In this document: positions 1 to 64,000 of the stretch, one piece after another
How the letters are laid out: the number at the start of each line of letters is the position of its first letter
Numbering within the stretch: position 1 is the first letter of the stretch
Assembly (NCBI GenBank): GCA_902623785.1
Contig: CACNVG010000003.1
Location: 1 to 64,000, forward strand
DNA length: 64,000 nt
Direction of reading: 5' to 3'
Source of the DNA: an uncultured Pelagibacteraceae bacterium
GTDB lineage: Bacteria; Pseudomonadota; Alphaproteobacteria; Pelagibacterales; Pelagibacteraceae
Position numbers and translations under genes: made by a program
The notes under the pieces: model-generated
The model's database searches: none
Told to the model about the DNA's origin: nothing
Seen by the model: only the letters and a program-made list of their open reading frames with translations

Positions 1-969
1 AGTTCTAAAATCCCATCATACACTAGCGTTTTTGCGAATACCTTAATTAAACACGCTGAGAGAGATAGTAAAATAATTGGTATTACTGCTGCGATGCCAT
101 CTGGTACTGGAATGGATTTATTTGCAAAAAAATTTCCAAATAGAATGTTTGATGTTGGTATTGCAGAACAACACGCGGTGACATTTTCTGCTGGTTTAGC
201 CACAGAAGGATTTAAACCTTACGCAGCAATTTACTCTACTTTTTTACAAAGAGCCTACGATCAGGTTGTTCATGATGTTGCAATTCAAAGTTTACCTGTC
301 AGATTTGCTATAGACCGGGCAGGTCTTGTTGGTGCAGATGGTCCTACACATGCTGGATCTTTTGATATAACCTATTTATCAACCTTACCTAATTTTGTAG
401 TTATGGCTCCAAGCGATGAGTCGGAATTAGTTAAAATGATTAACACTTCAGTTGACATTAATGATAAACCGTCAGCTTTTAGGTATCCTCGTGGAACTGG
501 TATTGGGATTAAACTTCCTGAAATTAACGAAAAAATTGAAATTGGAAAAGGCAGGGTTATTAAAGAAGGTAAAGAAATAGCTTTAATTAATTTTGGTGCC
601 CGTTTGCAAGAATGCCAAAAAGCTTTAAACAATCTTGAAAAAAAAGGTTTAAATCTTACTTTAATTGACGCAAGATTTTGTAAACCAATAGATGAAAATT
701 TAATGTGGAATACAGCAAAAAATCATGAAGTTGTTATTTCAATTGAAGAAGGTTCAATTGGAGGTTTTGGATCTCATTTAAGTAAATTTTTATCAGAAAA
801 AGGCTTATTAGAAAAAATTAAATTTAGGTCGATGACTTTTCCTGACAAGTTCATTGATCAAGATAAACCTGATCAAATGTATCAGATTGCTGGCTTGGAT
901 AGTAAAGCTATCGAAGAAAAAGTTTATGAGGTTTTAGACTCTAAAATTGTCGTTCAGAAAAAAAATTAA
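1..969 (+). CDS. dxs: 1-deoxy-D-xylulose-5-phosphate synthase, C-terminal part (5' end outside window)
   Basis: The reading frame is open from the first base, so this is the last 322 residues of a protein of about 640 that starts before the window. DXS is a thiamine-diphosphate enzyme that condenses pyruvate and glyceraldehyde 3-phosphate in the first step of the MEP isoprenoid pathway. Visible are the transketolase pyrimidine-binding domain (PSGTGMDLF, then the [13 protein letters not shown] segment with the conserved glutamate), the [12 protein letters not shown] loop and the RYPRGTG motif, followed by the transketolase C-terminal domain. The end overlaps the convergent aroC by 4 bp. The polyprenyl synthase 1.7 kb downstream uses the isoprenoid units this pathway makes. 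The internal ATG at position 94 is not the start. Confidence 0.96.
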
Positions 970-2051
970 GAATCGCACTGGGCTTTGTGCATCAAAAAAT
1001 GATCCAATAAAACACAATGCATCATCGCTTCACCTATTGGGACAGCTCTAATTCCAACACAAGGATCATGTCGACCTCGTACTGATATATTTGTATTTTT
1101 CCCAAATTTATCAATAGTTTTTCTTGAGTTAAGAATTGAAGATGTCGGTTTTACTGCGAAAGATACTTTTATTTGTTGACCACTTGAAATACCACCAAGA
1201 ATTCCACCCGCATTGTTAGATTTGAAAACTGTTTTATTCCCTTTTTGTCTTATCTCATCAGAATTCTGTTCACCAGTTAATTGCGCAACATCCATTCCAG
1301 TTCCGATGTTGACACCTTTTACAGCATTGATACTCATCATAGCTGAAGCTAAATCCATATCTAATTTTGAGTAAATAGGTGCACCTAGGCCAGATGGTAC
1401 TCCGTTAGCTCTTAATTCTATGACAGCCCCGCAAGATGAACCAGACTTTCTGATTGCCAACAAATATTTTTCCCACAATTTTAAAACTTTTTTGTCAGGA
1501 CAGAAAAATGGATTTTTTTCTATAAATTTGTTGTTCCATGCAGATACATCACAACCTAAAATTCCAAGTTGGGTAACGGCACCTTTAACGTAATATTTTT
1601 TACCAATTTTTTTTTCTAAAACTTTTTTTGCAATTGCACCTGCTGCTACTCTTGCTGCTGTCTCTCTAGCTGATTGCCTACCACCCCCTCTGAAATCTCT
1701 GATACCGTATTTTTTAAAATAAGTTAAATCAGCATGTCCTGGACGAAATTTATTTTTGATAGTCTCATAATCTCTTGATTTCATATCCTTATTGTAAATA
1801 ATCATTAATATTGGTGTACCAGTCGTCTCACCATTAAATACTCCTGATAAAATTTCAACTTTATCATCTTCTTTTCTTTGAGTGGTGAATTTAGATTGAC
1901 CAGGTTTTCTTTTATTCAGTTCTTTTTGTATGTCTTTTTCTGATATTTTTATTCTTGGAGGACATCCATCAACTACACATCCAATAGCAGGACCATGAGA
2001 TTCACCCCAAGTGGTGAAACGAAATAACTTTCCAAATGTATTAAATGACAT
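966..2051 (-). CDS. aroC: Chorismate synthase
   Basis: This enzyme catalyses the last shikimate-pathway step, the trans-1,4 elimination of phosphate from EPSP to give chorismate, using reduced FMN that is not consumed. At 361 residues it has the usual length. It starts [20 protein letters not shown], the canonical N-terminus, and contains the GHADLTY and [20 protein letters not shown] signatures and the C-terminal [18 protein letters not shown] signature. It is convergent with dxs (4 bp overlap) and divergent from pdxH, whose start codon lies 32 bp away, so the two share a very small promoter region. Confidence 0.97.
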
Positions 2052-2083
2052 TATTCTATTATATAAATTATTTTGTTAAAATT

Positions 2084-2710
2084 ATGAATGAAAAAAATTC
2101 ACTTGGACTAGATATTTGTTTTAAAGATGAGGATAACCCAGTAAATCTCTTCAAAGAATGGTTTAAAAAGGCTGAAACTACCGAACCTAATGATCCAAAT
2201 GCATTATCATTAGCAACAGCTGATAAAACCGGAAGACCTAAAGTGAGAATGGTTCTGTTAAAAGGCTTTAGTGATGATGGTTTTACTTTTTACACAAACT
2301 TCAATAGTTCTAAAGGCAAGGATCTTAAAGAAAATCCTAAAGCATCAATGTGTTTTCATTGGAAAAGTCTTTTAAGACAAATAAGGATTTACGGTAATGT
2401 TGTTCAAGTTCCTGACAAAGAGGCTGATGAATATTATAATTCAAGAGCATATGGGAGTAGAATAGGAGCCTGGGCCTCAAATCAAAGTGAAGTTTTAGAA
2501 AGCAGAAAGTCACTTGATGACTCAATTGAAAAATTCAAAAAAAAGTTTAGTGATGAGAAAAAAGTTCCAAGACCACCTAATTGGTCTGGATGGAGATTGG
2601 TACCTGAAGAAATTGAGTTTTGGCGTGATGGAGATAACAGAATTCATGAAAGATTGAAATACGTTAAGAGTAATGGAAAAGGCTGGAAAAGATTTTTATT
2701 AAATCCTTAA
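2084..2710 (+). CDS. pdxH: Pyridoxamine/pyridoxine 5'-phosphate oxidase
   Basis: This FMN enzyme oxidises pyridoxine or pyridoxamine phosphate to pyridoxal phosphate. I chose the ATG at 2084 (MNEKNSLGLD, 208 residues). An upstream in-frame start at 2045 would overlap aroC and add a hydrophobic, non-conserved stretch. Family signatures are present: NALSLATADKTGRPKVRMVL (FMN-binding N-terminus), FYTNFNSSKGKDL, the ASNQSEVL segment and the C-terminal WRDGDNRIHERLKY signature. The gene is divergent from aroC and convergent with the prenyl synthase gene (4 bp overlap). Confidence 0.96.
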   Translation: MNEKNSLGLDICFKDEDNPVNLFKEWFKKAETTEPNDPNALSLATADKTGRPKVRMVLLKGFSDDGFTFYTNFNSSKGKDLKENPKASMCFHWKSLLRQIRIYGNVVQVPDKEADEYYNSRAYGSRIGAWASNQSEVLESRKSLDDSIEKFKKKFSDEKKVPRPPNWSGWRLVPEEIEFWRDGDNRIHERLKYVKSNGKGWKRFLLNP

Positions 2711-3720
2711 AAAGATCTTTCAATACTAAAAGATGTCAAATTTTTCAGAATATTTTTTTGTTCAGAACTTTCAAAGATGTTTAAAGAGCTAGATGCTAAA
2801 GAAATAAAATGATCAGCTTTTTTGTAACATTGTTTAATAACATCATATTTTTTTATTAAATCTAATGTGTATTTCAAATCGTTTTCAGTCCTTTCTTTCT
2901 TGGAAAAAAATTCTTTAACCATATCTCTCTCACCACTTTTACATTGTTGGTTTAAAATTATTATAGGTAAAGTGATTTTACCTTCGTAAAAATCTTTTCC
3001 AATTGTTTTTCCAAATTTTTTCAGATCAGAGTTATAATCTAATGTATCATCGGCTATCTGAAAAGTTACTCCAAGATTTTTTCCATAAGAAGATAATGCT
3101 TCTTTTACCTTTTCATCTTTATTACCCAATATCGCTCCAACCTTACATGCAGCAGAAAATAATGCTGCAGTTTTAGATGTGATAATTTTTAAATATGTTT
3201 CTTCAACTGTATCTATTTCTGATTTATGTTGAAGTTGCAAAACTTCACCTTGCGCTATTTTCGCAGAGGTCATTGATAATAACTTTAGGACCTCTAAATT
3301 TCCGTCTTCAACCATCATTTCAAAACATCTACTCAAAAGATAGTCACCAACTAAAATTGACGCGTGGTTTCCCCAAATTGAGTTTATTGTTTTTTTTCCT
3401 CTTCTGATCTCTCCGTTGTCGAGAACATCATCGTGCATCAATGTTGCGGCATGAATTAATTCTACACATGCAGCTAGATTTATATCTCGACCACCTTTTA
3501 AATACCCACAAAGTTTTGAACTACTTAGAGTCAACATAGCTCTTAATTTTTTTCCACCCGTGTCTAGATTGTAGTTAGTCATCTTCTCTACCAAAGACAC
3601 ATCACTTATAAGTCTGTTTTTTATCTTCTCTTCAACTAGAATAATCTTATCATCGACCGAATTTTTTAAATCGAGATACGCGTTATTAACTTTATTTTTT
3701 AATTGAATTACTGAACCCAT
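2707..3720 (-). CDS. ispB: Long-chain polyprenyl diphosphate synthase (octaprenyl/decaprenyl type)
   Basis: This all-trans prenyltransferase lengthens farnesyl diphosphate to the C40-C50 side chain of ubiquinone. The first aspartate-rich motif DDVLD is at residues 97-101 and the second, in FQIADDTLDY, lies near residue 220. The GGKKLRAML substrate-binding segment is at about 55-63. The length of 337 residues is typical. Exact chain length (C40 or C50) cannot be read by eye, so the symbol is by analogy. It is divergent from the S49 peptidase gene; upstream on its strand is a TATAAT-like element close to the start. Confidence 0.9.
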   Translation of the reverse strand: MGSVIQLKNKVNNAYLDLKNSVDDKIILVEEKIKNRLISDVSLVEKMTNYNLDTGGKKLRAMLTLSSSKLCGYLKGGRDINLAACVELIHAATLMHDDVLDNGEIRRGKKTINSIWGNHASILVGDYLLSRCFEMMVEDGNLEVLKLLSMTSAKIAQGEVLQLQHKSEIDTVEETYLKIITSKTAALFSAACKVGAILGNKDEKVKEALSSYGKNLGVTFQIADDTLDYNSDLKKFGKTIGKDFYEGKITLPIIILNQQCKSGERDMVKEFFSKKERTENDLKYTLDLIKKYDVIKQCYKKADHFISLASSSLNIFESSEQKNILKNLTSFSIERSF

Positions 3721-3763
3721 TACAAAGAAACTATTATAATAGTAGATATTTTATACTTATCAA

Positions 3764-3791
3764 TTGACGCACCTAAAACTTCAACTATAAG
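3764..3791 (+). promoter_or_regulatory. Putative sigma-70 promoter for the S49 peptidase / glyQS operon
   Basis: TTGACG (3764-3769), a 16 bp spacer and TATAAG (3786-3791) lie about 40 bp upstream of the ATG at 3832, in the 111 bp divergent gap with ispB. Downstream genes are tightly packed to position 10234, so this promoter may drive the S49 peptidase, glyQ, glyS and ppdK. It was judged by eye only. Confidence 0.5.
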
Positions 3792-3831
3792 TAGACTTTA
3801 TATTAATCCAAAAATTCTATAAGCATACTTC

Positions 3832-4638
3832 ATGTTATCTTTTTTCAAAAAAAAAAAAATCGTTCCTCATATAAGACTAACTGGTGTCATTGGAAATGCA
3901 GGGAGATTCAAACAAGGAATTGATTTTGCTGGACAAGAGGAATTGATAAAAAAAGCATTTTCAATAAAAAAATCTTTAGCTGTTGCAATATCTATAAACT
4001 CCCCCGGCGGTTCACCAGTTCAATCACACTTGATATACGATTTTATAAGAGCTCAAGCCAAAAAAAATAAAAAAAAGGTAATTGTTTTTGCAGAGGATGT
4101 AGCTGCTTCAGGAGGTTATTTAATTGCGTGCGCGGGAGATGAGATTTATGCAAACTCAAGTTCAATTGTTGGTTCAATAGGTGTAATTTATGCCTCTTTT
4201 GGTTTTAAGGATCTTATTCAAAAAGTAGGTGTTGAAAGAAGAGTTTATACTGCAGGAAAAAACAAAAGTACTTTAGATCCCTTTGTGGATGCGAAAGAAG
4301 AAGATATTAAAAGATTAAAAAATATTCAACTTGATTTGCACAAAGATTTTATAAATGTAGTGGAGACAAGCAGGGGTGCAAAACTTAAAAAAGATAAAGG
4401 AATAGAATTATTTTCTGGAGAGTTTTGGTCCGGGTCTAAATCAAAAGAACTTGGCTTAATTGACGGTATAGGAAATGCAAATCAAATTCTAAAAGATAAG
4501 TTTGGTGATGATGTCGTTATTAAAAAGTTTGAGAAAAGTAAAGGATGGTTGGCAAAAAGAATTTCATCAGAGAATCAAATCGATAAGATAGTAAATGTAA
4601 TTGAAGAAAGATCTATCTGGCAAAGATATGGCCTCTAA
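3832..4638 (+). CDS. Signal peptide peptidase SppA-like serine protease (S49, single domain)
   Basis: This membrane-associated peptidase of family S49 is thought to degrade signal peptides left in the membrane. It has 268 residues, the short single-domain form (SohB/SppA36A). The nucleophile is Ser93 in AASGGY. A catalytic Lys145 in AGKNKS lies 52 residues later, the spacing seen in Bacillus SppA. The substrate loop SINSPGGSP is at about 54-62. No clear N-terminal transmembrane helix is visible; the N-terminus MLSFFKKKK is short and basic, so membrane association is not obvious. Its stop overlaps the glyQ start by 11 bp, suggesting translational coupling. Confidence 0.88.
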
Positions 4639-5503
4639 AAAAGAAAATTCGAAAATACAAACTTTTCAAGATACAATTTTTAATTTGCAAAAATTTTGGG
4701 CAAAACATGGTTGTGTAATTTTACAACCATATGATATGGAAGTTGGGGCTGGTACATTTCATCCTGCAACTACTCTAAGATCTCTTGGTCCTAAACCATG
4801 GAGATCTGCTTATGTGCAACCTTCGAGAAGACCAACTGACGGAAGATATGGAGAAAATCCAAATAGACTACAACATTATTATCAGTTCCAAGTGATTATA
4901 AAACCATCACCAAAAAATATTAAAAGATTATATCTAAGCAGCCTTAATGCCATTGGAATAAAACATAGTGATCATGATATAAGATTTGTTGAAGATGATT
5001 GGGAAAGTCCAACACTTGGTGCGGCTGGACTAGGCTGGGAAGTTTGGTGTGATGGAATGGAAATAACTCAATTTACTTATTTTCAAAAAATGGCTGGGAT
5101 AGATTGTAAACCAATTTCTGTGGAGCTTACTTATGGTTTGGAACGATTATGCATGTTTACCCAAAAGAAAAAAAATGTATTTGACTTAGTATGGAACGAT
5201 GAAGGTGTTCTTTATAAAGATGTTTTTTTACAAGCTGAAAAAGAATTTTCATCTTACAATTTTGATTTTGCAAATGTTGAGAGCTTATTTAAATTTTTTG
5301 ATATGCTAGAACAAGAAACCAAATCTTTATTAGAAAAAAAACTCTCACTTCCTGCATATGATCAGTGTTTAAAAGCAAGTCATGTTTTTAATATTTTAGA
5401 TGCCAGAGGAGCGATTAGCGTAGCGCAAAGAGCGGAGTTTATTGCTAGAATTAGAGATTTGACTAAAGGTGTTGGTCAAGTATGGGTAGATAGCCAAAAA
5501 TAA
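4628..5503 (+). CDS. glyQ: Glycyl-tRNA synthetase alpha subunit
   Basis: This is the catalytic alpha subunit of the bacterial alpha2beta2 glycyl-tRNA synthetase. I chose the ATG at 4628 ([13 protein letters not shown], 291 residues). An in-frame start at 4601 would give nine extra residues that are only antisense to the sppA frame. Signatures [20 protein letters not shown] and [20 protein letters not shown] are typical of the class II alpha subunit. It overlaps the peptidase gene by 11 bp and is separated from glyS by one base, as expected for subunits made in equal amounts. Confidence 0.97.
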
Positions 5504-5504
5504 A

Positions 5505-7577
5505 ATGTCTGAATTTTTTTTAGAATTATTTAGTGAAGAAATTCCTGCAACTTTACAGAAAACAGCTAGAGAAAATCTCCAAAAAAATTTTGTAGATTTT
5601 TTGAAAAAAGAGGAAATTAAATTTAAAGATAGTATTTCTGTCCTATCAACTCCAAATAGGTTGATTATTTACTGCGAAAACATTTCTCAAAAGATTATAA
5701 AAGCAGAAGCCGAAATAAGAGGTCCAGGTGTAAATGCGCCTGAACAAGCGCTAAATGGTTTTATTAAATCTAATAATATTACTAAAGAAGAAACTTTTAT
5801 AAGAAAAACAGATAAAGGAGAGTTTTATTTTTTTAAAAAGCCCACTCAAAAAGTAGACACAAAATCTATTTTGCAAAAAAATTTACCAAAAATTCTTGAT
5901 GAAATCTCCTGGAAAAAATCAATGAAATGGGGTGATCATGATTTGTATTGGGGCAGACCATTAAAATCCATTCTTGCTTGTTTTGATAATAAAGTTTTAG
6001 AATTTAATTATCATCATTTAAGTTCATGCAATTTTACTTACCTGGATAAAGACTTTGAGGAGAAAACAAGTAAATTTTTAAGTTTTAAAACTTACAAGGA
6101 ATTTTTCAAGAGCAAGGGCATTATATTGGATCATGATAAAAGAGAGGAATTTATTGAAAATCAAATATTAAAAAAAACTAAGTTAGACAGTTTGAAATTA
6201 ACCCCAAACAAAAAATTATTAAGTGAAGTAACAAATATTGTTGAAAAACCCAACATAATTAAATGTAAGTTTGACAAAAAATTTTTAAAGATTCCTAAAG
6301 AAATATTAGTTACAACTATGGAGGTTCATCAAAAGTATTTTCCAACTTTTGATAATAAAGATAATTTAACAAATACTTTCTTTGTAGTTGCAGACAACAA
6401 AGATCCAAAAGGTTTAATTAGATTAGGAAATGAGCGAGTAGTTGAAGCTCGTTTGAATGATGCTCAATTTTTCTGGGATAAAAATAAAACAAAAAATTTA
6501 GTTAAAGGAATATCAGATCTAAAAAATGTAAACTATTTTGAAGGATTAGGAACTTACTTTGATAAAACTCAAAGATTAAGAAAACTTGGATCGCTAATAT
6601 CTGATGAACTTTTAATTAGTAAAGAAAAAGTTGAAGTGGCATCTTCTATTTGCAAAGTAGATTTAGTGTCTGACTTAGTGGGAGAGTTCCCTGAACTTCA
6701 AGGTGTAATGGGTGGACACTTTGCTAAAGCCCAAGGTTTTGATAACGAAATTTGTTTGGCTATTAGTGAACATTACCTACCGATAGGCCCAGAGACAAAG
6801 ACACCAAAAAAACCTTACTCAGTTACTTTAGCTTTAAGCGATAAAATAGATACCCTGGTTGGTTTTTTTACAATTAATTTAAAACCATCAAGTTCCAAGG
6901 ATCCGTTCGCATTAAGGAGGTCGGCAATTGGTCTTATAAAACTAATAATAGAAAATAAATTAGAGATTAAATTAAAAGATATAATAAATTTTTCTTGTAA
7001 TTTGTTTGCTGAGCAAGATTTAAATTTTGATATTAAGACTGTCCAAAAAGATCTATTAAATTTTTTTTCTGAAAGATTAAAATTTTATATGAAAGAAAAA
7101 AAAGTAAGACCAGATATTATAGAATGTTCAATAAATAGTTATAATGCTGATCAAATTTATAAAATTTATAACAAGGCTTTTATTTTAAACAAATTAATCA
7201 ATGGAAATATTGGTCAAGATGTAATTTTTTCTTACAAAAGAGCATCCAATATTCTATCAAACGAAATATCTAAGAATAAGATTGAGCTGGAAAATTTGAC
7301 TGATCCAGGTTTATTCAAAAACGATTTTGAAAAAAAACTTTACAAAAAAATACAAGAAATAAGAAAATATTTTACAAGCCTCGGTAGTCGTGAGGACTGC
7401 AAAAAAACTTTAGAGGTTTTAGCTGATGCAAAAACTGATGTTTCTAACTTTTTTGATAATGTGGTCGTAAATGATGAAGATGAAGCAATCAAAAAAAATC
7501 GTTTGGAACTTATGCATTTGTTATGTAAAACGTTCAATAATTATTTAAATTTTTCTGAAATTGAAAGTGCAAAATGA
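5505..7577 (+). CDS. glyS: Glycyl-tRNA synthetase beta subunit
   Basis: This is the tRNA-binding beta subunit of the glycyl-tRNA synthetase. It is 690 residues long, the expected length, and opens with MSEFFLELFSEEIPA, the family N-terminus. The KWGDHDLYWGRPLKSILA and HQKYFPTFD segments are conserved, and the C-terminal region resembles an anticodon-binding domain (VLADAKTDVSNFFDNVVV). The stop overlaps the ppdK start by 4 bp (ATGA), so the run from sppA to ppdK is probably one transcript. Confidence 0.96.
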   Translation: MSEFFLELFSEEIPATLQKTARENLQKNFVDFLKKEEIKFKDSISVLSTPNRLIIYCENISQKIIKAEAEIRGPGVNAPEQALNGFIKSNNITKEETFIRKTDKGEFYFFKKPTQKVDTKSILQKNLPKILDEISWKKSMKWGDHDLYWGRPLKSILACFDNKVLEFNYHHLSSCNFTYLDKDFEEKTSKFLSFKTYKEFFKSKGIILDHDKREEFIENQILKKTKLDSLKLTPNKKLLSEVTNIVEKPNIIKCKFDKKFLKIPKEILVTTMEVHQKYFPTFDNKDNLTNTFFVVADNKDPKGLIRLGNERVVEARLNDAQFFWDKNKTKNLVKGISDLKNVNYFEGLGTYFDKTQRLRKLGSLISDELLISKEKVEVASSICKVDLVSDLVGEFPELQGVMGGHFAKAQGFDNEICLAISEHYLPIGPETKTPKKPYSVTLALSDKIDTLVGFFTINLKPSSSKDPFALRRSAIGLIKLIIENKLEIKLKDIINFSCNLFAEQDLNFDIKTVQKDLLNFFSERLKFYMKEKKVRPDIIECSINSYNADQIYKIYNKAFILNKLINGNIGQDVIFSYKRASNILSNEISKNKIELENLTDPGLFKNDFEKKLYKKIQEIRKYFTSLGSREDCKKTLEVLADAKTDVSNFFDNVVVNDEDEAIKKNRLELMHLLCKTFNNYLNFSEIESAK

Positions 7578-10234
7578 ACAATTTAGTTTTTAATTTTAAA
7601 TCTAAAAAAATAAAAAAGATAAAGACTCCAAAGTTTATCCTAGGGGGCAAAGGAGCAAATTTAGCCCAAATGGGAAAACTTGGTTTACCTGTGCCACCTG
7701 GATTTACAATATCAACAGAGGTCTGCAAAATATTTTACAAAAATAATAAAAAACTAAATTCAAAACTTGTTAAATCTATTAAGCAAGAGCTAAAACAAAT
7801 TGAAAAAGAATGTGGAAAAAAATTTGGTGATTTGGAAAATCCATTACTAGTATCAGTAAGGTCAGGTGCAAGAGTTTCAATGCCTGGGATGATGGATACA
7901 ATTTTAAATTTAGGTTTAAATGACGAAACAGTCAATGCTCTTGCAAAAAAAACATCTAACATGAGATTTGCAAAAGATAGTTACAGAAGATTTATCCAAA
8001 TGTATTCAAATGTAGTCCTTGGAGTAGAAAGTTATAATTTTGAGGAATTGATTGAAAATTATAAATTATCAAAAGGTGTTTTATTAGATACTGATCTAGA
8101 TGAAAATGATTGGGATGGTCTTATTAATGATTTTAAAAATGTAATTAAGGAAAAAACTAAAAAACAATTTCCTCAAAATGTTTATGAGCAATTATTTGGA
8201 GCTATTTCAGCAGTTTTTTTGTCTTGGGAAAGTAACCGCGCAAAAGTTTACAGAAAATTGAATCAAATACCTTCTGAATGGGGAACGGCTGTGAATGTTC
8301 AATCAATGGTTTTTGGAAACATGGGTAATGATTGTGCCACAGGAGTTGTTTTTACTAGAAACCCATCTAATGGAAAAAATGAAATTTACGGAGAATATCT
8401 TATTAATGCTCAAGGGGAGGATGTGGTAGCAGGTACAAGAACTCCTAATTACATTACAAAAAAAGCAAATAAAGATTCGAATTCCGATGGTACGTCAATG
8501 GAAGAAGCTATGCCTAAAGTTTATTTCCAACTTAAAAAAATTTTAAAGCTCTTAGAAAAATATTACAAAGATATGCAAGATGTAGAATTCACTGTTGAAA
8601 ATTCTAAACTTTGGATGCTTCAGACAAGATCTGGAAAAAGAACAGCAAAGTCAGCAGTTAAGATAGCTGTGGATATGGTTAAAGAAAAATTAATTTCTAG
8701 AAAGGAGGCTGTATTAAGAGTTGATCCTAATACTTTAGACACCCTTCTTCACCCAACTCTTGATGAAACAAAAGAAGTTAAAACAATTGCAAAGGGTTTA
8801 CCTGCTTCTCCAGGCGCAACAAGTGGAAAAGTTGTTTTTTCATCTGATGAAGCTGAAAGATTAAATGGTATGATGCAAGACACTATACTTGTTCGAGTAG
8901 AAACCTCACCAGAGGATATACATGGAATGCATGCCGCTAAAGGTATTTTGACTGCTCGTGGAGGAATGACCAGTCATGCTGCTGTTGTTGCAAGAGGCAT
9001 GGGCAGACCATGCGTATCAGGTTCAAGCGAAATTGATATTAACTATGAACAAAAAATATTTAAGACATCTTCAAATGTAGAAGTAAAAGAAGGGGACATA
9101 ATTACAATTGATGGATCTACCGGTAGAGTTATTTTGGATAAAGTTCCAACACTTAAACCAGAGATCTCAGGTGATTTTTCAAAGTTAATGAGTTGGGCTG
9201 ACAGTTTTAGGAAATTAAAGGTTAGAACTAACTCTGAAACTCCTCTTGATACAAAAACTGCAAGAGAATTTGGAGCCGAAGGTATCGGTCTTTGTAGAAC
9301 TGAGCATATGTTTTTTGATGAAGATAGAATTTTGTCTGTAAGAGAAATGATTTTATCAAAATCTATTGAGGACAGAAATAAGGCTTTAGCAAAATTATTA
9401 CCTCACCAAAAAAATGATTTTATACAAATTTTTGAAATAATGAATGGTCTTCCAGTAACGGTAAGGTTACTTGACCCACCTTTACATGAATTTTTACCAA
9501 AAAATGATAAAGAAATTGGTGACTTGAGCACTGTAACAGGTTTGAGTCCTAGCGAAATAAAATCTAGAACAGAGGAACTGCATGAACATAATCCTATGCT
9601 CGGACACAGAGGGTGTAGATTAGGAATTTCTTTCCCAGAAATTTACGAGATGCAATGCAGAGCAATTTTTGAAGCTTTAGTTGAATGTAGAAAAAAGAAA
9701 CTCAAATCTACAATGCCAGAAATAATGATACCCCTTGTATCAACCGAAGCAGAAATTAAAATAATGAAAGATCTGGTGATCAGGGTTGCTAAAAAAGTAC
9801 AATATGAAAATAATACTAAAATAAGTTTCTTGGTAGGAACAATGATTGAACTGCCAAGAGCGGCCATTAAAGCGAAAGATATTGCAAAACATGCCGAATT
9901 TTTTAGTTTTGGTACCAATGACTTAACCCAAACAACTTTTGGAATAAGCAGGGATGACAGTGGAAAATTTTTAAATGATTACATTGAAAATAAAATATTT
10001 GACATTGATCCCTTTGTTTCAATAGATGAAGGTGTGGGAGATCTAATCGAAATAGCTACACTAAAAGGCAGAAAACAAAATAAAAAAATTAAACTTGGAA
10101 TTTGTGGAGAACATGGTGGAGATCCTAAAAGTATAAATTTCTGTTCAAAAACTGGTTTGAATTATGTCTCTTGCTCACCTTACAGAGTTCCAGTTGCACG
10201 TCTGGCTGCCGCTCAAGCTGAACTCAAAAAATAA
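7574..10234 (+). CDS. ppdK: Pyruvate, phosphate dikinase
   Basis: PPDK interconverts pyruvate + ATP + Pi and phosphoenolpyruvate + AMP + PPi, a reversible gluconeogenic entry in bacteria lacking standard PEP synthesis or pyruvate kinase. At 886 residues it is full length. The N-terminal nucleotide-binding domain has GGKGANLAQM and SVRSGARVSMPGMMDT. The swivelling phosphohistidine is His468 in GGMTSHAAVVARGMG. The C-terminal TIM barrel has GLCRTEHMFF and the catalytic cysteine segment LGICGEHGGDP. It overlaps glyS by 4 bp and ends 5 bp from the convergent nadC. Confidence 0.96.
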   Translation: MNNLVFNFKSKKIKKIKTPKFILGGKGANLAQMGKLGLPVPPGFTISTEVCKIFYKNNKKLNSKLVKSIKQELKQIEKECGKKFGDLENPLLVSVRSGARVSMPGMMDTILNLGLNDETVNALAKKTSNMRFAKDSYRRFIQMYSNVVLGVESYNFEELIENYKLSKGVLLDTDLDENDWDGLINDFKNVIKEKTKKQFPQNVYEQLFGAISAVFLSWESNRAKVYRKLNQIPSEWGTAVNVQSMVFGNMGNDCATGVVFTRNPSNGKNEIYGEYLINAQGEDVVAGTRTPNYITKKANKDSNSDGTSMEEAMPKVYFQLKKILKLLEKYYKDMQDVEFTVENSKLWMLQTRSGKRTAKSAVKIAVDMVKEKLISRKEAVLRVDPNTLDTLLHPTLDETKEVKTIAKGLPASPGATSGKVVFSSDEAERLNGMMQDTILVRVETSPEDIHGMHAAKGILTARGGMTSHAAVVARGMGRPCVSGSSEIDINYEQKIFKTSSNVEVKEGDIITIDGSTGRVILDKVPTLKPEISGDFSKLMSWADSFRKLKVRTNSETPLDTKTAREFGAEGIGLCRTEHMFFDEDRILSVREMILSKSIEDRNKALAKLLPHQKNDFIQIFEIMNGLPVTVRLLDPPLHEFLPKNDKEIGDLSTVTGLSPSEIKSRTEELHEHNPMLGHRGCRLGISFPEIYEMQCRAIFEALVECRKKKLKSTMPEIMIPLVSTEAEIKIMKDLVIRVAKKVQYENNTKISFLVGTMIELPRAAIKAKDIAKHAEFFSFGTNDLTQTTFGISRDDSGKFLNDYIENKIFDIDPFVSIDEGVGDLIEIATLKGRKQNKKIKLGICGEHGGDPKSINFCSKTGLNYVSCSPYRVPVARLAAAQAELKK

Positions 10235-10239
10235 AAAAT

Positions 10240-11073
10240 TTAAATTTCTAGTTTGAAATCCATAGCCGGAGCGCTGTGAGTGATACTTCCAACTGAAATT
10301 CTATCAACACCTGTTCTTGAAACTAATTTAATATTTTTAAGAGTTATATTTCCAGATGCCTCAGTTTCATAATATTTTTTTGCAAGTTTTAAACCCTCTT
10401 TAAGATTTTTGATATTCATATTATCAAAAAGTACAGTATTAAATTTTAATCCCAAAATTGATTTTAGTTGTTTTAAATTGTCGACTTCAACTGTTATTTT
10501 TCGTCCTTTTTTATTTTTGATTGCCTTTTGAACTAAAGATTTTAGATCTGAACTCGCGATGTGATTATCTTTAATTAAATACTCGTCACTTAGATTAAAT
10601 CTATGGTTAGTGCCACCACCCAATTTAACTGCATACTTTTGTATTACTCTTAAGTTTGGAATTGTTTTACGAGTACAGCAAATCTTACTTTTACCTTTAG
10701 CTTGTTTAACAAATTTATTTGTGTAACTAGCTATACCTGATATATGAGAAAGAAAATTGAGTGCCACTCTTTCACAAATTAAAATATTTTTTGAATCACC
10801 TTTGACTATAGCTATAATTTGGTTCTTTTTAATTTGAGAACCATCTTTTTTTTTAATATGAAATTGAGTCTTGTTATCAAAAATTTTGAATGTACTTTTA
10901 GCAAATTCTATTCCTCCGATTATTCCGTTTTGGTTTGCTATTATTTTAAATATTTTGACACTACTTTTCTTTATAAGATTTGATGTGATATCTCCACTTG
11001 GATACAAATCCTCATTTAATGCAAGCTTAACGGAATTATTTATGAAGCTTTTACTTAAAATTATTTTGGACAC
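10240..11073 (-). CDS. nadC: Nicotinate-nucleotide diphosphorylase (quinolinate phosphoribosyltransferase)
   Basis: NadC converts quinolinate and PRPP to nicotinate mononucleotide, CO2 and PPi in de novo NAD synthesis. At 277 residues the length is normal. Recognisable motifs include ALNEDLYPSGDITSNLI at the N-terminus, ALNFLSHISGIASYT, CTRKTIPNLRVIQKYAV with GGGTNHRFNL, the EVDNL strand and the C-terminal TGVDRISVGSITHSAP. It follows nadA by 5 bp on the same strand and is likely cotranscribed with it. nadB is not in this cluster. Confidence 0.96.
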   Translation of the reverse strand: MSKIILSKSFINNSVKLALNEDLYPSGDITSNLIKKSSVKIFKIIANQNGIIGGIEFAKSTFKIFDNKTQFHIKKKDGSQIKKNQIIAIVKGDSKNILICERVALNFLSHISGIASYTNKFVKQAKGKSKICCTRKTIPNLRVIQKYAVKLGGGTNHRFNLSDEYLIKDNHIASSDLKSLVQKAIKNKKGRKITVEVDNLKQLKSILGLKFNTVLFDNMNIKNLKEGLKLAKKYYETEASGNITLKNIKLVSRTGVDRISVGSITHSAPAMDFKLEI

Positions 11074-11078
11074 AGATA

Positions 11079-12068
11079 CTATCTGCCTATTTCAGCCATT
11101 TTCTCTACAGACTTTCTAGCTTTTTCGATTGTTTCATCTGACATTAAAATTTCATTCGTCTCGTTTTTTAAACAATCTAAAATTTTGGGAAGTGTAATTC
11201 TTTTCATGTGAGGACATAAGTTGCATGGTCTTATAAACTTAACATTTGGATTATCTACTTGAACATTGTCGCTCATGGAACACTCTGTCACCATCATGAC
11301 TTTTTCTGGTTGATTATCTTTTACATATTTTATCATTCCACTTGTTGAACCTGTAAAATCACTTGCGTTAATTACATCTGGTGGACATTCAGGATGAGCA
11401 ATAACTTTAATTCCAGGATTGTTTTTTCTTATTTCGTTTATCTCTGTATCGTTAAACTTTTCATGCACCTCACACGTTCCTTTCCATGAAATAATTTCAA
11501 CATCGGTTTGTGAAGCCACATATTTAGCAAGATAATCATCTGGTAAGAAAATTACTTTTTTGACACCTAACGAATTTACAATTTTAACTGCATTTGCTGA
11601 AGTACAACAAACATCAGTCTCCGCTTTTACGTCAGCTGAAGTATTTACATATGAAACGACTGGAATACCTGGATATTGTTTTTTTAATTTTCTTACATCA
11701 TCACCCGTAATTGATGATGATAAAGAGCAGCCTGCTCTCATATCTGGCAACAATACTTTTTTATTAGGGCTCATTAGTTTTGCGGTCTCAGCCATAAAGT
11801 GTACTCCACACATTACAATGATGTCAGCTTTAGTTTTTGCAGCCTTGATAGCCAAAGCAAGAGAGTCTGCAGAAAAATCTGATATCCCATGGTATATTTC
11901 TGGTGTCTGATAATTGTGAGCAAGAATAACAGCGTTCTTCTCTTTTTTTAGTTTATTTATTTCATAAATATATGGAGCGTGGGTAGACCATTCAATTTCA
12001 GGAATAGTCTTCGAAATTTTTTGATAAATTGGCTGAGTTGCTTTTTTTATTTCAGGAGTAAATTCCAT
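11079..12068 (-). CDS. nadA: Quinolinate synthase A
   Basis: NadA condenses iminoaspartate with dihydroxyacetone phosphate to quinolinate on a [4Fe-4S] cluster. At 329 residues it fits the family. Visible are LAHNYQTPEI, VMCGVHFMAETAK and LLPDMRAGCSLSSS near the first cluster cysteine, AHPECPPDV with the middle cysteine, and CNLCPHMKRIT near the C-terminus with the last cysteine. It is first in the nadA-nadC pair and divergent from the tRNA-Leu gene. The iminoaspartate donor (NadB or an aspartate dehydrogenase) must be encoded elsewhere. Confidence 0.97.
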   Translation of the reverse strand: MEFTPEIKKATQPIYQKISKTIPEIEWSTHAPYIYEINKLKKEKNAVILAHNYQTPEIYHGISDFSADSLALAIKAAKTKADIIVMCGVHFMAETAKLMSPNKKVLLPDMRAGCSLSSSITGDDVRKLKKQYPGIPVVSYVNTSADVKAETDVCCTSANAVKIVNSLGVKKVIFLPDDYLAKYVASQTDVEIISWKGTCEVHEKFNDTEINEIRKNNPGIKVIAHPECPPDVINASDFTGSTSGMIKYVKDNQPEKVMMVTECSMSDNVQVDNPNVKFIRPCNLCPHMKRITLPKILDCLKNETNEILMSDETIEKARKSVEKMAEIGR

Positions 12069-12085
12069 AATTCAAATGTATCAAC

Positions 12086-12114
12086 TTGAAAGATAATTGT
12101 CATTCAATTAATGT
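12086..12114 (+). promoter_or_regulatory. Putative sigma-70 promoter of tRNA-Leu
   Basis: TTGAAA (12086-12091), a 17 bp spacer and TAATGT (12109-12114) sit 10 bp upstream of the first tRNA base, in the 56 bp gap between nadA and the tRNA. The placement would put transcription start a few bases before the mature 5' end. Confidence 0.5.
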
Positions 12115-12124
12115 GACGCATAAG

Positions 12125-12210
12125 GCGGCCATGCTGAAATTGGTAGACAGGCACGGTTGAGGGCCGTGTGGACCTAGTCCATGAGAGTTCAAATCTCTCT
12201 GGCCGCACCA
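12125..12210 (+). tRNA. tRNA-Leu (anticodon GAG)
   Basis: A full cloverleaf can be folded by eye. The 7 bp acceptor stem pairs GCGGCCA (12125-12131) with TGGCCGC (12200-12206). The anticodon stem CACGG/CCGTG encloses the loop TTGAGGG, with anticodon GAG at 12159-12161. A long class II variable arm (TGGAC..GTCCA, 12169-12181) is typical of leucine tRNAs. The T arm pairs GAGAG with CTCTC around the TTCAAAT loop. ACCA (discriminator plus CCA) is encoded at 12207-12210. It decodes CUU/CUC codons. The convergent cupin gene ends 2 bp downstream. Confidence 0.96.
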
Positions 12211-12211
12211 T

Positions 12212-12568
12212 TTATAAAGCTTTATTTTTTTTTCTTAAAAATACTAATAATAAACATCCTTTTTTAGAAAAAGACGAGTGTTGAGAACCTGGTTTATAAG
12301 AGATAAAATCCCCTTTATTAAAAGTTGTATTATCTTCATCAATTAACTCTCCTTCCAAAACATAAAATTCCTCATAGTTTTGATGTTTATGGTTTAAACT
12401 TCTAGCGCCTGGAGCCATCTTTAGAATATAACTTCCTGCTCCAGTATTTTTATCATAAGATATTTTGTGCCAACTCATACCTGAAATTGGTTTTCCATAA
12501 CTATTAAATGGAATAAATTTTAATTTAGTTGGATTTATTATTTTCCTGTTTTTCACTAGTTTAACCAA
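12212..12568 (-). CDS. Small cupin-domain protein
   Basis: This 118-residue protein is a single cupin beta-barrel. Cupin motif 1 is seen in LNHKHQNYEEFYVLEGELIDE, with His-x-His-x-Tyr-Glu-Glu metal-ligand spacing (HKHQNYEE, about residues 60-67), and motif 2 in YKPGSQHSSFS (about 91-101). Such proteins bind a metal and range from sugar isomerases to sensors of small molecules; the substrate here is unknown. It overlaps the end of ygfZ by 13 bp, so the two are probably cotranscribed, and it is convergent with tRNA-Leu. Confidence 0.8.
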   Translation of the reverse strand: MVKLVKNRKIINPTKLKFIPFNSYGKPISGMSWHKISYDKNTGAGSYILKMAPGARSLNHKHQNYEEFYVLEGELIDEDNTTFNKGDFISYKPGSQHSSFSKKGCLLLVFLRKKNKAL

Positions 12569-13443
12569 TTAGGTTTTAATATTTCGATATTTGCTTCTCC
12601 ACACTTAAATTCTTTATTAAATTCAAACTCTTTATCTTTAAATTTGATTAGGGCAAAACTAAATTTATTTGCTATCAAAACTTTACCAATTTCTATATTA
12701 TTAGATGTAATTGGATCATTGTTATTTATCGAACCCTTTTTAACTTGAAGTGGTAATAACCTTTTGTTTAATTTATCTTTATTTTTTATACGTGAAGTGT
12801 TTTCTTGACCCACATAACATCCTTTTTTAAAATCAATTGCATTAAGTTCCACAAAATTGCACTCTATTCCAAATAACTTCTCTTGTAGCTGATCCATGTT
12901 ACTTTGAGGTATTCCTAGCTCAAAGCTTAATTTGTAGTATTCATCGATTTTTGAAGATTTAAGTTTCATCTTTTTTAGGGACATATACAGTTTTTCAAGA
13001 TTAGCAATTATTCTACCTCCCAACTTTTTATTTCTTGGATCAAGAAGAACATGGTCTTCATTATATTTAATGGTATGTCCCAACTCATCTTTAGCGCCTT
13101 CTATTGACAAGAATTTTTCATGATTAAAAGCAGCTACTACAAATTCGTTGCTAAGATTTAAAATCTCTACCTTTGATTTAAGTTTATACATAACTAATTT
13201 TTTATACAGTTGATCAACTATTCTCTTTTCACAATCTAAGAAGTAGCCATCTTTGTGCTTGACGACTATAAAATCAAATAAAAACTTTCCCTGAGGTGAA
13301 AGCAAAGAGGCAAAACAACTTTTACTTTCATTTACTTTTTCAACATCATTTGAGACAAGATTTTGTAAGAATTTTTTAGAGTCTGGACCATTAATGTATA
13401 AGATCCCTCTGTCTTCTAAAATGTAAACTTTTTCTGAATTCAT
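12556..13443 (-). CDS. ygfZ: Folate-binding Fe-S cluster repair protein YgfZ (GcvT-like)
   Basis: YgfZ proteins bind tetrahydrofolate and help maintain certain Fe-S enzymes. The protein has 295 residues and carries the diagnostic KGCYVGQE motif with Cys209, near the middle-to-C-terminal part. The N-terminus (GILYINGPDSKKFLQNLVSN) and SLLSPQGKFLFDF match the GcvT-like fold, but full-length aminomethyltransferase features are missing. It starts 42 bp from the divergent pyrC start and overlaps the downstream cupin gene. Likely clients nearby include the [4Fe-4S] enzymes NadA and aconitase, although that link is inference. Confidence 0.92.
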   Translation of the reverse strand: MNSEKVYILEDRGILYINGPDSKKFLQNLVSNDVEKVNESKSCFASLLSPQGKFLFDFIVVKHKDGYFLDCEKRIVDQLYKKLVMYKLKSKVEILNLSNEFVVAAFNHEKFLSIEGAKDELGHTIKYNEDHVLLDPRNKKLGGRIIANLEKLYMSLKKMKLKSSKIDEYYKLSFELGIPQSNMDQLQEKLFGIECNFVELNAIDFKKGCYVGQENTSRIKNKDKLNKRLLPLQVKKGSINNNDPITSNNIEIGKVLIANKFSFALIKFKDKEFEFNKEFKCGEANIEILKPNWLN

Positions 13444-13485
13444 AATTGATTAACATATAAATATAATATATCTACTACTAAAACA

Positions 13486-14796
13486 ATGTTTGATCTAATC
13501 ATTAAAAACGGTCAATGTTATATAAACGGTAATCTTGAGAAAAAAGATATTGGAATATCTAATAATCAAATTGCTGAGATTGGCGTCCTGAAAGATAAAT
13601 CCAAAGAAACATTTGATGCAAAAGGATTGACTGTTCTGCCTGGTTGTATTGACACTCAAGTTCATTTTAGAGAGCCGGGATCTACTGATGCAGAAGATTT
13701 AAATTCAGGAAGTAAAGCAGCAATAATTGGAGGAATAACCTCCGTATTTGAGATGCCAAACACTAATCCACCCACAACAAATTTTGAAGAGTTCGATAAG
13801 AAAATTCAACTAGGAAAAGGAATGTTCTGCAATCATGCATTTTATTTTGGTGCAACTGCTGAAAATTATTCAACGTTAGAAAAACTAAAAGATTTAAAAG
13901 GGTGTTGTGGGATTAAACTTTTTGCAGGCTCATCAACAGGAAACTTATTGGTTGATAAAGAAAAAGATATAGAAAAAGTTTTTGAACATGCTTCAAAAGT
14001 TGTAGCAGTTCACTCTGAAGATGAAGAAATCCTAAAGGTAAGAAAAAAACTAATTGAAGAAGGCAATGTGGCTAGTCATCCAATATGGCGGAATGAGGAA
14101 GTTGCAATGTCTTCAACTAGAAGAATTGTTAAAATTGCGAAAAGATTCAATAAAAAAGCACATGTACTTCATATAACTACAAAAGAAGAAGTAGATTTTC
14201 TTTCTCAAAACAAAGGGCTAATTACTTTTGAAATCACACCTCAACACTTAACAATTTATGCGCCTGATTGTTACAATAAATTAGGAACATATGCCCAAAT
14301 GAATCCACCTATTAGAGATAAGTCGCATTATGATCGTCTATGGTATGCAATAAGAAACAACTATAATGATACCATTGGTTCAGATCACGCGCCCCATTTG
14401 AAGATTAATAAGGATAAAAAATATCCTAATTCACCCTCAGGAATGCCAGGAGTTCAAACTCTTCTTCCTGTAATGTTGGACCATGTAAACAATAAAAGAT
14501 TGCAATTACAACAATTAATGAAACTCATATGTGAAAACCCAGTTCAAATATTTGGGATACAAAATAAAGGATATATAAAAAAGGGATATGACGCTGATTT
14601 AACCATAGTAGATCTTAATAAAGAAATTGAGATTAAAAATGAAAATATTCAAAGCAAATGTGGATGGTCGCCTTTTCATGGTGAAAAGTTTAAAGGGTGT
14701 CCAATAGCAACAATTGTTAATGGAAAAATTAAAATGAAAAATGGAGAAATCTTAGGCGATCCAGAGGGAAAACCTTTGACTTTTGATATTACTTAA
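13486..14796 (+). CDS. pyrC: Dihydroorotase (class I amidohydrolase)
   Basis: Dihydroorotase closes carbamoyl-aspartate to dihydroorotate in pyrimidine synthesis. At 436 residues it fits the long class I (AllB-like) enzymes. The metal motif reads DTQVHFREPG, with glutamine where other family members have the first histidine of HxH; from memory this substitution is common in alphaproteobacterial dihydroorotases. Remaining metal residues are visible: the carbamylated lysine in GIKLFAGSSTG, histidines in AVHSEDEE and HVLHITT, and the aspartate in GSDHAPH. The substrate loop is SGMPGVQTLLP. Loss of one metal ligand leaves some room for another cyclic-amide hydrolase. Confidence 0.88.
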   Translation: MFDLIIKNGQCYINGNLEKKDIGISNNQIAEIGVLKDKSKETFDAKGLTVLPGCIDTQVHFREPGSTDAEDLNSGSKAAIIGGITSVFEMPNTNPPTTNFEEFDKKIQLGKGMFCNHAFYFGATAENYSTLEKLKDLKGCCGIKLFAGSSTGNLLVDKEKDIEKVFEHASKVVAVHSEDEEILKVRKKLIEEGNVASHPIWRNEEVAMSSTRRIVKIAKRFNKKAHVLHITTKEEVDFLSQNKGLITFEITPQHLTIYAPDCYNKLGTYAQMNPPIRDKSHYDRLWYAIRNNYNDTIGSDHAPHLKINKDKKYPNSPSGMPGVQTLLPVMLDHVNNKRLQLQQLMKLICENPVQIFGIQNKGYIKKGYDADLTIVDLNKEIEIKNENIQSKCGWSPFHGEKFKGCPIATIVNGKIKMKNGEILGDPEGKPLTFDIT

Positions 14797-15916
14797 GTTT
14801 AAAAAATTTTTTAGATTCAATTATTACTCTCTTCTGTTCGCTTGTTTTTAAACCTGGATACAAAGGCAGTCTTACCAATCCATTATAAATTTTTTCAGTG
14901 TTAGTCATTTTAGTTTTTTGAAATTTTTTACCAAAAGATGACATGTGAAGTGGAAAATAGTGAAAATAACAAAAGATCCCTTTTTTTTTCATATATTTGA
15001 TAAATTTTTCCCTCACTATAAAGTTTCTGAAAATTATTGAAAAAACATGATAAGCACTTTTATTTCTTTTGTTTTTTGAGAATATGGTAAATACATTACT
15101 ATTAATTTTACTGAAATTCTTAAAATAAAAATTCCACAATTTCGCTCTTTGAGATTGGATTTCTTGATTTTTTACCAGTTGAGAAAAAAGTAATGCTGAT
15201 GGTAATTCTGCAGACCTGTATTCTGATCCTATCCCTTTCCAAGAATAGTATTTTTTTTTATTATTTATAATGGCTCTATCAGTCCCTTTATCTAAAACTA
15301 TATTTACTTTATTTAGAAAACTTGCATTATTTACCGAAAGGGCACCACATTGACCACCTACAAAATTTTTTGTTTCATGAAAACTAAAGGCTCCAAAATC
15401 ACCTATGGTACCTAGATATTTATTTTTAAATTTTCCTAAAAAACCATGGGCAGCGTCTTCTATAATAATAATATTATATTTTTTTTTAATTTTTATGAAC
15501 TCATCCATATCACATGAATTCCCGCCGTAGTGGACTAGAATTATCGCTTTGGTTTTTTTATTGATTTTTTTTTTTACAGAATTTGGATCAAGGTTTGCAT
15601 CTTCAAGATTTATATCAGCAAAAACGGGCTTGGCACCACTTAAGAGTACCGCATTAGCAGTTGATGTAAAAGTATAAGAAGGCATGATCACTTCATCGTC
15701 TTTCTTTAAATTTAAAAGTAGTATAGCAATTTCAAGGGCGCTCGAACAATTTTGTGTTAAAGCAACAAACTTTGATTTAATTTTTTTTTTTATTAGGTAT
15801 TCACACTTCTTTTGAAATATACCATCTGTAAATTTACCATTTTCAAAAACTTGATTTATATATTTTTTATCAATTTTACTTAAATATGGTTTGTTAAATA
15901 AAATTTTATTGTTCAT
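14789..15916 (-). CDS. DegT/DnrJ/EryC1 sugar aminotransferase (WecE/RffA-like)
   Basis: This PLP enzyme is of the nucleotide-sugar aminotransferase family, most like dTDP-4-amino-4,6-dideoxygalactose transaminase. It has 375 residues. The PLP lysine is Lys183 in the WecE-like FSFHETKNF, the PLP-ring aspartate is Asp154 in IIEDAAH, and the N-terminal strand FVALTQNCSSALEIA is typical. It is the first of a three-gene glycan module and lies 3 bp from the adjacent GT2. It overlaps the convergent pyrC by 8 bp. The very high Lys/Asn/Ile content stands out even in this genome. Product sugar and acceptor are unknown. Confidence 0.88.
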   Translation of the reverse strand: MNNKILFNKPYLSKIDKKYINQVFENGKFTDGIFQKKCEYLIKKKIKSKFVALTQNCSSALEIAILLLNLKKDDEVIMPSYTFTSTANAVLLSGAKPVFADINLEDANLDPNSVKKKINKKTKAIILVHYGGNSCDMDEFIKIKKKYNIIIIEDAAHGFLGKFKNKYLGTIGDFGAFSFHETKNFVGGQCGALSVNNASFLNKVNIVLDKGTDRAIINNKKKYYSWKGIGSEYRSAELPSALLFSQLVKNQEIQSQRAKLWNFYFKNFSKINSNVFTIFSKNKRNKSAYHVFSIIFRNFIVREKFIKYMKKKGIFCYFHYFPLHMSSFGKKFQKTKMTNTEKIYNGLVRLPLYPGLKTSEQKRVIIESKKFFKLK

Positions 15917-15919
15917 TTT

Positions 15920-16714
15920 TTATTTATATAAATTCAGTATTATATTCGTCATTAAATAATCTAAATTTTTATTAAGATCTTTACTTCTTTTTAATATTTT
16001 TTTCAAATATTCAAAAGACTCTTTTCTTCTAAAAATCCAATTTTTACCAAAAAAAGAATATTTTTTGGATTCACCTAGGCTTTCATAAAATGTCAAATTT
16101 TCATTGAGAGTATAAAATTTTTTTTTGTAAAAATAAGCATAAACACCAAGACGAAATCCAAACCATATATCTGGAAACTTATTTTTAAATTTATGATTGA
16201 TTTTTTTAAACTTTATCATCAAATTTCTCCTAAACGATATACAGCTTTCTGGAGCTAGGTAAGGCCAAAAACTTAAAGGATTATTTTTGTTTTTCTTTTT
16301 TTTAATTTTTTTCCCATTTTTTATACTTGGCAAATTTTGAATAAATTCGATATTTTTTTTCTTTTTAAATTCATTTACAATTTTTTGAACCTTCAATTTG
16401 TCGAAGTAATCATCGCTGTCTAGTAGACAAATAATTTCACCTTTGGATTTATCAAACAACTTATTATAACCATTCATAGCATCTAAGGCAGGAACACCTT
16501 TTTTTTTATTTTTATTAAAAAAAACTTTTATTTTTTCATTTTTTTTTAACTCCATTAAAACTTTTTTTGATTTATCTGTTGATTTATCGTCAAAAATCAA
16601 AATTTCTATTTTTTTATAACTCTGAGATAAACAAGAGTTTATTGCACGAGTTATAAGTTTTGCATTATTAAAATTTATAACTAATATAGAAACTAAAGAA
16701 TTTTGTTTTTTCAT
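15920..16714 (-). CDS. Glycosyltransferase family 2 (GT-A fold)
   Basis: This cytoplasmic GT2 enzyme has 264 residues. The N-terminal nucleotide-binding fold is clear: VSILVINFNNAKLITRAINS, ILIFDDKSTD (about residues 34-43), and the DxD-like LLDSDDYFD that binds the sugar-nucleotide metal (about 97-105). No transmembrane helix is evident. It probably transfers a sugar during surface polysaccharide or glycolipid assembly, with the neighbouring aminotransferase and GT4. It is divergent from the GT4 gene with a 36 bp gap. Poly-lysine runs reflect AAA-rich DNA. Confidence 0.87.
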   Translation of the reverse strand: MKKQNSLVSILVINFNNAKLITRAINSCLSQSYKKIEILIFDDKSTDKSKKVLMELKKNEKIKVFFNKNKKKGVPALDAMNGYNKLFDKSKGEIICLLDSDDYFDKLKVQKIVNEFKKKKNIEFIQNLPSIKNGKKIKKKKNKNNPLSFWPYLAPESCISFRRNLMIKFKKINHKFKNKFPDIWFGFRLGVYAYFYKKKFYTLNENLTFYESLGESKKYSFFGKNWIFRRKESFEYLKKILKRSKDLNKNLDYLMTNIILNLYK

Positions 16715-16750
16715 CTGAATAGGTTTATATAATTTAAGAAATATAAAACA

Positions 16751-17845
16751 ATGAAACGAAAAAGACTAATTATTTTTATGCCCTCTATTGAAGGAGGGGG
16801 AGTAGAAAAGAATCTTTTCATAATTTCAAGATACCTCGTTAAAAAAATAAAAGATATATCCTTAATTACAGTCTCTAATAGTTACAGAAAAAAATTTGAC
16901 AAGAAAATAAAATTTATTTCACCTAAAAATACTTTCTGGGATAGTATTGGCAGAAGAAAAAAGTTTTTCATAAGTTTATTAATACTATTCTTTGAAATTC
17001 TCAAAAATAGGAATGCCCTAGTTCTTTGTTTTCAAGGAAATATTTATTGTACCTTTCTCTGTAAAATTCTAGGAATAAAAATAATAGTGAGGTCAAATTC
17101 TGCTCCAGATGGATGGTCTCAGAATTTTTTTAAGTATTTATGTTTTAAATATATCTTCAGATTCTCTGATATTATAATTGTTAATAGTGAAGAATTTAAA
17201 AAAAAATTTAAAAAGAAATTCGATTTAGATACGGTTTGTATTTATAACCCTTTAGATAAAAATAAAATAATTCAAAAATCCAAAATTAAGAGCCCATTAA
17301 AATTTGATAAAGAAAAGATTAATTTAATTAATGTAGGAAGATTTACTGATCAAAAAGACCAAATAACTTTATTAAAAGCTGTCAAATTAATAAAAGATAA
17401 AATCAGTTTACAATTGACTATTGTTGGTAGAGGAAAAGAAGAAGAAAATTTAAAAAAGTTTATAAAAAATAATAATTTAAATGGTTTAGTAAGACTTGTT
17501 AACTTTACAGATAATCCTTATAATTTAATAAATTCATCTGACATATTTGTATTGTCATCTCTTTACGAGGGTTTACCGAACGTATTGCTAGAATCTCAGG
17601 TATTAAAAAAATTTATTATATCTACTGATTGTCCCACTGGACCAAAAGAAATTCTTATGAATGGAAAGGCTGGTTTTTTATTTAAACCAAAAGATTATAG
17701 AAAACTCGCAAAATTGATTGTTTATGCTTCTAAAAATAAAAATAAACTAAAAAAAATGTCTAATTTGGGATATAAAAATTTATTCAGATTTGATTATAAC
17801 ACAAATACTAAAAAATATTACTCAACAATAAATTCTATTTTGTAG
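16751..17845 (+). CDS. Glycosyltransferase family 4 (GT-B fold)
   Basis: This 364-residue GT4 enzyme has the glycine-rich acceptor loop MPSIEGGGVEKNLF at the N-terminus. The Glyco_transf_4/1 donor half follows, with NVGRFTDQKDQITLLKAV, LTIVGRGKEEENLKK and the EX7E-type motif SLYEGLPNVLLE. It probably builds an oligosaccharide in the cytoplasm from a nucleotide-sugar donor. It ends 5 bp before the convergent acyl-CoA synthetase gene. Substrate specificity cannot be read. Confidence 0.88.
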   Translation: MKRKRLIIFMPSIEGGGVEKNLFIISRYLVKKIKDISLITVSNSYRKKFDKKIKFISPKNTFWDSIGRRKKFFISLLILFFEILKNRNALVLCFQGNIYCTFLCKILGIKIIVRSNSAPDGWSQNFFKYLCFKYIFRFSDIIIVNSEEFKKKFKKKFDLDTVCIYNPLDKNKIIQKSKIKSPLKFDKEKINLINVGRFTDQKDQITLLKAVKLIKDKISLQLTIVGRGKEEENLKKFIKNNNLNGLVRLVNFTDNPYNLINSSDIFVLSSLYEGLPNVLLESQVLKKFIISTDCPTGPKEILMNGKAGFLFKPKDYRKLAKLIVYASKNKNKLKKMSNLGYKNLFRFDYNTNTKKYYSTINSIL

Positions 17846-17850
17846 TTTTT

Positions 17851-19746
17851 TTATTTTAAGATATTGTTTTTGATCAAATCATTTTTAATTTCATCAAGTA
17901 TAGCAGGATCGTCGATTGTAGCAGGCATTTTGTAATCTTCTTTATCTGCAATTTTTCTGACTGTTCCTCTGAGAATCTTTCCCGACCTTGTTTTTGGAAG
18001 CCTATTTACAACGATGGCAGTTTTGAAAGCAGCAACAGGGCCAATCTTATTCCTTACCATCTGAATACATTCTTTAGATATTGTGTCATTATCTTTGTCT
18101 ACACCGGCCTTTAAAGTAAGTAATCCAATTGGTAATTGACCCTTAAGTTTATCAGCTATACCAATTACAGCGCACTCAGCAACTGATTTATGTTCTGACA
18201 GAACCTCTTCGATTGCACCTGTTGAAAGTCTATGACCAGCAACATTAATTATGTCATCTGTTCTTGACATTATCCAAATATAACCTTCCTCATCAATATG
18301 TCCGGCATCATAAGTTTGATAGTATCCCTCATAGTTAGACATATAATTATCTTTATATCTTTTGTCGGCGTTCCATAAAGTAGGGAATGTTCCAGGAGGA
18401 AGAGGTAGTTTCACGACTATGTCACCCATTTCATTAGCTTTAGCAATAGATTGATCTGGCTTAATAATTTTAACATCATATCCGGGGACAGCTTTACAAG
18501 CTGAACCATATTTTGTTTTCATCATTTCGATACCAGTACAATTTGAGCTTATCGCCCAGCTTGTCTCAGTCTGCCACCAGTGATCAATTACTGGAACTTT
18601 AAGTAAATTTTCAGCCCACTTAATTGTATCAGGATCTGCACGTTCTCCAGCTAAAAACAATGACTTAAAAGAGCTTAAATCATATTTTGAAAAAAATTTT
18701 CCTTCGGGATCTTCTTTTTTAATAGCTCTAAATGCAGTTGGTGCCGTAAACAAAGATTTAATTTTATAGTCTGAAATCATTTTCCAGAATGCACCAGCAT
18801 CTGGAGTACCAACTGGTTTTCCTTCAAACAAAACAGTTGTGCAGCCCTTAAATAAAGGTGCATAAACAATATAGGAATGGCCGACTATCCAACCAATATC
18901 ACTTGCTGACCACCAAACGTCATCTTCGTCAATGTTATAAATATTTTTCATTGTCCATTTGAGGGCAACTATGTGACCCCCTATATCCCTTACAATTCCC
19001 TTTGGCACACCAGTGGTTCCTGATGTATAGAGAATATATGCATATTCATTAGAATTCATCTCTATACAATCAGTGTCTTTTGCGTTTGATAAAGATTCAT
19101 CCCAGCTAATCTCTTTTGGAGCGTTCAGTTTTACTTCATGACCTTTTCTTTGAAAAAATATGACTTTGTCAACTGAGTGTTTAGCAAGTTTTAAGGCCCC
19201 GTCTACAAGCGGTCTATATTCTACCGTTCTTTCAGGTTCAAAACCACATGACGCAGTTATTAAAATTTTAGCTTTACTATCATCAATACGACTTGCAAGT
19301 TCATTAGAAGCGAATCCTCCGAACACAACTGAATGAATGACACCTATTCTTCCACACGCCAACATAGCAATAACGGCCTCAGGCACCATTGGCATATAAA
19401 TGATAGCTCTATCACCCTTTTGAAGCCCTTGATTTTTTAAAGCTCCTGCAAATTTTGAAACTTTTGACCTAAGTTCATTGTATGTAAATTTTGCTTTGTT
19501 ACCTGTAATTGGGCTATCGTAAATTAGTGCAGTTTTTTCTCCTAAACCGTTATCAATATGGAAATCTAGAGCATTATAACAAGTGTTTGTAGTTCCATTT
19601 TCAAACCATTTGTAGAATGGGGGATTAGTTTTGTTTAAAATCTTAGTTGGTTTATTAAACCAGAATATATCTTCTGATATTTCACGCCAGAATTCCTCAG
19701 GTTTAGTTATAGAATTATTGTAAATTTGCTCAAATTTCTTGCTCAT
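17851..19746 (-). CDS. prpE: Acyl-CoA synthetase, propionyl-CoA synthetase PrpE type (or acetyl-CoA synthetase)
   Basis: This 631-residue AMP-forming enzyme activates propionate or acetate to the CoA thioester. Motifs are the P-loop YTSGTTGVPKG, the WWSASDIGWIVGHSY acyl-pocket segment, DHWWQTETSW, the hinge MSRTDDIINVAGHRLSTGAIEE and the C-terminal KTRSGKILRG with the catalytic, acetylation-regulated lysine. VRDIGGHIVALKW after the P-loop and FTAPTAFRAIKKEDP look more like PrpE than Acs, but specificity by eye is uncertain. The gene is divergent from proteorhodopsin across a 215 bp gap. Confidence 0.87.
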   Translation of the reverse strand: MSKKFEQIYNNSITKPEEFWREISEDIFWFNKPTKILNKTNPPFYKWFENGTTNTCYNALDFHIDNGLGEKTALIYDSPITGNKAKFTYNELRSKVSKFAGALKNQGLQKGDRAIIYMPMVPEAVIAMLACGRIGVIHSVVFGGFASNELASRIDDSKAKILITASCGFEPERTVEYRPLVDGALKLAKHSVDKVIFFQRKGHEVKLNAPKEISWDESLSNAKDTDCIEMNSNEYAYILYTSGTTGVPKGIVRDIGGHIVALKWTMKNIYNIDEDDVWWSASDIGWIVGHSYIVYAPLFKGCTTVLFEGKPVGTPDAGAFWKMISDYKIKSLFTAPTAFRAIKKEDPEGKFFSKYDLSSFKSLFLAGERADPDTIKWAENLLKVPVIDHWWQTETSWAISSNCTGIEMMKTKYGSACKAVPGYDVKIIKPDQSIAKANEMGDIVVKLPLPPGTFPTLWNADKRYKDNYMSNYEGYYQTYDAGHIDEEGYIWIMSRTDDIINVAGHRLSTGAIEEVLSEHKSVAECAVIGIADKLKGQLPIGLLTLKAGVDKDNDTISKECIQMVRNKIGPVAAFKTAIVVNRLPKTRSGKILRGTVRKIADKEDYKMPATIDDPAILDEIKNDLIKNNILK

Positions 19747-19891
19747 AATAAATGACTCAAAATCCTGTTATTTAAGGCTTTTTCTACGTGTTAGTTGCAT
19801 TTAATTTCAAAAAGTCAGTAAAATCAACCTAAATTAGTCCTAAAAAACTCTTCTAATAACTCTTTATATTTGATATTAGGACCCCAACTTT

Positions 19892-19912
19892 GATCTAAAT
19901 TGAATTTAGGTC
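19892..19912. repeat. Inverted repeat upstream of proteorhodopsin
   Basis: CTAAATT-G-AATTTAG is a perfect 7 bp inverted repeat. It extends by GAT/GTC on the flanks (one G-T pair) to ten paired positions. It lies 50-70 bp upstream of the proteorhodopsin start and could be an operator or a leader hairpin. Confidence 0.6.
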
Positions 19913-19914
19913 GT

Positions 19915-19930
19915 AGTTTAAATTTAAACT
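19915..19930. repeat. 16 bp perfect palindrome upstream of proteorhodopsin
   Basis: AGTTTAAATTTAAACT reads the same on both strands. It begins two bases after the preceding inverted repeat and ends 31 bp before the proteorhodopsin ATG. It may overlap the -10 element or form an operator; a function is not shown. Confidence 0.65.
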
Positions 19931-19961
19931 AACAAAAAACTAACTAAAGAGGGAGTTTTTT

Positions 19962-20735
19962 ATGAATAAACTAAAATTGTTTGCATTAGCAGCATTAGCT
20001 CTAGTGGGCTTTGCTGGTGCGGCAAACGCAGCAGACACTGTTCTGTTAGCTACGGATGACCTTGTAGGAATATCGTTTTGGTTAATTTCTATGGGTATGG
20101 CTGCAGCAACTGTCTTTTTCTTCATGGAAAGAGGTTCAGTAGCTGGTGGTTGGAAAACATCTATAACAGTTGCAGGTCTAGTAACAGGTGTTGCATTTGT
20201 TCACTACATGTACATGAGAGAAGTATGGATCATTACAGGTGACTCACCAACAGTGTACAGATACATTGACTGGTTAATTACAGTACCGTTACAAATGATT
20301 GAGTTTTATCTAATATTAGCAGCGATAAGAAAAGTACCTTCAGGAATTTTCTGGAGATTACTAATCGGATCGGTAGTAATGCTAGTAGGTGGATACTTAG
20401 GAGAAGCAGGTTACATCAACGCTACACTTGGTTTCGTAATCGGTATGGCTGGATGGATCTACATCTTATATGAAGTATTCTCAGGTGAAGCTGGTAAAGC
20501 TGCATCTAAGAGTGGTAACAAAGCACTTGTTACAGCTTTCGGTGCAATGAGAATGATCGTAACAATCGGTTGGGCAATTTACCCATTAGGTTACATTTTT
20601 GGTTACCTAACAGGTGGAATTGATGCAGCTTCATTGAACATCATTTACAACTTAGCTGACTTTATTAACAAGATCGCATTCGGTCTAGTTATTTGGGCAG
20701 CTGCAGTTTCAAGTACACCAGCAAGAGCTAGATAA
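19962..20735 (+). CDS. Proteorhodopsin, blue-absorbing type, light-driven proton pump
   Basis: This is a seven-helix retinal protein that pumps protons outward on illumination. It has 257 residues with a signal peptide (residues 1-23, ending in AANA). Key positions, offset by +6 from the green reference protein, are the proton acceptor Asp103, Thr107 and proton donor Glu114 (the DTE motif of proton pumps), the His81 partner of Asp103, and the retinal Schiff-base Lys237 in ADFINKIAF. The spectral tuning residue is Gln111, predicting blue absorption. A strong GAGGGAG ribosome site and a strong terminator frame it, consistent with high expression. Retinal synthesis genes are not in the window. 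Confidence 0.98.
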   Translation: MNKLKLFALAALALVGFAGAANAADTVLLATDDLVGISFWLISMGMAAATVFFFMERGSVAGGWKTSITVAGLVTGVAFVHYMYMREVWIITGDSPTVYRYIDWLITVPLQMIEFYLILAAIRKVPSGIFWRLLIGSVVMLVGGYLGEAGYINATLGFVIGMAGWIYILYEVFSGEAGKAASKSGNKALVTAFGAMRMIVTIGWAIYPLGYIFGYLTGGIDAASLNIIYNLADFINKIAFGLVIWAAAVSSTPARAR

Positions 20736-20754
20736 TTAAAATTATCTTAATTTT

Positions 20755-20793
20755 AAAATAGGGCGAGTTTAACCACTTGCCCTATTTTTTTTT
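20755..20793 (+). terminator. Rho-independent terminator after proteorhodopsin
   Basis: The stem GGGC-G-AGT (20761-20768) pairs with ACT-T-GCCC (20775-20782) around the loop TTAACC. The stem is extended by flanking A/T pairs and is followed by a run of nine T (20785-20793). It ends 17 bp before the ferredoxin start, so ferredoxin must be made from read-through or its own weak promoter (TATATAAA lies just upstream of its ATG). Confidence 0.88.
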
Positions 20794-20810
20794 GTGCTTA
20801 TATAAAAAAT

Positions 20811-21131
20811 ATGACAAAAATTACTTACATTGAACATAATGGCAAAAATCACAAAGTTGATGTTGAAAATGGCTTGACTGTAATGGAGGGAGCTGTGCAA
20901 AATGATATACCAGGTATTGACGCTGATTGCGGTGGGAGTATGGCTTGCGCGACGTGTCACGTTTATGTCAAAGACGAATGGTTTAAAAAGATAAATGAAA
21001 AAAACGAAGGTGAAGATGACATGTTAGACCAAGCTTACGAACCTAAAAGCAACAGTCGATTAAGCTGTCAAATTATTGTGTCAGATGAATTAGAGGGACT
21101 GGTAGTAAACATGCCAGAGAAACAAACTTAA
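20811..21131 (+). CDS. [2Fe-2S] ferredoxin, adrenodoxin type
   Basis: This is a small soluble electron carrier of 106 residues. The four cluster ligands Cys40, Cys46, Cys49 and Cys86 have the CX5CX2CX36C spacing of vertebrate/bacterial-type adrenodoxins ([17 protein letters not shown] and RLSCQI). It lies between the proteorhodopsin terminator and a ferredoxin-NADP reductase whose ATG overlaps its stop by one base. Ferredoxin and reductase are therefore a probable functional pair; the terminal electron acceptor is not encoded nearby. Confidence 0.94.
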
Positions 21132-22150
21132 TGATTAAAACAGATGCATTAATAGTAGGAGCGGGACCAACAGGTTTATTTACGGCACATCAATTAAAAT
21201 TAATTGGTTTAAATTGTGAGGTTGTTGATAATTTAGATAAGATAGGTGGACAATGTATCGAGCTTTATCCTGACAAACCTATTTACGATATTCCAGCAGT
21301 TCCAGAATGCACAGGTGAGGAGCTAACAAATAATTTAATAAATCAACTAAAACCATTCGATATCAAATTTCACTTATCTGAAAGAGTTGATGAAGTAAAA
21401 AAAGATGGCGACATGTGGATTGTTAAAACTAATAAAGGAACTTCATTTAATACACCAAATGTTATTATTGCAGGTGGCGTAGGGTCATTTGAACCAAGAA
21501 AGTTTTCAGTCGAAGGACATGAGAAATTTGAAAATAAATCAATTTTATATTCAATTAAGGATAAAAATATTTTTAAAGGAAAAACAGTTTCAATTTTTGG
21601 TGGCGGCGACAGTGCTCTAGATTGGGCTGTTGAATTATCAAATAATTGTAATGTCAATCTCATACATAGAAGGGATGAATTTAGAGGAGCCCAGGCAACA
21701 GTTAATAAAGTACATGAGCTTGCAAAATCTAAGAAATTAAATCTTTTTACTAAGTTTCAATTAAAAAAACTTAATGGTTCAAATGAAATTGAAAGTATAG
21801 ACATTGAGGATGATGTTAAAAAAATTGTAAATTTAAAAACAGATTATGTACTTGGTTTTTTTGGGCTTGTTATGCAATTAGGACCAATTGCAAATTGGGG
21901 GCTTAATATTGATAAAAAAACAGTTGAAGTTGATACTGAAAAATTCGAGACAAATCAAAATGGTATTTACGCTGTAGGCGATATTTGTAACTATCCTGGA
22001 AAATTAAAATTAATTTTATCAGGTTTCCACGAAGGGGCTTTAGCAGCGAGAGCCTGCTTTAAATTAGCTAGACCCAATGAGAAATATCGCTTTGAGTTTA
22101 CGACATCCTCAAAAACTATAAAAAATAGACTTGGCGTTAAAGGTGATTGA
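21131..22150 (+). CDS. Ferredoxin-NADP reductase, thioredoxin-reductase-like type (YumC/FNR2 family)
   Basis: This 339-residue flavoprotein has two Rossmann modules: an FAD-binding GAGPTGLFTAHQL (residues 8-20) and an NADPH-binding IFGGGDSALDWAVEL (about 155-169), with GIYAVGDICNYPGKLKLIL near the C-terminus. It lacks the CxxC redox pair of thioredoxin reductase, which points to the homodimeric ferredoxin-NADP reductase family. It overlaps ferredoxin by 1 bp and the following glutathione-transferase gene by a few bases. It probably moves electrons between NADPH and the adjacent ferredoxin. Confidence 0.9.
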   Translation: MIKTDALIVGAGPTGLFTAHQLKLIGLNCEVVDNLDKIGGQCIELYPDKPIYDIPAVPECTGEELTNNLINQLKPFDIKFHLSERVDEVKKDGDMWIVKTNKGTSFNTPNVIIAGGVGSFEPRKFSVEGHEKFENKSILYSIKDKNIFKGKTVSIFGGGDSALDWAVELSNNCNVNLIHRRDEFRGAQATVNKVHELAKSKKLNLFTKFQLKKLNGSNEIESIDIEDDVKKIVNLKTDYVLGFFGLVMQLGPIANWGLNIDKKTVEVDTEKFETNQNGIYAVGDICNYPGKLKLILSGFHEGALAARACFKLARPNEKYRFEFTTSSKTIKNRLGVKGD

Positions 22151-22769
22151 GCTTTTTACAGCTGATACACCTAATGGAAAAAAGATCTCAATTATGCTTG
22201 AGGAAATTCAATATGAGTACAAAGTTACGAAGGTCAATTTGTTTAAAAATGAACAATTTAACCCTGAGTTTAAAAAGATAAGTCCATTTAGTAAAATCCC
22301 AGTAATTAAAGATCATGAGAATGGTAAAACAATTTTTGAGTCCGGTGCGATCTTGATCTACCTAGGTAATAAAAGTGGTAAGTTTTATGACGAAAAAAAT
22401 AGAGACCAAATTAATCAATGGTTAATGGCCCAGATGGGTTATGTTGGACCAATGCTAGGCCAGCATCATCAGTTTCATCATTATAATCCAGGAAAAAGTA
22501 AATTTGGGGAAGATAGATATTTCAAAATTTCAAAGGCAATCTATAACGATTTAGATCTAAGATTATCTCAATCAAAATTTTTAGCAGGTGAAGGGTACTC
22601 AATCGCTGACATAGCTACATGGCCCTGGATTGCTAGACATGACTGGCATGATATCGGATTAAAGAAATATAAAAATTTAACAAGATGGTATTGTGAAATT
22701 GCAGAGAGAGAAGCAGCTCAAAAAGGTTATGATTTTATGAAAAGAGGAGAAAAAATACCAAAACCTTAA
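22143..22769 (+). CDS. Glutathione S-transferase family protein (YfcG/YghU-like)
   Basis: This is a thioredoxin-fold N-domain plus helical C-domain protein of 208 residues. I chose the GTG at 22143, which gives (M)IELFTADTPNGKKI, matching the start of YfcG/YghU-like proteins. A TTG at 22131 would add four residues. TPNGKKISIMLEE and the SPFSKIPVI cis-proline region (about 48-56) form the glutathione site, and ESGAILIYL is the conserved gamma-glutamyl-binding motif. Relatives have disulfide-reductase or peroxidase activity. It overlaps the reductase stop by 8 bp and so belongs to the same transcript. Confidence 0.88.
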   Translation: MIELFTADTPNGKKISIMLEEIQYEYKVTKVNLFKNEQFNPEFKKISPFSKIPVIKDHENGKTIFESGAILIYLGNKSGKFYDEKNRDQINQWLMAQMGYVGPMLGQHHQFHHYNPGKSKFGEDRYFKISKAIYNDLDLRLSQSKFLAGEGYSIADIATWPWIARHDWHDIGLKKYKNLTRWYCEIAEREAAQKGYDFMKRGEKIPKP

Positions 22770-23185
22770 ATATCATCGGCGTATACTTTTTCTTCCTTTT
22801 CGTGTTTTTCTTGAGCAGCAATACTAAGAGTCGCAACAGGTCTTGCAATTAATCTTTTTATTCCAATTGGCTCCCCAGTTTCTTCACAAAAACCGTAAGT
22901 ACCGTCTTTGATCCTTCTCAAAGCTGAGTCAATTTTTGAAATTAATTTTATTTGTCTGTTTATTGCACGCATTTCAACATTTTTTTCTGTATAAGAACTT
23001 GCCTGATCAACAATATCAGCCGAAGTGCTATTATCGTCCATGGAGCTATTGAATAAAGCATTATTATTTGACCTTACAAGATCTTTTTTCCATTCAGATA
23101 GTTTATTTTTAAAATATAGTTTATGTTTTTCACACATATATTTTTCCGATTCTTTAGGGATGTATGTTTTTGAAATTTTAACCAT
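22766..23185 (-). CDS. dksA: DksA-family transcription factor with degenerate zinc finger
   Basis: DksA binds the RNA polymerase secondary channel and works with ppGpp in the stringent response. It has 139 residues: a coiled coil with the tip motif DxxDxA (Asp57, Asp60, Ala62), then the C-terminal globular part. Of the four zinc cysteines only Cys100 remains; the others are Thr103, Ser121 and Ala124, in YGFCEETGEPIGIKRL and ARPVATLSIAAQEKHE. Such cysteine-poor DksA forms are known among alphaproteobacteria and Pseudomonas DksA2. It is convergent with the GST gene (4 bp overlap). Confidence 0.9.
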   Translation of the reverse strand: MVKISKTYIPKESEKYMCEKHKLYFKNKLSEWKKDLVRSNNNALFNSSMDDNSTSADIVDQASSYTEKNVEMRAINRQIKLISKIDSALRRIKDGTYGFCEETGEPIGIKRLIARPVATLSIAAQEKHEKEEKVYADDI

Positions 23186-23263
23186 TATAATAATAAAAAC
23201 GATCGCAGTATATTCAGCAATTAATTAGTGTCAAGAAACCATTAATTGTATAAATATGGTAAA

Positions 23264-24583
23264 ATGTTTATAAAAAAGAACATAAATAATTTATTTTATT
23301 TTTTTGTTATCGTTCATCTGGTAATTTGGACTTTGGTTCCTACCCTTACTAATAAAAATTTACCTCTCGATGTAATTGAGGCTCTTGCTTGGGGGAGTAA
23401 TTTGGATTGGGGCTTCACAAAGCACCCTCCTGGAAGTGCTTTTTTTCCTGAGATATTTTTTCAAATTTTTGGATCACAAGATTGGGCATTTTATTTATTA
23501 AGTCAAATATTTGTAGTCTCTTCATTTTATATTGTTTGGCTTTTTGCTAATGAATTTTTCAAAAATAAGATTTTGAGTCTTTTATCAATTGTTATATTGG
23601 AAGGAATATATTTTTATAATTTTACTACACCTGAATTCAATGTAAATGTATGCCAAATGCCTTTTTGGGCCTTGACAATTTACTTGTCATGGAAAATTTT
23701 AATTAAAAAAGAATTAAATATTTTTTTTCCAATTGGTTTAGGACTTGTTGCTGCAATTGGTTTTTTATCAAAATATTTGTTTATTTATCTTTTGTTATCT
23801 ATTTTTTTAATATCCTATTATTTGTTTTTCATTAGAAAAAAAATAAAATTTAATTTTAAACACTACATACCTCTAGAAGTTTTTTTTGTGGCCTTAATTC
23901 CACACTTGATTTGGCTTTTTCAAAATGATTTTATTACAATAAAATATGCCTTGAGCAGATCAGGAATAGATGATTATAATTTTTTAGATCACTTTAAATA
24001 TCCTATAATATTCTTTGTAAAACAAATTGTAGTACTTATACCTTTTTTTGTTCTGGTTTATTTTTTGATTAAAAGAATAAAAATAAGAATTGATTTGAAA
24101 GATGATAAAAATCTTTTCTTAATAGCAATAAATATTATACCAATCATGCTAATATTGTTTACCTCAATTATTTTCGGTTCAGAAATAAGAACAATGTGGA
24201 TGGCACCCTTTTATCTTTTTTTTGGAGTTTTAGCACTAAGCTTATTCGAAATCCATGAAAACAAAGAAAAGCTTTTAGATTTTTTAAAACCTCTTTTAAT
24301 TCTATTTTTTTTATCACCTATTACATATGCTGCGATATCTTTGATTAAAGATGACAAAAGAACAGACTACGATGGACATAACGAGTCAATTGAGGTGGCA
24401 AAAGTTTGGGAAAAAAATTTTGAACTACCTATCAATGTAGTTTTAGGTGATGAATGGCACGCTGGTAATATATCTTACCATATGAAAAGTCGACCTATAT
24501 GGCTTGGTGAAATAAACCAAACAAATGTTGATAAGTTAGATGTCTATATTTGTGTTAAAAAAGTTTGCGTAGGTCATAGATGA
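23264..24583 (+). CDS. Membrane glycosyltransferase, GT39/ArnT-like
   Basis: This is a polytopic inner-membrane protein of about 439 residues with roughly ten hydrophobic helices. I chose the ATG at 23264; an in-frame TTG 18 bases upstream is also possible. The N-terminal periplasmic loop LDVIEALAWGSNLDWGFTKHPP has the acidic residue and the W-G-x-x-K-H-P-P signature of ArnT/PMT-like enzymes that use polyprenyl-phosphate sugars. It overlaps the next gene, a polyprenyl-phosphate sugar synthase, by 4 bp. The pair likely makes and then uses a lipid-linked sugar to modify lipid A, another glycan or a protein. Confidence 0.82.
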   Translation: MFIKKNINNLFYFFVIVHLVIWTLVPTLTNKNLPLDVIEALAWGSNLDWGFTKHPPGSAFFPEIFFQIFGSQDWAFYLLSQIFVVSSFYIVWLFANEFFKNKILSLLSIVILEGIYFYNFTTPEFNVNVCQMPFWALTIYLSWKILIKKELNIFFPIGLGLVAAIGFLSKYLFIYLLLSIFLISYYLFFIRKKIKFNFKHYIPLEVFFVALIPHLIWLFQNDFITIKYALSRSGIDDYNFLDHFKYPIIFFVKQIVVLIPFFVLVYFLIKRIKIRIDLKDDKNLFLIAINIIPIMLILFTSIIFGSEIRTMWMAPFYLFFGVLALSLFEIHENKEKLLDFLKPLLILFFLSPITYAAISLIKDDKRTDYDGHNESIEVAKVWEKNFELPINVVLGDEWHAGNISYHMKSRPIWLGEINQTNVDKLDVYICVKKVCVGHR

Positions 24584-25449
24584 AAAAGATTATAATTTTG
24601 ATACCTGTGTTTAATGATTGGAAATCATTAGACAAATTAATTGAAGAAATTAGGATTATTGCAAATAATTATGATGATAAATTCTCCATAGTTGTTGTTA
24701 ACGACGGTTCTACAGAAAAATTAGGGTCAAATAATCAATTATTTTCACAAGAAACCAAAGTTAAAATATTAAATTTAATGCAAAATGTTGGGCACGCTAG
24801 ATCAATTGCTATAGGTTTAAAACATATTTATGAAAAAGAGGATTTCGATTTTGTTATACCAATGGATGGCGATGGAGAAGATAGACCAGAGGAAATCGGT
24901 TTTTTTATTGATAATATTTCATACTTTGATAACAAGCCCATAGTTGGAGAAAGAGTAAAGAGATCTGAAGGTAATCTTTTTAGGTTTTTTTATTTGATAC
25001 ATAAATTTGTAACTTTTACTTTTACTGGTAAAAGTATAAAATTTGGTAATTTTACTTGCCTTCCCAGAGATGTAGTAAAAAAGTTAGTTTATGAAAAATC
25101 TACCTGGAATAGTTTCTCTGGAGCCTTAGTTAAAATTCAAAAAAATTTTGGAACTATTAAATCTACGAGAGGTAGACGTTATTTTGGCCCTTCAAAAATG
25201 AGTTTTTTAAATTTAGTCAAACATAGTTTAACCATTATGTCAGTTTTTAAAGCTAATGTTTTTTTTAGATCTGTCTTATTTTTTTTCCTATACTTTTTCC
25301 TTATTTCTAACAAGATTTCTTTTTTAACATCTATTCCTCTGGTAGGAGTTTTTATTTTTCTGTTAATCATTCTTAATTTGTCTAAAAGAGAAAACTTAGA
25401 AGATTATAAAAACTCCCTTAAAAATATTCGTGACATTGAATCTAATTAG
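24580..25449 (+). CDS. Polyprenyl-phosphate glycosyltransferase (GT2, ArnC/DPM1-like)
   Basis: This 289-residue GT2 enzyme has [20 protein letters not shown] at the N-terminus, [10 protein letters not shown], and the catalytic [12 protein letters not shown]. Two C-terminal transmembrane helices (about residues 225-270) are the topology of enzymes that transfer a nucleotide-activated sugar to undecaprenyl phosphate. It is translationally coupled to the upstream GT39-like gene (4 bp overlap), which is the expected consumer of its product. The stop overlaps the convergent umuC by 4 bp. The identity of the sugar is unknown. Confidence 0.86.
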
Positions 25450-26726
25450 TTTGCCAATATTTTGGGCAAACAGTAAAAATCTGCCGTATCAATTTTCGAG
25501 GAATATTGTCTTCTCATACTCCATTTTTTACTTATACCTGCACTTGCTAAACTAATTGTTGATCTTCCATATCTATAATTAGTATTATCAATGGATTGCA
25601 TTAGGCTTTTAATTTTTTCGTCTTTTGTAGACTTAAACAAATTATTTCCTTTTTCAGAGTCGGATAAACCTGATAAAATTATACCAGCTTTTTGATATTT
25701 GAATCCATCTTTGTATATTAGATCAAGACCTGTGAGAGCACTTTTAACTATTTCAATACTATTGTTTGTTGCAATAGGAAAATCGATTGTCTTTGAATTT
25801 GAATAAAATATACCTTTATTTTGAAAAGGACTTGTTCTTACAAAAATCGTAACAGATTTACAGACTAGTGACTCGGATCTAATTTTTTCTGCTGCATTTA
25901 AACAATAGCTTGTTACAGACTCTTTCAATTCTCTGAGTTTTTCTACTTTCTTTCCAAATGATCTCGATACACAACAACTTTTTCTTTTTGTTTGTTTAGT
26001 TTCAATTTCAATACAAGAAACACCTCTAAGCTCCATAGCAGTTCTTGAACTAAGAACATTTTTTGTTTTTTTAATCCAAGTGTTTGAGGCATTTTTTAAT
26101 TGTTTTGCATTGTAAATTCCATTTTTGATATAAAACTTTGATAGTTGTTTTCCAACTCCCCATATATCTCTTACTTCAACCTTTTCCAATATTGGGTCTA
26201 AATCCTTAATATTGACCAAACTCACAACACCTGACTTCTGTTTTTTTGCTATGTGATTTGCAACCTTGCTTAAAGTTTTAGTTTCAGCTATTCCGATACT
26301 AGTCGGTATACCAGTCCACTGTAAAACAGTATTTCTAATTTCTTTACCAACATCTTTTACTTCTTTATCTGAAAAATTAGACAAATCTAAAAAAGCTTCA
26401 TCAATAGAATAAACTTCTATTTTTGAGTTAAATCTTTTTAGTGTTCGCATTACTCTTCTTGATATGTCCCCATACAGAGAATAGTTTGAAGAAAATACCT
26501 GAACATTATTTTTTATAATAATATTTCGTGCTTTAAAATAAGGCTCTCCCATTTTAATTCCCAAAGCTTTAGCCTCATTAGATCTTGATATTATACACCC
26601 ATCATTATTAGAAAGAACCACTACAGGTAACTTTCTTATTTTTGGGTTGAATAATCTTTCACAAGAAACATAGAAAGAATTACAATCTATCAATGCAATT
26701 TTTTTAGTATACAGAGTGGATGACAT
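25446..26726 (-). CDS. umuC: Translesion DNA polymerase V catalytic subunit UmuC
   Basis: This Y-family polymerase copies damaged DNA with low fidelity. It has 426 residues, close to the E. coli protein. Metal-binding residues are visible in [16 protein letters not shown] and [11 protein letters not shown]. The [19 protein letters not shown] fingers segment and the [20 protein letters not shown] palm segment are family signatures, and [14 protein letters not shown] is the helix-hairpin-helix thumb. The start codon lies inside the end of umuD (23 bp overlap), so the two subunits are coupled. It would need UmuD' and RecA to act. Confidence 0.96.
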
Positions 26727-27099
26727 AAGTTACGACCCCCCAAACAAAAACTTCTGCTTCTTCGTTTATTAAAATTCTATCCTCAAATTTTTTAGATCCA
26801 GAAGTTAGAAATTGTTTATCGTTTTCTTTGACAAAACTTTTAACAACAAGTTCGTCATGAACATTTGCTATAACAGTAGAAAAATTTTTAGGCTTTAGGC
26901 TTTTGTCTACAACTAGTAGATCTCCGTCATAAATTCCAGCGTTGACCATAGATTTTCCCTGTACCCTAATTATAAATGTTGCAGGAACATTCTTTATGAG
27001 GTGAACATTTAGATCTATGTCTTCCTCAATGTAGTCTGTAGCTGGCGAAGGAAAACCTGCTCCAGCTTTATGTAAATAATAGGGTATAGTTAGCTTCAT
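26704..27099 (-). CDS. umuD: UmuD, self-cleaving subunit of DNA polymerase V
   Basis: This S24/LexA-fold protein is cleaved with RecA help to UmuD', which activates UmuC. It has 131 residues. The predicted cleavage bond is Ala14-Gly15 in [10 protein letters not shown], corresponding to Cys24-Gly25 of E. coli UmuD. The catalytic dyad is Ser50 (GKSM) and Lys87 (ELVVKSF); the 37-residue spacing equals that of E. coli. It is controlled by a strong promoter and a perfect alphaproteobacterial SOS box immediately upstream. The predicted leader is short and lacks a clear ribosome-binding site. Confidence 0.95.
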
Positions 27100-27103
27100 A
27101 AAT

Positions 27104-27118
27104 GTTCTTATTTTGTTC
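27104..27118 (-). promoter_or_regulatory. LexA/SOS box of umuDC (GTTC-N7-GTTC)
   Basis: The direct repeat GTTC-TTATTTT-GTTC exactly matches the alphaproteobacterial LexA consensus GTTC-N7-GTTC. It lies 4 bp upstream of the umuD start codon and just downstream of the predicted transcription start, where bound LexA would block promoter escape. Confidence 0.82.
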
Positions 27119-27126
27119 TTTTGTAA

Positions 27127-27155
27127 TTAATAGCTTAATAAATCGATATAGTCAA
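27127..27155 (-). promoter_or_regulatory. Sigma-70 promoter of umuDC
   Basis: On the minus strand, TTGACT (27155-27150), a 17 bp spacer and TATTAA (27132-27127) form a near-consensus promoter. Initiation about 7 bases downstream would put the start at around 27120, at the edge of the SOS box. Confidence 0.68.
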
Positions 27156-27268
27156 ATAGGTTGTATTTTGAGTCTGAAATTGAATCAAAAGTGAATCAAA
27201 ACGAGAACATCGAAACTACATTTTGATACGTTGTGGATAACTTTTACAAGGGATAGAGTAAAAAAGAG

Positions 27269-27643
27269 ATGAAAAAATTAACATGCCACTGCGGAACAAT
27301 AGAAATAAAAATAAAATTGAAAGAAAAATCAAATGATTACTACAGATGTAACTGCTCTATTTGTAAAAGAAAAGGCTCGATCACAACAGTAGTGGATACG
27401 AAAGATTTAGAAATAGTTAAGGGTGCGGAAAAAATTAAATGTTACCAATTCAATACAAAAGCAGCAAAGCATTTTTTTTGCTCAGTCTGTGGAATAAATA
27501 CACATAATTTAAGAAGGAGTGATCCAAATACATATGGAGTGAACGTTGGATGTTTAGAAGATATCTCAACCAAAGAATTATTTGAACTTAATGTAAGAGT
27601 AAACGATGGTAAAAATCATAAGATGGATAGAATTGAAAAATGA
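27269..27643 (+). CDS. GFA-fold (Mss4-like) zinc protein, first tandem copy
   Basis: This 124-residue protein belongs to the glutathione-dependent formaldehyde-activating enzyme (Gfa/CENP-V) fold. The cysteine pattern is Cys6-His-Cys8, Cys27/29/32 (YRCNCSICKRKG) and Cys71-x2-Cys74 (FFCSVCGINTH), which in the family bind a structural and a catalytic zinc. Family members bind glutathione adducts, but formaldehyde activation by Gfa has been questioned, so the role is open. It is followed, with a 4 bp overlap, by a second homologous copy: a tandem duplication. Its upstream gap is shared with umuD. Confidence 0.85.
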   Translation: MKKLTCHCGTIEIKIKLKEKSNDYYRCNCSICKRKGSITTVVDTKDLEIVKGAEKIKCYQFNTKAAKHFFCSVCGINTHNLRRSDPNTYGVNVGCLEDISTKELFELNVRVNDGKNHKMDRIEK

Positions 27644-28011
27644 TTAAAAAATTAAGATGTCATTGTGGTGAAGTTGAAGCTGAAGTAAATATACCTGAAA
27701 CAGGTATTGAAAAATTCATGAGATGCAATTGTTCTTTATGTAAAAGAAAAGGATACATAATTGGTGTAATAGGGGAAAACGATTTCAAATTAATTAAAGG
27801 TGAAAAAATATTAAAACTTTACCAATATTATACAAAAGTTGCCAAACACTATTTCTGTTCTATATGTGGTATTCATACTCACAATAGACCAAGAATTAAT
27901 CCAAAAATTTATGGAATAAACATTGCATGTATTGACGAAATAGATACTTTTGCTTTAAAAGATGTTCCAGTCAATAATGGTGAAAATCACCCATTAGACC
28001 AAAAAAAATAA
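27640..28011 (+). CDS. GFA-fold (Mss4-like) zinc protein, second tandem copy
   Basis: This is a 123-residue paralogue of the preceding gene with the same cysteine framework: RCHCGEVEAEV at the N-terminus, MRCNCSLCKRKG and YFCSICGIHTHN. It shares the downstream segment NPKIYGINIACIDEI, equivalent to NTYGVNVGCLEDI in copy one. The two copies overlap by 4 bp and the glycerate kinase gene starts 1 bp after its stop, so the three are likely one transcript. It might form a heterodimer with copy one. The substrate is unknown; one-carbon or glutathione-adduct chemistry is plausible from the fold only. Confidence 0.85.
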   Translation: MIKKLRCHCGEVEAEVNIPETGIEKFMRCNCSLCKRKGYIIGVIGENDFKLIKGEKILKLYQYYTKVAKHYFCSICGIHTHNRPRINPKIYGINIACIDEIDTFALKDVPVNNGENHPLDQKK

Positions 28012-28012
28012 G

Positions 28013-28942
28013 ATGCAAAATTATAGAGAGTGTTTTGAAAAAGTAAGGAAAGATTGTGTAAAATACATACAGTCACAAGAAACAAAAAAAGAAAAGTTTA
28101 AAAACAAAGATCAAATGATAAAATCTCATATAATTCCTTTATGTTTTTGGATTAACAAAAAAAGGAAAAATAAAAAAACTTTGCTCGTGGGTCTTGCAGG
28201 AGGCCAGGGGACTGGAAAAACAACAATTTCAACTTTATTAAAATTGGTACTTATCAAGTATTTTAAATTACAAGTTTTCAAAATTTCCATAGATGATTTT
28301 TATAAAACTAGAAAAGAGAGAATTTTATTATCAAAAAAAAAACATCCTCTATTGCTAACAAGAGGGGTTCCAGGAACGCACGATATACAATTAATGATTA
28401 ATCTTTTTAAGAAAGTTAAAAAAAATACATTTAGATCAATTAATGTTCCAAAATTTGATAAGTCAATTGATGATAGGTGTAAAAGAGATAGTTGGTTTAA
28501 GTTAAAAAAGAAACCAGATATTTTAATTTTAGAGGGTTGGTGTGTTGGTGCTAAACCTGAAAATAAAAAATCTTTAAATAGACCAATGAATATTTTAGAA
28601 AAAAATGCAGACAAAAAAAAGATTTGGAGAAGTTATGTTAATAATCAACTTAAATCGAAATATTCAAAACTCTTTGATCAACTAGATAGTCTGTTATATT
28701 TAAAAGCCAAAAATTTTAAATTGTTAAAAAGATGGAGATTGAAACAAGAAAAAAAACTGAAAATGAAAAGTGGAACGAAAAAAAACTCTAAGATAATGAA
28801 TGAGAAAGAAGTCGAAACTTTTATGATGACTTATCAAAGAATAACTCAAAATATGTTTAAGAATGCCCCAAAATATTCTTCAGCAGTTATTGATCTTAAT
28901 GAAAACCATCAAATTAAAAAGGTAAAATTAAAACATGCTTAA
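28013..28942 (+). CDS. D-glycerate 3-kinase (GLYK family, P-loop kinase)
   Basis: This 309-residue kinase is like plant glycerate kinase and yeast Tda10. The Walker A motif GGQGTGKTT is at residues 63-71, followed by FKISIDDFYKTRKER, TRGVPGTHDIQL, the PKFDKSIDDR segment and LILEGWCVGAKP. These match the family in order. The reaction phosphorylates D-glycerate to 3-phosphoglycerate, returning photorespiratory-type or serine-derived C3 to central metabolism. It follows the GFA pair directly and overlaps the tolC-like gene by 8 bp. Other P-loop kinase substrates cannot be fully excluded. Confidence 0.85.
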   Translation: MQNYRECFEKVRKDCVKYIQSQETKKEKFKNKDQMIKSHIIPLCFWINKKRKNKKTLLVGLAGGQGTGKTTISTLLKLVLIKYFKLQVFKISIDDFYKTRKERILLSKKKHPLLLTRGVPGTHDIQLMINLFKKVKKNTFRSINVPKFDKSIDDRCKRDSWFKLKKKPDILILEGWCVGAKPENKKSLNRPMNILEKNADKKKIWRSYVNNQLKSKYSKLFDQLDSLLYLKAKNFKLLKRWRLKQEKKLKMKSGTKKNSKIMNEKEVETFMMTYQRITQNMFKNAPKYSSAVIDLNENHQIKKVKLKHA

Positions 28943-30239
28943 TTTTTTGAGAATAATATTTTTAATTTTATTTTTTTCGACACAAAATTTGTATGCAGCA
29001 GATTTTTATAAAGCATTGCAAGATGCTTATTTAAGTAATCCAGAACTGAATGCAGAAAGAAAAAATATTTCAGTCTCTGAGGAGGATTTAAAAATTTCAA
29101 AAAGTGAGTTTTTGCCGTCTGTTACAATAACTGGAACCAAAAGTGAAGCAACCACTAAAAAATTAACAGATCGTGATGGAACTAGTGCTGCTATTACTGA
29201 TGTAGATACCGAAACACAAACTGTTACGATAGAGCAAAAAGTTTTTCAGGGTTTAGGTGGAAAGGCAGATCTTGAAAAAAGTAAAATTGGAATAAATTTA
29301 GCAAAAGCAAAATTATTAAAGAAAGAACAAGAAGTTATATTAAGTGCTGCTGAAGCTTTTACAGGAGTTATCTTAGCTAATAAGAAATTTAAGATAAATA
29401 AAGAAAATTTAGATTTATTAGAAAGACAAGTCGAGACAGATCAAAATAGACTTGAGAGCGGAATAATAACTTTGGCTGACTTAGCCCAATCTGAGTCATC
29501 TTTAGCAGGAGCACAAGCTCAATTTATCAGTTCTCAAAACGATTTAGTTACTGCTAAACTTCTTTATGAAAAGATTATAGGTCCACTAGATGATATTGAT
29601 AGCTTAGGCGAAGATGTAAACATAATATTTGAAATTCCAACATCCCTTCAAAATGCAATTCAAATTTCAAAAGGTAATAATCCAGATCTTACAATTGCTA
29701 AGCTAGAATATGATCAATCTGAAAAAGATGTTAAGATTGCTCTTTCTGAATTTTCACCTTCAGCAACAATTTCAGCTAAGTCTTCAAAGTCAGATGATTT
29801 TAGCTCATCATATGATGAAAGAGAACAAGAGACATTAAGTGCTGAAATTTCATGGCCAATATTTCAAGGAGGAAAAAATTCAGCGTCTCTTGAAAGGAGT
29901 AAGAATTTACAAAATCGAAAACAATTACTTTTAGATAATGCTGTTAGAACTAACGAAACAAACGTTGCTAGTGCCTGGTCTAAGTTTCAATCTTCAGATA
30001 GTTTATTATCTTCAGTTCGTGCGCAGGTGAAAGCTGCAGAAATTGCTCACGAGGGGATCACAGTTGAGTATGAAACTGGACTTGGAAGAACCACACTTGA
30101 TGTTATTCAATCAAATACAATTCTTTTAACTGCTAGAATCAATCTAGCTAATTCAGAAAGAAACCTCCTATTGTCACAGTTAGAGCTTTTAAAATCAGTA
30201 GGTCTTTTGAACGCAAAATATCTCAATATTATTAAGTAA
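28935..30239 (+). CDS. tolC: TolC-family outer membrane efflux channel
   Basis: This 434-residue protein has an N-terminal signal peptide (LRIIFLILFFSTQNLYA, cleaved before ADFYKAL) and two outer-membrane-efflux repeats. Each half has helix-rich heptads and the strand pairs typical of TolC (SEFLPSVTITG near residue 59 and SEFSPSATISA near 264; WPIFQGGKNSA). TolC trimers form the outer-membrane duct for drug and type I secretion systems. No inner-membrane pump or adaptor is next to it. It overlaps the kinase gene by 8 bp; recA follows after 97 bp with its own promoter. Confidence 0.9.
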   Translation: MLNFLRIIFLILFFSTQNLYAADFYKALQDAYLSNPELNAERKNISVSEEDLKISKSEFLPSVTITGTKSEATTKKLTDRDGTSAAITDVDTETQTVTIEQKVFQGLGGKADLEKSKIGINLAKAKLLKKEQEVILSAAEAFTGVILANKKFKINKENLDLLERQVETDQNRLESGIITLADLAQSESSLAGAQAQFISSQNDLVTAKLLYEKIIGPLDDIDSLGEDVNIIFEIPTSLQNAIQISKGNNPDLTIAKLEYDQSEKDVKIALSEFSPSATISAKSSKSDDFSSSYDEREQETLSAEISWPIFQGGKNSASLERSKNLQNRKQLLLDNAVRTNETNVASAWSKFQSSDSLLSSVRAQVKAAEIAHEGITVEYETGLGRTTLDVIQSNTILLTARINLANSERNLLLSQLELLKSVGLLNAKYLNIIK

Positions 30240-30261
30240 TTTAGAACTTTTTATTTAATCC

Positions 30262-30289
30262 TTGCCAATGAGAACAAAATGTGTACATT
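30262..30289 (+). promoter_or_regulatory. Putative recA promoter
   Basis: TTGCCA (30262-30267), a 16 bp spacer and TACATT (30284-30289) lie about 48 bp upstream of the recA ATG. The degenerate SOS-like repeat falls inside this element, where a repressor would compete with RNA polymerase. Confidence 0.45.
30272..30286 (+). promoter_or_regulatory. Degenerate SOS box of recA
   Basis: GAAC-AAAATGT-GTAC reads GTAC-N7-GTTC on the other strand. It matches seven of eight specific bases of the alphaproteobacterial LexA consensus, with the mismatch in one half site. It occupies the spacer of the putative recA promoter. A perfect copy sits at umuD in the same window, which supports a LexA regulon here. 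Confidence 0.45.
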
Positions 30290-30336
30290 TAAAAGCATGA
30301 TTCGTATGTTAACAATTAATAAAAAAGAGGCATCAA

Positions 30337-31461
30337 ATGACAAAAAATAACTTAAAAGTGGTTAAAACCGCGAAAGATAAAGACTTGGAAAATAAAGAAA
30401 AAAATAAAGCTTTAGACGCAGCTATCAGTCAAATTACTGATAACTTTGGAAAAGGTTCTGTAATGAAGCTTGGCCAGAAAAAAGCTATGGATATAGAGTC
30501 TATTTCTACAGGCTCTCTAAGCTTAGATTTAGCGCTAGGTATTGGTGGATTACCAAAAGGAAGAATTATCGAAATTTATGGTCCAGAGTCATCTGGAAAA
30601 ACAACACTTGCACTTCAAGTAGTCGCTGAGGCTCAAAAAGCTGGTGGAATATGTGCATTTGTTGATGCAGAACATGCTTTAGATCCAGTATATGCAAAAA
30701 AATTAGGTGTCAATACAGAGGAATTATTAATTTCTCAACCTGATGCTGGTGAGCAAGCACTAGAGATAGCAGATACACTTGTTAAGTCAGGTTCTATTTC
30801 TGTAATAGTTATTGATTCAGTTGCAGCATTAACACCAAGAGCTGAAATTGAAGGGGATATGGGTGATCATCACGTAGGTCTTCAATCAAGATTAATGAGT
30901 CAGGCTTTAAGAAAATTAACTAGCTCAATATCAAACACAAACACAATGATGATTTTCATTAACCAAATCAGAATGAAAATAGGTGTTATGTTTGGAAGTC
31001 CTGAAACTACATCAGGTGGAAATGCATTAAAATTCTACTCATCTGTAAGAATGGATATTAGAAGAATTGGTGCGATAAAAGATAAAGATGCAATCATTGG
31101 TAACTCTACAAGGGTTAAGGTTGTTAAAAACAAAGTATCTCCACCATTTAAAGTAGTTGAGTTTGATCTAATGTATGGAAAAGGAATTAGTAAAGTAGGT
31201 GAATTAATTGACCTTGGTGCAAAAGCAGAGATTGTTGAAAAATCTGGCGCTTGGTATGCATACAAAGGCGAGAAAATTGGCCAAGGAAGAGAAAATGCCA
31301 AAATCTACTTAGAACAAAATCCAAAAGTTGCCGCTGAAATAGAGATGGCAATTAGAGAAAAAGCAGGTGTGATTACTAAAAAAATTGAAGGTAACCCACT
31401 TGACCAGGAGAAAATAGAAGCGAGCCAAAAAGAAGAGACTCCTCCTGCAAAAAAGAATTAG
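30337..31461 (+). CDS. recA: Recombinase A
   Basis: RecA pairs homologous DNA, and its filament stimulates LexA and UmuD self-cleavage. It has 374 residues, slightly long because of charged N- and C-terminal tails. Walker [10 protein letters not shown] is at about residues 89-97, followed by the [10 protein letters not shown] and [14 protein letters not shown] segments, Walker [13 protein letters not shown], loop L1 [20 protein letters not shown] and loop L2 region [20 protein letters not shown] good ribosome site (AGAGG) precedes the ATG, and a strong terminator follows it. Confidence 0.98.
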
Positions 31462-31484
31462 CTAAATAGTCATTATTAGTTAAG

Positions 31485-31511
31485 AAAAGGCGCTGTAACA
31501 GGCGCCTTTTT
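31485..31511 (+). terminator. Rho-independent terminator after recA
   Basis: GGCGC (31489-31493) pairs with GCGCC (31502-31506) around the loop TGTAACAG. A preceding AAAA and following TTTTT extend the stem and form the U-tract. It isolates recA from alaS, which starts at 31559. Confidence 0.9.
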
Positions 31512-31558
31512 CCCCTTAAGATTATAGACATCATTTAAAAAAGCTGTATTTTAAAAAT

Positions 31559-34225
31559 ATGGCCCAAAAAACCTTAAATGAAATAAGAAATACTTTTCTC
31601 AAATATTTTGAGAAAAATGATCATAAAATAGTTGAGTCCAGTAACCTTGTTCCTAATAACGATCCAACATTGATGTTTGCAAATTCTGGAATGGTTCAAT
31701 TCAAAAATGTTTTTACTGGGTTAGAGAAAAGAGATTACAAAAGAGCTACCACTTCACAAAAATGTGTTAGAGCAGGTGGAAAACATAATGATTTAGAGAA
31801 TGTCGGATACACACCAAGACACCACACATTTTTTGAAATGCTTGGAAACTTTTCTTTTGGAGATTACTTTAAAGAAAGAGCAATAGAACTTGCATGGAAT
31901 TTAATAACTAAAGATTTTGGATTAGATAAAAATAGACTTTATTTTACTGTTTTTAACAAAGATGAAGAAGCATTTAAACTTTGGAAAAAAATATCAGGCT
32001 TAAATGAAAATAGAATAATTAAAATTTCTACTTCAGATAACTTTTGGTCAATGGGTGAAACAGGTCCATGTGGACCTTGTTCTGAAATTTTTTATGATCA
32101 TGGAGATCATTTAAAAGGCGGACTTCCTGGAAGTAAGGACCAAGATGGTGATAGATACATTGAGATTTGGAACTTAGTCTTCATGCAATATGAACAAGTT
32201 TCAAAAGATAAAAGAATAGATTTACCTAAACCTTCAGTAGATACAGGTATGGGTCTTGAAAGAATGGCAGCTCTCCTTCAAGGAACACATGATAATTATA
32301 AAACTGATCATTTTTTAAAATTAATAAGTTCAATCTCTGAAACTGTAAAAGTAAAACCCGATGAAAATAATTTATCAAGTTTTAGAGTGATAGCTGATCA
32401 TTTAAGGGCGAGTTCGTTTCTACTTGCTGAAGGTGTGTTACCATCTAATGAAGGAAGAGGTTATGTACTTAGAAGAATTATGAGAAGAGGAATGAGACAC
32501 TCACATTTACTAGGATCTAAAGAACCAATTTTTTTCAATATTTTCAAAACTCTTTTAGATGAAATGTCTAAAAATTATCCAGAATTAAAAAGAGCAGAGT
32601 CACTTATCAAAGAAACCTTGAAAATGGAGGAAGAAAAGTTTTTGGTTTTATTAGAGAGAGGCATGAAAATTCTGGATGATGAAATCTCAAAAATAGATAA
32701 GGTTCTTCCTGGAGAAGTTGCTTTCAAACTTTATGATACTTACGGATTTCCGTTAGATTTAACTGAAGATATTCTTAAGAACAAATCTCTCAAAGTAGAT
32801 AACAAAAAATTTGATGAGATGATGAAAAAAAGTAGGGAACTAGCAAAAAAGAATTGGAAAGGTTCAGGTGACAGTTCAGTCAGTGAAATTTGGTTTAATC
32901 TTAAAGAGAAAATTGGTCCTACTGAATTTTTAGGTTATGAGACCAACCATGCTGAGGGAAGTATTACTGCAATTGTTAAAGATGATAAAGAAACTCAACA
33001 ATTAAAAGAAGGAGAAGAAGGGCAAATTATTTTAAATCAAACTCCTTTTTATGGTGAGTCTGGTGGTCAGGTTGGTGACAAAGGTACGATAACTTCAGGT
33101 GAAAATGAATTTGAGGTAAACGATGTTCAAAAAAAAATTGGAAACTTATTTGTCCACTTTGGTAAAGTTTCAAAAGGAACAGTTAAACTTAAAGATAATG
33201 TTGAATTAAAAATAAACACAGAAAGACGTCAAAACATAAGAGCCTATCACTCAGCAACTCATTTATTACATGAATCTCTTAGAAGAACTTTAGGAACACA
33301 TGTAATGCAAAAAGGATCATTAGTTGCGCCAGATAGATTAAGATTTGATTTTAGTCACATGAAACCAATTACAGATGATGAAATGAAAAAAATTGATGAA
33401 AATGTAAACAAGTTTGTAAACTCGAAAACGGAAGTTGTTACACGACTAATGACTCCTGAAGAGGGAATTGAACAAGGGGCAATGGCTTTATTCGGAGAAA
33501 AATATGGAGATGAAGTTAGAGTTGTGTTTATGGGTGAAGAAGGTAACAAATATTTTTCAACAGAACTATGTGGCGGAACACATGTAAAAAACACTAGTGA
33601 GGTTGGTAAATTTAAAGTAATCAGTCAATCATCAATAGCAGCAGGTGTTAGAAGAGTTGAAGCATTAAGAGATAAACAACTTGAAGAATATCTAAAGTCA
33701 AAAGATAAGATGTCTAGTTTGTCTTCTCAAAAAAATGAAGAAACTATCAAATCGTTATCAAATGAAATTACAAAACTTGGAGGAAAACCAATTAAAAAAT
33801 CAGATGACCTTAAGATTACAATTAAGGAGCTGACAAAACAATTAGAGGAAATAACAGTAAAGAGTATTTTATCAGATAAGAAAAAAAATGTTGTCAAAGA
33901 CCAAAATATTAAAAAGATTAATATTAGATTTCAAAAAATAGATGACTTACCTTTTAAAGAATTAAGAAGACTTGTTGATCAAGGTAAGAAAGATATCAAA
34001 GAGGGAATTGTAGTTATATATGCAATTAAGGATGATAAAATAGGTTTAGCAGTAGGAGTTACAGATACTTTAACTAAAAAGTACGACGCAATAAAATTTG
34101 TAAAATCTGGTTCAGAAATTCTTGGTGGAAAAGGTGGTGGAGGTAGATCCGATTTTGCCCAAGCTGGAGGAGTTCATTCAAATAAAATAGAAGAAAGTTT
34201 TGAAAAGATTAAAAGCTTAATTTAA
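31559..34225 (+). CDS. alaS: Alanyl-tRNA synthetase
   Basis: This 888-residue class II synthetase has its domains in the usual order. The aminoacylation domain carries [31 protein letters not shown] and [20 protein letters not shown]. The editing domain has zinc ligands in [13 protein letters not shown] and [13 protein letters not shown]. The C-terminal DHHA1 domain has [15 protein letters not shown]. Length is normal. It overlaps the convergent icd by 9 bp at its 3' end and has a short leader after the recA terminator. Confidence 0.98.
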
Positions 34226-35431
34226 CTTCTTTTTTAAATTGCCATCAATTGCATCAAGAAATTGATTTGTAGTAAGATATTTTTGATTTGTATCTATTAA
34301 AATTGCCAAGTCTTTAGTCATTGATCCAGTTTCAACACAATCAATACAAACCTTTTCTAACGTATTAGCAAATTTTATAAGCTCATCATTTGCATCTAAT
34401 TTTCCTCTATGAGCAAGTCCTCTAGTCCAAGCAAAAATTGATGCTATAGGATTTGTTGAAGTTTCTTTTCCTTGTTGATGCATTCGATAATGTCTCGTAA
34501 CAGTTCCATGAGCAGCCTCTGCCTCCATTGTCCTTCCATCTGGTGCGAGCAAGACACTTGTCATAAGTCCAAGAGAACCATATCCTTGAGCAACAGTATC
34601 TGATTGAACGTCACCATCATAGTTTTTACAAGCCCAAATATATTTACCGCTCCATTTCATTGCACAAGCAACCATGTCATCTATAAGTCTATGTTCATAG
34701 GTTAAATTATTCTTTTCAAATGAAGATTTAAATTCTTTTTCAAAAACATTTTGAAATATATCTTTAAATCTTCCATCGTAAGTTTTTAAAATTGTGTTTT
34801 TTGTTGATAGGTAGACTGGCCACTTTTTAATCAATCCATAGTTAAAGCAAGATCGAGCAAAATCTTCTATTGATTTATCTAAATTGTACATTGATAAAGC
34901 CACCCCTGATCCAGGGAAATTAAATACCTCGTAATTTTTAGTATCTTTACCGTCTTCAGAAGTCCATTTAATTTCAAGTTTTCCTTTACCGGGAACTTTA
35001 AAATCGGTTGCTCTATATTGGTCACCAAATGCATGTCTTCCAATGATTACGGGATCTGTCCATGATGGTACCAATCTTGGAACATTTTTACAAATTATAG
35101 GCTCTCTAAATACAGTTCCTCCAATGATATTTCTAATTGTACCGTTTGGAGATCTCCACATTTTTTTTAAATTAAATTCTTTTACTCGCGCTTCATCTGG
35201 AGTAATTGTTGCACATTTAATACCTACACCATTCTTTTTAATTGCATTCGCACAATCAATGGTTATTTGATCTGAGGTATCATCTCTGCTTTTCATACCA
35301 AGATCGTAATATTCAATACCTAAATCTAGGTACGGTAATATCAGTTTATTCTTAATAAACTCCCAAATTACTCTTGTCATTTCATCGCCATCCAACTCGA
35401 CGATTGGATTTTTGACCTTAATTTTGCTCAT
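34217..35431 (-). CDS. icd: NADP-dependent isocitrate dehydrogenase (eukaryote-like type)
   Basis: This enzyme oxidatively decarboxylates isocitrate to 2-oxoglutarate, producing NADPH. It has 404 residues and belongs to the homodimeric subfamily close to eukaryotic enzymes ([17 protein letters not shown] at the N-terminus, [19 protein letters not shown] phosphate-binding loop, [20 protein letters not shown]). The metal-binding aspartate region is [19 protein letters not shown], and [11 protein letters not shown] near the C-terminus binds NADP. It is convergent with alaS and divergent from psd. It works in series with the aconitase at 59.7 kb. Confidence 0.97.
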
Positions 35432-35507
35432 ATTTATGTATAAATCTTAGTAATTGAATTTCTGCTTTTTATATACATATTAATCAGAAATTATCAAATA
35501 AAGGATT

Positions 35508-36155
35508 ATGATAGATAAAGTTTTTCCGAAAATACATAACGAGGGTTATAAGTTTTTAGTAATCTTTGGACTTGGAACACTTGTTTTATATTTAATAAGT
35601 GGTTTCTTAGGTTTAATAGGTGTTATTCTTACAATATGGGTTTACTATTTTTTCAGAGACCCGGAAAGATTCCCAATTAATGATGAAAATTATCTTGTAA
35701 GTCCGGCTGATGGATTAGTGATAAAAGTAGAGGAAGTTAATGGTCCTTCAGAACTTTCTTTAGAGAATAAAAAATTTACCAAAGTAAGCGTGTTCATGAA
35801 TGTTTTCGATTGTCACGTAAATAGAATTCCATGCAGCGGTGAAATTGAAGAAATTTTATATAAACCTGGCAAGTTTTTAAATGCATCTCTAGACAAAGCC
35901 AGCGAAGACAATGAAAGAAATTATTATAAAATTAAAAATAGCAATGGTGATCAGGTTTTAGTTGTTCAGATTGCTGGTTTGATTGCTAGGCGTATTGTTA
36001 CTGAGACAAACAAAGGAGAAAAACTAAACCAAGGTGACCGAATAGGAATGATTAGATTTGGTAGTAGGGCAGACATTTATTTTGAAAATTACAAACCTTT
36101 GGTAAAAGTAAACCAAAGAGCAGTGGCTGGCGAGACATTAATTGCAAAAAAATAA
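35508..36155 (+). CDS. psd: Phosphatidylserine decarboxylase (short proenzyme type)
   Basis: This enzyme makes phosphatidylethanolamine from phosphatidylserine in the inner membrane. It has 215 residues, the short form frequent in alphaproteobacteria. There is an N-terminal membrane segment (about residues 18-48), then SPADGLVIKVEEV, VFMNVFDCHVNRIPCSGEIE, and the self-cleavage site RFGSRADIYF, whose serine becomes the pyruvoyl group. pssA follows with a 1 bp gap and supplies its substrate. Confidence 0.94.
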   Translation: MIDKVFPKIHNEGYKFLVIFGLGTLVLYLISGFLGLIGVILTIWVYYFFRDPERFPINDENYLVSPADGLVIKVEEVNGPSELSLENKKFTKVSVFMNVFDCHVNRIPCSGEIEEILYKPGKFLNASLDKASEDNERNYYKIKNSNGDQVLVVQIAGLIARRIVTETNKGEKLNQGDRIGMIRFGSRADIYFENYKPLVKVNQRAVAGETLIAKK

Positions 36156-36156
36156 A

Positions 36157-36954
36157 ATGGAACAACAAAATAAAAATTTCAAATTAGTTGCGAACAAAAA
36201 AACAAGATCAATTTTACCTAATATGTTTACACTAGTAGGCGTATGTATAGGTTTAACGTCTATTAAATTTGCTTTTGATGGTAGGTTTGGTTTTGCAGTT
36301 TTAGCAATATTAGTTGCAGGGATTATAGATGGTCTTGATGGAAGAATTGCACGACTTATTAAAGGAACATCTGAAGTTGGTAAAGAACTTGACTCTTTAA
36401 CAGATGTTATAAGTTTTGGAGTTGCTCCAGCATTTATAATGTATTTTTGGTCCTTAAATAATCTTGGAAGAGTGGGGTGGTTAGTTTGTTTGATTTATGT
36501 AATTTGTGTTGCTTTAAGATTGGCTAGATTTAATATTACTTCAAATACCAATTCAAAGTGGAAAGATAATTTTTTTGAAGGTGTCCCTTCACCGGCTGGA
36601 GGTATTTTAGTTTTATTTCCATTAATTTATAGTTTTAGTGAACTTCAGTTTTTTTCGATCGAAAATGAATACCTAGTGCCTGGTTTTTTTATTTTAACTT
36701 CAATATTATTAATCAGCAAGATACCAACTTATTCTTTTAAAAAGATTGTGGTACCAAGAAGATTAACAATTTTTTTATTATTTACGTTAATTTTATTTTT
36801 TGGTTTGTTATTAATTTATACTTATAACGTTATAGTAGTATCAACGCTAATATACTTACTCCTTATACCAATTAGCTTTTTCCATTTTCGCAAGCTATCT
36901 AAAAAATTCAGTCATGCCAATCAAGATGGCGAAGATCAAGAAGATGTCCTTTAA
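36157..36954 (+). CDS. pssA: Phosphatidylserine synthase (CDP-alcohol phosphatidyltransferase)
   Basis: This enzyme transfers the phosphatidyl group from CDP-diacylglycerol to serine. I chose the ATG at 36157 (MEQQNKNFKLVANKK, 265 residues); an in-frame TTG at 36142 would overlap psd. The CDP-alcohol motif DG-x2-AR-x8-G-x3-D-x3-D is complete (DGRIARLIKG then GKELDSLTD). About eight hydrophobic helices follow, and a charged C-terminal tail ends the protein. It is paired with psd upstream and directly abuts a GT8-like gene (0 bp gap). Confidence 0.94.
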   Translation: MEQQNKNFKLVANKKTRSILPNMFTLVGVCIGLTSIKFAFDGRFGFAVLAILVAGIIDGLDGRIARLIKGTSEVGKELDSLTDVISFGVAPAFIMYFWSLNNLGRVGWLVCLIYVICVALRLARFNITSNTNSKWKDNFFEGVPSPAGGILVLFPLIYSFSELQFFSIENEYLVPGFFILTSILLISKIPTYSFKKIVVPRRLTIFLLFTLILFFGLLLIYTYNVIVVSTLIYLLLIPISFFHFRKLSKKFSHANQDGEDQEDVL

Positions 36955-37869
36955 ATGAAAAAAAGCGCTATAGTTTCATTAGCAGATGAAAAGTATTTTG
37001 ATTTGTTAATTGAATTAATTGATTCAATTAAAAAGAAACCTGAGAGTAAAGATACAGCAATTTGTGTACTCGATGCAGGAATGAATGACAATCAAAGAGA
37101 ACAATTAAAAAATAAGGTTGATGAAGTAGCAAAGGCAGAGTGGGATATTGAAGTTTCAAATTTAAAAGTAATAGGAAAAGAATGGCTCAAAAGTCAAGTG
37201 TCTCGAGCATTTCTACCAAAATATTTTCCAAAATACGATAAGTATCTTTGGATAGACTGCGATGCATGGGTCAATGATTGGAAGTGTATAGAATTATATT
37301 TCAAAGCATGTGAAAAAGGAAAATTAGGAATAACTCAAACAATGGGCCCAGGCTACAAAGTAATGTCAAAAGTTAAATGGTTACTTGGAAAATTAGCGAT
37401 TGTTAAAAGCCAAAATTTCAAACATGCTCTTTCATCAAATATTGATATATCAAAATCAAGAAAACTTGCATTCGCACCCCACATTAATATAGGTGTTTTC
37501 TCACTTCAAAAAAATTCACCATGCTGGGAGGTATGGCAAAAAAATTTAAGACAAACTTTAAAAAGTGGAAAAATTTTTGGCTCAGAGGGGTTAGCAATAA
37601 ATCTAAGTGTTTACATTGACGAAGTAGACACAGAATTTTTACCTTTAAATTGTAACTGGATTGCAAGCAATTTACTTCCAAAATACGACAGTATCCAAAA
37701 AACATTTGTAGAGCCTTACCTACCGAATAATAAAATCGGTATTATGCATTTAGCTGCTGGAATTTGGAAAAATAATGTTGATATGAGATTAGATAAAAAT
37801 ATAAAGATTGATATTTATAATCTTCAAGATCAAAAAGAACTAAAAAGCTTAAGGTTTAACAATAGTTGA
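36955..37869 (+). CDS. GT8-like glycosyltransferase of unknown specificity
   Basis: I recognise only the fold class. This 304-residue soluble protein looks like a GT-A glycosyltransferase of the LgtC/GT8 sort. It has an N-terminal KKSAIVSLADEKYFDLLIEL, the acidic DxD-like WIDCDAWVND (about residues 99-108), PHINIGVFSLQKNSP in the acceptor region and a C-terminal GIMHLAAGIWK resembling the conserved H-x2-G-x-x-K-P/W segment. It is placed between pssA and rlmE with 0 bp and 4 bp spacing, a conserved-looking housekeeping operon. A role in glycolipid or envelope sugar transfer is inference. Confidence 0.62.
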   Translation: MKKSAIVSLADEKYFDLLIELIDSIKKKPESKDTAICVLDAGMNDNQREQLKNKVDEVAKAEWDIEVSNLKVIGKEWLKSQVSRAFLPKYFPKYDKYLWIDCDAWVNDWKCIELYFKACEKGKLGITQTMGPGYKVMSKVKWLLGKLAIVKSQNFKHALSSNIDISKSRKLAFAPHINIGVFSLQKNSPCWEVWQKNLRQTLKSGKIFGSEGLAINLSVYIDEVDTEFLPLNCNWIASNLLPKYDSIQKTFVEPYLPNNKIGIMHLAAGIWKNNVDMRLDKNIKIDIYNLQDQKELKSLRFNNS

Positions 37870-38477
37870 AAAAGAATAAGATATCTAAAAGTTGGGTTAT
37901 AAGACAAAGAAAAGATAAATATGTTCGTCAATCAAAGTTGGAAGGTTATAGGTCGAGAGCAGTATATAAACTTAAAGAGTTAGACGAAAAATTTAAAATT
38001 ATTAAAAATAATTTAAATATTTTAGATATAGGTTCTGCACCTGGAAGCTGGACACAATATCTATCTGAAAAATCAAAAGGCTCAAAAATAATGTCTATTG
38101 ATCTTAAAGAAGTTGAGAAAATAAAAGACGTTTATCATATTGTCGGCGATTTTTTGGATGATAAAAACCAAAAAATAATTTCAGATTATTTTCCAAAAAA
38201 AATAGATCTCGTAGTCTCTGATATGGCAGTTAATACAACTGGAAATAAAAATTTAGATTCAATTCAAACGGGTGAACTTTCTTTAACGGCAATGGACTTT
38301 GCTGTTGGTATGCTGCGACCAAAAGGAATTTTTCTATCGAAAATTTTTATGGGCTCAACATTTAATGAAATTGTTAAAAATGCAAAAAAAAACTTTAAAG
38401 AAAGCAAAATCTTTAAACCACCTTCAAGCAGAAAAGACTCGAAAGAAAGCTTCATCATCTGTAAAAATTTAAGATAG
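37866..38477 (+). CDS. rlmE: 23S rRNA 2'-O-methyltransferase RlmE (FtsJ)
   Basis: RlmE methylates U2552 of 23S rRNA late in ribosome assembly. It has 203 residues and starts at TTG (37866), the only start near the family N-terminus KSWVIRQRKDKYVRQSK; the TTG overlaps the previous stop (TTGA). The SAM-binding motif is ILDIGSAPGSWTQYL. The K-D-K-E tetrad appears in RAVYKL, VVSDMAVN, SKIFMG and DSKESFIIC. Use of a weak TTG start with 4 bp overlap suggests low, coupled expression. Confidence 0.93.
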   Translation: MKKNKISKSWVIRQRKDKYVRQSKLEGYRSRAVYKLKELDEKFKIIKNNLNILDIGSAPGSWTQYLSEKSKGSKIMSIDLKEVEKIKDVYHIVGDFLDDKNQKIISDYFPKKIDLVVSDMAVNTTGNKNLDSIQTGELSLTAMDFAVGMLRPKGIFLSKIFMGSTFNEIVKNAKKNFKESKIFKPPSSRKDSKESFIICKNLR

Positions 38478-38514
38478 TCACTTTAAAATTTTCAGGAATC
38501 GTATATAAACTATT

Positions 38515-39591
38515 ATGGATCCTATAAAAGAAGCACTTACCTTTGACGATGTCACTTTGGCGCCAAAGTATTCTTCTGTGCTTCCTTCGGAGGTCAATAC
38601 TTCTGTCAAACTGTCAAAAAACTTGAATCTCAAAATACCTTTGCTTTCATCTGCCATGGACACAGTCACAGAGTCTAAAATGGCAATCGAAATCGGAAAG
38701 GCAGGGGGTATTGGAGTTATTCACAGAAATCTCTCCATTAGTGATCAGATATTAGAAATAAAAAAAGTTCAAAAAAAAGGTTTAGCAGTTGGAGCAGCAG
38801 TTGGGACTAATGATACCGAACTATCTCGAGCAGAGAAAATTATTAATTGCAAAGTAGATTTAATTGTTGTTGATACAGCGCATGGCCACTCTAAAAGAGT
38901 AGCAAATATAATCAAATTTATTAAAAAAAAAAAATCGAACAAAACAACCCTATGTGCAGGTAACATTGCAACAGCCGAAGCAGCAAAATTTTTATGCAAA
39001 CTCGGAGTAGATATAGTAAAAGTGGGAATTGGACCGGGATCGATTTGTACAACTAGACTTGTTGCTGGTATCGGTGTTCCCCAGTTAAGTGCATTACTAG
39101 ATGTAAAAAAAGGTTTAAACAAAAATGTTAAAATGATTTCAGATGGAGGAATTAAATTTTCTGGAGATATTGCAAAAGCACTTGCAGCAGGTGCAGATGC
39201 TGTAATGGTAGGATCAATGATTGCTGGTACTAACGAGGCTCCAGGCAAAATTATAAAAAAAAATGGAAAACTATTTAAAGTTTTCAGAGGAATGGGATCA
39301 GTTGGAGCAATGAACAAAGGGTCTGCTGACAGATATTTCCAAAAAAAACAAAAGGACAGTTCAAAATATGTCCCAGAAGGAGTAGAAGGATTAATCAAAT
39401 ACAAAGGTGAAGTATCTAAGATAATTTTTAAACTTATTGGAGGGCTGAAATCATCAATGGGTTATTTGGGCTCAAAAAATGTTATTAAACTTAGAAATAA
39501 ACCAAAATTTGTAAAAATAACAAAAGCTGGATTTTATGAGAGTATGGTTCATAGTATAGATGAGGTTAAAAAAAACAGCCAATATTTATGA
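38515..39591 (+). CDS. guaB: IMP dehydrogenase lacking the CBS (Bateman) domain
   Basis: IMPDH oxidises IMP to XMP, the committed step to GMP. It has 358 residues, about 130 fewer than the usual 488. The TIM barrel is intact: LTFDDVTLAPKYSSVLPSEV, PLLSSAMDTVTE, GIGPGSICTTR with catalytic Cys178, SDGGIKFSGDIAKALAAGAD and the flap residues GSADRYFQ. The paired CBS insert normally found after IHRNMS..IE is missing; the chain runs from RNLSISDQ straight to KKGLAVGAAVG (junction about residues 85-90). Purine-nucleotide allosteric control through CBS should therefore be absent. The stop overlaps the next gene (ATGA). Confidence 0.93.
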   Translation: MDPIKEALTFDDVTLAPKYSSVLPSEVNTSVKLSKNLNLKIPLLSSAMDTVTESKMAIEIGKAGGIGVIHRNLSISDQILEIKKVQKKGLAVGAAVGTNDTELSRAEKIINCKVDLIVVDTAHGHSKRVANIIKFIKKKKSNKTTLCAGNIATAEAAKFLCKLGVDIVKVGIGPGSICTTRLVAGIGVPQLSALLDVKKGLNKNVKMISDGGIKFSGDIAKALAAGADAVMVGSMIAGTNEAPGKIIKKNGKLFKVFRGMGSVGAMNKGSADRYFQKKQKDSSKYVPEGVEGLIKYKGEVSKIIFKLIGGLKSSMGYLGSKNVIKLRNKPKFVKITKAGFYESMVHSIDEVKKNSQYL

Positions 39592-40028
39592 GGAATATAT
39601 ATAAATTTTTTTTAATTTTGATTTTATTGATTTTTAAAACAACTGCTTATGGCTCAGAAAATTTTTATGACGAAGCAGTAGATAAATTTAATGCCAAAAA
39701 ATTTGATGATTCTAAATTTTTGTTTCATAGAAATATTGTGTTTAATCCGACAGACGCTAAATCCTACTTATATTTAGCTAAGATTTTTAATTCAGAAAAA
39801 AACCAGAAAGAAGAGGAAAAAAATTTAAATACTACTCTTCTACTTGAACCAAATAATGAAGAAGCAATTTATATGCTAATAAAAATCAATCTTGATAAAT
39901 CAAATTTTTCTAAAGCAAATGAATTGTTAACAAAACTAGATATAGTTTGTAAGGATTTTTGCTCCAAAAAAAAAGAAATTGAAAAATCACTTGAAAATCT
40001 TGAAGCAAAAAATGAAAAAAAACAATAG
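39588..40028 (+). CDS. Small exported TPR protein between guaB and guaA
   Basis: I recognise repeats but no named family. This 146-residue protein has a hydrophobic signal-peptide-like N-terminus ([16 protein letters not shown], likely cleaved before SEN). About three tetratricopeptide-like helix pairs follow ([60 protein letters not shown]). The tail is lysine- and glutamate-rich. It overlaps guaB by 4 bp and guaA by 17 bp, so it is locked into the GMP operon although it is apparently periplasmic. The partner is unknown. Confidence 0.72.
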
Positions 40029-41571
40029 AACTAAGAAAATTCTTATAATTGATTTTGGTTCTCAATATACTCAATTAATTGCTAGACGCGTAAGAGAGCT
40101 TGGTGTTTTTTCAGAAATATCAAACCACAAACAAGTAAAAAATGTTAATTCAGAGGAAATCTACGGTATAATTTTATCAGGGGGTCCATTAAACGTTTAT
40201 GAAGATAAAAAAATAAATTTTAATAGAAAAATTTTAGATTTAAATATTCCCATATTAGGTCTTTGTTTTGGTCATCAACTAATTGCAAGACATTATGGTG
40301 GCAAGGTTATAACAGCAAAAAATAGAGAGTTCGGGTTAGCAACTATTAGGAAAAAATCAAATTCTAAGTTAACCAAAAATTTTTTTAACAATCAAGGACA
40401 ACGAAATGTGTGGATGAGCCACGCAGATCATGTAGTAAAACTTCCAAAAGGTTTTAAAGGAGTGGCATCAACAAAAGGTTCAAAATTTACAATAATTGAA
40501 AATGATGCAATTAAGAGATATGGTATCCAATTTCATCCTGAAGTAACTCACACAGAAAAAGGAATTTCATTACTTAAAAATTTTGTTTTTGGAATATGTA
40601 AATCAAAAAAAAATTGGTCAACAGATCATCAAAAGAAAACACTAATTAGAAACACACAAAACCAAATTGGTAATAAAAAAATCATATGTGCACTCTCTGG
40701 CGGCGTTGACAGCAGCGTTGTAGCACAATTATTAAATAAAGCAGTTGGTAAGCAACTACATTGTATATTTGTAAATACAGGATTGCTAAGACTGAATGAG
40801 GAAAAACAAGTAGTGAACACTTTTAAAAAAAAACTAAAGATGAATTTGATATATGTGAACGCAGCAGATGAATTTTTAAATAAATTAAAGAATATTACAG
40901 AGCCTGAAAAAAAGAGAAAAATAATTGGAAATTTATTTATTAAAATTTTCGAACGATATGCAAAAAAATTAAGGAATGTGAAATTTTTAGCTCAAGGAAC
41001 TTTATATCCAGATTTAATTGAAAGTAAGTCAGTCACTGGAAGCCAAACATCTAAAATTAAATCACATCATAACGTTGGTGGTTTGCCAAAAAAAATGAAA
41101 TTAGAATTATGCGAACCACTAAGATTACTTTTTAAAGATGAAGTAAGAAAACTTGGAATAAAATTGAATTTATCTAAGGACATAATAAGTCGCCACCCAT
41201 TTCCTGGTCCAGGACTAGCAATTAGAATGCCAGGCAAAGTTACGAAAGATAAAATAGAAATTTTAAAACTTGCAGATAATATTTTTATTTCTGAACTTAA
41301 AAAAGAAAAATTATATGATAAAATTTGGCAGGCTTATGCCGCTTTGTTACCTGTAAAAACTGTAGGTGTTATGGGTGATAATAGAACTTATGAGTATATT
41401 TGCTTGCTAAGAGCAATAACTTCTCAAGATGGTATGACAGCAGATTTTTTTGATTTTCCTAAAAATTTCATACAAAATGTGTCTAATAAAATTATTAATA
41501 ATATTAGAGGAATAAACAGAGTAGTTTATGATGTCACTTCAAAGCCACCGAGCACTATTGAATTAGAGTAA
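40012..41571 (+). CDS. guaA: GMP synthase (glutamine-hydrolysing)
   Basis: GuaA aminates XMP to GMP with glutamine and ATP. I chose the ATG at 40012 ([20 protein letters not shown], 519 residues), which gives the usual length; an earlier start at 39979 adds 11 residues in the upstream gene. The amidotransferase domain has the nucleophile in GLCFGHQL and the His/Glu pair in [11 protein letters not shown]. The ATP-pyrophosphatase P-loop is SGGVDSSV, and the C-terminal XMP/dimer domain includes [15 protein letters not shown]. Adjacent guaB supplies XMP. panB begins one base inside the stop. Confidence 0.97.
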
Positions 41572-42347
41572 TGAACAATAAAATTAAAAAAATTTTAAAG
41601 AAAAAAAATAGATCAAAGATTGTCTGTCTCACTGCCTATTCCAAAAATATTGCAGAAATAGTAGATGATCATGCAGATATAGTTCTAGTCGGAGACTCTC
41701 TAGGGTCAGTACTATATAATTATGATACAACAAGAAAAGTAAGTTTAAATATGATGATTGAACATACAAAGAGCGCGAGAATGGGTGTTAAAAAAAGCCT
41801 TTTAGTTTTTGACCTTCCTTATAACACTTATAGAAATAAATCTGAGGCACTTAAAAATTCTAAGAGAGCAATAAAAAAGACAAAATGTGATGCTGTTAAA
41901 GTTGAAGGGGGAACAAGAGTGAAAGAAATCGTAAAATATTTGGTTAAAAATAGAATACCAGTATTAGGTCATATTGGTGTAACACCACAAACAACTAAAG
42001 GAAAATTTAGATCTAAAGGTAAAAATGAAGGAGAAAAAAGAAAACTTTTAAAGGATGCTCAAGATCTAGAACAAAGTGGAGCTTTTGGAATTGTTTTAGA
42101 ATGTATTTATAGCGATGTCTCTAAACAAATAACAAGCTCAATAAATATACCAACAATTGGAATTGGTGCTTCAGTAAATTGTGATGGTCAGGTTCTTGTA
42201 ACTGATGATTTAATTGGTTTGAATGAGACTAAATTTAGATTTGTAAAAAAATTTGGAAACATTAAAACAAATATAAAAAGTGCAGTTATAAGATATAAGA
42301 ATTCAGTAAAACAAAAAAAATTCCCTTCAAAAAAAAACAGCTATTAG
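41571..42347 (+). CDS. panB: 3-methyl-2-oxobutanoate hydroxymethyltransferase (ketopantoate synthesis)
   Basis: PanB adds a hydroxymethyl group from methylene-THF to 2-oxoisovalerate in pantothenate synthesis. It has 258 residues. The TIM-barrel motifs LTAYSKNIAEIVDDHADIVLVGDSLG, FDLPYNTYRNK, CDAVKVEGG, PVLGHIGVTPQT and TIGIGASVNCDGQVLVTDDL are all present in order. It begins within the guaA stop codon (TAATG), so it is likely part of the guaB-guaA transcript. panC/panD are not nearby. It is convergent with the binding-protein gene, 7 bp away. Confidence 0.93.
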   Translation: MNNKIKKILKKKNRSKIVCLTAYSKNIAEIVDDHADIVLVGDSLGSVLYNYDTTRKVSLNMMIEHTKSARMGVKKSLLVFDLPYNTYRNKSEALKNSKRAIKKTKCDAVKVEGGTRVKEIVKYLVKNRIPVLGHIGVTPQTTKGKFRSKGKNEGEKRKLLKDAQDLEQSGAFGIVLECIYSDVSKQITSSINIPTIGIGASVNCDGQVLVTDDLIGLNETKFRFVKKFGNIKTNIKSAVIRYKNSVKQKKFPSKKNSY

Positions 42348-42354
42348 TTAATAG

Positions 42355-43542
42355 TCATCTTTGCTTTTTTGTCTTAAATTTTCCCTTCCTGATTTCTTTT
42401 TCTAAAAAAGATCCGTATGTTTCTCCATTACTATCAAGCTCAATATTTGTAACACCCTCATAATTAATTTTTCTTCCTTTTTGAATTAGCTTTAATCCTT
42501 TTTTTAATTCACCCACATAAATCTTTATACCTGGCGAGTTTGAAACAGACATAATCCCATCTGATAAAGACATTCCAGGATTGTGATTAATTTTTTGCAA
42601 TGCCAATAATAAAATTGATGCTGCGTCATAAGTTTCACTAACAAAAGGGCTCGATGGATCAATTTTATTTTTTTTAGCAGTTTTATAAAATATATTTAGA
42701 TTTTTTGAGTTTGAACCAAGTATTAATCCAAAGGAACTGTCCAATTCATTGTCAATATTCTTGAGAATTTCATAATCTATCATCCTATCTGAAAAAACAA
42801 ATTTTTTATATACGCCAGAGTCGATTAAAGCTTGTAAAATTTCTTTACCACCTAATTCTGCTTCACTTATGATAGCAGCTGCATCTCCACCCGCAGTAGC
42901 CATGAGTGATGCTTCATCTGAATAATCTTTTTTGTTTGGTTCATGTGGAATATTAATTGTAATCCGAATCCCGTTTTTTTTTAGAGCCCTTATAAAATTT
43001 ATTTCAAATTCTTTGTTATAACTTGTATCAAGATAAGTTATTGCTAAACTTTTTACCCCTCTATCTTTAGCAATGTCAGCTAATACTTCGGCATCTCTCC
43101 TATTAGAAGGTATAGTTCTAAAGAAAAGTTTTTGGTCATCAATCATTGTTAAAGTTGAAGAACTGGCAGCTGAGGAAATAATTGGAATATTTTTTTTATT
43201 AGCTACATTTAGAAGAATACTTTCAGAAATACCTGGACATGCTGCTCCAAGGATCGCAACAATCTCTTCCTGTAATAATTTATTACTTACTTCACCGATG
43301 TTTGATTTGTTGCATTTCGTATCAACCTTAAGCTTTTTTAATTTTTTATTTTTAATAAACGATCCGGAACTTAAAGCTTCATTAAAAGCAAGATCTGCTG
43401 ATAAAGACATATTCTTTACTATTTTTTCAGCTGGACCAGAAAATCCTAAGACTATTCCAATATTAATTTCCTCAGCATTTAATTTATGTAGATTTTGATT
43501 TACAAAAAAAAGGATTAATAAAGTAACAAAAATTTTTTTCAT
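42355..43542 (-). CDS. Periplasmic substrate-binding protein, branched-chain amino-acid (LivK/type I) family
   Basis: This 395-residue exported protein has a signal peptide (KKIFVTLLILFFVNQNLHKLNA) and the type I periplasmic-binding fold: NIGIVLGFSGPAEK, ILGAACPGISESILLNVANK, IISSAASSSTLT and DAASILLLALQKI. Members bind amino acids, amides or aromatic acids. No Liv permease or ATPase genes are adjacent, so it is an orphan binding protein or serves a remote transporter. It is next to an EamA-family transporter on the same strand (17 bp). Confidence 0.85.
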   Translation of the reverse strand: MKKIFVTLLILFFVNQNLHKLNAEEINIGIVLGFSGPAEKIVKNMSLSADLAFNEALSSGSFIKNKKLKKLKVDTKCNKSNIGEVSNKLLQEEIVAILGAACPGISESILLNVANKKNIPIISSAASSSTLTMIDDQKLFFRTIPSNRRDAEVLADIAKDRGVKSLAITYLDTSYNKEFEINFIRALKKNGIRITINIPHEPNKKDYSDEASLMATAGGDAAAIISEAELGGKEILQALIDSGVYKKFVFSDRMIDYEILKNIDNELDSSFGLILGSNSKNLNIFYKTAKKNKIDPSSPFVSETYDAASILLLALQKINHNPGMSLSDGIMSVSNSPGIKIYVGELKKGLKLIQKGRKINYEGVTNIELDSNGETYGSFLEKEIRKGKFKTKKQR

Positions 43543-43559
43543 TATATACTGAATTTAAA

Positions 43560-44414
43560 TTACCTTATTTTTTGAAGAATAAAAACTGATCCAATTATAA
43601 CTAAACCGCCTAAAGTCATCATTAAACCTGGTGTCTCTTTAAAAACAATAAATGTTTGTATTAATCCAAAAACAGGAAACAAAGCATAAAAAGGGAGAAC
43701 TTTTCCCACAGGGTAGAATTTATAAAGATAAAATAAAGACATATGGGCACCTATCGATACAACCAAACCAGAGTAAATTATGAAAAACCACATATCTAAT
43801 GGAATAATCTTTAAAGTAGACACTATATTTCCCTCTAATAAAAAAGATAAAAAAATTAGCGCGACAAAACCAATCAAAGCCATAAAAAAATTTGTAGTAA
43901 CAATGTTTAGTTTATTTGTATCTCTGCTTGCTACGTTTGCAACGGCGTAAAAGAATGCCATTAAAGCTGTTAGGACAAGTGCAAAAATATTGTTAATTAA
44001 TTCTGGATCAAAACCAATTAAAATAATACCAAAAAAAGATGTAATTACAAAAAACCATTTATTTAAACTAAATTTTTCATTTAAGAAAAAATTACTTAAA
44101 ATAATTGCAAATGGAATAGCGAGTTGAGATCCAATTATAACAGGTGAAACTATATTGGACTCTTGCAAAGACAAATAAGTAAAACTTGTAACACCAACTC
44201 CCATAGAAAAAGAAAAAATAAATAAAGATTTTAAATTTTCTTTTGGTATTTTATAATTAAAAAAAGGCAATAAACAAATGAGGACAACTAACATTCTTAG
44301 AGACCCAAAAAGCAAAGGAGGTACATTTGTATTTAAGACAAGTTTACCAAAAACAAAGGCACTTCCAAATAGTGCCATGATTAGTATAATTAGTAAGTAA
44401 TGTTTAATCGTCAA
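43560..44414 (-). CDS. EamA/DMT-superfamily transporter
   Basis: This is a 284-residue membrane protein with about ten helices in two EamA repeats (first repeat begins LLIILIMALFGSAFVFGKL; second near ALVLTALMAFFYAVANVAS). The family exports or imports metabolites such as amino acids, nucleosides or drugs; the substrate cannot be told. It is followed on the same strand by the binding-protein gene and is divergent from the EutA-like gene (57 bp). Confidence 0.86.
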   Translation of the reverse strand: MTIKHYLLIILIMALFGSAFVFGKLVLNTNVPPLLFGSLRMLVVLICLLPFFNYKIPKENLKSLFIFSFSMGVGVTSFTYLSLQESNIVSPVIIGSQLAIPFAIILSNFFLNEKFSLNKWFFVITSFFGIILIGFDPELINNIFALVLTALMAFFYAVANVASRDTNKLNIVTTNFFMALIGFVALIFLSFLLEGNIVSTLKIIPLDMWFFIIYSGLVVSIGAHMSLFYLYKFYPVGKVLPFYALFPVFGLIQTFIVFKETPGLMMTLGGLVIIGSVFILQKIR

Positions 44415-44471
44415 AAAAATCCAATTTTAAATTGATTTATAGAATGACATTCATATTTTTTAAGTTATCCT

Positions 44472-45224
44472 ATGTCAAATAATATGAATTCAAAAAAGAT
44501 TAAAGCCCATCTTGCAAAAGAGACTAACCCAAGAGTAGGTTTAATTGTTTTATCAACTGACAACACGATAGAAAAAGATTTCTCAAAAGTCTTAAGTGAT
44601 AAACCAGTCGATTTATATGTTAATAGGATAAGAAATTACAATCCTGTGACAGCTGACAATTTAAAAAAAATGTCAGAAAACATTACTTCAGTTGCGGACA
44701 ACATTTTACCTGGTGAAAAAGTGGATTGCGTTGTTTTTGGTTGTACATCAGGAACAATAGTATCTGGTTTTGATAACATAAAAAAAAAAATTAATTTAGC
44801 TAAACCAAATGCATCAGTTACTGCCCCAAGCACCGCAGCTTTAAGCGCACTTAAGAAAAATAACATAAAAAGAATATCTATAGTTACACCATATATTAAG
44901 TCTTTAAATGATGATGTTGTAAATTTTTTTAAAGAAAATAAATTTGAAATAGTTTCAAATACATATTTTGATATTAAGTCAGATGTAGATATTGGGAAAG
45001 TAGACCAAGATAAATTGTTCGAAATATTGTCCGAAATTGATCATAATCAAGCCCAGGCATTATTTGTTTCTTGCACTTCACTACCAGTTTTAAACATAAT
45101 TGAAAAACTCGAAAAAAAATTAAATATGATTGTGTTATCAAGTAACCAAGCACTAATTTGGGAAACTCTAGAAAAAATAAATGAGAACAAATCTGTAACT
45201 GGATTTGGAAGCTTATTTAATTAA
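44472..45224 (+). CDS. EutA-like Asp/Glu-racemase-fold protein (maleate isomerase/arylmalonate decarboxylase family)
   Basis: This 250-residue protein has the two-cysteine active site of the family: Cys91 in VVFGCTSGT and Cys201 in LFVSCTSLPV, with VTAPSTAAL and ISIVTPYIKSLN between them. Relatives include maleate cis-trans isomerase and EutA of ectoine-utilisation operons. The gene directly downstream (8 bp) is a DoeA-type ectoine hydrolase, which favours an EutA-like role, proposed in the literature to be racemisation or isomerisation of a pathway intermediate. The reaction here is unproven. Confidence 0.78.
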   Translation: MSNNMNSKKIKAHLAKETNPRVGLIVLSTDNTIEKDFSKVLSDKPVDLYVNRIRNYNPVTADNLKKMSENITSVADNILPGEKVDCVVFGCTSGTIVSGFDNIKKKINLAKPNASVTAPSTAALSALKKNNIKRISIVTPYIKSLNDDVVNFFKENKFEIVSNTYFDIKSDVDIGKVDQDKLFEILSEIDHNQAQALFVSCTSLPVLNIIEKLEKKLNMIVLSSNQALIWETLEKINENKSVTGFGSLFN

Positions 45225-45232
45225 TTTTATAT

Positions 45233-46399
45233 ATGAATTTCACAGTCAAAGAATATAAAAATCGTCTTAAAAAAGTTCAATCAGAAATGCAAAAAAAAGG
45301 AATTGAACTTCTTATTTCACAGGATACTGCAAACATAAACTATCTGACAGGATATGATGCTTGGTCTTTTTATTATTCTCAATGTGTAATAGTTCATGTG
45401 AATTCTGATGAGCCCCTATGTTTTGTGAGAGCACAGGATGCTGGTGGAGCTTTTATAACTACCTACCTTAAAAAAGAAAATATTATTATTTATGATGAAA
45501 AATATATTCATACCTGGCCGACTCATCCCTATGATGCGTTAGTTGATTTAATAAAGAAAAAAAAGTGGGATAAAATTAATATAGGAGTAGAAATGGATGC
45601 CCATTATTTCACAGCTTATTGTTACGAAAAGTTAAAAAAGGGATTACCAAATGCAAAAATCTTAGATTCAGAAAGATTAGTTAACTGGGTGAGAGTAGAA
45701 AAATCCATCGCTGAAATTGAATATATGAAAAAGGCAGCAACTATTTCAGAGATGGCTATGAAAACCGCAATGGAAACAATAAGTCCAGATGTAAGACAAT
45801 GTGATGCGGTTGCAGAAATTCAAAGAACTTTATTTAAGGGTACCCCGGAATATGGTGGTGAATATGCAAGTATTGCAACTTTACTTCCTACTGGAAAAGG
45901 AACATCTGCTTCACATTTAACTGCTAGTGATAAAAAATTTGTTAATGGGGAAGCGACAATTATTGAGTTATCAGGTACATATAAAAGGTATCATGCCCCA
46001 ATGGCAAGAACTATAAATTTAGGAAAGCCAGATCAAAAAAAACTTGATGCAATGAAAGCAACTAATGAAGCTTTAGAGGAGGGTATTCACGCTAGTAAAC
46101 CAGGTAATACCGCCAATGATGTTGCAGAAAAATTTTGGAGAGTCTTAGATAAGTATGGAATTAAAAAAGAGTCCCGAACAGGTTACTCTATAGGTGTTGG
46201 GTATCCACCAGATTGGGGCGAACATACTTTAAATATCTACAAAGGAGACATGACTGAATTAAAACCTAATATCTGTTATCATATGATTGCTGTTATGCAA
46301 TTTGGTGATTGGGGAGTTGAGTCATCGGAGTCTATAAGGATAACTGAGAGTGGAAACGAACTTTTATGCAATTTTTCAAGAGATTTACACGTAAAATAA
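45233..46399 (+). CDS. Ectoine hydrolase DoeA/EutD-like (M24 fold)
   Basis: This 388-residue protein of the creatinase/aminopeptidase P fold resembles DoeA, which opens the ectoine ring to N-acetyl-diaminobutyrate. Shared features are the N-terminus (EYKNRLKKVQSEMQKKGIEL), INYLTGYDAWSFYYSQC, LLPTGKGTSASHLT, YKRYHAPMARTI and YPPDWGEHTL. The usual M24 metal-binding aspartates are replaced (IIELSG and MARTI instead of D..D), as in creatinase-like hydrolases, arguing against a metallo-aminopeptidase. It forms a pair with the EutA-like gene. No DoeB/EutE-type deacetylase of the classical operon is adjacent. Confidence 0.82.
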   Translation: MNFTVKEYKNRLKKVQSEMQKKGIELLISQDTANINYLTGYDAWSFYYSQCVIVHVNSDEPLCFVRAQDAGGAFITTYLKKENIIIYDEKYIHTWPTHPYDALVDLIKKKKWDKINIGVEMDAHYFTAYCYEKLKKGLPNAKILDSERLVNWVRVEKSIAEIEYMKKAATISEMAMKTAMETISPDVRQCDAVAEIQRTLFKGTPEYGGEYASIATLLPTGKGTSASHLTASDKKFVNGEATIIELSGTYKRYHAPMARTINLGKPDQKKLDAMKATNEALEEGIHASKPGNTANDVAEKFWRVLDKYGIKKESRTGYSIGVGYPPDWGEHTLNIYKGDMTELKPNICYHMIAVMQFGDWGVESSESIRITESGNELLCNFSRDLHVK

Positions 46400-46441
46400 G
46401 CCCTTGAAAAAAAACTCTACAAATGTTTTAAACTTTACTTT

Positions 46442-47530
46442 ATGCCAAATAACTTAGATTTCGTTAAATTCGACAAAGTTGACAAAAGTTACGATGGAAA
46501 AGTACTTGTTGTTAAAGATTTAAACTTAGATATTGCCGAAGGCGAGTTCATAACTATGTTAGGGCCATCTGGTTCAGGCAAGACAACTTGTTTGATGATG
46601 TTAGCTGGTTTTGAAACTCCTACAAATGGAGAAATTTATTTAGATAAAAATCCAATTTCAAATATACCTCCCCACAAAAGAGGAATAGGAATGGTATTTC
46701 AAAACTATGCATTATTTCCACACATGACAGTGTATGAAAATCTTGCTTTCCCTTTAAGAGTAAGAAAATTTCAAAAAGACGAAATAGATAAAAAAGTTGA
46801 TAAAGCTCTTTCAATGGTATCTCTGACTGGTTTTGAAAACAGAATGCCAGGGCAATTATCTGGTGGTCAACAACAAAGGGTAGCAGTTGCAAGATCCTTA
46901 GTGTTTGATCCTCAATTAGTTTTAATGGACGAACCGCTTGGAGCTTTAGATAAAAATTTAAGAGAGAGTATGCAGTATGAAATTAAACATATTCATGAAA
47001 GTATTGGAGTTACGGTAGTCTACGTAACACATGACCAAAGTGAAGCTTTGACTATGTCAAATAGGATAGCAGTGTTCAATGATGGAAAAGTTCAACAATT
47101 ATCTTCGCCAGATAAACTGTACGAGGAACCTGTAAACTCTTTTGTAGCTGAATTCATTGGAGAGAACAATACTTTTGCAGGTCAAGTAACAAATATGTCG
47201 AAAGATCAGTGTAAAGTAAAATTGAGCGATGGCTCAGAAATAATTGCTAACCCAGTATCTGTAACATCTAATGGTGATAAGACAACAGTATCGTTAAGGC
47301 CTGAAAGAGCTTTAATAAACACAAAAGAGAAAATGGACAACAATTTCAAAGGAAAGATTGAAGAAGTTATTTATCATGGAGATCATACTAGAGTAAGACT
47401 TGATTTACTCGGAAACAAAGAATTTATATTAAAAGTTCCAAACAGCTCGGCTAATATGGACATTAAGATGGGAAATCAAATAAATGTTAGCTGGAATAGT
47501 CATGATGCTAGAGCATTAGATCCAAAATAA
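46442..47530 (+). CDS. potA: ABC transporter ATPase, spermidine/putrescine type
   Basis: This 362-residue ATPase has Walker A GPSGSGKTT, Q-loop MVFQNYALFPHMTVYENL, the signature LSGGQQQRVAVARSL, Walker B LVLMDEPLGALDK and the switch histidine in VYVTHDQSEAL. A C-terminal TOBE-like domain (about residues 285-355) is typical of PotA/opine-type importers. The binding protein and two permeases follow. A weak -35/-10-like pair (TTGAAA, 17 bp, TTTAAA at 46404-46432) lies just upstream. Confidence 0.93.
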   Translation: MPNNLDFVKFDKVDKSYDGKVLVVKDLNLDIAEGEFITMLGPSGSGKTTCLMMLAGFETPTNGEIYLDKNPISNIPPHKRGIGMVFQNYALFPHMTVYENLAFPLRVRKFQKDEIDKKVDKALSMVSLTGFENRMPGQLSGGQQQRVAVARSLVFDPQLVLMDEPLGALDKNLRESMQYEIKHIHESIGVTVVYVTHDQSEALTMSNRIAVFNDGKVQQLSSPDKLYEEPVNSFVAEFIGENNTFAGQVTNMSKDQCKVKLSDGSEIIANPVSVTSNGDKTTVSLRPERALINTKEKMDNNFKGKIEEVIYHGDHTRVRLDLLGNKEFILKVPNSSANMDIKMGNQINVSWNSHDARALDPK

Positions 47531-47546
47531 ACCTCAGGTTTAATTT
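47528..47546 (+). terminator. Weak hairpin at the potA stop codon
   Basis: TAAACC-TCA-GGTTTA forms a 6 bp stem that begins with the potA stop codon and is followed by ATTTT. It may attenuate transcription between potA and potD, but it is small and AT-rich. Confidence 0.35.
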
Positions 47547-47591
47547 TCAATTATTTAACTCAATAAAGCCCTATTTTAGCTAAATGTCAGG

Positions 47592-47620
47592 TTGACTCTG
47601 ACTTATTATCTTGCTGTAAT
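47592..47620 (+). promoter_or_regulatory. Sigma-70 promoter of the binding-protein gene potD
   Basis: TTGACT (47592-47597), a 17 bp spacer and TGTAAT (47615-47620) form a good promoter about 33 bp before the potD ATG. The transcript would start near 47627 and include the strong ribosome site GGAGG. The binding protein can thus be made at higher level than the ATPase. GTCAG/CTGAC flank the -35 as a short inverted repeat. Confidence 0.68.
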
Positions 47621-47652
47621 TAGACTTTATAAAACGTTTAAACGGAGGAATA

Positions 47653-48768
47653 ATGAAAAAACTAAGTAAACTATTACTTGTTCTATCTTTTGCACTTTCT
47701 ATAACTTCATCAGCATTTGCAGTAACTGCTGTTTCTTGGGGTGGAGCTTATACAGAGTCACAAAAGTTAGGATACGGTGATCCAACTGCTAAGAAGCTTG
47801 GAATAGAGATCAACTGGGTCGACTATTCTGGTGGATTATCAGAAATTAAAGCACAAAAAGAGGCTGGCAAAATTACGTGGGATATAATCGACGTTTTTGC
47901 TATGGACACTATCACGGGATGTGACGAAGGTTTATTTGTTGAATTTGATTTCGACAAAGACTTTCCACCAGCACCTGATGGAACAAAAGCGAGTAAAGAC
48001 TTCTTTGCTCCTATGCCAAGTAAATGTGCTGTAGGAAACATTCTATACTCTTGGAACTACGCTTATAACACTAAAAATGTTAAAGGTACTCCAAAGACTA
48101 TAAAAGATTTCTTTGACACTGCAAAATTCCCTGGAAAAAGAGCTATCTACAAAAGCGCTCTAACGAACTTAGAGATTGCTTTAGCTGCAGATGGTATCAA
48201 GCCAGGAAAAGGTGGAAAGAAAATCTACAAAGCTCTTAACACAGAAAAAGGTGTAAACAGAGCGATGAACAAGATCAAAGCATTATGCACAGACCCTAAC
48301 GGCGGATGTGTATTTTGGTCAGCAGGTGCTCAACCACCAGAACTATTAGTATCTGGAGAAGTTGTTATGGCAACTGGTTGGAACGGAAGATTCTTCAATG
48401 CTGAAATAGCTGAAGGTGCTCCAATCAAACAAGTTTGGGATGGCCAAGGTCTTGACTACGAATACTTTGTTCTAGTTAAAGGTGGACCAAACGAAGCTGA
48501 TGCTAAAAAAGCTCTAGCAATGATGACAAGTACTGAAATGTTAGCAGGAAGTGCTAAGTACATTGCATACGCTCCATGGAGAAAATCTTCTCTTAAAGTT
48601 ATGGCAGCAGGAGAGCCGTGGTACAAAGATGGTAAAACAAACATGGTACCACAAATGCCAACTGCACCAGCTAACACAAAAAATTACTTCCTAGTAGATC
48701 CATTATTCTGGGCTGATAACGGCACAGAGCTTGGTGAAAAATGGGAAGCTATGAAAGCTGGTCTATAA
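47653..48768 (+). CDS. potD: Polyamine-type ABC transporter substrate-binding protein
   Basis: This 371-residue exported protein of the type II (PotD/SBP_bac_8) fold has a clear signal peptide (residues 1-23, ending SSAFA). Recognisable segments are VTAVSWGGAYTESQK, the WDIIDVFAMD region, FFDTAKFPGKRAIYK, GEVVMATGWNGRF and YFLVDPLFWADNG. Relatives bind polyamines, and published physiological work links a SAR11 PotABCD system to uptake of several polyamines; the ligand of this copy is inferred. Codon use is less AT-extreme than in neighbours, fitting high expression. It has its own promoter and a terminator hairpin after it. Confidence 0.9.
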   Translation: MKKLSKLLLVLSFALSITSSAFAVTAVSWGGAYTESQKLGYGDPTAKKLGIEINWVDYSGGLSEIKAQKEAGKITWDIIDVFAMDTITGCDEGLFVEFDFDKDFPPAPDGTKASKDFFAPMPSKCAVGNILYSWNYAYNTKNVKGTPKTIKDFFDTAKFPGKRAIYKSALTNLEIALAADGIKPGKGGKKIYKALNTEKGVNRAMNKIKALCTDPNGGCVFWSAGAQPPELLVSGEVVMATGWNGRFFNAEIAEGAPIKQVWDGQGLDYEYFVLVKGGPNEADAKKALAMMTSTEMLAGSAKYIAYAPWRKSSLKVMAAGEPWYKDGKTNMVPQMPTAPANTKNYFLVDPLFWADNGTELGEKWEAMKAGL

Positions 48769-48804
48769 TTTTAAGTTTTAAAGACTAAAATTATATATTA
48801 TATT

Positions 48805-48833
48805 AAGGGCGGTTATTTATAGCCGCCCTTTTT
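48805..48833 (+). terminator. Strong hairpin between potD and potB
   Basis: AAGGGCGG (48805-48812) pairs with CCGCCCTT (48823-48830), extended inward by two pairs around ATTTAT, and is followed by TTT. It ends a few bases before the potB start codon at 48838. It would terminate most potD transcripts and, in read-through RNA, could hide the potB start. Confidence 0.85.
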
Positions 48834-48837
48834 ATTT

Positions 48838-50091
48838 ATGAGCAGTGAAGAACAAAAAATTTTAACAACTGACGGGATACCTCTTGAGGTAAGCCTTAAA
48901 AAAGCCGAAAGAAAAAATAAGATTAAAGCTTTTTTACTTGTTGCACCCTTACTTTTATTTCTACTAATCACTTACGTATTTCCAATAGGCGATATGCTTA
49001 TGAGAAGTGTTGATGATAAAATGGTTACCAAAATGCTTCCTAAAACTTTCAAAGCAATGGAACAATGGGATGGAAAAGAGCTACCCCCCGAAGAAGTTTT
49101 TGAAGCATTTTATTTTGATTATAAATTATTAGTTGAAGAAAAAACTTTCGGAAAGCTGTCAACTCAACTGAACTATACAAAAAATGGATTTAAAACCATT
49201 CTTAAAAAACTTCAGAGAAAAATGAAAAAATTTGAAGAAGGGAATTACAAAGAACAAATTATGGCTGTTCACCCGAGATGGGAGAATGTTGAATATTGGA
49301 GAGCTATAAAAAGAAGAGCACCAGCATATACAAGTCAAAAATATTTAAAAGGTATCGATATGTATAAAAATGAAGATGGTGAAATCGTGAATGTTCCAGA
49401 GGATAGACAAATTCATAGAGTGCTGTGGTTAAGAACTTTAGAAATTGCTTTTTTTGTAACACTTCTATGTTTTTTGATGGCATACCCAATTGCTCACTTA
49501 TTAGCAACGTTACCAATGAAGTACAGTAACCTTTTAATGATATGTGTGCTGCTTCCATTTTGGACTTCGTTATTAGTTAGAACTGCAAGTTGGATGATAC
49601 TCCTGCAACAGCAAGGAGTTGTTAATGATTTCTTTGTTTTCATAGGACTAGTCCCAGACGATGCAAGACCTGAAATGATGTTTAATAAAACCGGAACTTA
49701 TGTTGCAATGACACAAATATTATTACCTTTTATGGTTTTACCTTTATATAGTGTGATGAAAACTATATCTCCAAGTTTAATGCGAGCAGGTAAGTCTCTT
49801 GGAGGAACACCATTTGTAGCTTTCTGGAAAGTATATTTTCCTTTAACAATACCCGGTATCGGAGCAGGTTGTTTACTTGTCTTTATATTAGCGATTGGAT
49901 ACTACATAACACCTGCACTAGTTGGTGGCGCTTCAGGTACTTTAATCAGTAACCAGATAGCCTTTCATATGAAAAGCACCTTAGACTGGAGCTTTGCATC
50001 TGCAATGGGCTTAATGCTTTTAGCAGGAGTTCTAGCGATCTATTGGGTTTATAACAAATTAGTAGGTATAGATAACATTAAGTTAGGATAA
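48838..50091 (+). CDS. potB: ABC permease, PotB-like, with large extracytoplasmic insert
   Basis: This 417-residue inner-membrane permease is about 130 residues longer than typical PotB. TM1 is at about residues 31-51 (AFLLVAPLLLFLLITYVFPI), then a hydrophilic insert of roughly 150 residues (about 52-198), then the remaining five helices. The EAA loop is in KVYFPLTIPGIGAG near residue 340. The long insert faces the periplasm and could contact the binding protein; similar long permeases exist in alphaproteobacteria. It overlaps nothing and is 6 bp from potC. Confidence 0.9.
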   Translation: MSSEEQKILTTDGIPLEVSLKKAERKNKIKAFLLVAPLLLFLLITYVFPIGDMLMRSVDDKMVTKMLPKTFKAMEQWDGKELPPEEVFEAFYFDYKLLVEEKTFGKLSTQLNYTKNGFKTILKKLQRKMKKFEEGNYKEQIMAVHPRWENVEYWRAIKRRAPAYTSQKYLKGIDMYKNEDGEIVNVPEDRQIHRVLWLRTLEIAFFVTLLCFLMAYPIAHLLATLPMKYSNLLMICVLLPFWTSLLVRTASWMILLQQQGVVNDFFVFIGLVPDDARPEMMFNKTGTYVAMTQILLPFMVLPLYSVMKTISPSLMRAGKSLGGTPFVAFWKVYFPLTIPGIGAGCLLVFILAIGYYITPALVGGASGTLISNQIAFHMKSTLDWSFASAMGLMLLAGVLAIYWVYNKLVGIDNIKLG

Positions 50092-50097
50092 ATAAAC

Positions 50098-50952
50098 ATG
50101 GCTTTACCCAAATATACAGAACCACATTATAGAATTTGGCATTACATTTACCTTTTTATTTGTACCTGCGTATTCTTTTTTTTAATTGCACCTTTATTTG
50201 TTATTTTTCCTTTATCATTTAACGCAGAAGAGTTTTTGAGTTTCTCAGATGGTATGAAAAGACTTGATCCAGATGCCTTTTCTTTGAGATGGTATAAGGA
50301 CATGATTTATGGAACAAAAAATCCATGGGGTCTTGCAGCAAAAAATAGTTTTATAATTGCAATATTTGCTACTTTAGGATCGGTTCTTCTTGGAACTGTA
50401 GCGGCACTTGGATTAAGTAGCAGACATATGCCTTATAAAGGATTAATTATGGCTACTTTAATTTCACCAATGATAGTGCCATTAATCATTTCTGGTGTTG
50501 CAATATTTTTCTTTATGGCAAAAGCAGGACTTGCTGCTACACATACTGGAATTGTATTAGCACACATAATTTTAGGAACACCTTTCGTAGTAATTACTGT
50601 AACAGCAACTTTATCAGGCTTTGACCACAGTGTTACTCGAGCTGCATCAAGCTTAGGCAGTGATCCAGTAAATACATTTATGAAAATTACACTTCCATTA
50701 ATTCTGCCAGGAGTAATATCTGGAGGCTTGTTTGCTTTCGTTACATCTTTCGACGAAGTCGTTGTGGTTTTATTCTTAGCTGGACTAGAAAATACAACAA
50801 TTCCAATTCAAATGTGGACGGGACTTAGAGAACAATTAAGCCCAACAATATTAGCTGTTGCGACATGTTTAATAATTTTATCTACGTTAATTCTTGTTAC
50901 AGCTGAGCTATTAAGACGAAGATCTGAAAGGCTCAGAGGAATAAATAGATAA
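50098..50952 (+). CDS. potC: ABC permease, PotC-like
   Basis: This 284-residue permease has six helices: first at about residues 18-42 (YLFICTCVFFFLIAPLFVIF), the others from about 80 onward. The EAA loop is in MKITLPLILPGVISGG near residue 200. It pairs with potB to form the membrane channel of the importer. The hydroxyacyl-CoA dehydrogenase gene begins 3 bp after its stop, so a catabolic enzyme shares the transcript. Confidence 0.92.
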   Translation: MALPKYTEPHYRIWHYIYLFICTCVFFFLIAPLFVIFPLSFNAEEFLSFSDGMKRLDPDAFSLRWYKDMIYGTKNPWGLAAKNSFIIAIFATLGSVLLGTVAALGLSSRHMPYKGLIMATLISPMIVPLIISGVAIFFFMAKAGLAATHTGIVLAHIILGTPFVVITVTATLSGFDHSVTRAASSLGSDPVNTFMKITLPLILPGVISGGLFAFVTSFDEVVVVLFLAGLENTTIPIQMWTGLREQLSPTILAVATCLIILSTLILVTAELLRRRSERLRGINR

Positions 50953-50955
50953 AAA

Positions 50956-53178
50956 ATGGAAATCAAGAAAGTTGTTGTAATAGGCTCTGGAACTATGGGT
51001 AGTGGAATCGCTGCTCATTTATGTAATGCGAATGTACCAGTTACTTTATTGGATCTTACGACTGACATAAGCACCAACGCAAGAGAGCGAATTCATAAAT
51101 CGAGACCGCCATTATTAATTGATAAATCAAAAATTAATAATATCAAAGTTGGCAATATTAACGATGATTTTAATGTTGTAAAAGAGGCAGACTGGATAGT
51201 CGAAGCTGTGGTTGAAAGAATAGACATTAAACATCAAATTTATAAAAAAATCTTTGATAATAGAAAAGATGGAGCGATTGTTTCATCTAACACTTCCTCA
51301 ATTCCAATCAAAATTCTATCCGAAAATATGACTGATGATCAAAAAAAAGATTTTTGTATAACACACTTTTTCAATCCAGTTAGATATATGGGTTTGTTAG
51401 AGATAGTAAAAAATGAGAATAATGATTTAAAAAAAATTAATTCCTTGAAAGTCTTTTGTGAAAGTGAACTTGGTAAAGGAGCAATTGTTTGTAACGATAC
51501 GCCAGGCTTCCTCGGTAATAGAGTAGGGGTTTATGCAATGCAAGTTGCTATGACCGAAGCATTCAAAATGAATTTGACTATTGAAGAGGCTGATGCAGTT
51601 TTTGGAAGGCCTATGGGAATACCTAAAACTGGAGTGTTTGGTTTGTATGATCTAATTGGCATTGATTTGATGGCAGATGTTTTAAAAAGTTTTGTAAAAG
51701 AACTTCCAGAAAAGGATAAATTTCAGGCAGTTGCTAAAGAGATACCACTCGTAAAAAAATTAATCGAATCTGGATATACTGGAAGAAAAGGTAAGGGTGG
51801 CTTCTATCGAATGAAAAAATTAGAAAACCAAAAAATTTTGGAGGCAATTAACCTTAAAACTGGAGAATATTCTGAGTCTAAAAAAATTGATCTCAAAATT
51901 GATACTGTAGACCTTAACACTATCATTAACAGGAAAGATAAGTATGGAGAATATGCTTGGTCAGTAATTTCTCAAATCATCAAATATGCATCATCTTTAG
52001 TTCCAGGTATAACTAACAAATTCAATGACATTGATGAAGCTATGAGATTAGGATTTAACTGGGCTATGGGACCCTTTGAAATGCTTAAATCAATTGGTGT
52101 AAAAAATTTTTTTAACCGTGTTGATGAATTTAAGGGAAACAAATTTTTAGAGGAACTTTCAGTGAAAAAAGATGAAAACTTTTATGGTGAAAGACAAATT
52201 TACACTGAAATAGAAACTCTTGGCAAAGTGAAGCCCAAAGCTTTAAGTTTGGATAAAAACAAGTCAGCGGAGATTTATAGGTTTAAGGATTTTAACATTG
52301 TAGAGTTTACCACTAAAGCATGTGCACTAGATTATGACTCTATGGACAGTTTAAAAAAAGCAACAGATAAACCTTTGATTATTATAAATGAAAGTATGCA
52401 ATTTTCTGCTGGTGTTAATTTATCGTATACAATGAACTTTGCTGAAAAAGGAGATTTCAAATCTATAGAAAAATTTATTAAATATTTTCAAGATACTTGT
52501 AAACAACTTAAGTATTCAAAATTTCCTGTGGTCTCAGCACCTTCTGGGCTTACGTTAGGCGGTGGATTTGAAGTAATGGTTCAAAGCAATTTCGTAACAT
52601 CACATACAAATATAGTAGTAGGTTTAGTCGAAACAATGGTTGGTCTCGTGCCTGCTGGTGGGGGATGTAAAGAGATGTTGTGGAGATGGGCTCAAGACGA
52701 AAAATCAAAAAAAGATATTGATTACGCACCTCTTAAAGTTTTTGAAATCATAGGTTATGGCAAAACTGCATCTTCTCCAGTTGAAGCCGAGCCTCTAAAA
52801 TATTTGTTACCCACTGATAAGAAAATTATGAATAGAAATAGTTTATTTTCAGAGGCAAAAAAAGTTATAGAAGAAAATATAAATTTTAAACCAAATACTG
52901 ACTGTACTTTTAAATTATCAGGAAAATCAGTAAAGGAAAAAATGTTTAAGGTTTTAGAAAATCTTTATAATGATAAAATTATTTTTGATCATGGCATGAC
53001 AGTCGGAAAAGAACTTGCAAATGTTTTAAGTGGTGGTGATACAAATTCAGAAAAAATACTGTCTGAGGACGATATTTACAAATTAGAATTAGATTCTTTT
53101 ATGAGATTAATCGAAAACAAAAAAACTCAAGATAGAATTAAACATACACTATCTACTGGTAAACCATTAATTAATTAG
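50956..53178 (+). CDS. 3-hydroxyacyl-CoA dehydrogenase / enoyl-CoA hydratase fusion, FadN-type domain order
   Basis: This 740-residue bifunctional beta-oxidation enzyme has domains in reverse order to E. coli FadB. The N-terminal NAD Rossmann fold (VVVIGSGTMGSGIAAHL) and the HAD catalytic region (THFFNPVRYMGL, His137) come first. The C-terminal crotonase domain has FSAGVNL for the oxyanion hole and both catalytic glutamates: Glu539 in GGGFE and Glu559 in GLVETMVG, 20 apart as in known hydratases. The order matches Bacillus FadN. It sits 3 bp behind potC and probably handles a short- or medium-chain acyl-CoA. Confidence 0.9.
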   Translation: MEIKKVVVIGSGTMGSGIAAHLCNANVPVTLLDLTTDISTNARERIHKSRPPLLIDKSKINNIKVGNINDDFNVVKEADWIVEAVVERIDIKHQIYKKIFDNRKDGAIVSSNTSSIPIKILSENMTDDQKKDFCITHFFNPVRYMGLLEIVKNENNDLKKINSLKVFCESELGKGAIVCNDTPGFLGNRVGVYAMQVAMTEAFKMNLTIEEADAVFGRPMGIPKTGVFGLYDLIGIDLMADVLKSFVKELPEKDKFQAVAKEIPLVKKLIESGYTGRKGKGGFYRMKKLENQKILEAINLKTGEYSESKKIDLKIDTVDLNTIINRKDKYGEYAWSVISQIIKYASSLVPGITNKFNDIDEAMRLGFNWAMGPFEMLKSIGVKNFFNRVDEFKGNKFLEELSVKKDENFYGERQIYTEIETLGKVKPKALSLDKNKSAEIYRFKDFNIVEFTTKACALDYDSMDSLKKATDKPLIIINESMQFSAGVNLSYTMNFAEKGDFKSIEKFIKYFQDTCKQLKYSKFPVVSAPSGLTLGGGFEVMVQSNFVTSHTNIVVGLVETMVGLVPAGGGCKEMLWRWAQDEKSKKDIDYAPLKVFEIIGYGKTASSPVEAEPLKYLLPTDKKIMNRNSLFSEAKKVIEENINFKPNTDCTFKLSGKSVKEKMFKVLENLYNDKIIFDHGMTVGKELANVLSGGDTNSEKILSEDDIYKLELDSFMRLIENKKTQDRIKHTLSTGKPLIN

Positions 53179-53827
53179 ATGTTTCTGAAAGTAATTTTAG
53201 AGAATTAATAAAATCAGGCCTTAATACATATTCAGAATTATTTCCAGTTTTGATCTTTGAAAGAGCTGCAAATCCATGGGTTACTTTTCCAAGAGGAGTG
53301 TACTCACCTTCAAATAACGGCGCATCTGAAAGTAGTATAAAAAATTCACTATCTTCCATGTCCCCATTCTTACTTTTCGCAAATCCAACAGAACCTTTTT
53401 TAAAATCAAAGGGGTTTCCCTTTTCTGGTTTGATTAAACCATAATTTGATTTACCACTTCCAAGCAGCGCATAATTTAAGTTATTTCTTTTTCCAAACTC
53501 TAAATCACCAGCTTGAACAAGAAATCCCTCAACGACTCTATAAAATGCGGCATCATCATATTCTTTATTGGAAACTAAAGTTTTGAACCTTTTTACAGCG
53601 TTTGGTGAAACCTCAGGCATAAGTTCAATTACAACATTCCCACAATTAATATTCATTATTAAAATATTTTCAGGGTATTTAAAAATAAGCTTTTCCAAAT
53701 TTACTTTTTTTACAAAAAAGCATTTATTTTTTATTAAAAAAAGAGAGGAAAATGAAAAAAAAGCTAATGATATTAGAAAAATTAATAAAATTTTTTCGGA
53801 TTTAGATTGTTTTATTTTTACTAACAT
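53171..53827 (-). CDS. Cyclophilin-type peptidyl-prolyl cis-trans isomerase, exported or membrane-anchored
   Basis: This 218-residue protein has an N-terminal hydrophobic helix (about residues 13-32, LLIFLISLAFFSFSSLFLI) acting as signal or anchor. A cyclophilin domain from about residue 55 follows: GNVVIELMPEVSPNAVKRF, DDAAFYRVVEGFLVQAGDLEFG, GSVGFAKSKNGDMEDSEFFI and TPLGKVTHGFAAL. It lacks the usual arginine/phenylalanine pair FHRVI; FYRVV is present, with the arginine kept. It probably assists folding of envelope proteins. It is convergent with the fad gene (8 bp overlap). Confidence 0.9.
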   Translation of the reverse strand: MLVKIKQSKSEKILLIFLISLAFFSFSSLFLIKNKCFFVKKVNLEKLIFKYPENILIMNINCGNVVIELMPEVSPNAVKRFKTLVSNKEYDDAAFYRVVEGFLVQAGDLEFGKRNNLNYALLGSGKSNYGLIKPEKGNPFDFKKGSVGFAKSKNGDMEDSEFFILLSDAPLFEGEYTPLGKVTHGFAALSKIKTGNNSEYVLRPDFINSLKLLSETSN

Positions 53828-54023
53828 GGATGGGCAATTTAATAGTATTAATTTTTTTTGCTATTGTGACATTTTTATCACTAAAAAAGTTAAAATATAC
53901 AGTATTTTTCTCATTTACAACTTGTGGTCATCAGTTCAAAATCATAAAAATTATACATTTTCTGATTTTACTGGTATAGACACCCTTGTAATTAATTAAT
54001 TAATAACAAAGAAAGAGCATAAC
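53828..54023. other. Intergenic region upstream of the outer-membrane barrel gene
   Basis: This 196 bp gap lies between divergent cyclophilin and barrel genes. It is AT-rich with a TAATTAATTAATTAATAA run directly before the AGAAAGAG ribosome site of the barrel gene. A long leader or strong control region is likely for an abundant envelope protein, but I could not assign a promoter with confidence, and the short reading frames inside it do not look coding. Confidence 0.45.
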
Positions 54024-54683
54024 ATGAAAAAACTAGTTTTAAGCATTCTTCTTTTGATGGGCTTTGTAACTAATTCATACGCTACTGGTTCGGTAGGTGT
54101 TACATTTAGTAACGCTGATGTTAATTCAACTGTAAAAGATGATATTGACAACAACGGTTCAACTGACACTACTAAGAATTTAAGCAATGATGTTACATTT
54201 GCATCAATTTTCTTTGAAAAAGCACTTAATGATAGCATGAGTGTTGGTATTGATTTTATACCATTCGAAGCAGAATTTGAAAGCAGATCTACAACACAGG
54301 CGTCGATCAAAGGTAAAACAACTTCATCAACTTCAGGAACTAACAAAGGTACTGCGGATGTAAGTAGACATTTAACATTCTACGTACAGCCACAAAAAGA
54401 AATAAGAGATGGCCTTAAAGTTTTTGGAACATTTGGATTAGTAAAAGCAGATGTTGAATCATTAGTTCAATCAGTTTCATCAACAAATAAAACTGTTGAG
54501 CAAAGCTTAGATGGAATGAAATTAGGCCTAGGTCTTAAAAAAGAAACAGGTTTTGGTTTTATAAAACTTGAGTACAGTGAAACAGACTATGATGATATTG
54601 AAGCTACAACATCAAATAACACGAAAGTAACAGCAGATATTGATACAGACATTTTAGCATTATCTGTAGCTAAATCGTTCTAA
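54024..54683 (+). CDS. Small outer-membrane beta-barrel protein
   Basis: This 219-residue exported protein has a signal peptide (KKLVLSILLLMGFVTNSYA, cleaved before TGSVG). The mature part alternates polar and hydrophobic residues in strand-like stretches (SVGVTFSNADV, VTFASIFFEKAL, MSVGIDFIPFEAEF, HLTFYVQPQKE, LKVFGTFGLVKADV, GFGFIKLEYSETDY) and ends in ALSVAKSF, the aromatic C-terminus recognised by the BAM complex. That fits an eight-stranded barrel of the OmpA/OmpW kind. Function is unknown. A Rho-independent terminator shared with the opposite gene follows. Confidence 0.75.
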   Translation: MKKLVLSILLLMGFVTNSYATGSVGVTFSNADVNSTVKDDIDNNGSTDTTKNLSNDVTFASIFFEKALNDSMSVGIDFIPFEAEFESRSTTQASIKGKTTSSTSGTNKGTADVSRHLTFYVQPQKEIRDGLKVFGTFGLVKADVESLVQSVSSTNKTVEQSLDGMKLGLGLKKETGFGFIKLEYSETDYDDIEATTSNNTKVTADIDTDILALSVAKSF

Positions 54684-54704
54684 ATATTAATCTTAGAAAT
54701 ATTT

Positions 54705-54740
54705 AAAAAAACCCCTCATTAAAACTGAGGGGTTTTTTTT
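54705..54740. terminator. Bidirectional Rho-independent terminator
   Basis: CCCCTCA (54712-54718) pairs with TGAGGGG (54726-54732) around the loop TTAAAAC. The stem is flanked by A7 (54705-54711) and T8 (54733-54740), so it works on both strands. It ends the barrel gene; the opposite gene's stop codon lies at its edge. Confidence 0.92.
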
Positions 54741-55477
54741 TATCGAAATTTAAAATCATTATTAATTTTTAGAATATTTTCTTTAATCAAATTTGTTTTA
54801 TTTTTTAATACAGAGTCCTTTTTAATCTTTTTTCTTAAATACTCGTTATTTAAAACTAGGAAAGAAAATGTTTCTGCCATATCCTCAGGAACACTAGTTT
54901 TCGCATAGTCGGTAAAAAATCCTTCAGTAAAATTTAGAGGAGATAAACTAAAATATTCTTTACATGTTGAACATGCGGAATATTTAAATCCAGGTTTATT
55001 AAATTCTATCCATTTACTCTCACTAAAATAATCATTAAAATTTTTATGAATTATGTGAAATATTTCATGATGCAAAACTCTTTGTAAAATTTTATCTTTT
55101 GTATTAATATTTAAGATAATTGTTTTCATCTCAGGATTTGCAAAACCTATTGCTGGAATATCTGATACAGTTAAATTTTTACAGATAACGATGAATTTTA
55201 AATTAATCTTTTTCACGAATTTTTTATCGTAAAAATCCATATTTTTTTTGATTAAAGAAAATTTTCTTTTAAGTTGATCTTTTTTAGTTTGTTCGCAATT
55301 TACACTATTAATCCCCACACCGGCAGAAAAGTTTTTACCTGCAATTAAGTACTTTATACCTTTTGAGTCTGTTTCATAAATTTCTAAATTTGGTATTTTA
55401 ATAAGTTCATATATTTGGTCAGATTTTGCATGAAAAGGTATTATAAATAGAAGTATTAGTAGCAAGTTTAATTTCAT
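54740..55477 (-). CDS. Exported zincin-like metallopeptidase of unknown role
   Basis: No named family was recognised, but the chemistry is visible. This 245-residue protein has a signal peptide (KLNLLLILLFIIPFHAKS). The zinc motif HEIFH is at residues 137-141 and a downstream EDMAE at about 198-202 probably supplies the third ligand, an arrangement of gluzincin-type peptidases. A Cys-x2-Cys pair (SACSTCKEY, about residues 168-174) could form a disulfide or small metal site. It is probably periplasmic. It is divergent from the small peptide and speB genes (51 bp gap) and shares a terminator with the barrel gene. Confidence 0.7.
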   Translation of the reverse strand: MKLNLLLILLFIIPFHAKSDQIYELIKIPNLEIYETDSKGIKYLIAGKNFSAGVGINSVNCEQTKKDQLKRKFSLIKKNMDFYDKKFVKKINLKFIVICKNLTVSDIPAIGFANPEMKTIILNINTKDKILQRVLHHEIFHIIHKNFNDYFSESKWIEFNKPGFKYSACSTCKEYFSLSPLNFTEGFFTDYAKTSVPEDMAETFSFLVLNNEYLRKKIKKDSVLKNKTNLIKENILKINNDFKFR

Positions 55478-55528
55478 TTATTGAATAAGATAATATTAGA
55501 ATTAAACAAAATATGATATAATATTTTT

Positions 55529-55648
55529 ATGAAAAAAAAAAAATCATCTGATTTTAAATCAGTACCAAACTTATTTACAAGCAAGTATATATTTTATTAT
55601 TACGGTTTTTTTTGGTTTGTATTAATTTTGATTGTCTTTTTTTCATGA
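55529..55648 (+). CDS. 39-residue single-helix membrane peptide overlapping speB
   Basis: An unannotated small frame, ATG 55529 to TGA 55646-55648. The peptide has a charged start (MKKKKSSDFK), then YYYGFFWFVLILIVFFS, one transmembrane helix ending the protein. Its TGA overlaps the speB ATG as ATGA, the coupling arrangement seen throughout this genome. A TATAAT at 55517-55522 lies only 6 bases before its ATG, hinting at a leaderless message or that the real promoter is elsewhere. Function is unknown; it might be a tiny transporter subunit, anchor or coupling leader. Confidence 0.55.
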   Translation: MKKKKSSDFKSVPNLFTSKYIFYYYGFFWFVLILIVFFS

Positions 55649-56607
55649 AAAAAAAAAATAAAGATCCGATTCAGCCTATAAGTGGAACCGTGGTTCCAAG
55701 ATTTGCCGGTTCAAGTACCTTCGCAAGATTACCGGAACTAAGGGATGTAAGTAGCTGCGATGTAGCAATAGTTGGTATACCTTTTGATGCAGGTACAAGT
55801 TATAGACCCGGTGCTAGATTTGGTCCTCAGAGCATAAGACAGGCTTCAAGGCATTTAAGGACAAATTACCATCCAAATTATGATGTTGAACCATTTAAAG
55901 TTCAGCAAGTTGCTGACGCTGGGGATATTACCTGTAATCCATTTAATATTGATGAAGCAATAAAACAAATAGAAAAAGGAGCTTATGATTTACTTAAAAA
56001 AACTGGGAGAATTATAAGTATGGGAGGAGATCACACGATAGCATTTCCACTTTTAAGAGCTATTAATAAAATTAATGGAGGACCTGTAGCACTTGTTCAT
56101 TTTGATGCACATTTAGATACATGGGATACATACATGGGTGCCCCTTATACTCATGGAACTCCTTTTCGAAGAGCTAGAGAAGAAAATTTATTTTTAGATG
56201 ATGCATCAATGCACGTTGGCATAAGAGGGCCACTCTACAGCAGAGATGATCTTAAAAACGATGAAAGTTTTGGATTTAAAACAATTCATTGCGATGAATT
56301 CCAAAGTGAGGGAGTTGATAAAATTGTTCAAAGAATAAGAAAAAGAGTAGGTGACAATCCATTATATTTATCAATAGATATAGATGTTCTTGATCCAGCA
56401 TATGCACCAGGTACGGGAACACCTGAGATAGCGGGTATGTCTACAAGAGAAATGGTAAACGTCATAAGAGGATTATCAGGAATGAAACTGATTTCGGCGG
56501 ATGTTGTGGAAGTCTCCCCTGCTTACGATCACGCTGAGGTAACATCATTAGCTGCAGCAACAATAATCTATGAAATCACTAATTTATTTGCAAAAGTAAA
56601 AGGATAA
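55645..56607 (+). CDS. speB: Agmatinase/guanidinobutyrase-family ureohydrolase
   Basis: This manganese ureohydrolase cleaves a guanidino compound to an amine plus urea. I chose the ATG at 55645 (MKKKNKDPIQPISGTVV, 320 residues) because it fits the family start and overlaps the upstream peptide stop. Metal motifs are complete: SMGGDHT, HFDAHLDTW and SIDIDVLDPAYAPGTG. YRPGARFGPQSIR near residue 54 is also typical. Agmatine (giving putrescine) or 4-guanidinobutyrate (giving GABA) are likely substrates; which one is not decidable by eye. An aldehyde dehydrogenase follows 14 bp later. Confidence 0.93.
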   Translation: MKKKNKDPIQPISGTVVPRFAGSSTFARLPELRDVSSCDVAIVGIPFDAGTSYRPGARFGPQSIRQASRHLRTNYHPNYDVEPFKVQQVADAGDITCNPFNIDEAIKQIEKGAYDLLKKTGRIISMGGDHTIAFPLLRAINKINGGPVALVHFDAHLDTWDTYMGAPYTHGTPFRRAREENLFLDDASMHVGIRGPLYSRDDLKNDESFGFKTIHCDEFQSEGVDKIVQRIRKRVGDNPLYLSIDIDVLDPAYAPGTGTPEIAGMSTREMVNVIRGLSGMKLISADVVEVSPAYDHAEVTSLAAATIIYEITNLFAKVKG

Positions 56608-56621
56608 GTTAATTTCCCATC

Positions 56622-58058
56622 ATGTCTGACAAAAAAAAATTTTATATTAATGGTAAATGGGTTTCACCAAAAAGTAATAAAAGTATTAAAGTAATAAATC
56701 CCGCAACAGAAGATGTATGTGCAGAAATATCTTTAGGTTCAAAAGAAGATGTTAATGATGCAGTTTTGTCTGCAAAAGATGCTTTTAAAACATGGGCATT
56801 CTCTTCAAAAAAAGAAAGACTAGAACCACTAGAGAAATTATATGAACTATATAAAAAAAGATGGTCAGATATAGCAGAGACTATAACTACAGAAATGGGA
56901 GCTCCAAAAGATTTTTCAACAAAATTACAAGCTGGAACAGGCGCTGCTCATATTAAAACATTTATTAGATATCTTAAAGAATTTGATTTTGAGAAACCAT
57001 TAGGGGAACACGCAAAAAACCAAAGACTTATTTATGAACCCAAAGGTGTATGTGCTTTAATAACACCTTGGAACTGGCCAATGAACCAAACCTGTTTGAA
57101 AGTTATGCCCGCTTTAGCGTCAGGATGCACTATGATACTAAAACCATCTGAAGTAGCACCGTTATCAGCTATGATATTAACAGAATTAATTGATGAAGCA
57201 GGTTTTCCTCCAGGAGTTTTTAATTTGGTTAATGGAGATGGTGCAACAACTGGAGATGCTTTAACAAGCCATCCAGATATAAATATGATCTCATTTACAG
57301 GATCAACTAGGGCTGGAGCTTTAATATCGCAAAATGCTGCTAAAGATTTCAAAAGGGTTAGTCTTGAACTTGGTGGAAAAGGAGCAAATATAATTTTTAA
57401 AGATGCAGACCCTGAAGCTATCGAGAGAGGAGCTTTGAGGTGCTTTAGAAACTCAGGGCAATCATGTAATGCACCAACAAGAATGCTTGTCGAAAAAAGT
57501 ATGTATGATGAGGCGGTTGAAAGAGTAAAAAAATTTGCGAATAGTATGAAAGTTGGAGATCCTAAAAAGGAAGGTGAACACATCGGCCCAGTAGTATCTG
57601 AAGTACAGTACGAAAAAATACAGTCGCTTATTCAAAAAGGTATCGATGAAGGTGCTAAACTTGTTGCAGGGGGAGTGGGAAAACCTGATGGATTAGATAA
57701 AGGTTACTTTGTTAAACCTACAGCCTTTGCCGATGTTAATAATCAAATGGAAATTGCAAGAACTGAAATTTTTGGTCCAGTACTTTCAATTATACCTTTT
57801 GAAAATGAGGAAGAAGCAATAAACATTGCAAATGATACTGATTACGGTCTAACTAATTACATTCAAACTAAAGATAAAGAAAAAGCCAATAGAGTTGCAA
57901 GAAGGCTTAGATCTGGAATGGTAGATGTTAACGGAGCTGGTATAGCGGTCGATGCACCGTTCGGAGGATTTAAACATTCTGGTATAGGTCGTGAGGCAGG
58001 AAAAGAAGGCTTATTGGAATTTTTAGAAGTTAAATCAGTTGGTGGGTGGGCTAATTAG
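56622..58058 (+). CDS. NAD(P)-dependent aldehyde dehydrogenase
   Basis: This 478-residue enzyme oxidises an aldehyde to an acid. The oxyanion segment ITPWNWPMNQ, FTGSTRAGALI (cofactor loop), SLELGGKGANII with the general-base glutamate, SGQSCNAPTR with the nucleophile cysteine and EIFGPVLSII are in order. It is downstream of speB in what looks like one transcript, so aminoaldehydes from polyamine breakdown (for example 4-aminobutyraldehyde) are plausible substrates. An aminotransferase or oxidase feeding it is not adjacent. It overlaps the convergent deacetylase by 8 bp. Confidence 0.93.
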   Translation: MSDKKKFYINGKWVSPKSNKSIKVINPATEDVCAEISLGSKEDVNDAVLSAKDAFKTWAFSSKKERLEPLEKLYELYKKRWSDIAETITTEMGAPKDFSTKLQAGTGAAHIKTFIRYLKEFDFEKPLGEHAKNQRLIYEPKGVCALITPWNWPMNQTCLKVMPALASGCTMILKPSEVAPLSAMILTELIDEAGFPPGVFNLVNGDGATTGDALTSHPDINMISFTGSTRAGALISQNAAKDFKRVSLELGGKGANIIFKDADPEAIERGALRCFRNSGQSCNAPTRMLVEKSMYDEAVERVKKFANSMKVGDPKKEGEHIGPVVSEVQYEKIQSLIQKGIDEGAKLVAGGVGKPDGLDKGYFVKPTAFADVNNQMEIARTEIFGPVLSIIPFENEEEAINIANDTDYGLTNYIQTKDKEKANRVARRLRSGMVDVNGAGIAVDAPFGGFKHSGIGREAGKEGLLEFLEVKSVGGWAN

Positions 58059-59241
58059 ATTTTGATTTTTCTTTTACACCATCCAAAAATTTAAGACATT
58101 TTTTTAATTCTTCTAACTTAATAAATTCATCAACTTTGTGCGCTTGCTCAATTGATCCAGGTCCACAAACAACTGTGCTAATTCCAATTTCTTGAAAAAG
58201 ACCTGCCTCTGTACCAAAAGACACAACTTCACGTAAATTATCTCCAGTAATGCTTGATACAAACTCACAAGCTTCGGAATTCTTTTCTCTATCAAAACCT
58301 ATGATTTCCCCAATTATTTCCTTTCGTATTTCAGATTTTGGATAGACTTTTTGCATTTCTGGAAGTAATTCTTTTTTTATAAATTTATCTATTTCGCTAT
58401 TAACAAACACCCCATCTTCTTTTACAACAGGCCTTAATTCCCAATCAACCTTACATTTATCAGCTATTACATTTCTCGCAATTCCACCTGAAATACCACC
58501 AATTTGTAAAGTGGTATATGGGGGGTTAAATATAGAATTTTTAGTTTTTCTTTTTTTTAAAACTTCTCTCAATTGCATAAGTTTTTGAATAAATTTAGAG
58601 GCATATTCTACTGCATTTACACCTTTTTCAGGCTGCGAACCATGACCAGCAAGACCATGAAAATGTGTAGTGTACTCATAACAACCTTTGTGAGCATCAA
58701 TTATTTTCATATTAGTTGGCTCTCCAACAATACACAAAGAATCTTTTATATCTCTTTTTTTTAATTCATCTATTAAAAGGGGCGCTCCTTGGCATGCTGT
58801 CTCTTCATCAAAAGTAAATGAAAAATGGATATCTCGATCTAATTTTTCGGAGGAAAATACTGGCGCATAAGCTAACACACAAGCTAAAAAACCCTTCATA
58901 TCACACGAACCTCTTCCAAACAGTTTCCCATCCTTGATTGTTGCTTTAAAAGGATCTGTTGACCAACTTTTTGTTACAGGCACCACATCAGTATGACCTG
59001 AAAAAATTATAGATTTTTTCCCGTTCTTTTTTTTTGACTTTAAAGTTGAAAATAAGTTCACTCTTTTTTTATCATTATCAAATACTTTAAATGATGATGC
59101 TCCGACATCACCTAAAATTTTTTCACAGTAATTAATAATTGAGTTGTTATCTTCACCTGAAATAGTTTTAAATCCTATTAAATCAGAGAGAATTTTAATT
59201 GAATCATTATATAATTTATCTGAATTATTTTCTGTACTCAT
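58051..59241 (-). CDS. argE: M20-family deacetylase, ArgE (acetylornithine deacetylase) type
   Basis: This 396-residue M20 zinc enzyme has the first metal motif IFSGHTDVVP with LFGRGSCDMKG, the bridging DEETACQGA, and EPTNMKIIDAHKGC, GLAGHGSQPEKGVN for the dimer/lid domain. The order and length fit ArgE. The substrate may be N-acetylornithine or another N-acetylated diamine. It lies convergent to a polyamine-type aldehyde dehydrogenase and in the same block as an ectoine-hydrolase-like gene, whose product would be N-acetyl-diaminobutyrate. Confidence 0.87.
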   Translation of the reverse strand: MSTENNSDKLYNDSIKILSDLIGFKTISGEDNNSIINYCEKILGDVGASSFKVFDNDKKRVNLFSTLKSKKKNGKKSIIFSGHTDVVPVTKSWSTDPFKATIKDGKLFGRGSCDMKGFLACVLAYAPVFSSEKLDRDIHFSFTFDEETACQGAPLLIDELKKRDIKDSLCIVGEPTNMKIIDAHKGCYEYTTHFHGLAGHGSQPEKGVNAVEYASKFIQKLMQLREVLKKRKTKNSIFNPPYTTLQIGGISGGIARNVIADKCKVDWELRPVVKEDGVFVNSEIDKFIKKELLPEMQKVYPKSEIRKEIIGEIIGFDREKNSEACEFVSSITGDNLREVVSFGTEAGLFQEIGISTVVCGPGSIEQAHKVDEFIKLEELKKCLKFLDGVKEKSKSN

Positions 59242-59268
59242 TCGTAAAAAGAATTATATATTAATTCC

Positions 59269-59610
59269 ATGAAAGAACAAATATCCTATGATCAATTTGA
59301 AAAGATAGATTTAAGAATCGGCACTGTAATTTCAGTCAAAAAAAACGAAAAGGCTCGAAAACCTTCATTAGTTGTAAAGGTTGATTTTGGAAAAGAAATA
59401 GGCGTTAAACAATCTTCTGCCCAAATTACGCATTATTATAATGAGGAAAATTTGAAGAATAAACAGGTTATTGGTGTCTGTAATTTTGCAGAAAAAAATA
59501 TTGCTGGTGTTGTTTCTCAGGTTTTAATACTTGGTGCAATCGACAAAGAAGGGAAAGTGGTACTACTTCATCCTTCTCAGAAAACAGAAGACGGGTTACC
59601 GGTAGCTTAA
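59269..59610 (+). CDS. csaA: tRNA-binding-domain protein CsaA
   Basis: This 113-residue protein consists of one EMAP-II-like OB fold, as in CsaA, which has reported chaperone-like and export-related activity. The KIDLRIGTVISVKKNEKARK start, LVVKVDFGKEIGVKQSSAQI and QVIGVCNFAEKNIAGVVSQV segments match. It stands alone, 27 bp from the divergent deacetylase and 88 bp before aconitase. Confidence 0.9.
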   Translation: MKEQISYDQFEKIDLRIGTVISVKKNEKARKPSLVVKVDFGKEIGVKQSSAQITHYYNEENLKNKQVIGVCNFAEKNIAGVVSQVLILGAIDKEGKVVLLHPSQKTEDGLPVA

Positions 59611-59698
59611 TTTGCTAGTAAATTTGCGACAAATGATAAATTTATTTAATTATTTTATTATGTTATGTCAACTTACTTTTGCTCAAAAATAATTTGTT

Positions 59699-62368
59699 AT
59701 GAAACCAGGAAATAAAAATTCTTATAAATCACTTACTTCGATTAATATTAATGAAAAAGAATATAATTACTTTTCTTTAAAAATTGCAGAACTAAATGGT
59801 TTAAAAGGTATAGAAAAATTACCAAAATCATTAAAGGTTTTATTAGAAAATTTACTGCGATATGAAGACGGTAAGACAGTAACCAAAGATCAAATTCTTG
59901 CTTTGCAAAAATGGTTAATAGATAAAAAGTCTGAAACAGAAATTGCATATAGACCCGCTAGAGTTCTTTTACAAGACTACACAGGAATACCTGCAGTTGC
60001 AGATTTAGCGGCTATGCGTGAGGCTGTAAAAGAAAAAAATAAAGATCCACAAATAATCAATCCATTGTCTTCTGTTGATTTGGTAATCGACCATTCAGTA
60101 CAAGTCGACAAGTTTTCAACGCCAGATTCATTAAAAAAGAATGTTGAAATTGAATTCCAGAGAAATGCTGAGAGATATTCTTTTTTGAAGTGGGGACAAC
60201 AAGCTTTTGATAATTTTAGAATAGTTCCACCAGGGACTGGGATATGTCATCAAGTTAATCTTGAGTATCTTTCTAAAGTAGTATGGAAAGAAAAATTTAA
60301 AGATAAAGATTATATTTTTCCAGATACTTTAGTAGGAACTGATAGTCATACCACTATGGTAAATGGTTTGTCTGTTCTTGGATGGGGAGTAGGAGGTATA
60401 GAAGCAGAGGCTGGCATGCTTGGGCAACCGATCTCTATGTTAATACCAGAGGTAATTGGTTTTGAAATAATAAATAGGCTTCCAGAAGGCACAACTGCTA
60501 CAGACTTAGTTTTGACAGTTGTTAAAATGTTAAGGGATAAAGGTGTTGTTGGAAAGTTTGTTGAATTTTATGGTGAGGGACTCAAAAATTTAACCCTTGC
60601 TGACCGAGCAACTATAGCTAATATGGCCCCAGAGTACGGAGCAACATGTGGTTTCTTTCCAATTGATGATGAGACTTTAAAATATCTTGAGTTCTCCGGA
60701 AGAGATAAAAATCAAGTAGAAATAGTTAAAAGATATGCACAAGAACAAGGGCTATGGATAAGTGATAATATGGTTTTTACTGACACTCTAAAATTGGATA
60801 TGTCTACAGTTGTTCCAACAATCTCAGGGCCTAAAAGACCTCAAGATAAAGTTTTATTAACAGAGGCTTCCAAAAATTTTGATACTAATTTTAAAAATAT
60901 TACAAAAAGACAAGCTTTTTCAACTTCAAAAGTTGACGGAACAGACTATGAAATTAAAGATGGCTCTATTTTAATAGCTGCAATAACTTCATGCACTAAT
61001 ACATCAAATCCAAATGTATTAATCGGGGCAGGTTTGCTGGCTAAGAAGGCCTGTGATCTTGGGTTAACAACAAAGCCGTGGGTAAAAACTTCTCTTGCAC
61101 CAGGGTCTCAAGTAGTTACTGACTATTTAGCAAAGGCCGGTTTAAACGTTTATTTAGATAAGCTTGGTTTTAATCTCGTTGGGTACGGTTGCACAACTTG
61201 TATTGGTAACTCAGGTCCTTTACCAGAAAACATATCATCAGCCGTTCAAAAAAATAATATTTATGCAGTTTCAGTATTATCTGGTAATAGAAATTTTGAA
61301 GGAAGAATCTCTCCATTGATTAAAGCTAATTATTTAGCATCACCACCTCTAGTAGTAGCCTATGCACTAGTTGGACACATGAAATTTGATTTTTATAGAG
61401 ATTCGTTGGGCAAATCTAAAGATGGTAAAGATATTTTCTTAAAAGATATATGGCCATCTAATAAAGAAATTGAAGATACATTAAGTAATTCTCTAAATGC
61501 AGAAATGTTTATTAACAGATATTCGAATGTATCCAAGGGACCATCACAATGGCAAAATATTAAAACAAAAGAAAGCAGCATTTATGAATGGGATGATAAC
61601 TCAACATATGTAAAAAAACCTCCATTCTTTGATAATCTTAAAGATAGCCCAGATGGATATAAAGATATTATTAATGCAAGACCTTTATTAATTCTAGGGG
61701 ATATGGTTACGACAGATCATATTTCGCCAGCTGGTTCAATTCAAAAAGAGAGTCCCACAGGCGATTATTTTATGAAAAATCAAGTTTTACAAAAAGATTT
61801 TAATTCTTACGGGTCGAGGAGAGGTAATCATGAGGTAATGATGAGAGGAACTTTTGCAAATATAAGAATTAGAAATGAGATGGCGCCAGGAACTGAGGGA
61901 GGTTTTACTAAATTATATCCTGAGGAAAAGATAATGCCAGTTTTTGAAGCAGTAGAAGAGTATAAAAAAAGAAAAACTGATTTAATAGTCATTGGTGGTA
62001 AAGAGTATGGAACAGGCTCTTCAAGAGATTGGGCAGCCAAGGGTACAAAACTTTTGGGAGTAAAATCTGTATTTGCTGAAAGTTTTGAGAGAATACATAG
62101 ATCGAATTTAATCGGGATGGGAATATTACCATTACAATTTATAGATGGCATGGACAGAAAAAAATTAAAACTTACAGGTTCGGAAATTATTACAGTAAAT
62201 GGAATAGAAAAAGGATTAAATCCTGGAGACAAATTATCTGTCGAATTTAAATATCAAAATGGAGAAATTAAAAAAATTAAAATGTTATGCAGAATAGATA
62301 CAAATAATGAGCTAGAATACTATAAGCACGGTGGGATTCTTCAATACGTTTTAAGAAATACTATCTAG
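59699..62368 (+). CDS. acnA: Aconitate hydratase A
   Basis: Aconitase interconverts citrate and isocitrate with a [4Fe-4S] cluster. It has 889 residues, the AcnA/IRP1-like length. Cluster cysteines are in ITSCTNTSNP (first) and GYGCTTCIGNSGP (second and third). VGTDSHTTMVNGLSVLGWGVGG and the swivel-domain GSSRDWAAKGTKLLGVKSV are diagnostic. It begins a short run with a YfgM-like and a BamB-like gene (2 bp and overlap spacing). It feeds Icd at 34.2-35.4 kb in the TCA cycle. A possible promoter (TTGCGA, 17 bp, TAATTA) lies in the 88 bp upstream gap. Confidence 0.97.
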   Translation: MKPGNKNSYKSLTSININEKEYNYFSLKIAELNGLKGIEKLPKSLKVLLENLLRYEDGKTVTKDQILALQKWLIDKKSETEIAYRPARVLLQDYTGIPAVADLAAMREAVKEKNKDPQIINPLSSVDLVIDHSVQVDKFSTPDSLKKNVEIEFQRNAERYSFLKWGQQAFDNFRIVPPGTGICHQVNLEYLSKVVWKEKFKDKDYIFPDTLVGTDSHTTMVNGLSVLGWGVGGIEAEAGMLGQPISMLIPEVIGFEIINRLPEGTTATDLVLTVVKMLRDKGVVGKFVEFYGEGLKNLTLADRATIANMAPEYGATCGFFPIDDETLKYLEFSGRDKNQVEIVKRYAQEQGLWISDNMVFTDTLKLDMSTVVPTISGPKRPQDKVLLTEASKNFDTNFKNITKRQAFSTSKVDGTDYEIKDGSILIAAITSCTNTSNPNVLIGAGLLAKKACDLGLTTKPWVKTSLAPGSQVVTDYLAKAGLNVYLDKLGFNLVGYGCTTCIGNSGPLPENISSAVQKNNIYAVSVLSGNRNFEGRISPLIKANYLASPPLVVAYALVGHMKFDFYRDSLGKSKDGKDIFLKDIWPSNKEIEDTLSNSLNAEMFINRYSNVSKGPSQWQNIKTKESSIYEWDDNSTYVKKPPFFDNLKDSPDGYKDIINARPLLILGDMVTTDHISPAGSIQKESPTGDYFMKNQVLQKDFNSYGSRRGNHEVMMRGTFANIRIRNEMAPGTEGGFTKLYPEEKIMPVFEAVEEYKKRKTDLIVIGGKEYGTGSSRDWAAKGTKLLGVKSVFAESFERIHRSNLIGMGILPLQFIDGMDRKKLKLTGSEIITVNGIEKGLNPGDKLSVEFKYQNGEIKKIKMLCRIDTNNELEYYKHGGILQYVLRNTI

Positions 62369-62370
62369 AT

Positions 62371-63012
62371 ATGAATGAAGATATAGAATTTGTAAATCAA
62401 AGTACTAGAATTGAAAAGTTCAAAAACTTTATAATTAAGAATAGAAAAAAGTTAATTTTAACTTTTTTAAGCATCATAGTTTTTTTGTTTATTTTGTTTA
62501 TTTATCAAGAATTTAAAGAAAAAAAAAAATTAGATATTGCTGAAAAATTTAATAACTTAACATTGATAAAAATTAAAAAGGGTGAAAAAGATAAATTAAA
62601 AAAATTAATTGAGATAATAGCAAGTCAAAACGAGACATATTCAATACTTTCGCTAAACTATATTATAGATAATCAATTAATAGATGATAAAAGCGAAATC
62701 AATAAATTATTTGATGATACAATAAAAATACAGTCAGATGATGAAATTAAGAATTTAATTATTTACAAAAAAGGTTTATTCAATTCCAATAACATTAATG
62801 AAAATGAACTTTTAAAAATTTTAAATCCAGTATTAAAATCTCAAAGTGTTTGGAAGCCTCATTCTTTACTACTTATGTCTGATTATTTCTATGCAAATGG
62901 AAATTCCAACAAATCAAAACAATTTCTTAAAGAAATTGTAAATAATGAAAAAATTAATAGTAATATCAAACTTGAAGCACAAAAAAGACTTAGACGGTTT
63001 TTTAATGAATAA
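62371..63012 (+). CDS. YfgM-like membrane protein with TPR-like periplasmic domain
   Basis: This 213-residue protein has one N-terminal transmembrane helix (about residues 29-49, KLILTFLSIIVFLFILFIYQ) and a helical periplasmic part with weak tetratricopeptide-like pairs (IIASQNETYSILSLNYIID; SLLLMSDYFYANGNSNKSKQ). This is the layout of YfgM, often found next to BamB in the der/bam neighbourhood. Its stop overlaps the next start by 8 bp. Assignment rests on layout and neighbour, not on a strong motif. Confidence 0.7.
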   Translation: MNEDIEFVNQSTRIEKFKNFIIKNRKKLILTFLSIIVFLFILFIYQEFKEKKKLDIAEKFNNLTLIKIKKGEKDKLKKLIEIIASQNETYSILSLNYIIDNQLIDDKSEINKLFDDTIKIQSDDEIKNLIIYKKGLFNSNNINENELLKILNPVLKSQSVWKPHSLLLMSDYFYANGNSNKSKQFLKEIVNNEKINSNIKLEAQKRLRRFFNE

Positions 63013-64000
63013 AAAATATATTTCATTTATTATTTTTTTTTTTCTATGTAATTGTTCATTTAATACAAACTCATCTTTTTGGACTAAAGAACAAAATATT
63101 CTTGAAGATAAATCTGCTACCAAGATAGTCATTGAAAAAAAAAAAGATACTTTAAATGAATTTAATCCAACTTTTAAAATTAAATTACCAAAAAATATCA
63201 GAATAACTAAAGATAAAATGCTTAATAACGATGGTTTCGTTGATTTCGATGGATCTTTAGAAAAAGTATCAAAATTTAATTTTAAGAAGATAAATTATTT
63301 TGAGAATTTTGAGCCCGAAATTTTATTGGATGATAAAAACTTATTTTATTTTGATAATAAAGGATCAATTATAAAATTTGACTCAAATTCACAATTATTA
63401 TGGAAAAAAAATCATTATTCAAAACTTGATAAAAAACTAAATCCAATATTGTTTTACGCTTCCCAAGAAAAATTTTTATTTATTGCGGACAGTATCGCAA
63501 ATTATTATGTAATAAACAAAATCACAGGAGATCTAATTTGGAAGAAAAAACATTCATCCTCGTTTAATTCCCAGATTAAAATATCCAATGATAAAGTTTT
63601 AGTTATAGATCAAGAAAATTCATTGAGATGTTTTTCACTGAAAAATGGAGTTTTATTGTGGACTGTAAAAACCGAAAGATCTTTATTAAGATCAAAAAAA
63701 AAACAATCAATCATACTTCATAAAAATAACGTATTTTTTACTAACTCAATAGGCGATATTACTGCGGTAAACATAGAAGATGGAAATATAGTCTGGCAAA
63801 CACCAACCCAATCTTTTGTAAATTTTGGAAGCACTTTCTCGTTAAAATTATCAGATTTAGTATCTGATAAAAAGTCAATATTCATTTCGAATAATAAAGA
63901 ACAGTTTTTTTCAGTAGATATTAAATCAGGTGTCATAAATTGGAAGCAGGAAATTAGTTCAGAATTAAGACCAGCAATCGTTCAAAACTATTTAATTACG
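63005..64000 (+). CDS. bamB: BamB-like PQQ-type beta-propeller lipoprotein (3' end outside window)
   Basis: The frame opens at ATG 63005 and runs off the window after 332 residues. It has a lipoprotein-like start (IIFFFLCNCSFN; the lipobox LCNC is not canonical). Beta-propeller repeats follow, with recurring blade ends: VINKITGDLIWKKKHS, FSLKNGVLLWTVK, VNIEDGNIVWQTPT and VDIKSGVINWKQE. This pattern of G-x-x-x-W at blade edges is that of BamB, the outer-membrane barrel-assembly lipoprotein. The overlap with a YfgM-like gene agrees. No catalytic PQQ residues are expected. Confidence 0.85.
   Translation, partial: MNKKYISFIIFFFLCNCSFNTNSSFWTKEQNILEDKSATKIVIEKKKDTLNEFNPTFKIKLPKNIRITKDKMLNNDGFVDFDGSLEKVSKFNFKKINYFENFEPEILLDDKNLFYFDNKGSIIKFDSNSQLLWKKNHYSKLDKKLNPILFYASQEKFLFIADSIANYYVINKITGDLIWKKKHSSSFNSQIKISNDKVLVIDQENSLRCFSLKNGVLLWTVKTERSLLRSKKKQSIILHKNNVFFTNSIGDITAVNIEDGNIVWQTPTQSFVNFGSTFSLKLSDLVSDKKSIFISNNKEQFFSVDIKSGVINWKQEISSELRPAIVQNYLIT

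Follow-up and report, generated by a model that had tools for sequence, protein, structure and literature searches.

A 39-codon reading frame that runs into the start codon of speB in a marine alphaproteobacterium poses the question of whether it is a gene in its own right and, if so, whether it serves agmatinase or something else. An earlier note on this DNA, made from the letters alone, had described the frame as a membrane peptide coupled to speB, and had proposed for it either the role of a tiny transporter or anchor subunit or that of a leader controlling agmatinase synthesis. The window analyzed here is the whole stretch of 64,000 nucleotides in which the frame (ORF1) lies, and it belongs to a genome of 906 kb that is 75% complete. 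ORF1 translates as MKKKKSSDFKSVPNLFTSKYIFYYYGFFWFVLILIVFFS*, and its TGA does overlap the start of the next gene as ATGA, the product of that gene matching PF00491 in Pfam (E 3.7e-96) and scoring above the cut-off for agmatinase in NCBIfam. The single hydrophobic helix announced behind lysines was recovered as well, the peak 17-residue hydropathy stretch (residues 21-37, mean 2.25) being aromatic and preceded by a lysine-rich N-terminus. The TATAAT hexamer lies 6 bases before the ATG, as had been noted, and a TGA directly 5' of it gives it the look of an extended -10 site. Transcription from such a site would begin at or just before the ORF1 ATG, which fits leaderless translation, and we accordingly predict a leaderless start; the hexamer is retained in part of the close clade only. 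The features of the locus, and of two other places in the window discussed below, are collected in Table 1.

Table 1. Features of the window, numbered from its first nucleotide.
Feature	Position	Strand	Basis or remark
Divergent 245-aa gene, usual left neighbor of the speB site	54740..55477	-	Locus comparison
51-bp gap between divergent gene and ORF1	55478..55528	+	Similar gap directly before speB in ORF1-free genomes
TATAAT, promoter -10-like site	55517..55522	+	6 bases upstream of ORF1 ATG
ORF1, predicted 39-aa single-helix membrane microprotein	55529..55648	+	ORF reading, homolog search, pN/pS
Direct repeat copy 1, ATG + 11 A, ORF1 start	55529..55542	+	14-mer search
speB, agmatinase/arginase-family gene	55645..56607	+	Overlaps ORF1 by ATGA
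Direct repeat copy 2, speB start	55645..55658	+	14-mer search
Empty site, overlapping 3' ends of GST-like and dksA-like genes	22766..22769	.	Elsewhere ORF1 + ORF2 behind dksA, 67/115
Empty site, ATGA overlap of GT39-like and GT2-like genes	24580..24583	+	ORF2 place in some other genomes

The frame proved to be conserved among close relatives, with ORF1 homologs in 110 of 201 same-genus genomes, its own included (E <= 1e-3), one of which (G031) carries an internal stop. Purifying selection was evident in 15 distinct speB-linked homologs of its own clade, where pN/pS was 0.165 in the ORF1 frame (codon bootstrap 0.078-0.262) against 0.81 and 1.04 in the two other frames. Variable columns numbered 10, 6 and 28 at codon positions 1, 2 and 3, and none of 200 column shuffles reached so low a pN/pS. 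A broader set of 56 distinct ORF1 sequences of the NP[IV]TY type gave 0.182, the controls pertaining to the speB-linked set. The overlap with speB was kept in all 13 junctions read (seven GTGA, four ATGA and two with an 8-base overlap by coordinates), and thus survives where speB starts with GTG and not ATG. Judged from these sequence comparisons, ORF1 is a genuine, selectively conserved SAR11 gene for a predicted membrane microprotein.

If ORF1 were a leader peptide whose translation governs speB expression in cis, it would be expected to stay with speB, and its position as first cistron behind a promoter-like site, together with the overlaps kept in the 13 junctions, would suit such a role. 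We placed ORF1 in 115 genomes of the genus, all loci having a profile E of at most 1.2e-7. These comprise 109 of the 110 genomes with E <= 1e-3 and six with a weaker or no match in that search (G016, G017, G032, G054, G063 and G119); G031 was left out, ORF1 being unconfirmed in its locus, and two stretches, from G079 and G037, were too short for use. ORF1 stands before speB in only 23 of the 115, behind a dksA-like gene in 67 and elsewhere in 25, where its neighbors are PhyH-like (6), SDR/argG/photolyase-like (6), aldehyde dehydrogenase (5), carB/MOSC-like (4), DhaL-like (2) or unclear (2); we assigned these neighbor names, dksA-like included, as labels from motifs. Known leader peptides resemble ORF1 in being short frames that overlap the start of an enzyme gene, but ORF1 lies away from speB, beside unrelated genes, in 92 of the 115 placed genomes. 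Conversely, 24 of 30 speB loci read have nothing ORF1-like in front of speB, what ORF1 conserves is its amino-acid sequence, and a search for structured RNA over positions 54000-57500 gave no Rfam match at the gathering threshold. Control of agmatinase by a leader is for these reasons very improbable, and neither this suggestion of the earlier note nor any role tied to agmatinase was borne out. Because most relatives with ORF1 keep it elsewhere, we regard it as a passenger at speB and not as an agmatinase switch. In this genome ORF1 is the leading cistron, with the promoter region before it and speB after it; it would probably lend speB its ribosomes by start/stop coupling, and the effect expected on speB is that of an upstream coupled cistron only. 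In two SAR11 strains speB has been postulated to turn agmatine into putrescine (PMC8437039).

The neighbors of ORF1 are too diverse to reveal its function, and this approach was dropped. At the DhaL-like site of one genome (G162; L122 2331-2501) a membrane-looking frame of 56 residues overlaps the ORF1 start, possibly a further tiny membrane gene.

A different kind of association concerns a second tiny membrane peptide, ORF2, of 31-42 residues with the motif IE[LIF]SGxG..AS..R, which was searched for first by motif and then by profile. ORF2 occurs in 135 of 201 genus genomes (E <= 1e-5), and 62 distinct sequences chosen by motif gave a pN/pS of 0.230, a value that likewise lies outside the controlled set. 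Where ORF1 lies behind dksA it precedes ORF2 in every placed genome (67/67), and at the PhyH and carB/MOSC sites ORF2 is in the ORF1 locus in 10/10. In all nine genomes in which separate loci were read (by ORF1 site four speB, two photolyase, two DhaL and one ALDH; a further 27 with ORF1 at the speB, photolyase or ALDH site contributed no ORF2 locus), ORF2 adjoins GT39-like or GT2-like genes. ORF2 was not found in the window's own genome.

Working partners would be expected to occur together even where their genes are unlinked, and this was observed. Among 117 genus genomes of an order-level scan, 58 have the two genes adjacent, 25 have both apart, 5 have ORF1 only, 10 ORF2 only and 19 neither. 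Nine of ten weak ORF1 matches read turned out to be a diverged type II ORF1 (SWKKKMPFYY...), which shares with type I a lysine-rich start and a YY pair at similar spacing; the homology of the two types is suggested by the profile and by their mutual exclusion in genomes, not by high identity. With type II included, the unlinked genomes divide into 31 with both genes, 8 with ORF1 only, 4 with ORF2 only and 16 with neither (Fisher p 1.6e-5, relatedness ignored). In this table, reading by hand reassigned three genomes (G004, G314 and G331) to the class with ORF1 only and another six to the class with both, and G303, with no ORF1 in the stretch read, was counted as neither; leaving the table without hand moves (25/5/10/19) gives p 1.8e-4. 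Some of the genomes with neither are incomplete, since three of them (G009, G259 and G307) have no dksA or GT2 match either. The pair is nevertheless dispensable, as four near-complete single-contig genomes (G012, G082, G205 and G211) lack both genes, and ORF2 is not strictly required by ORF1, since eight genomes carry ORF1 without detectable ORF2: the window's own and seven others among the 117 (G141, G321, G274 and G347, and with type II G004, G314 and G331). Type II ORF1 near speB has an extra soluble-looking tail of about 30 residues in six loci (L367, L368 and L410-L413), a tail absent in L406-L408.

With moderate confidence, we favor the explanation that ORF1 is a lineage-restricted, probably ORF2-paired accessory subunit of a larger membrane complex, encoded by genes that move between operons. 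By the positive-inside rule ORF1 would be a bitopic inner-membrane protein with a cytoplasmic N-terminus rich in lysine, a single aromatic helix and almost no C-terminal tail. Its most likely working partner would be ORF2, likewise tiny and predicted to be bitopic, with a Glu and the SGxG motif in its helix; the two may pair in the membrane and serve the larger complex together. The idea of a small membrane subunit in the earlier note remains tenable; that a second tiny membrane protein usually goes with ORF1 at its other sites lay outside that reader's view. Alternatively, ORF1 could act alone as an accessory subunit or anchor, its co-occurrence with ORF2 stemming from shared ancestry and earlier linkage. 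That its own clade selects ORF1 without detectable ORF2, and that the co-occurrence test ignores relatedness, give this alternative a realistic though minor chance of being right; it sits less easily with the 31 genomes that retain both genes unlinked, as against 4 with ORF2 only.

On the favored explanation the genes of the pair switch operons, and sites come and go without visible traces. The comparison of loci is consistent with this, the sites being either occupied or cleanly empty. In the window, both the dksA/GST and the GT39/GT2 junctions are empty 4-base overlaps. Between speB and the divergent gene, which we take to be zincin-like, the distance is 162-184 bp with ORF1 in loci where both starts were found, the remaining ORF1-bearing values being misread (119-125, with the GTG start of speB missed, and 6 or 64, with the divergent gene made too long). 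Among the 24 ORF1-free loci of L003-L032 it is 26-54 bp in 22, the rows of 26-38 having run back to a stop, and 791 bp, a misreading, in two (L009 and L010). The 51-bp stretch before ORF1 here is about as long as that before speB in ORF1-free relatives. In the single-contig genomes with neither gene, the space behind dksA measures 2 (G012), 0 (G082), -4 (G205) and 33 bases (G211, where another gene follows dksA), and the GT39/GT2 space 0, -14 and -4 in G012, G205 and G211, G082 not being included. On a quick speB tree spanning 72 genomes, of which 61 have an ORF1 site, at least 10 changes are required to account for the eight site classes, or 20 when absence is scored as a state; these counts are a guide only, because the position at speB is among the sites being counted. 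The label of one genome in this tree (G035) was set by hand from its homolog-search match, its ORF1 locus not having been read.

How such genes might enter and leave is suggested by the ATG + 11 A repeat at the starts of ORF1 and speB, which a search of both strands found nowhere else in the window. Recombination between the 14-bp repeats would excise ORF1 exactly, leaving the promoter and speB. Other speB-linked clades share less of this repeat, and A-rich gene starts are common in genomes of this kind. A bolder version, which we consider doubtful, would make ORF1 and ORF2 nomadic cistrons that travel via short A-rich repeats and together form a new two-part SAR11 membrane device. They would be genes of about 31-44 codons, under selection and present once per genome, which lack their own promoter and borrow promoter and ribosomes from the host operon. 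Since they often open with an A-run behind the ATG and close in start/stop overlaps, they could use short A-rich direct repeats, such as the 14-bp pair seen here, to slip in and out without scars wherever a start codon or the end of a gene offers a place. If true, this would place roaming genes inside genomes whose gene order is otherwise well conserved; in SAR11, 96% of observed gene neighbors match the reference strain, as reported in PMC2217521.

A selfish element would also account for the roaming, and ORF1 could then be a hydrophobic toxin belonging to a type I toxin-antitoxin system, or something similar, being small, single-helical, patchy in presence and shifting in location. Type I toxins typically occur in several copies or paralogs per genome. 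ORF1 has one clear copy per genome instead, second matches having E >= 0.0029; it is overlapped with operon genes, 21 ORF1 members had no match among the anti-phage defense proteins of PADLOC, and no viral relative could be confirmed. We regard a toxin as improbable. A viral origin of ORF1 or ORF2 was rejected, there being no confirmed relatives and only weak matches in PHROGs: ORF1 had no match among phage records, and none of the pattern matches in IMG/VR (347 for ORF1, 22 for ORF2) was confirmed as a relative. A weak likeness to phrog_5885, a viral family of unassigned function, seen in 5 of the 21 members of ORF1 with E 0.0014 at best, covers, for the ORF1 of the window, positions 91-119 of a 127-position profile and may be explained by helix composition.

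Known families gave no name to either peptide. ORF1 had no match over cut-off or at E <= 0.001 in Pfam (21 members) or NCBIfam (4 sequences), and no PDB sequence match at E <= 0.001; ORF2 had none in Pfam, PDB or NCBIfam (2 sequences) by cut-off or E <= 0.001, and weak matches in these databases (E 0.02-1) were taken as chance. CydX of cytochrome bd, KdpF and AcrZ are accessory proteins in membrane complexes, with about 30-50 residues and one helix, which gene callers easily miss. ORF1 can be likened to them by description, with no convincing family match, but differs in that most genomes with it also have another tiny peptide as its companion, and in its shifting gene position. Another tiny one-helix protein is COX4_pro_2 (PF07835), subunit IV of the alphaproteobacterial aa3 cytochrome oxidase, of which ORF1 might be a highly diverged form, given a size and topology that are similar as generally described. 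The genome of ORF1, however, has its own COX4_pro_2 gene outside the window (G000:C9:2903-2998, a 51-aa frame with 38 bits, over the Pfam cut-off), and the family is not among the Pfam matches at E <= 1 for any of the 21 ORF1 members. Because the genome has its own subunit IV, we ruled this identity out as almost certainly wrong.

SAR11 bacteria, with their streamlined genomes, rank among the ocean's most abundant cells, so that a conserved gene pair without a family name is a real gap in their parts list. Neither ORF1 nor ORF2 is named in the literature searched, as far as its text was accessible. An unnamed small protein is in itself usual, since most small proteins lack a functional prediction in a global catalog of 52,550,829 genus-specific small-protein families, whose main text makes no mention of Pelagibacter or SAR11 (PMC11364881). 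A single gene found in numerous host operons, with counterpart sites that are cleanly empty, amounts to a natural experiment, by which the movement and expression of tiny genes in streamlined genomes become testable.

The spread of the pair was assessed at several taxonomic levels. The best 80 of 147 confirmed ORF1-family relatives all lie on contigs of Pelagibacteraceae, Pelagibacter or Pelagibacterales (SAR11). A class-level scan of 221 genomes from 191 genera (>= 80% complete, the window's own genome besides) found ORF1 in its own genome and in one same-genus genome, G203, the only one with a convincing ORF2; four other matches (E 0.007-0.015) were partial and taken as chance. In the order-level scan of 197 genomes both peptides were convincing in their own genus, and ORF2 also in 12 genomes of g5, another genus of the family; matches in genus g4 and family f2 had E 0.008-0.1. 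The ORF1 matches in g5 have weak scores (12 genomes, E 2.8e-4 to 0.05); we accepted them because the six loci read sit at two recurrent places, three flanked by proteorhodopsin-like and ferredoxin-like genes and the other three following a thiolase-like gene. Roughly 5 kb separates ORF1 from ORF2 in two of the g5 loci (L192 and L193), where ORF1 has the proteorhodopsin-like and ferredoxin-like neighbors, and ORF2 adjoins a nadA-like gene in 4 of 6 loci read (L192, L193, L196 and L198). Elsewhere in the window, two adjacent, overlapping and similar small genes (27269-27643 and 27640-28011) are presumably paralogs of the GFA type (glutathione-dependent formaldehyde-activating).
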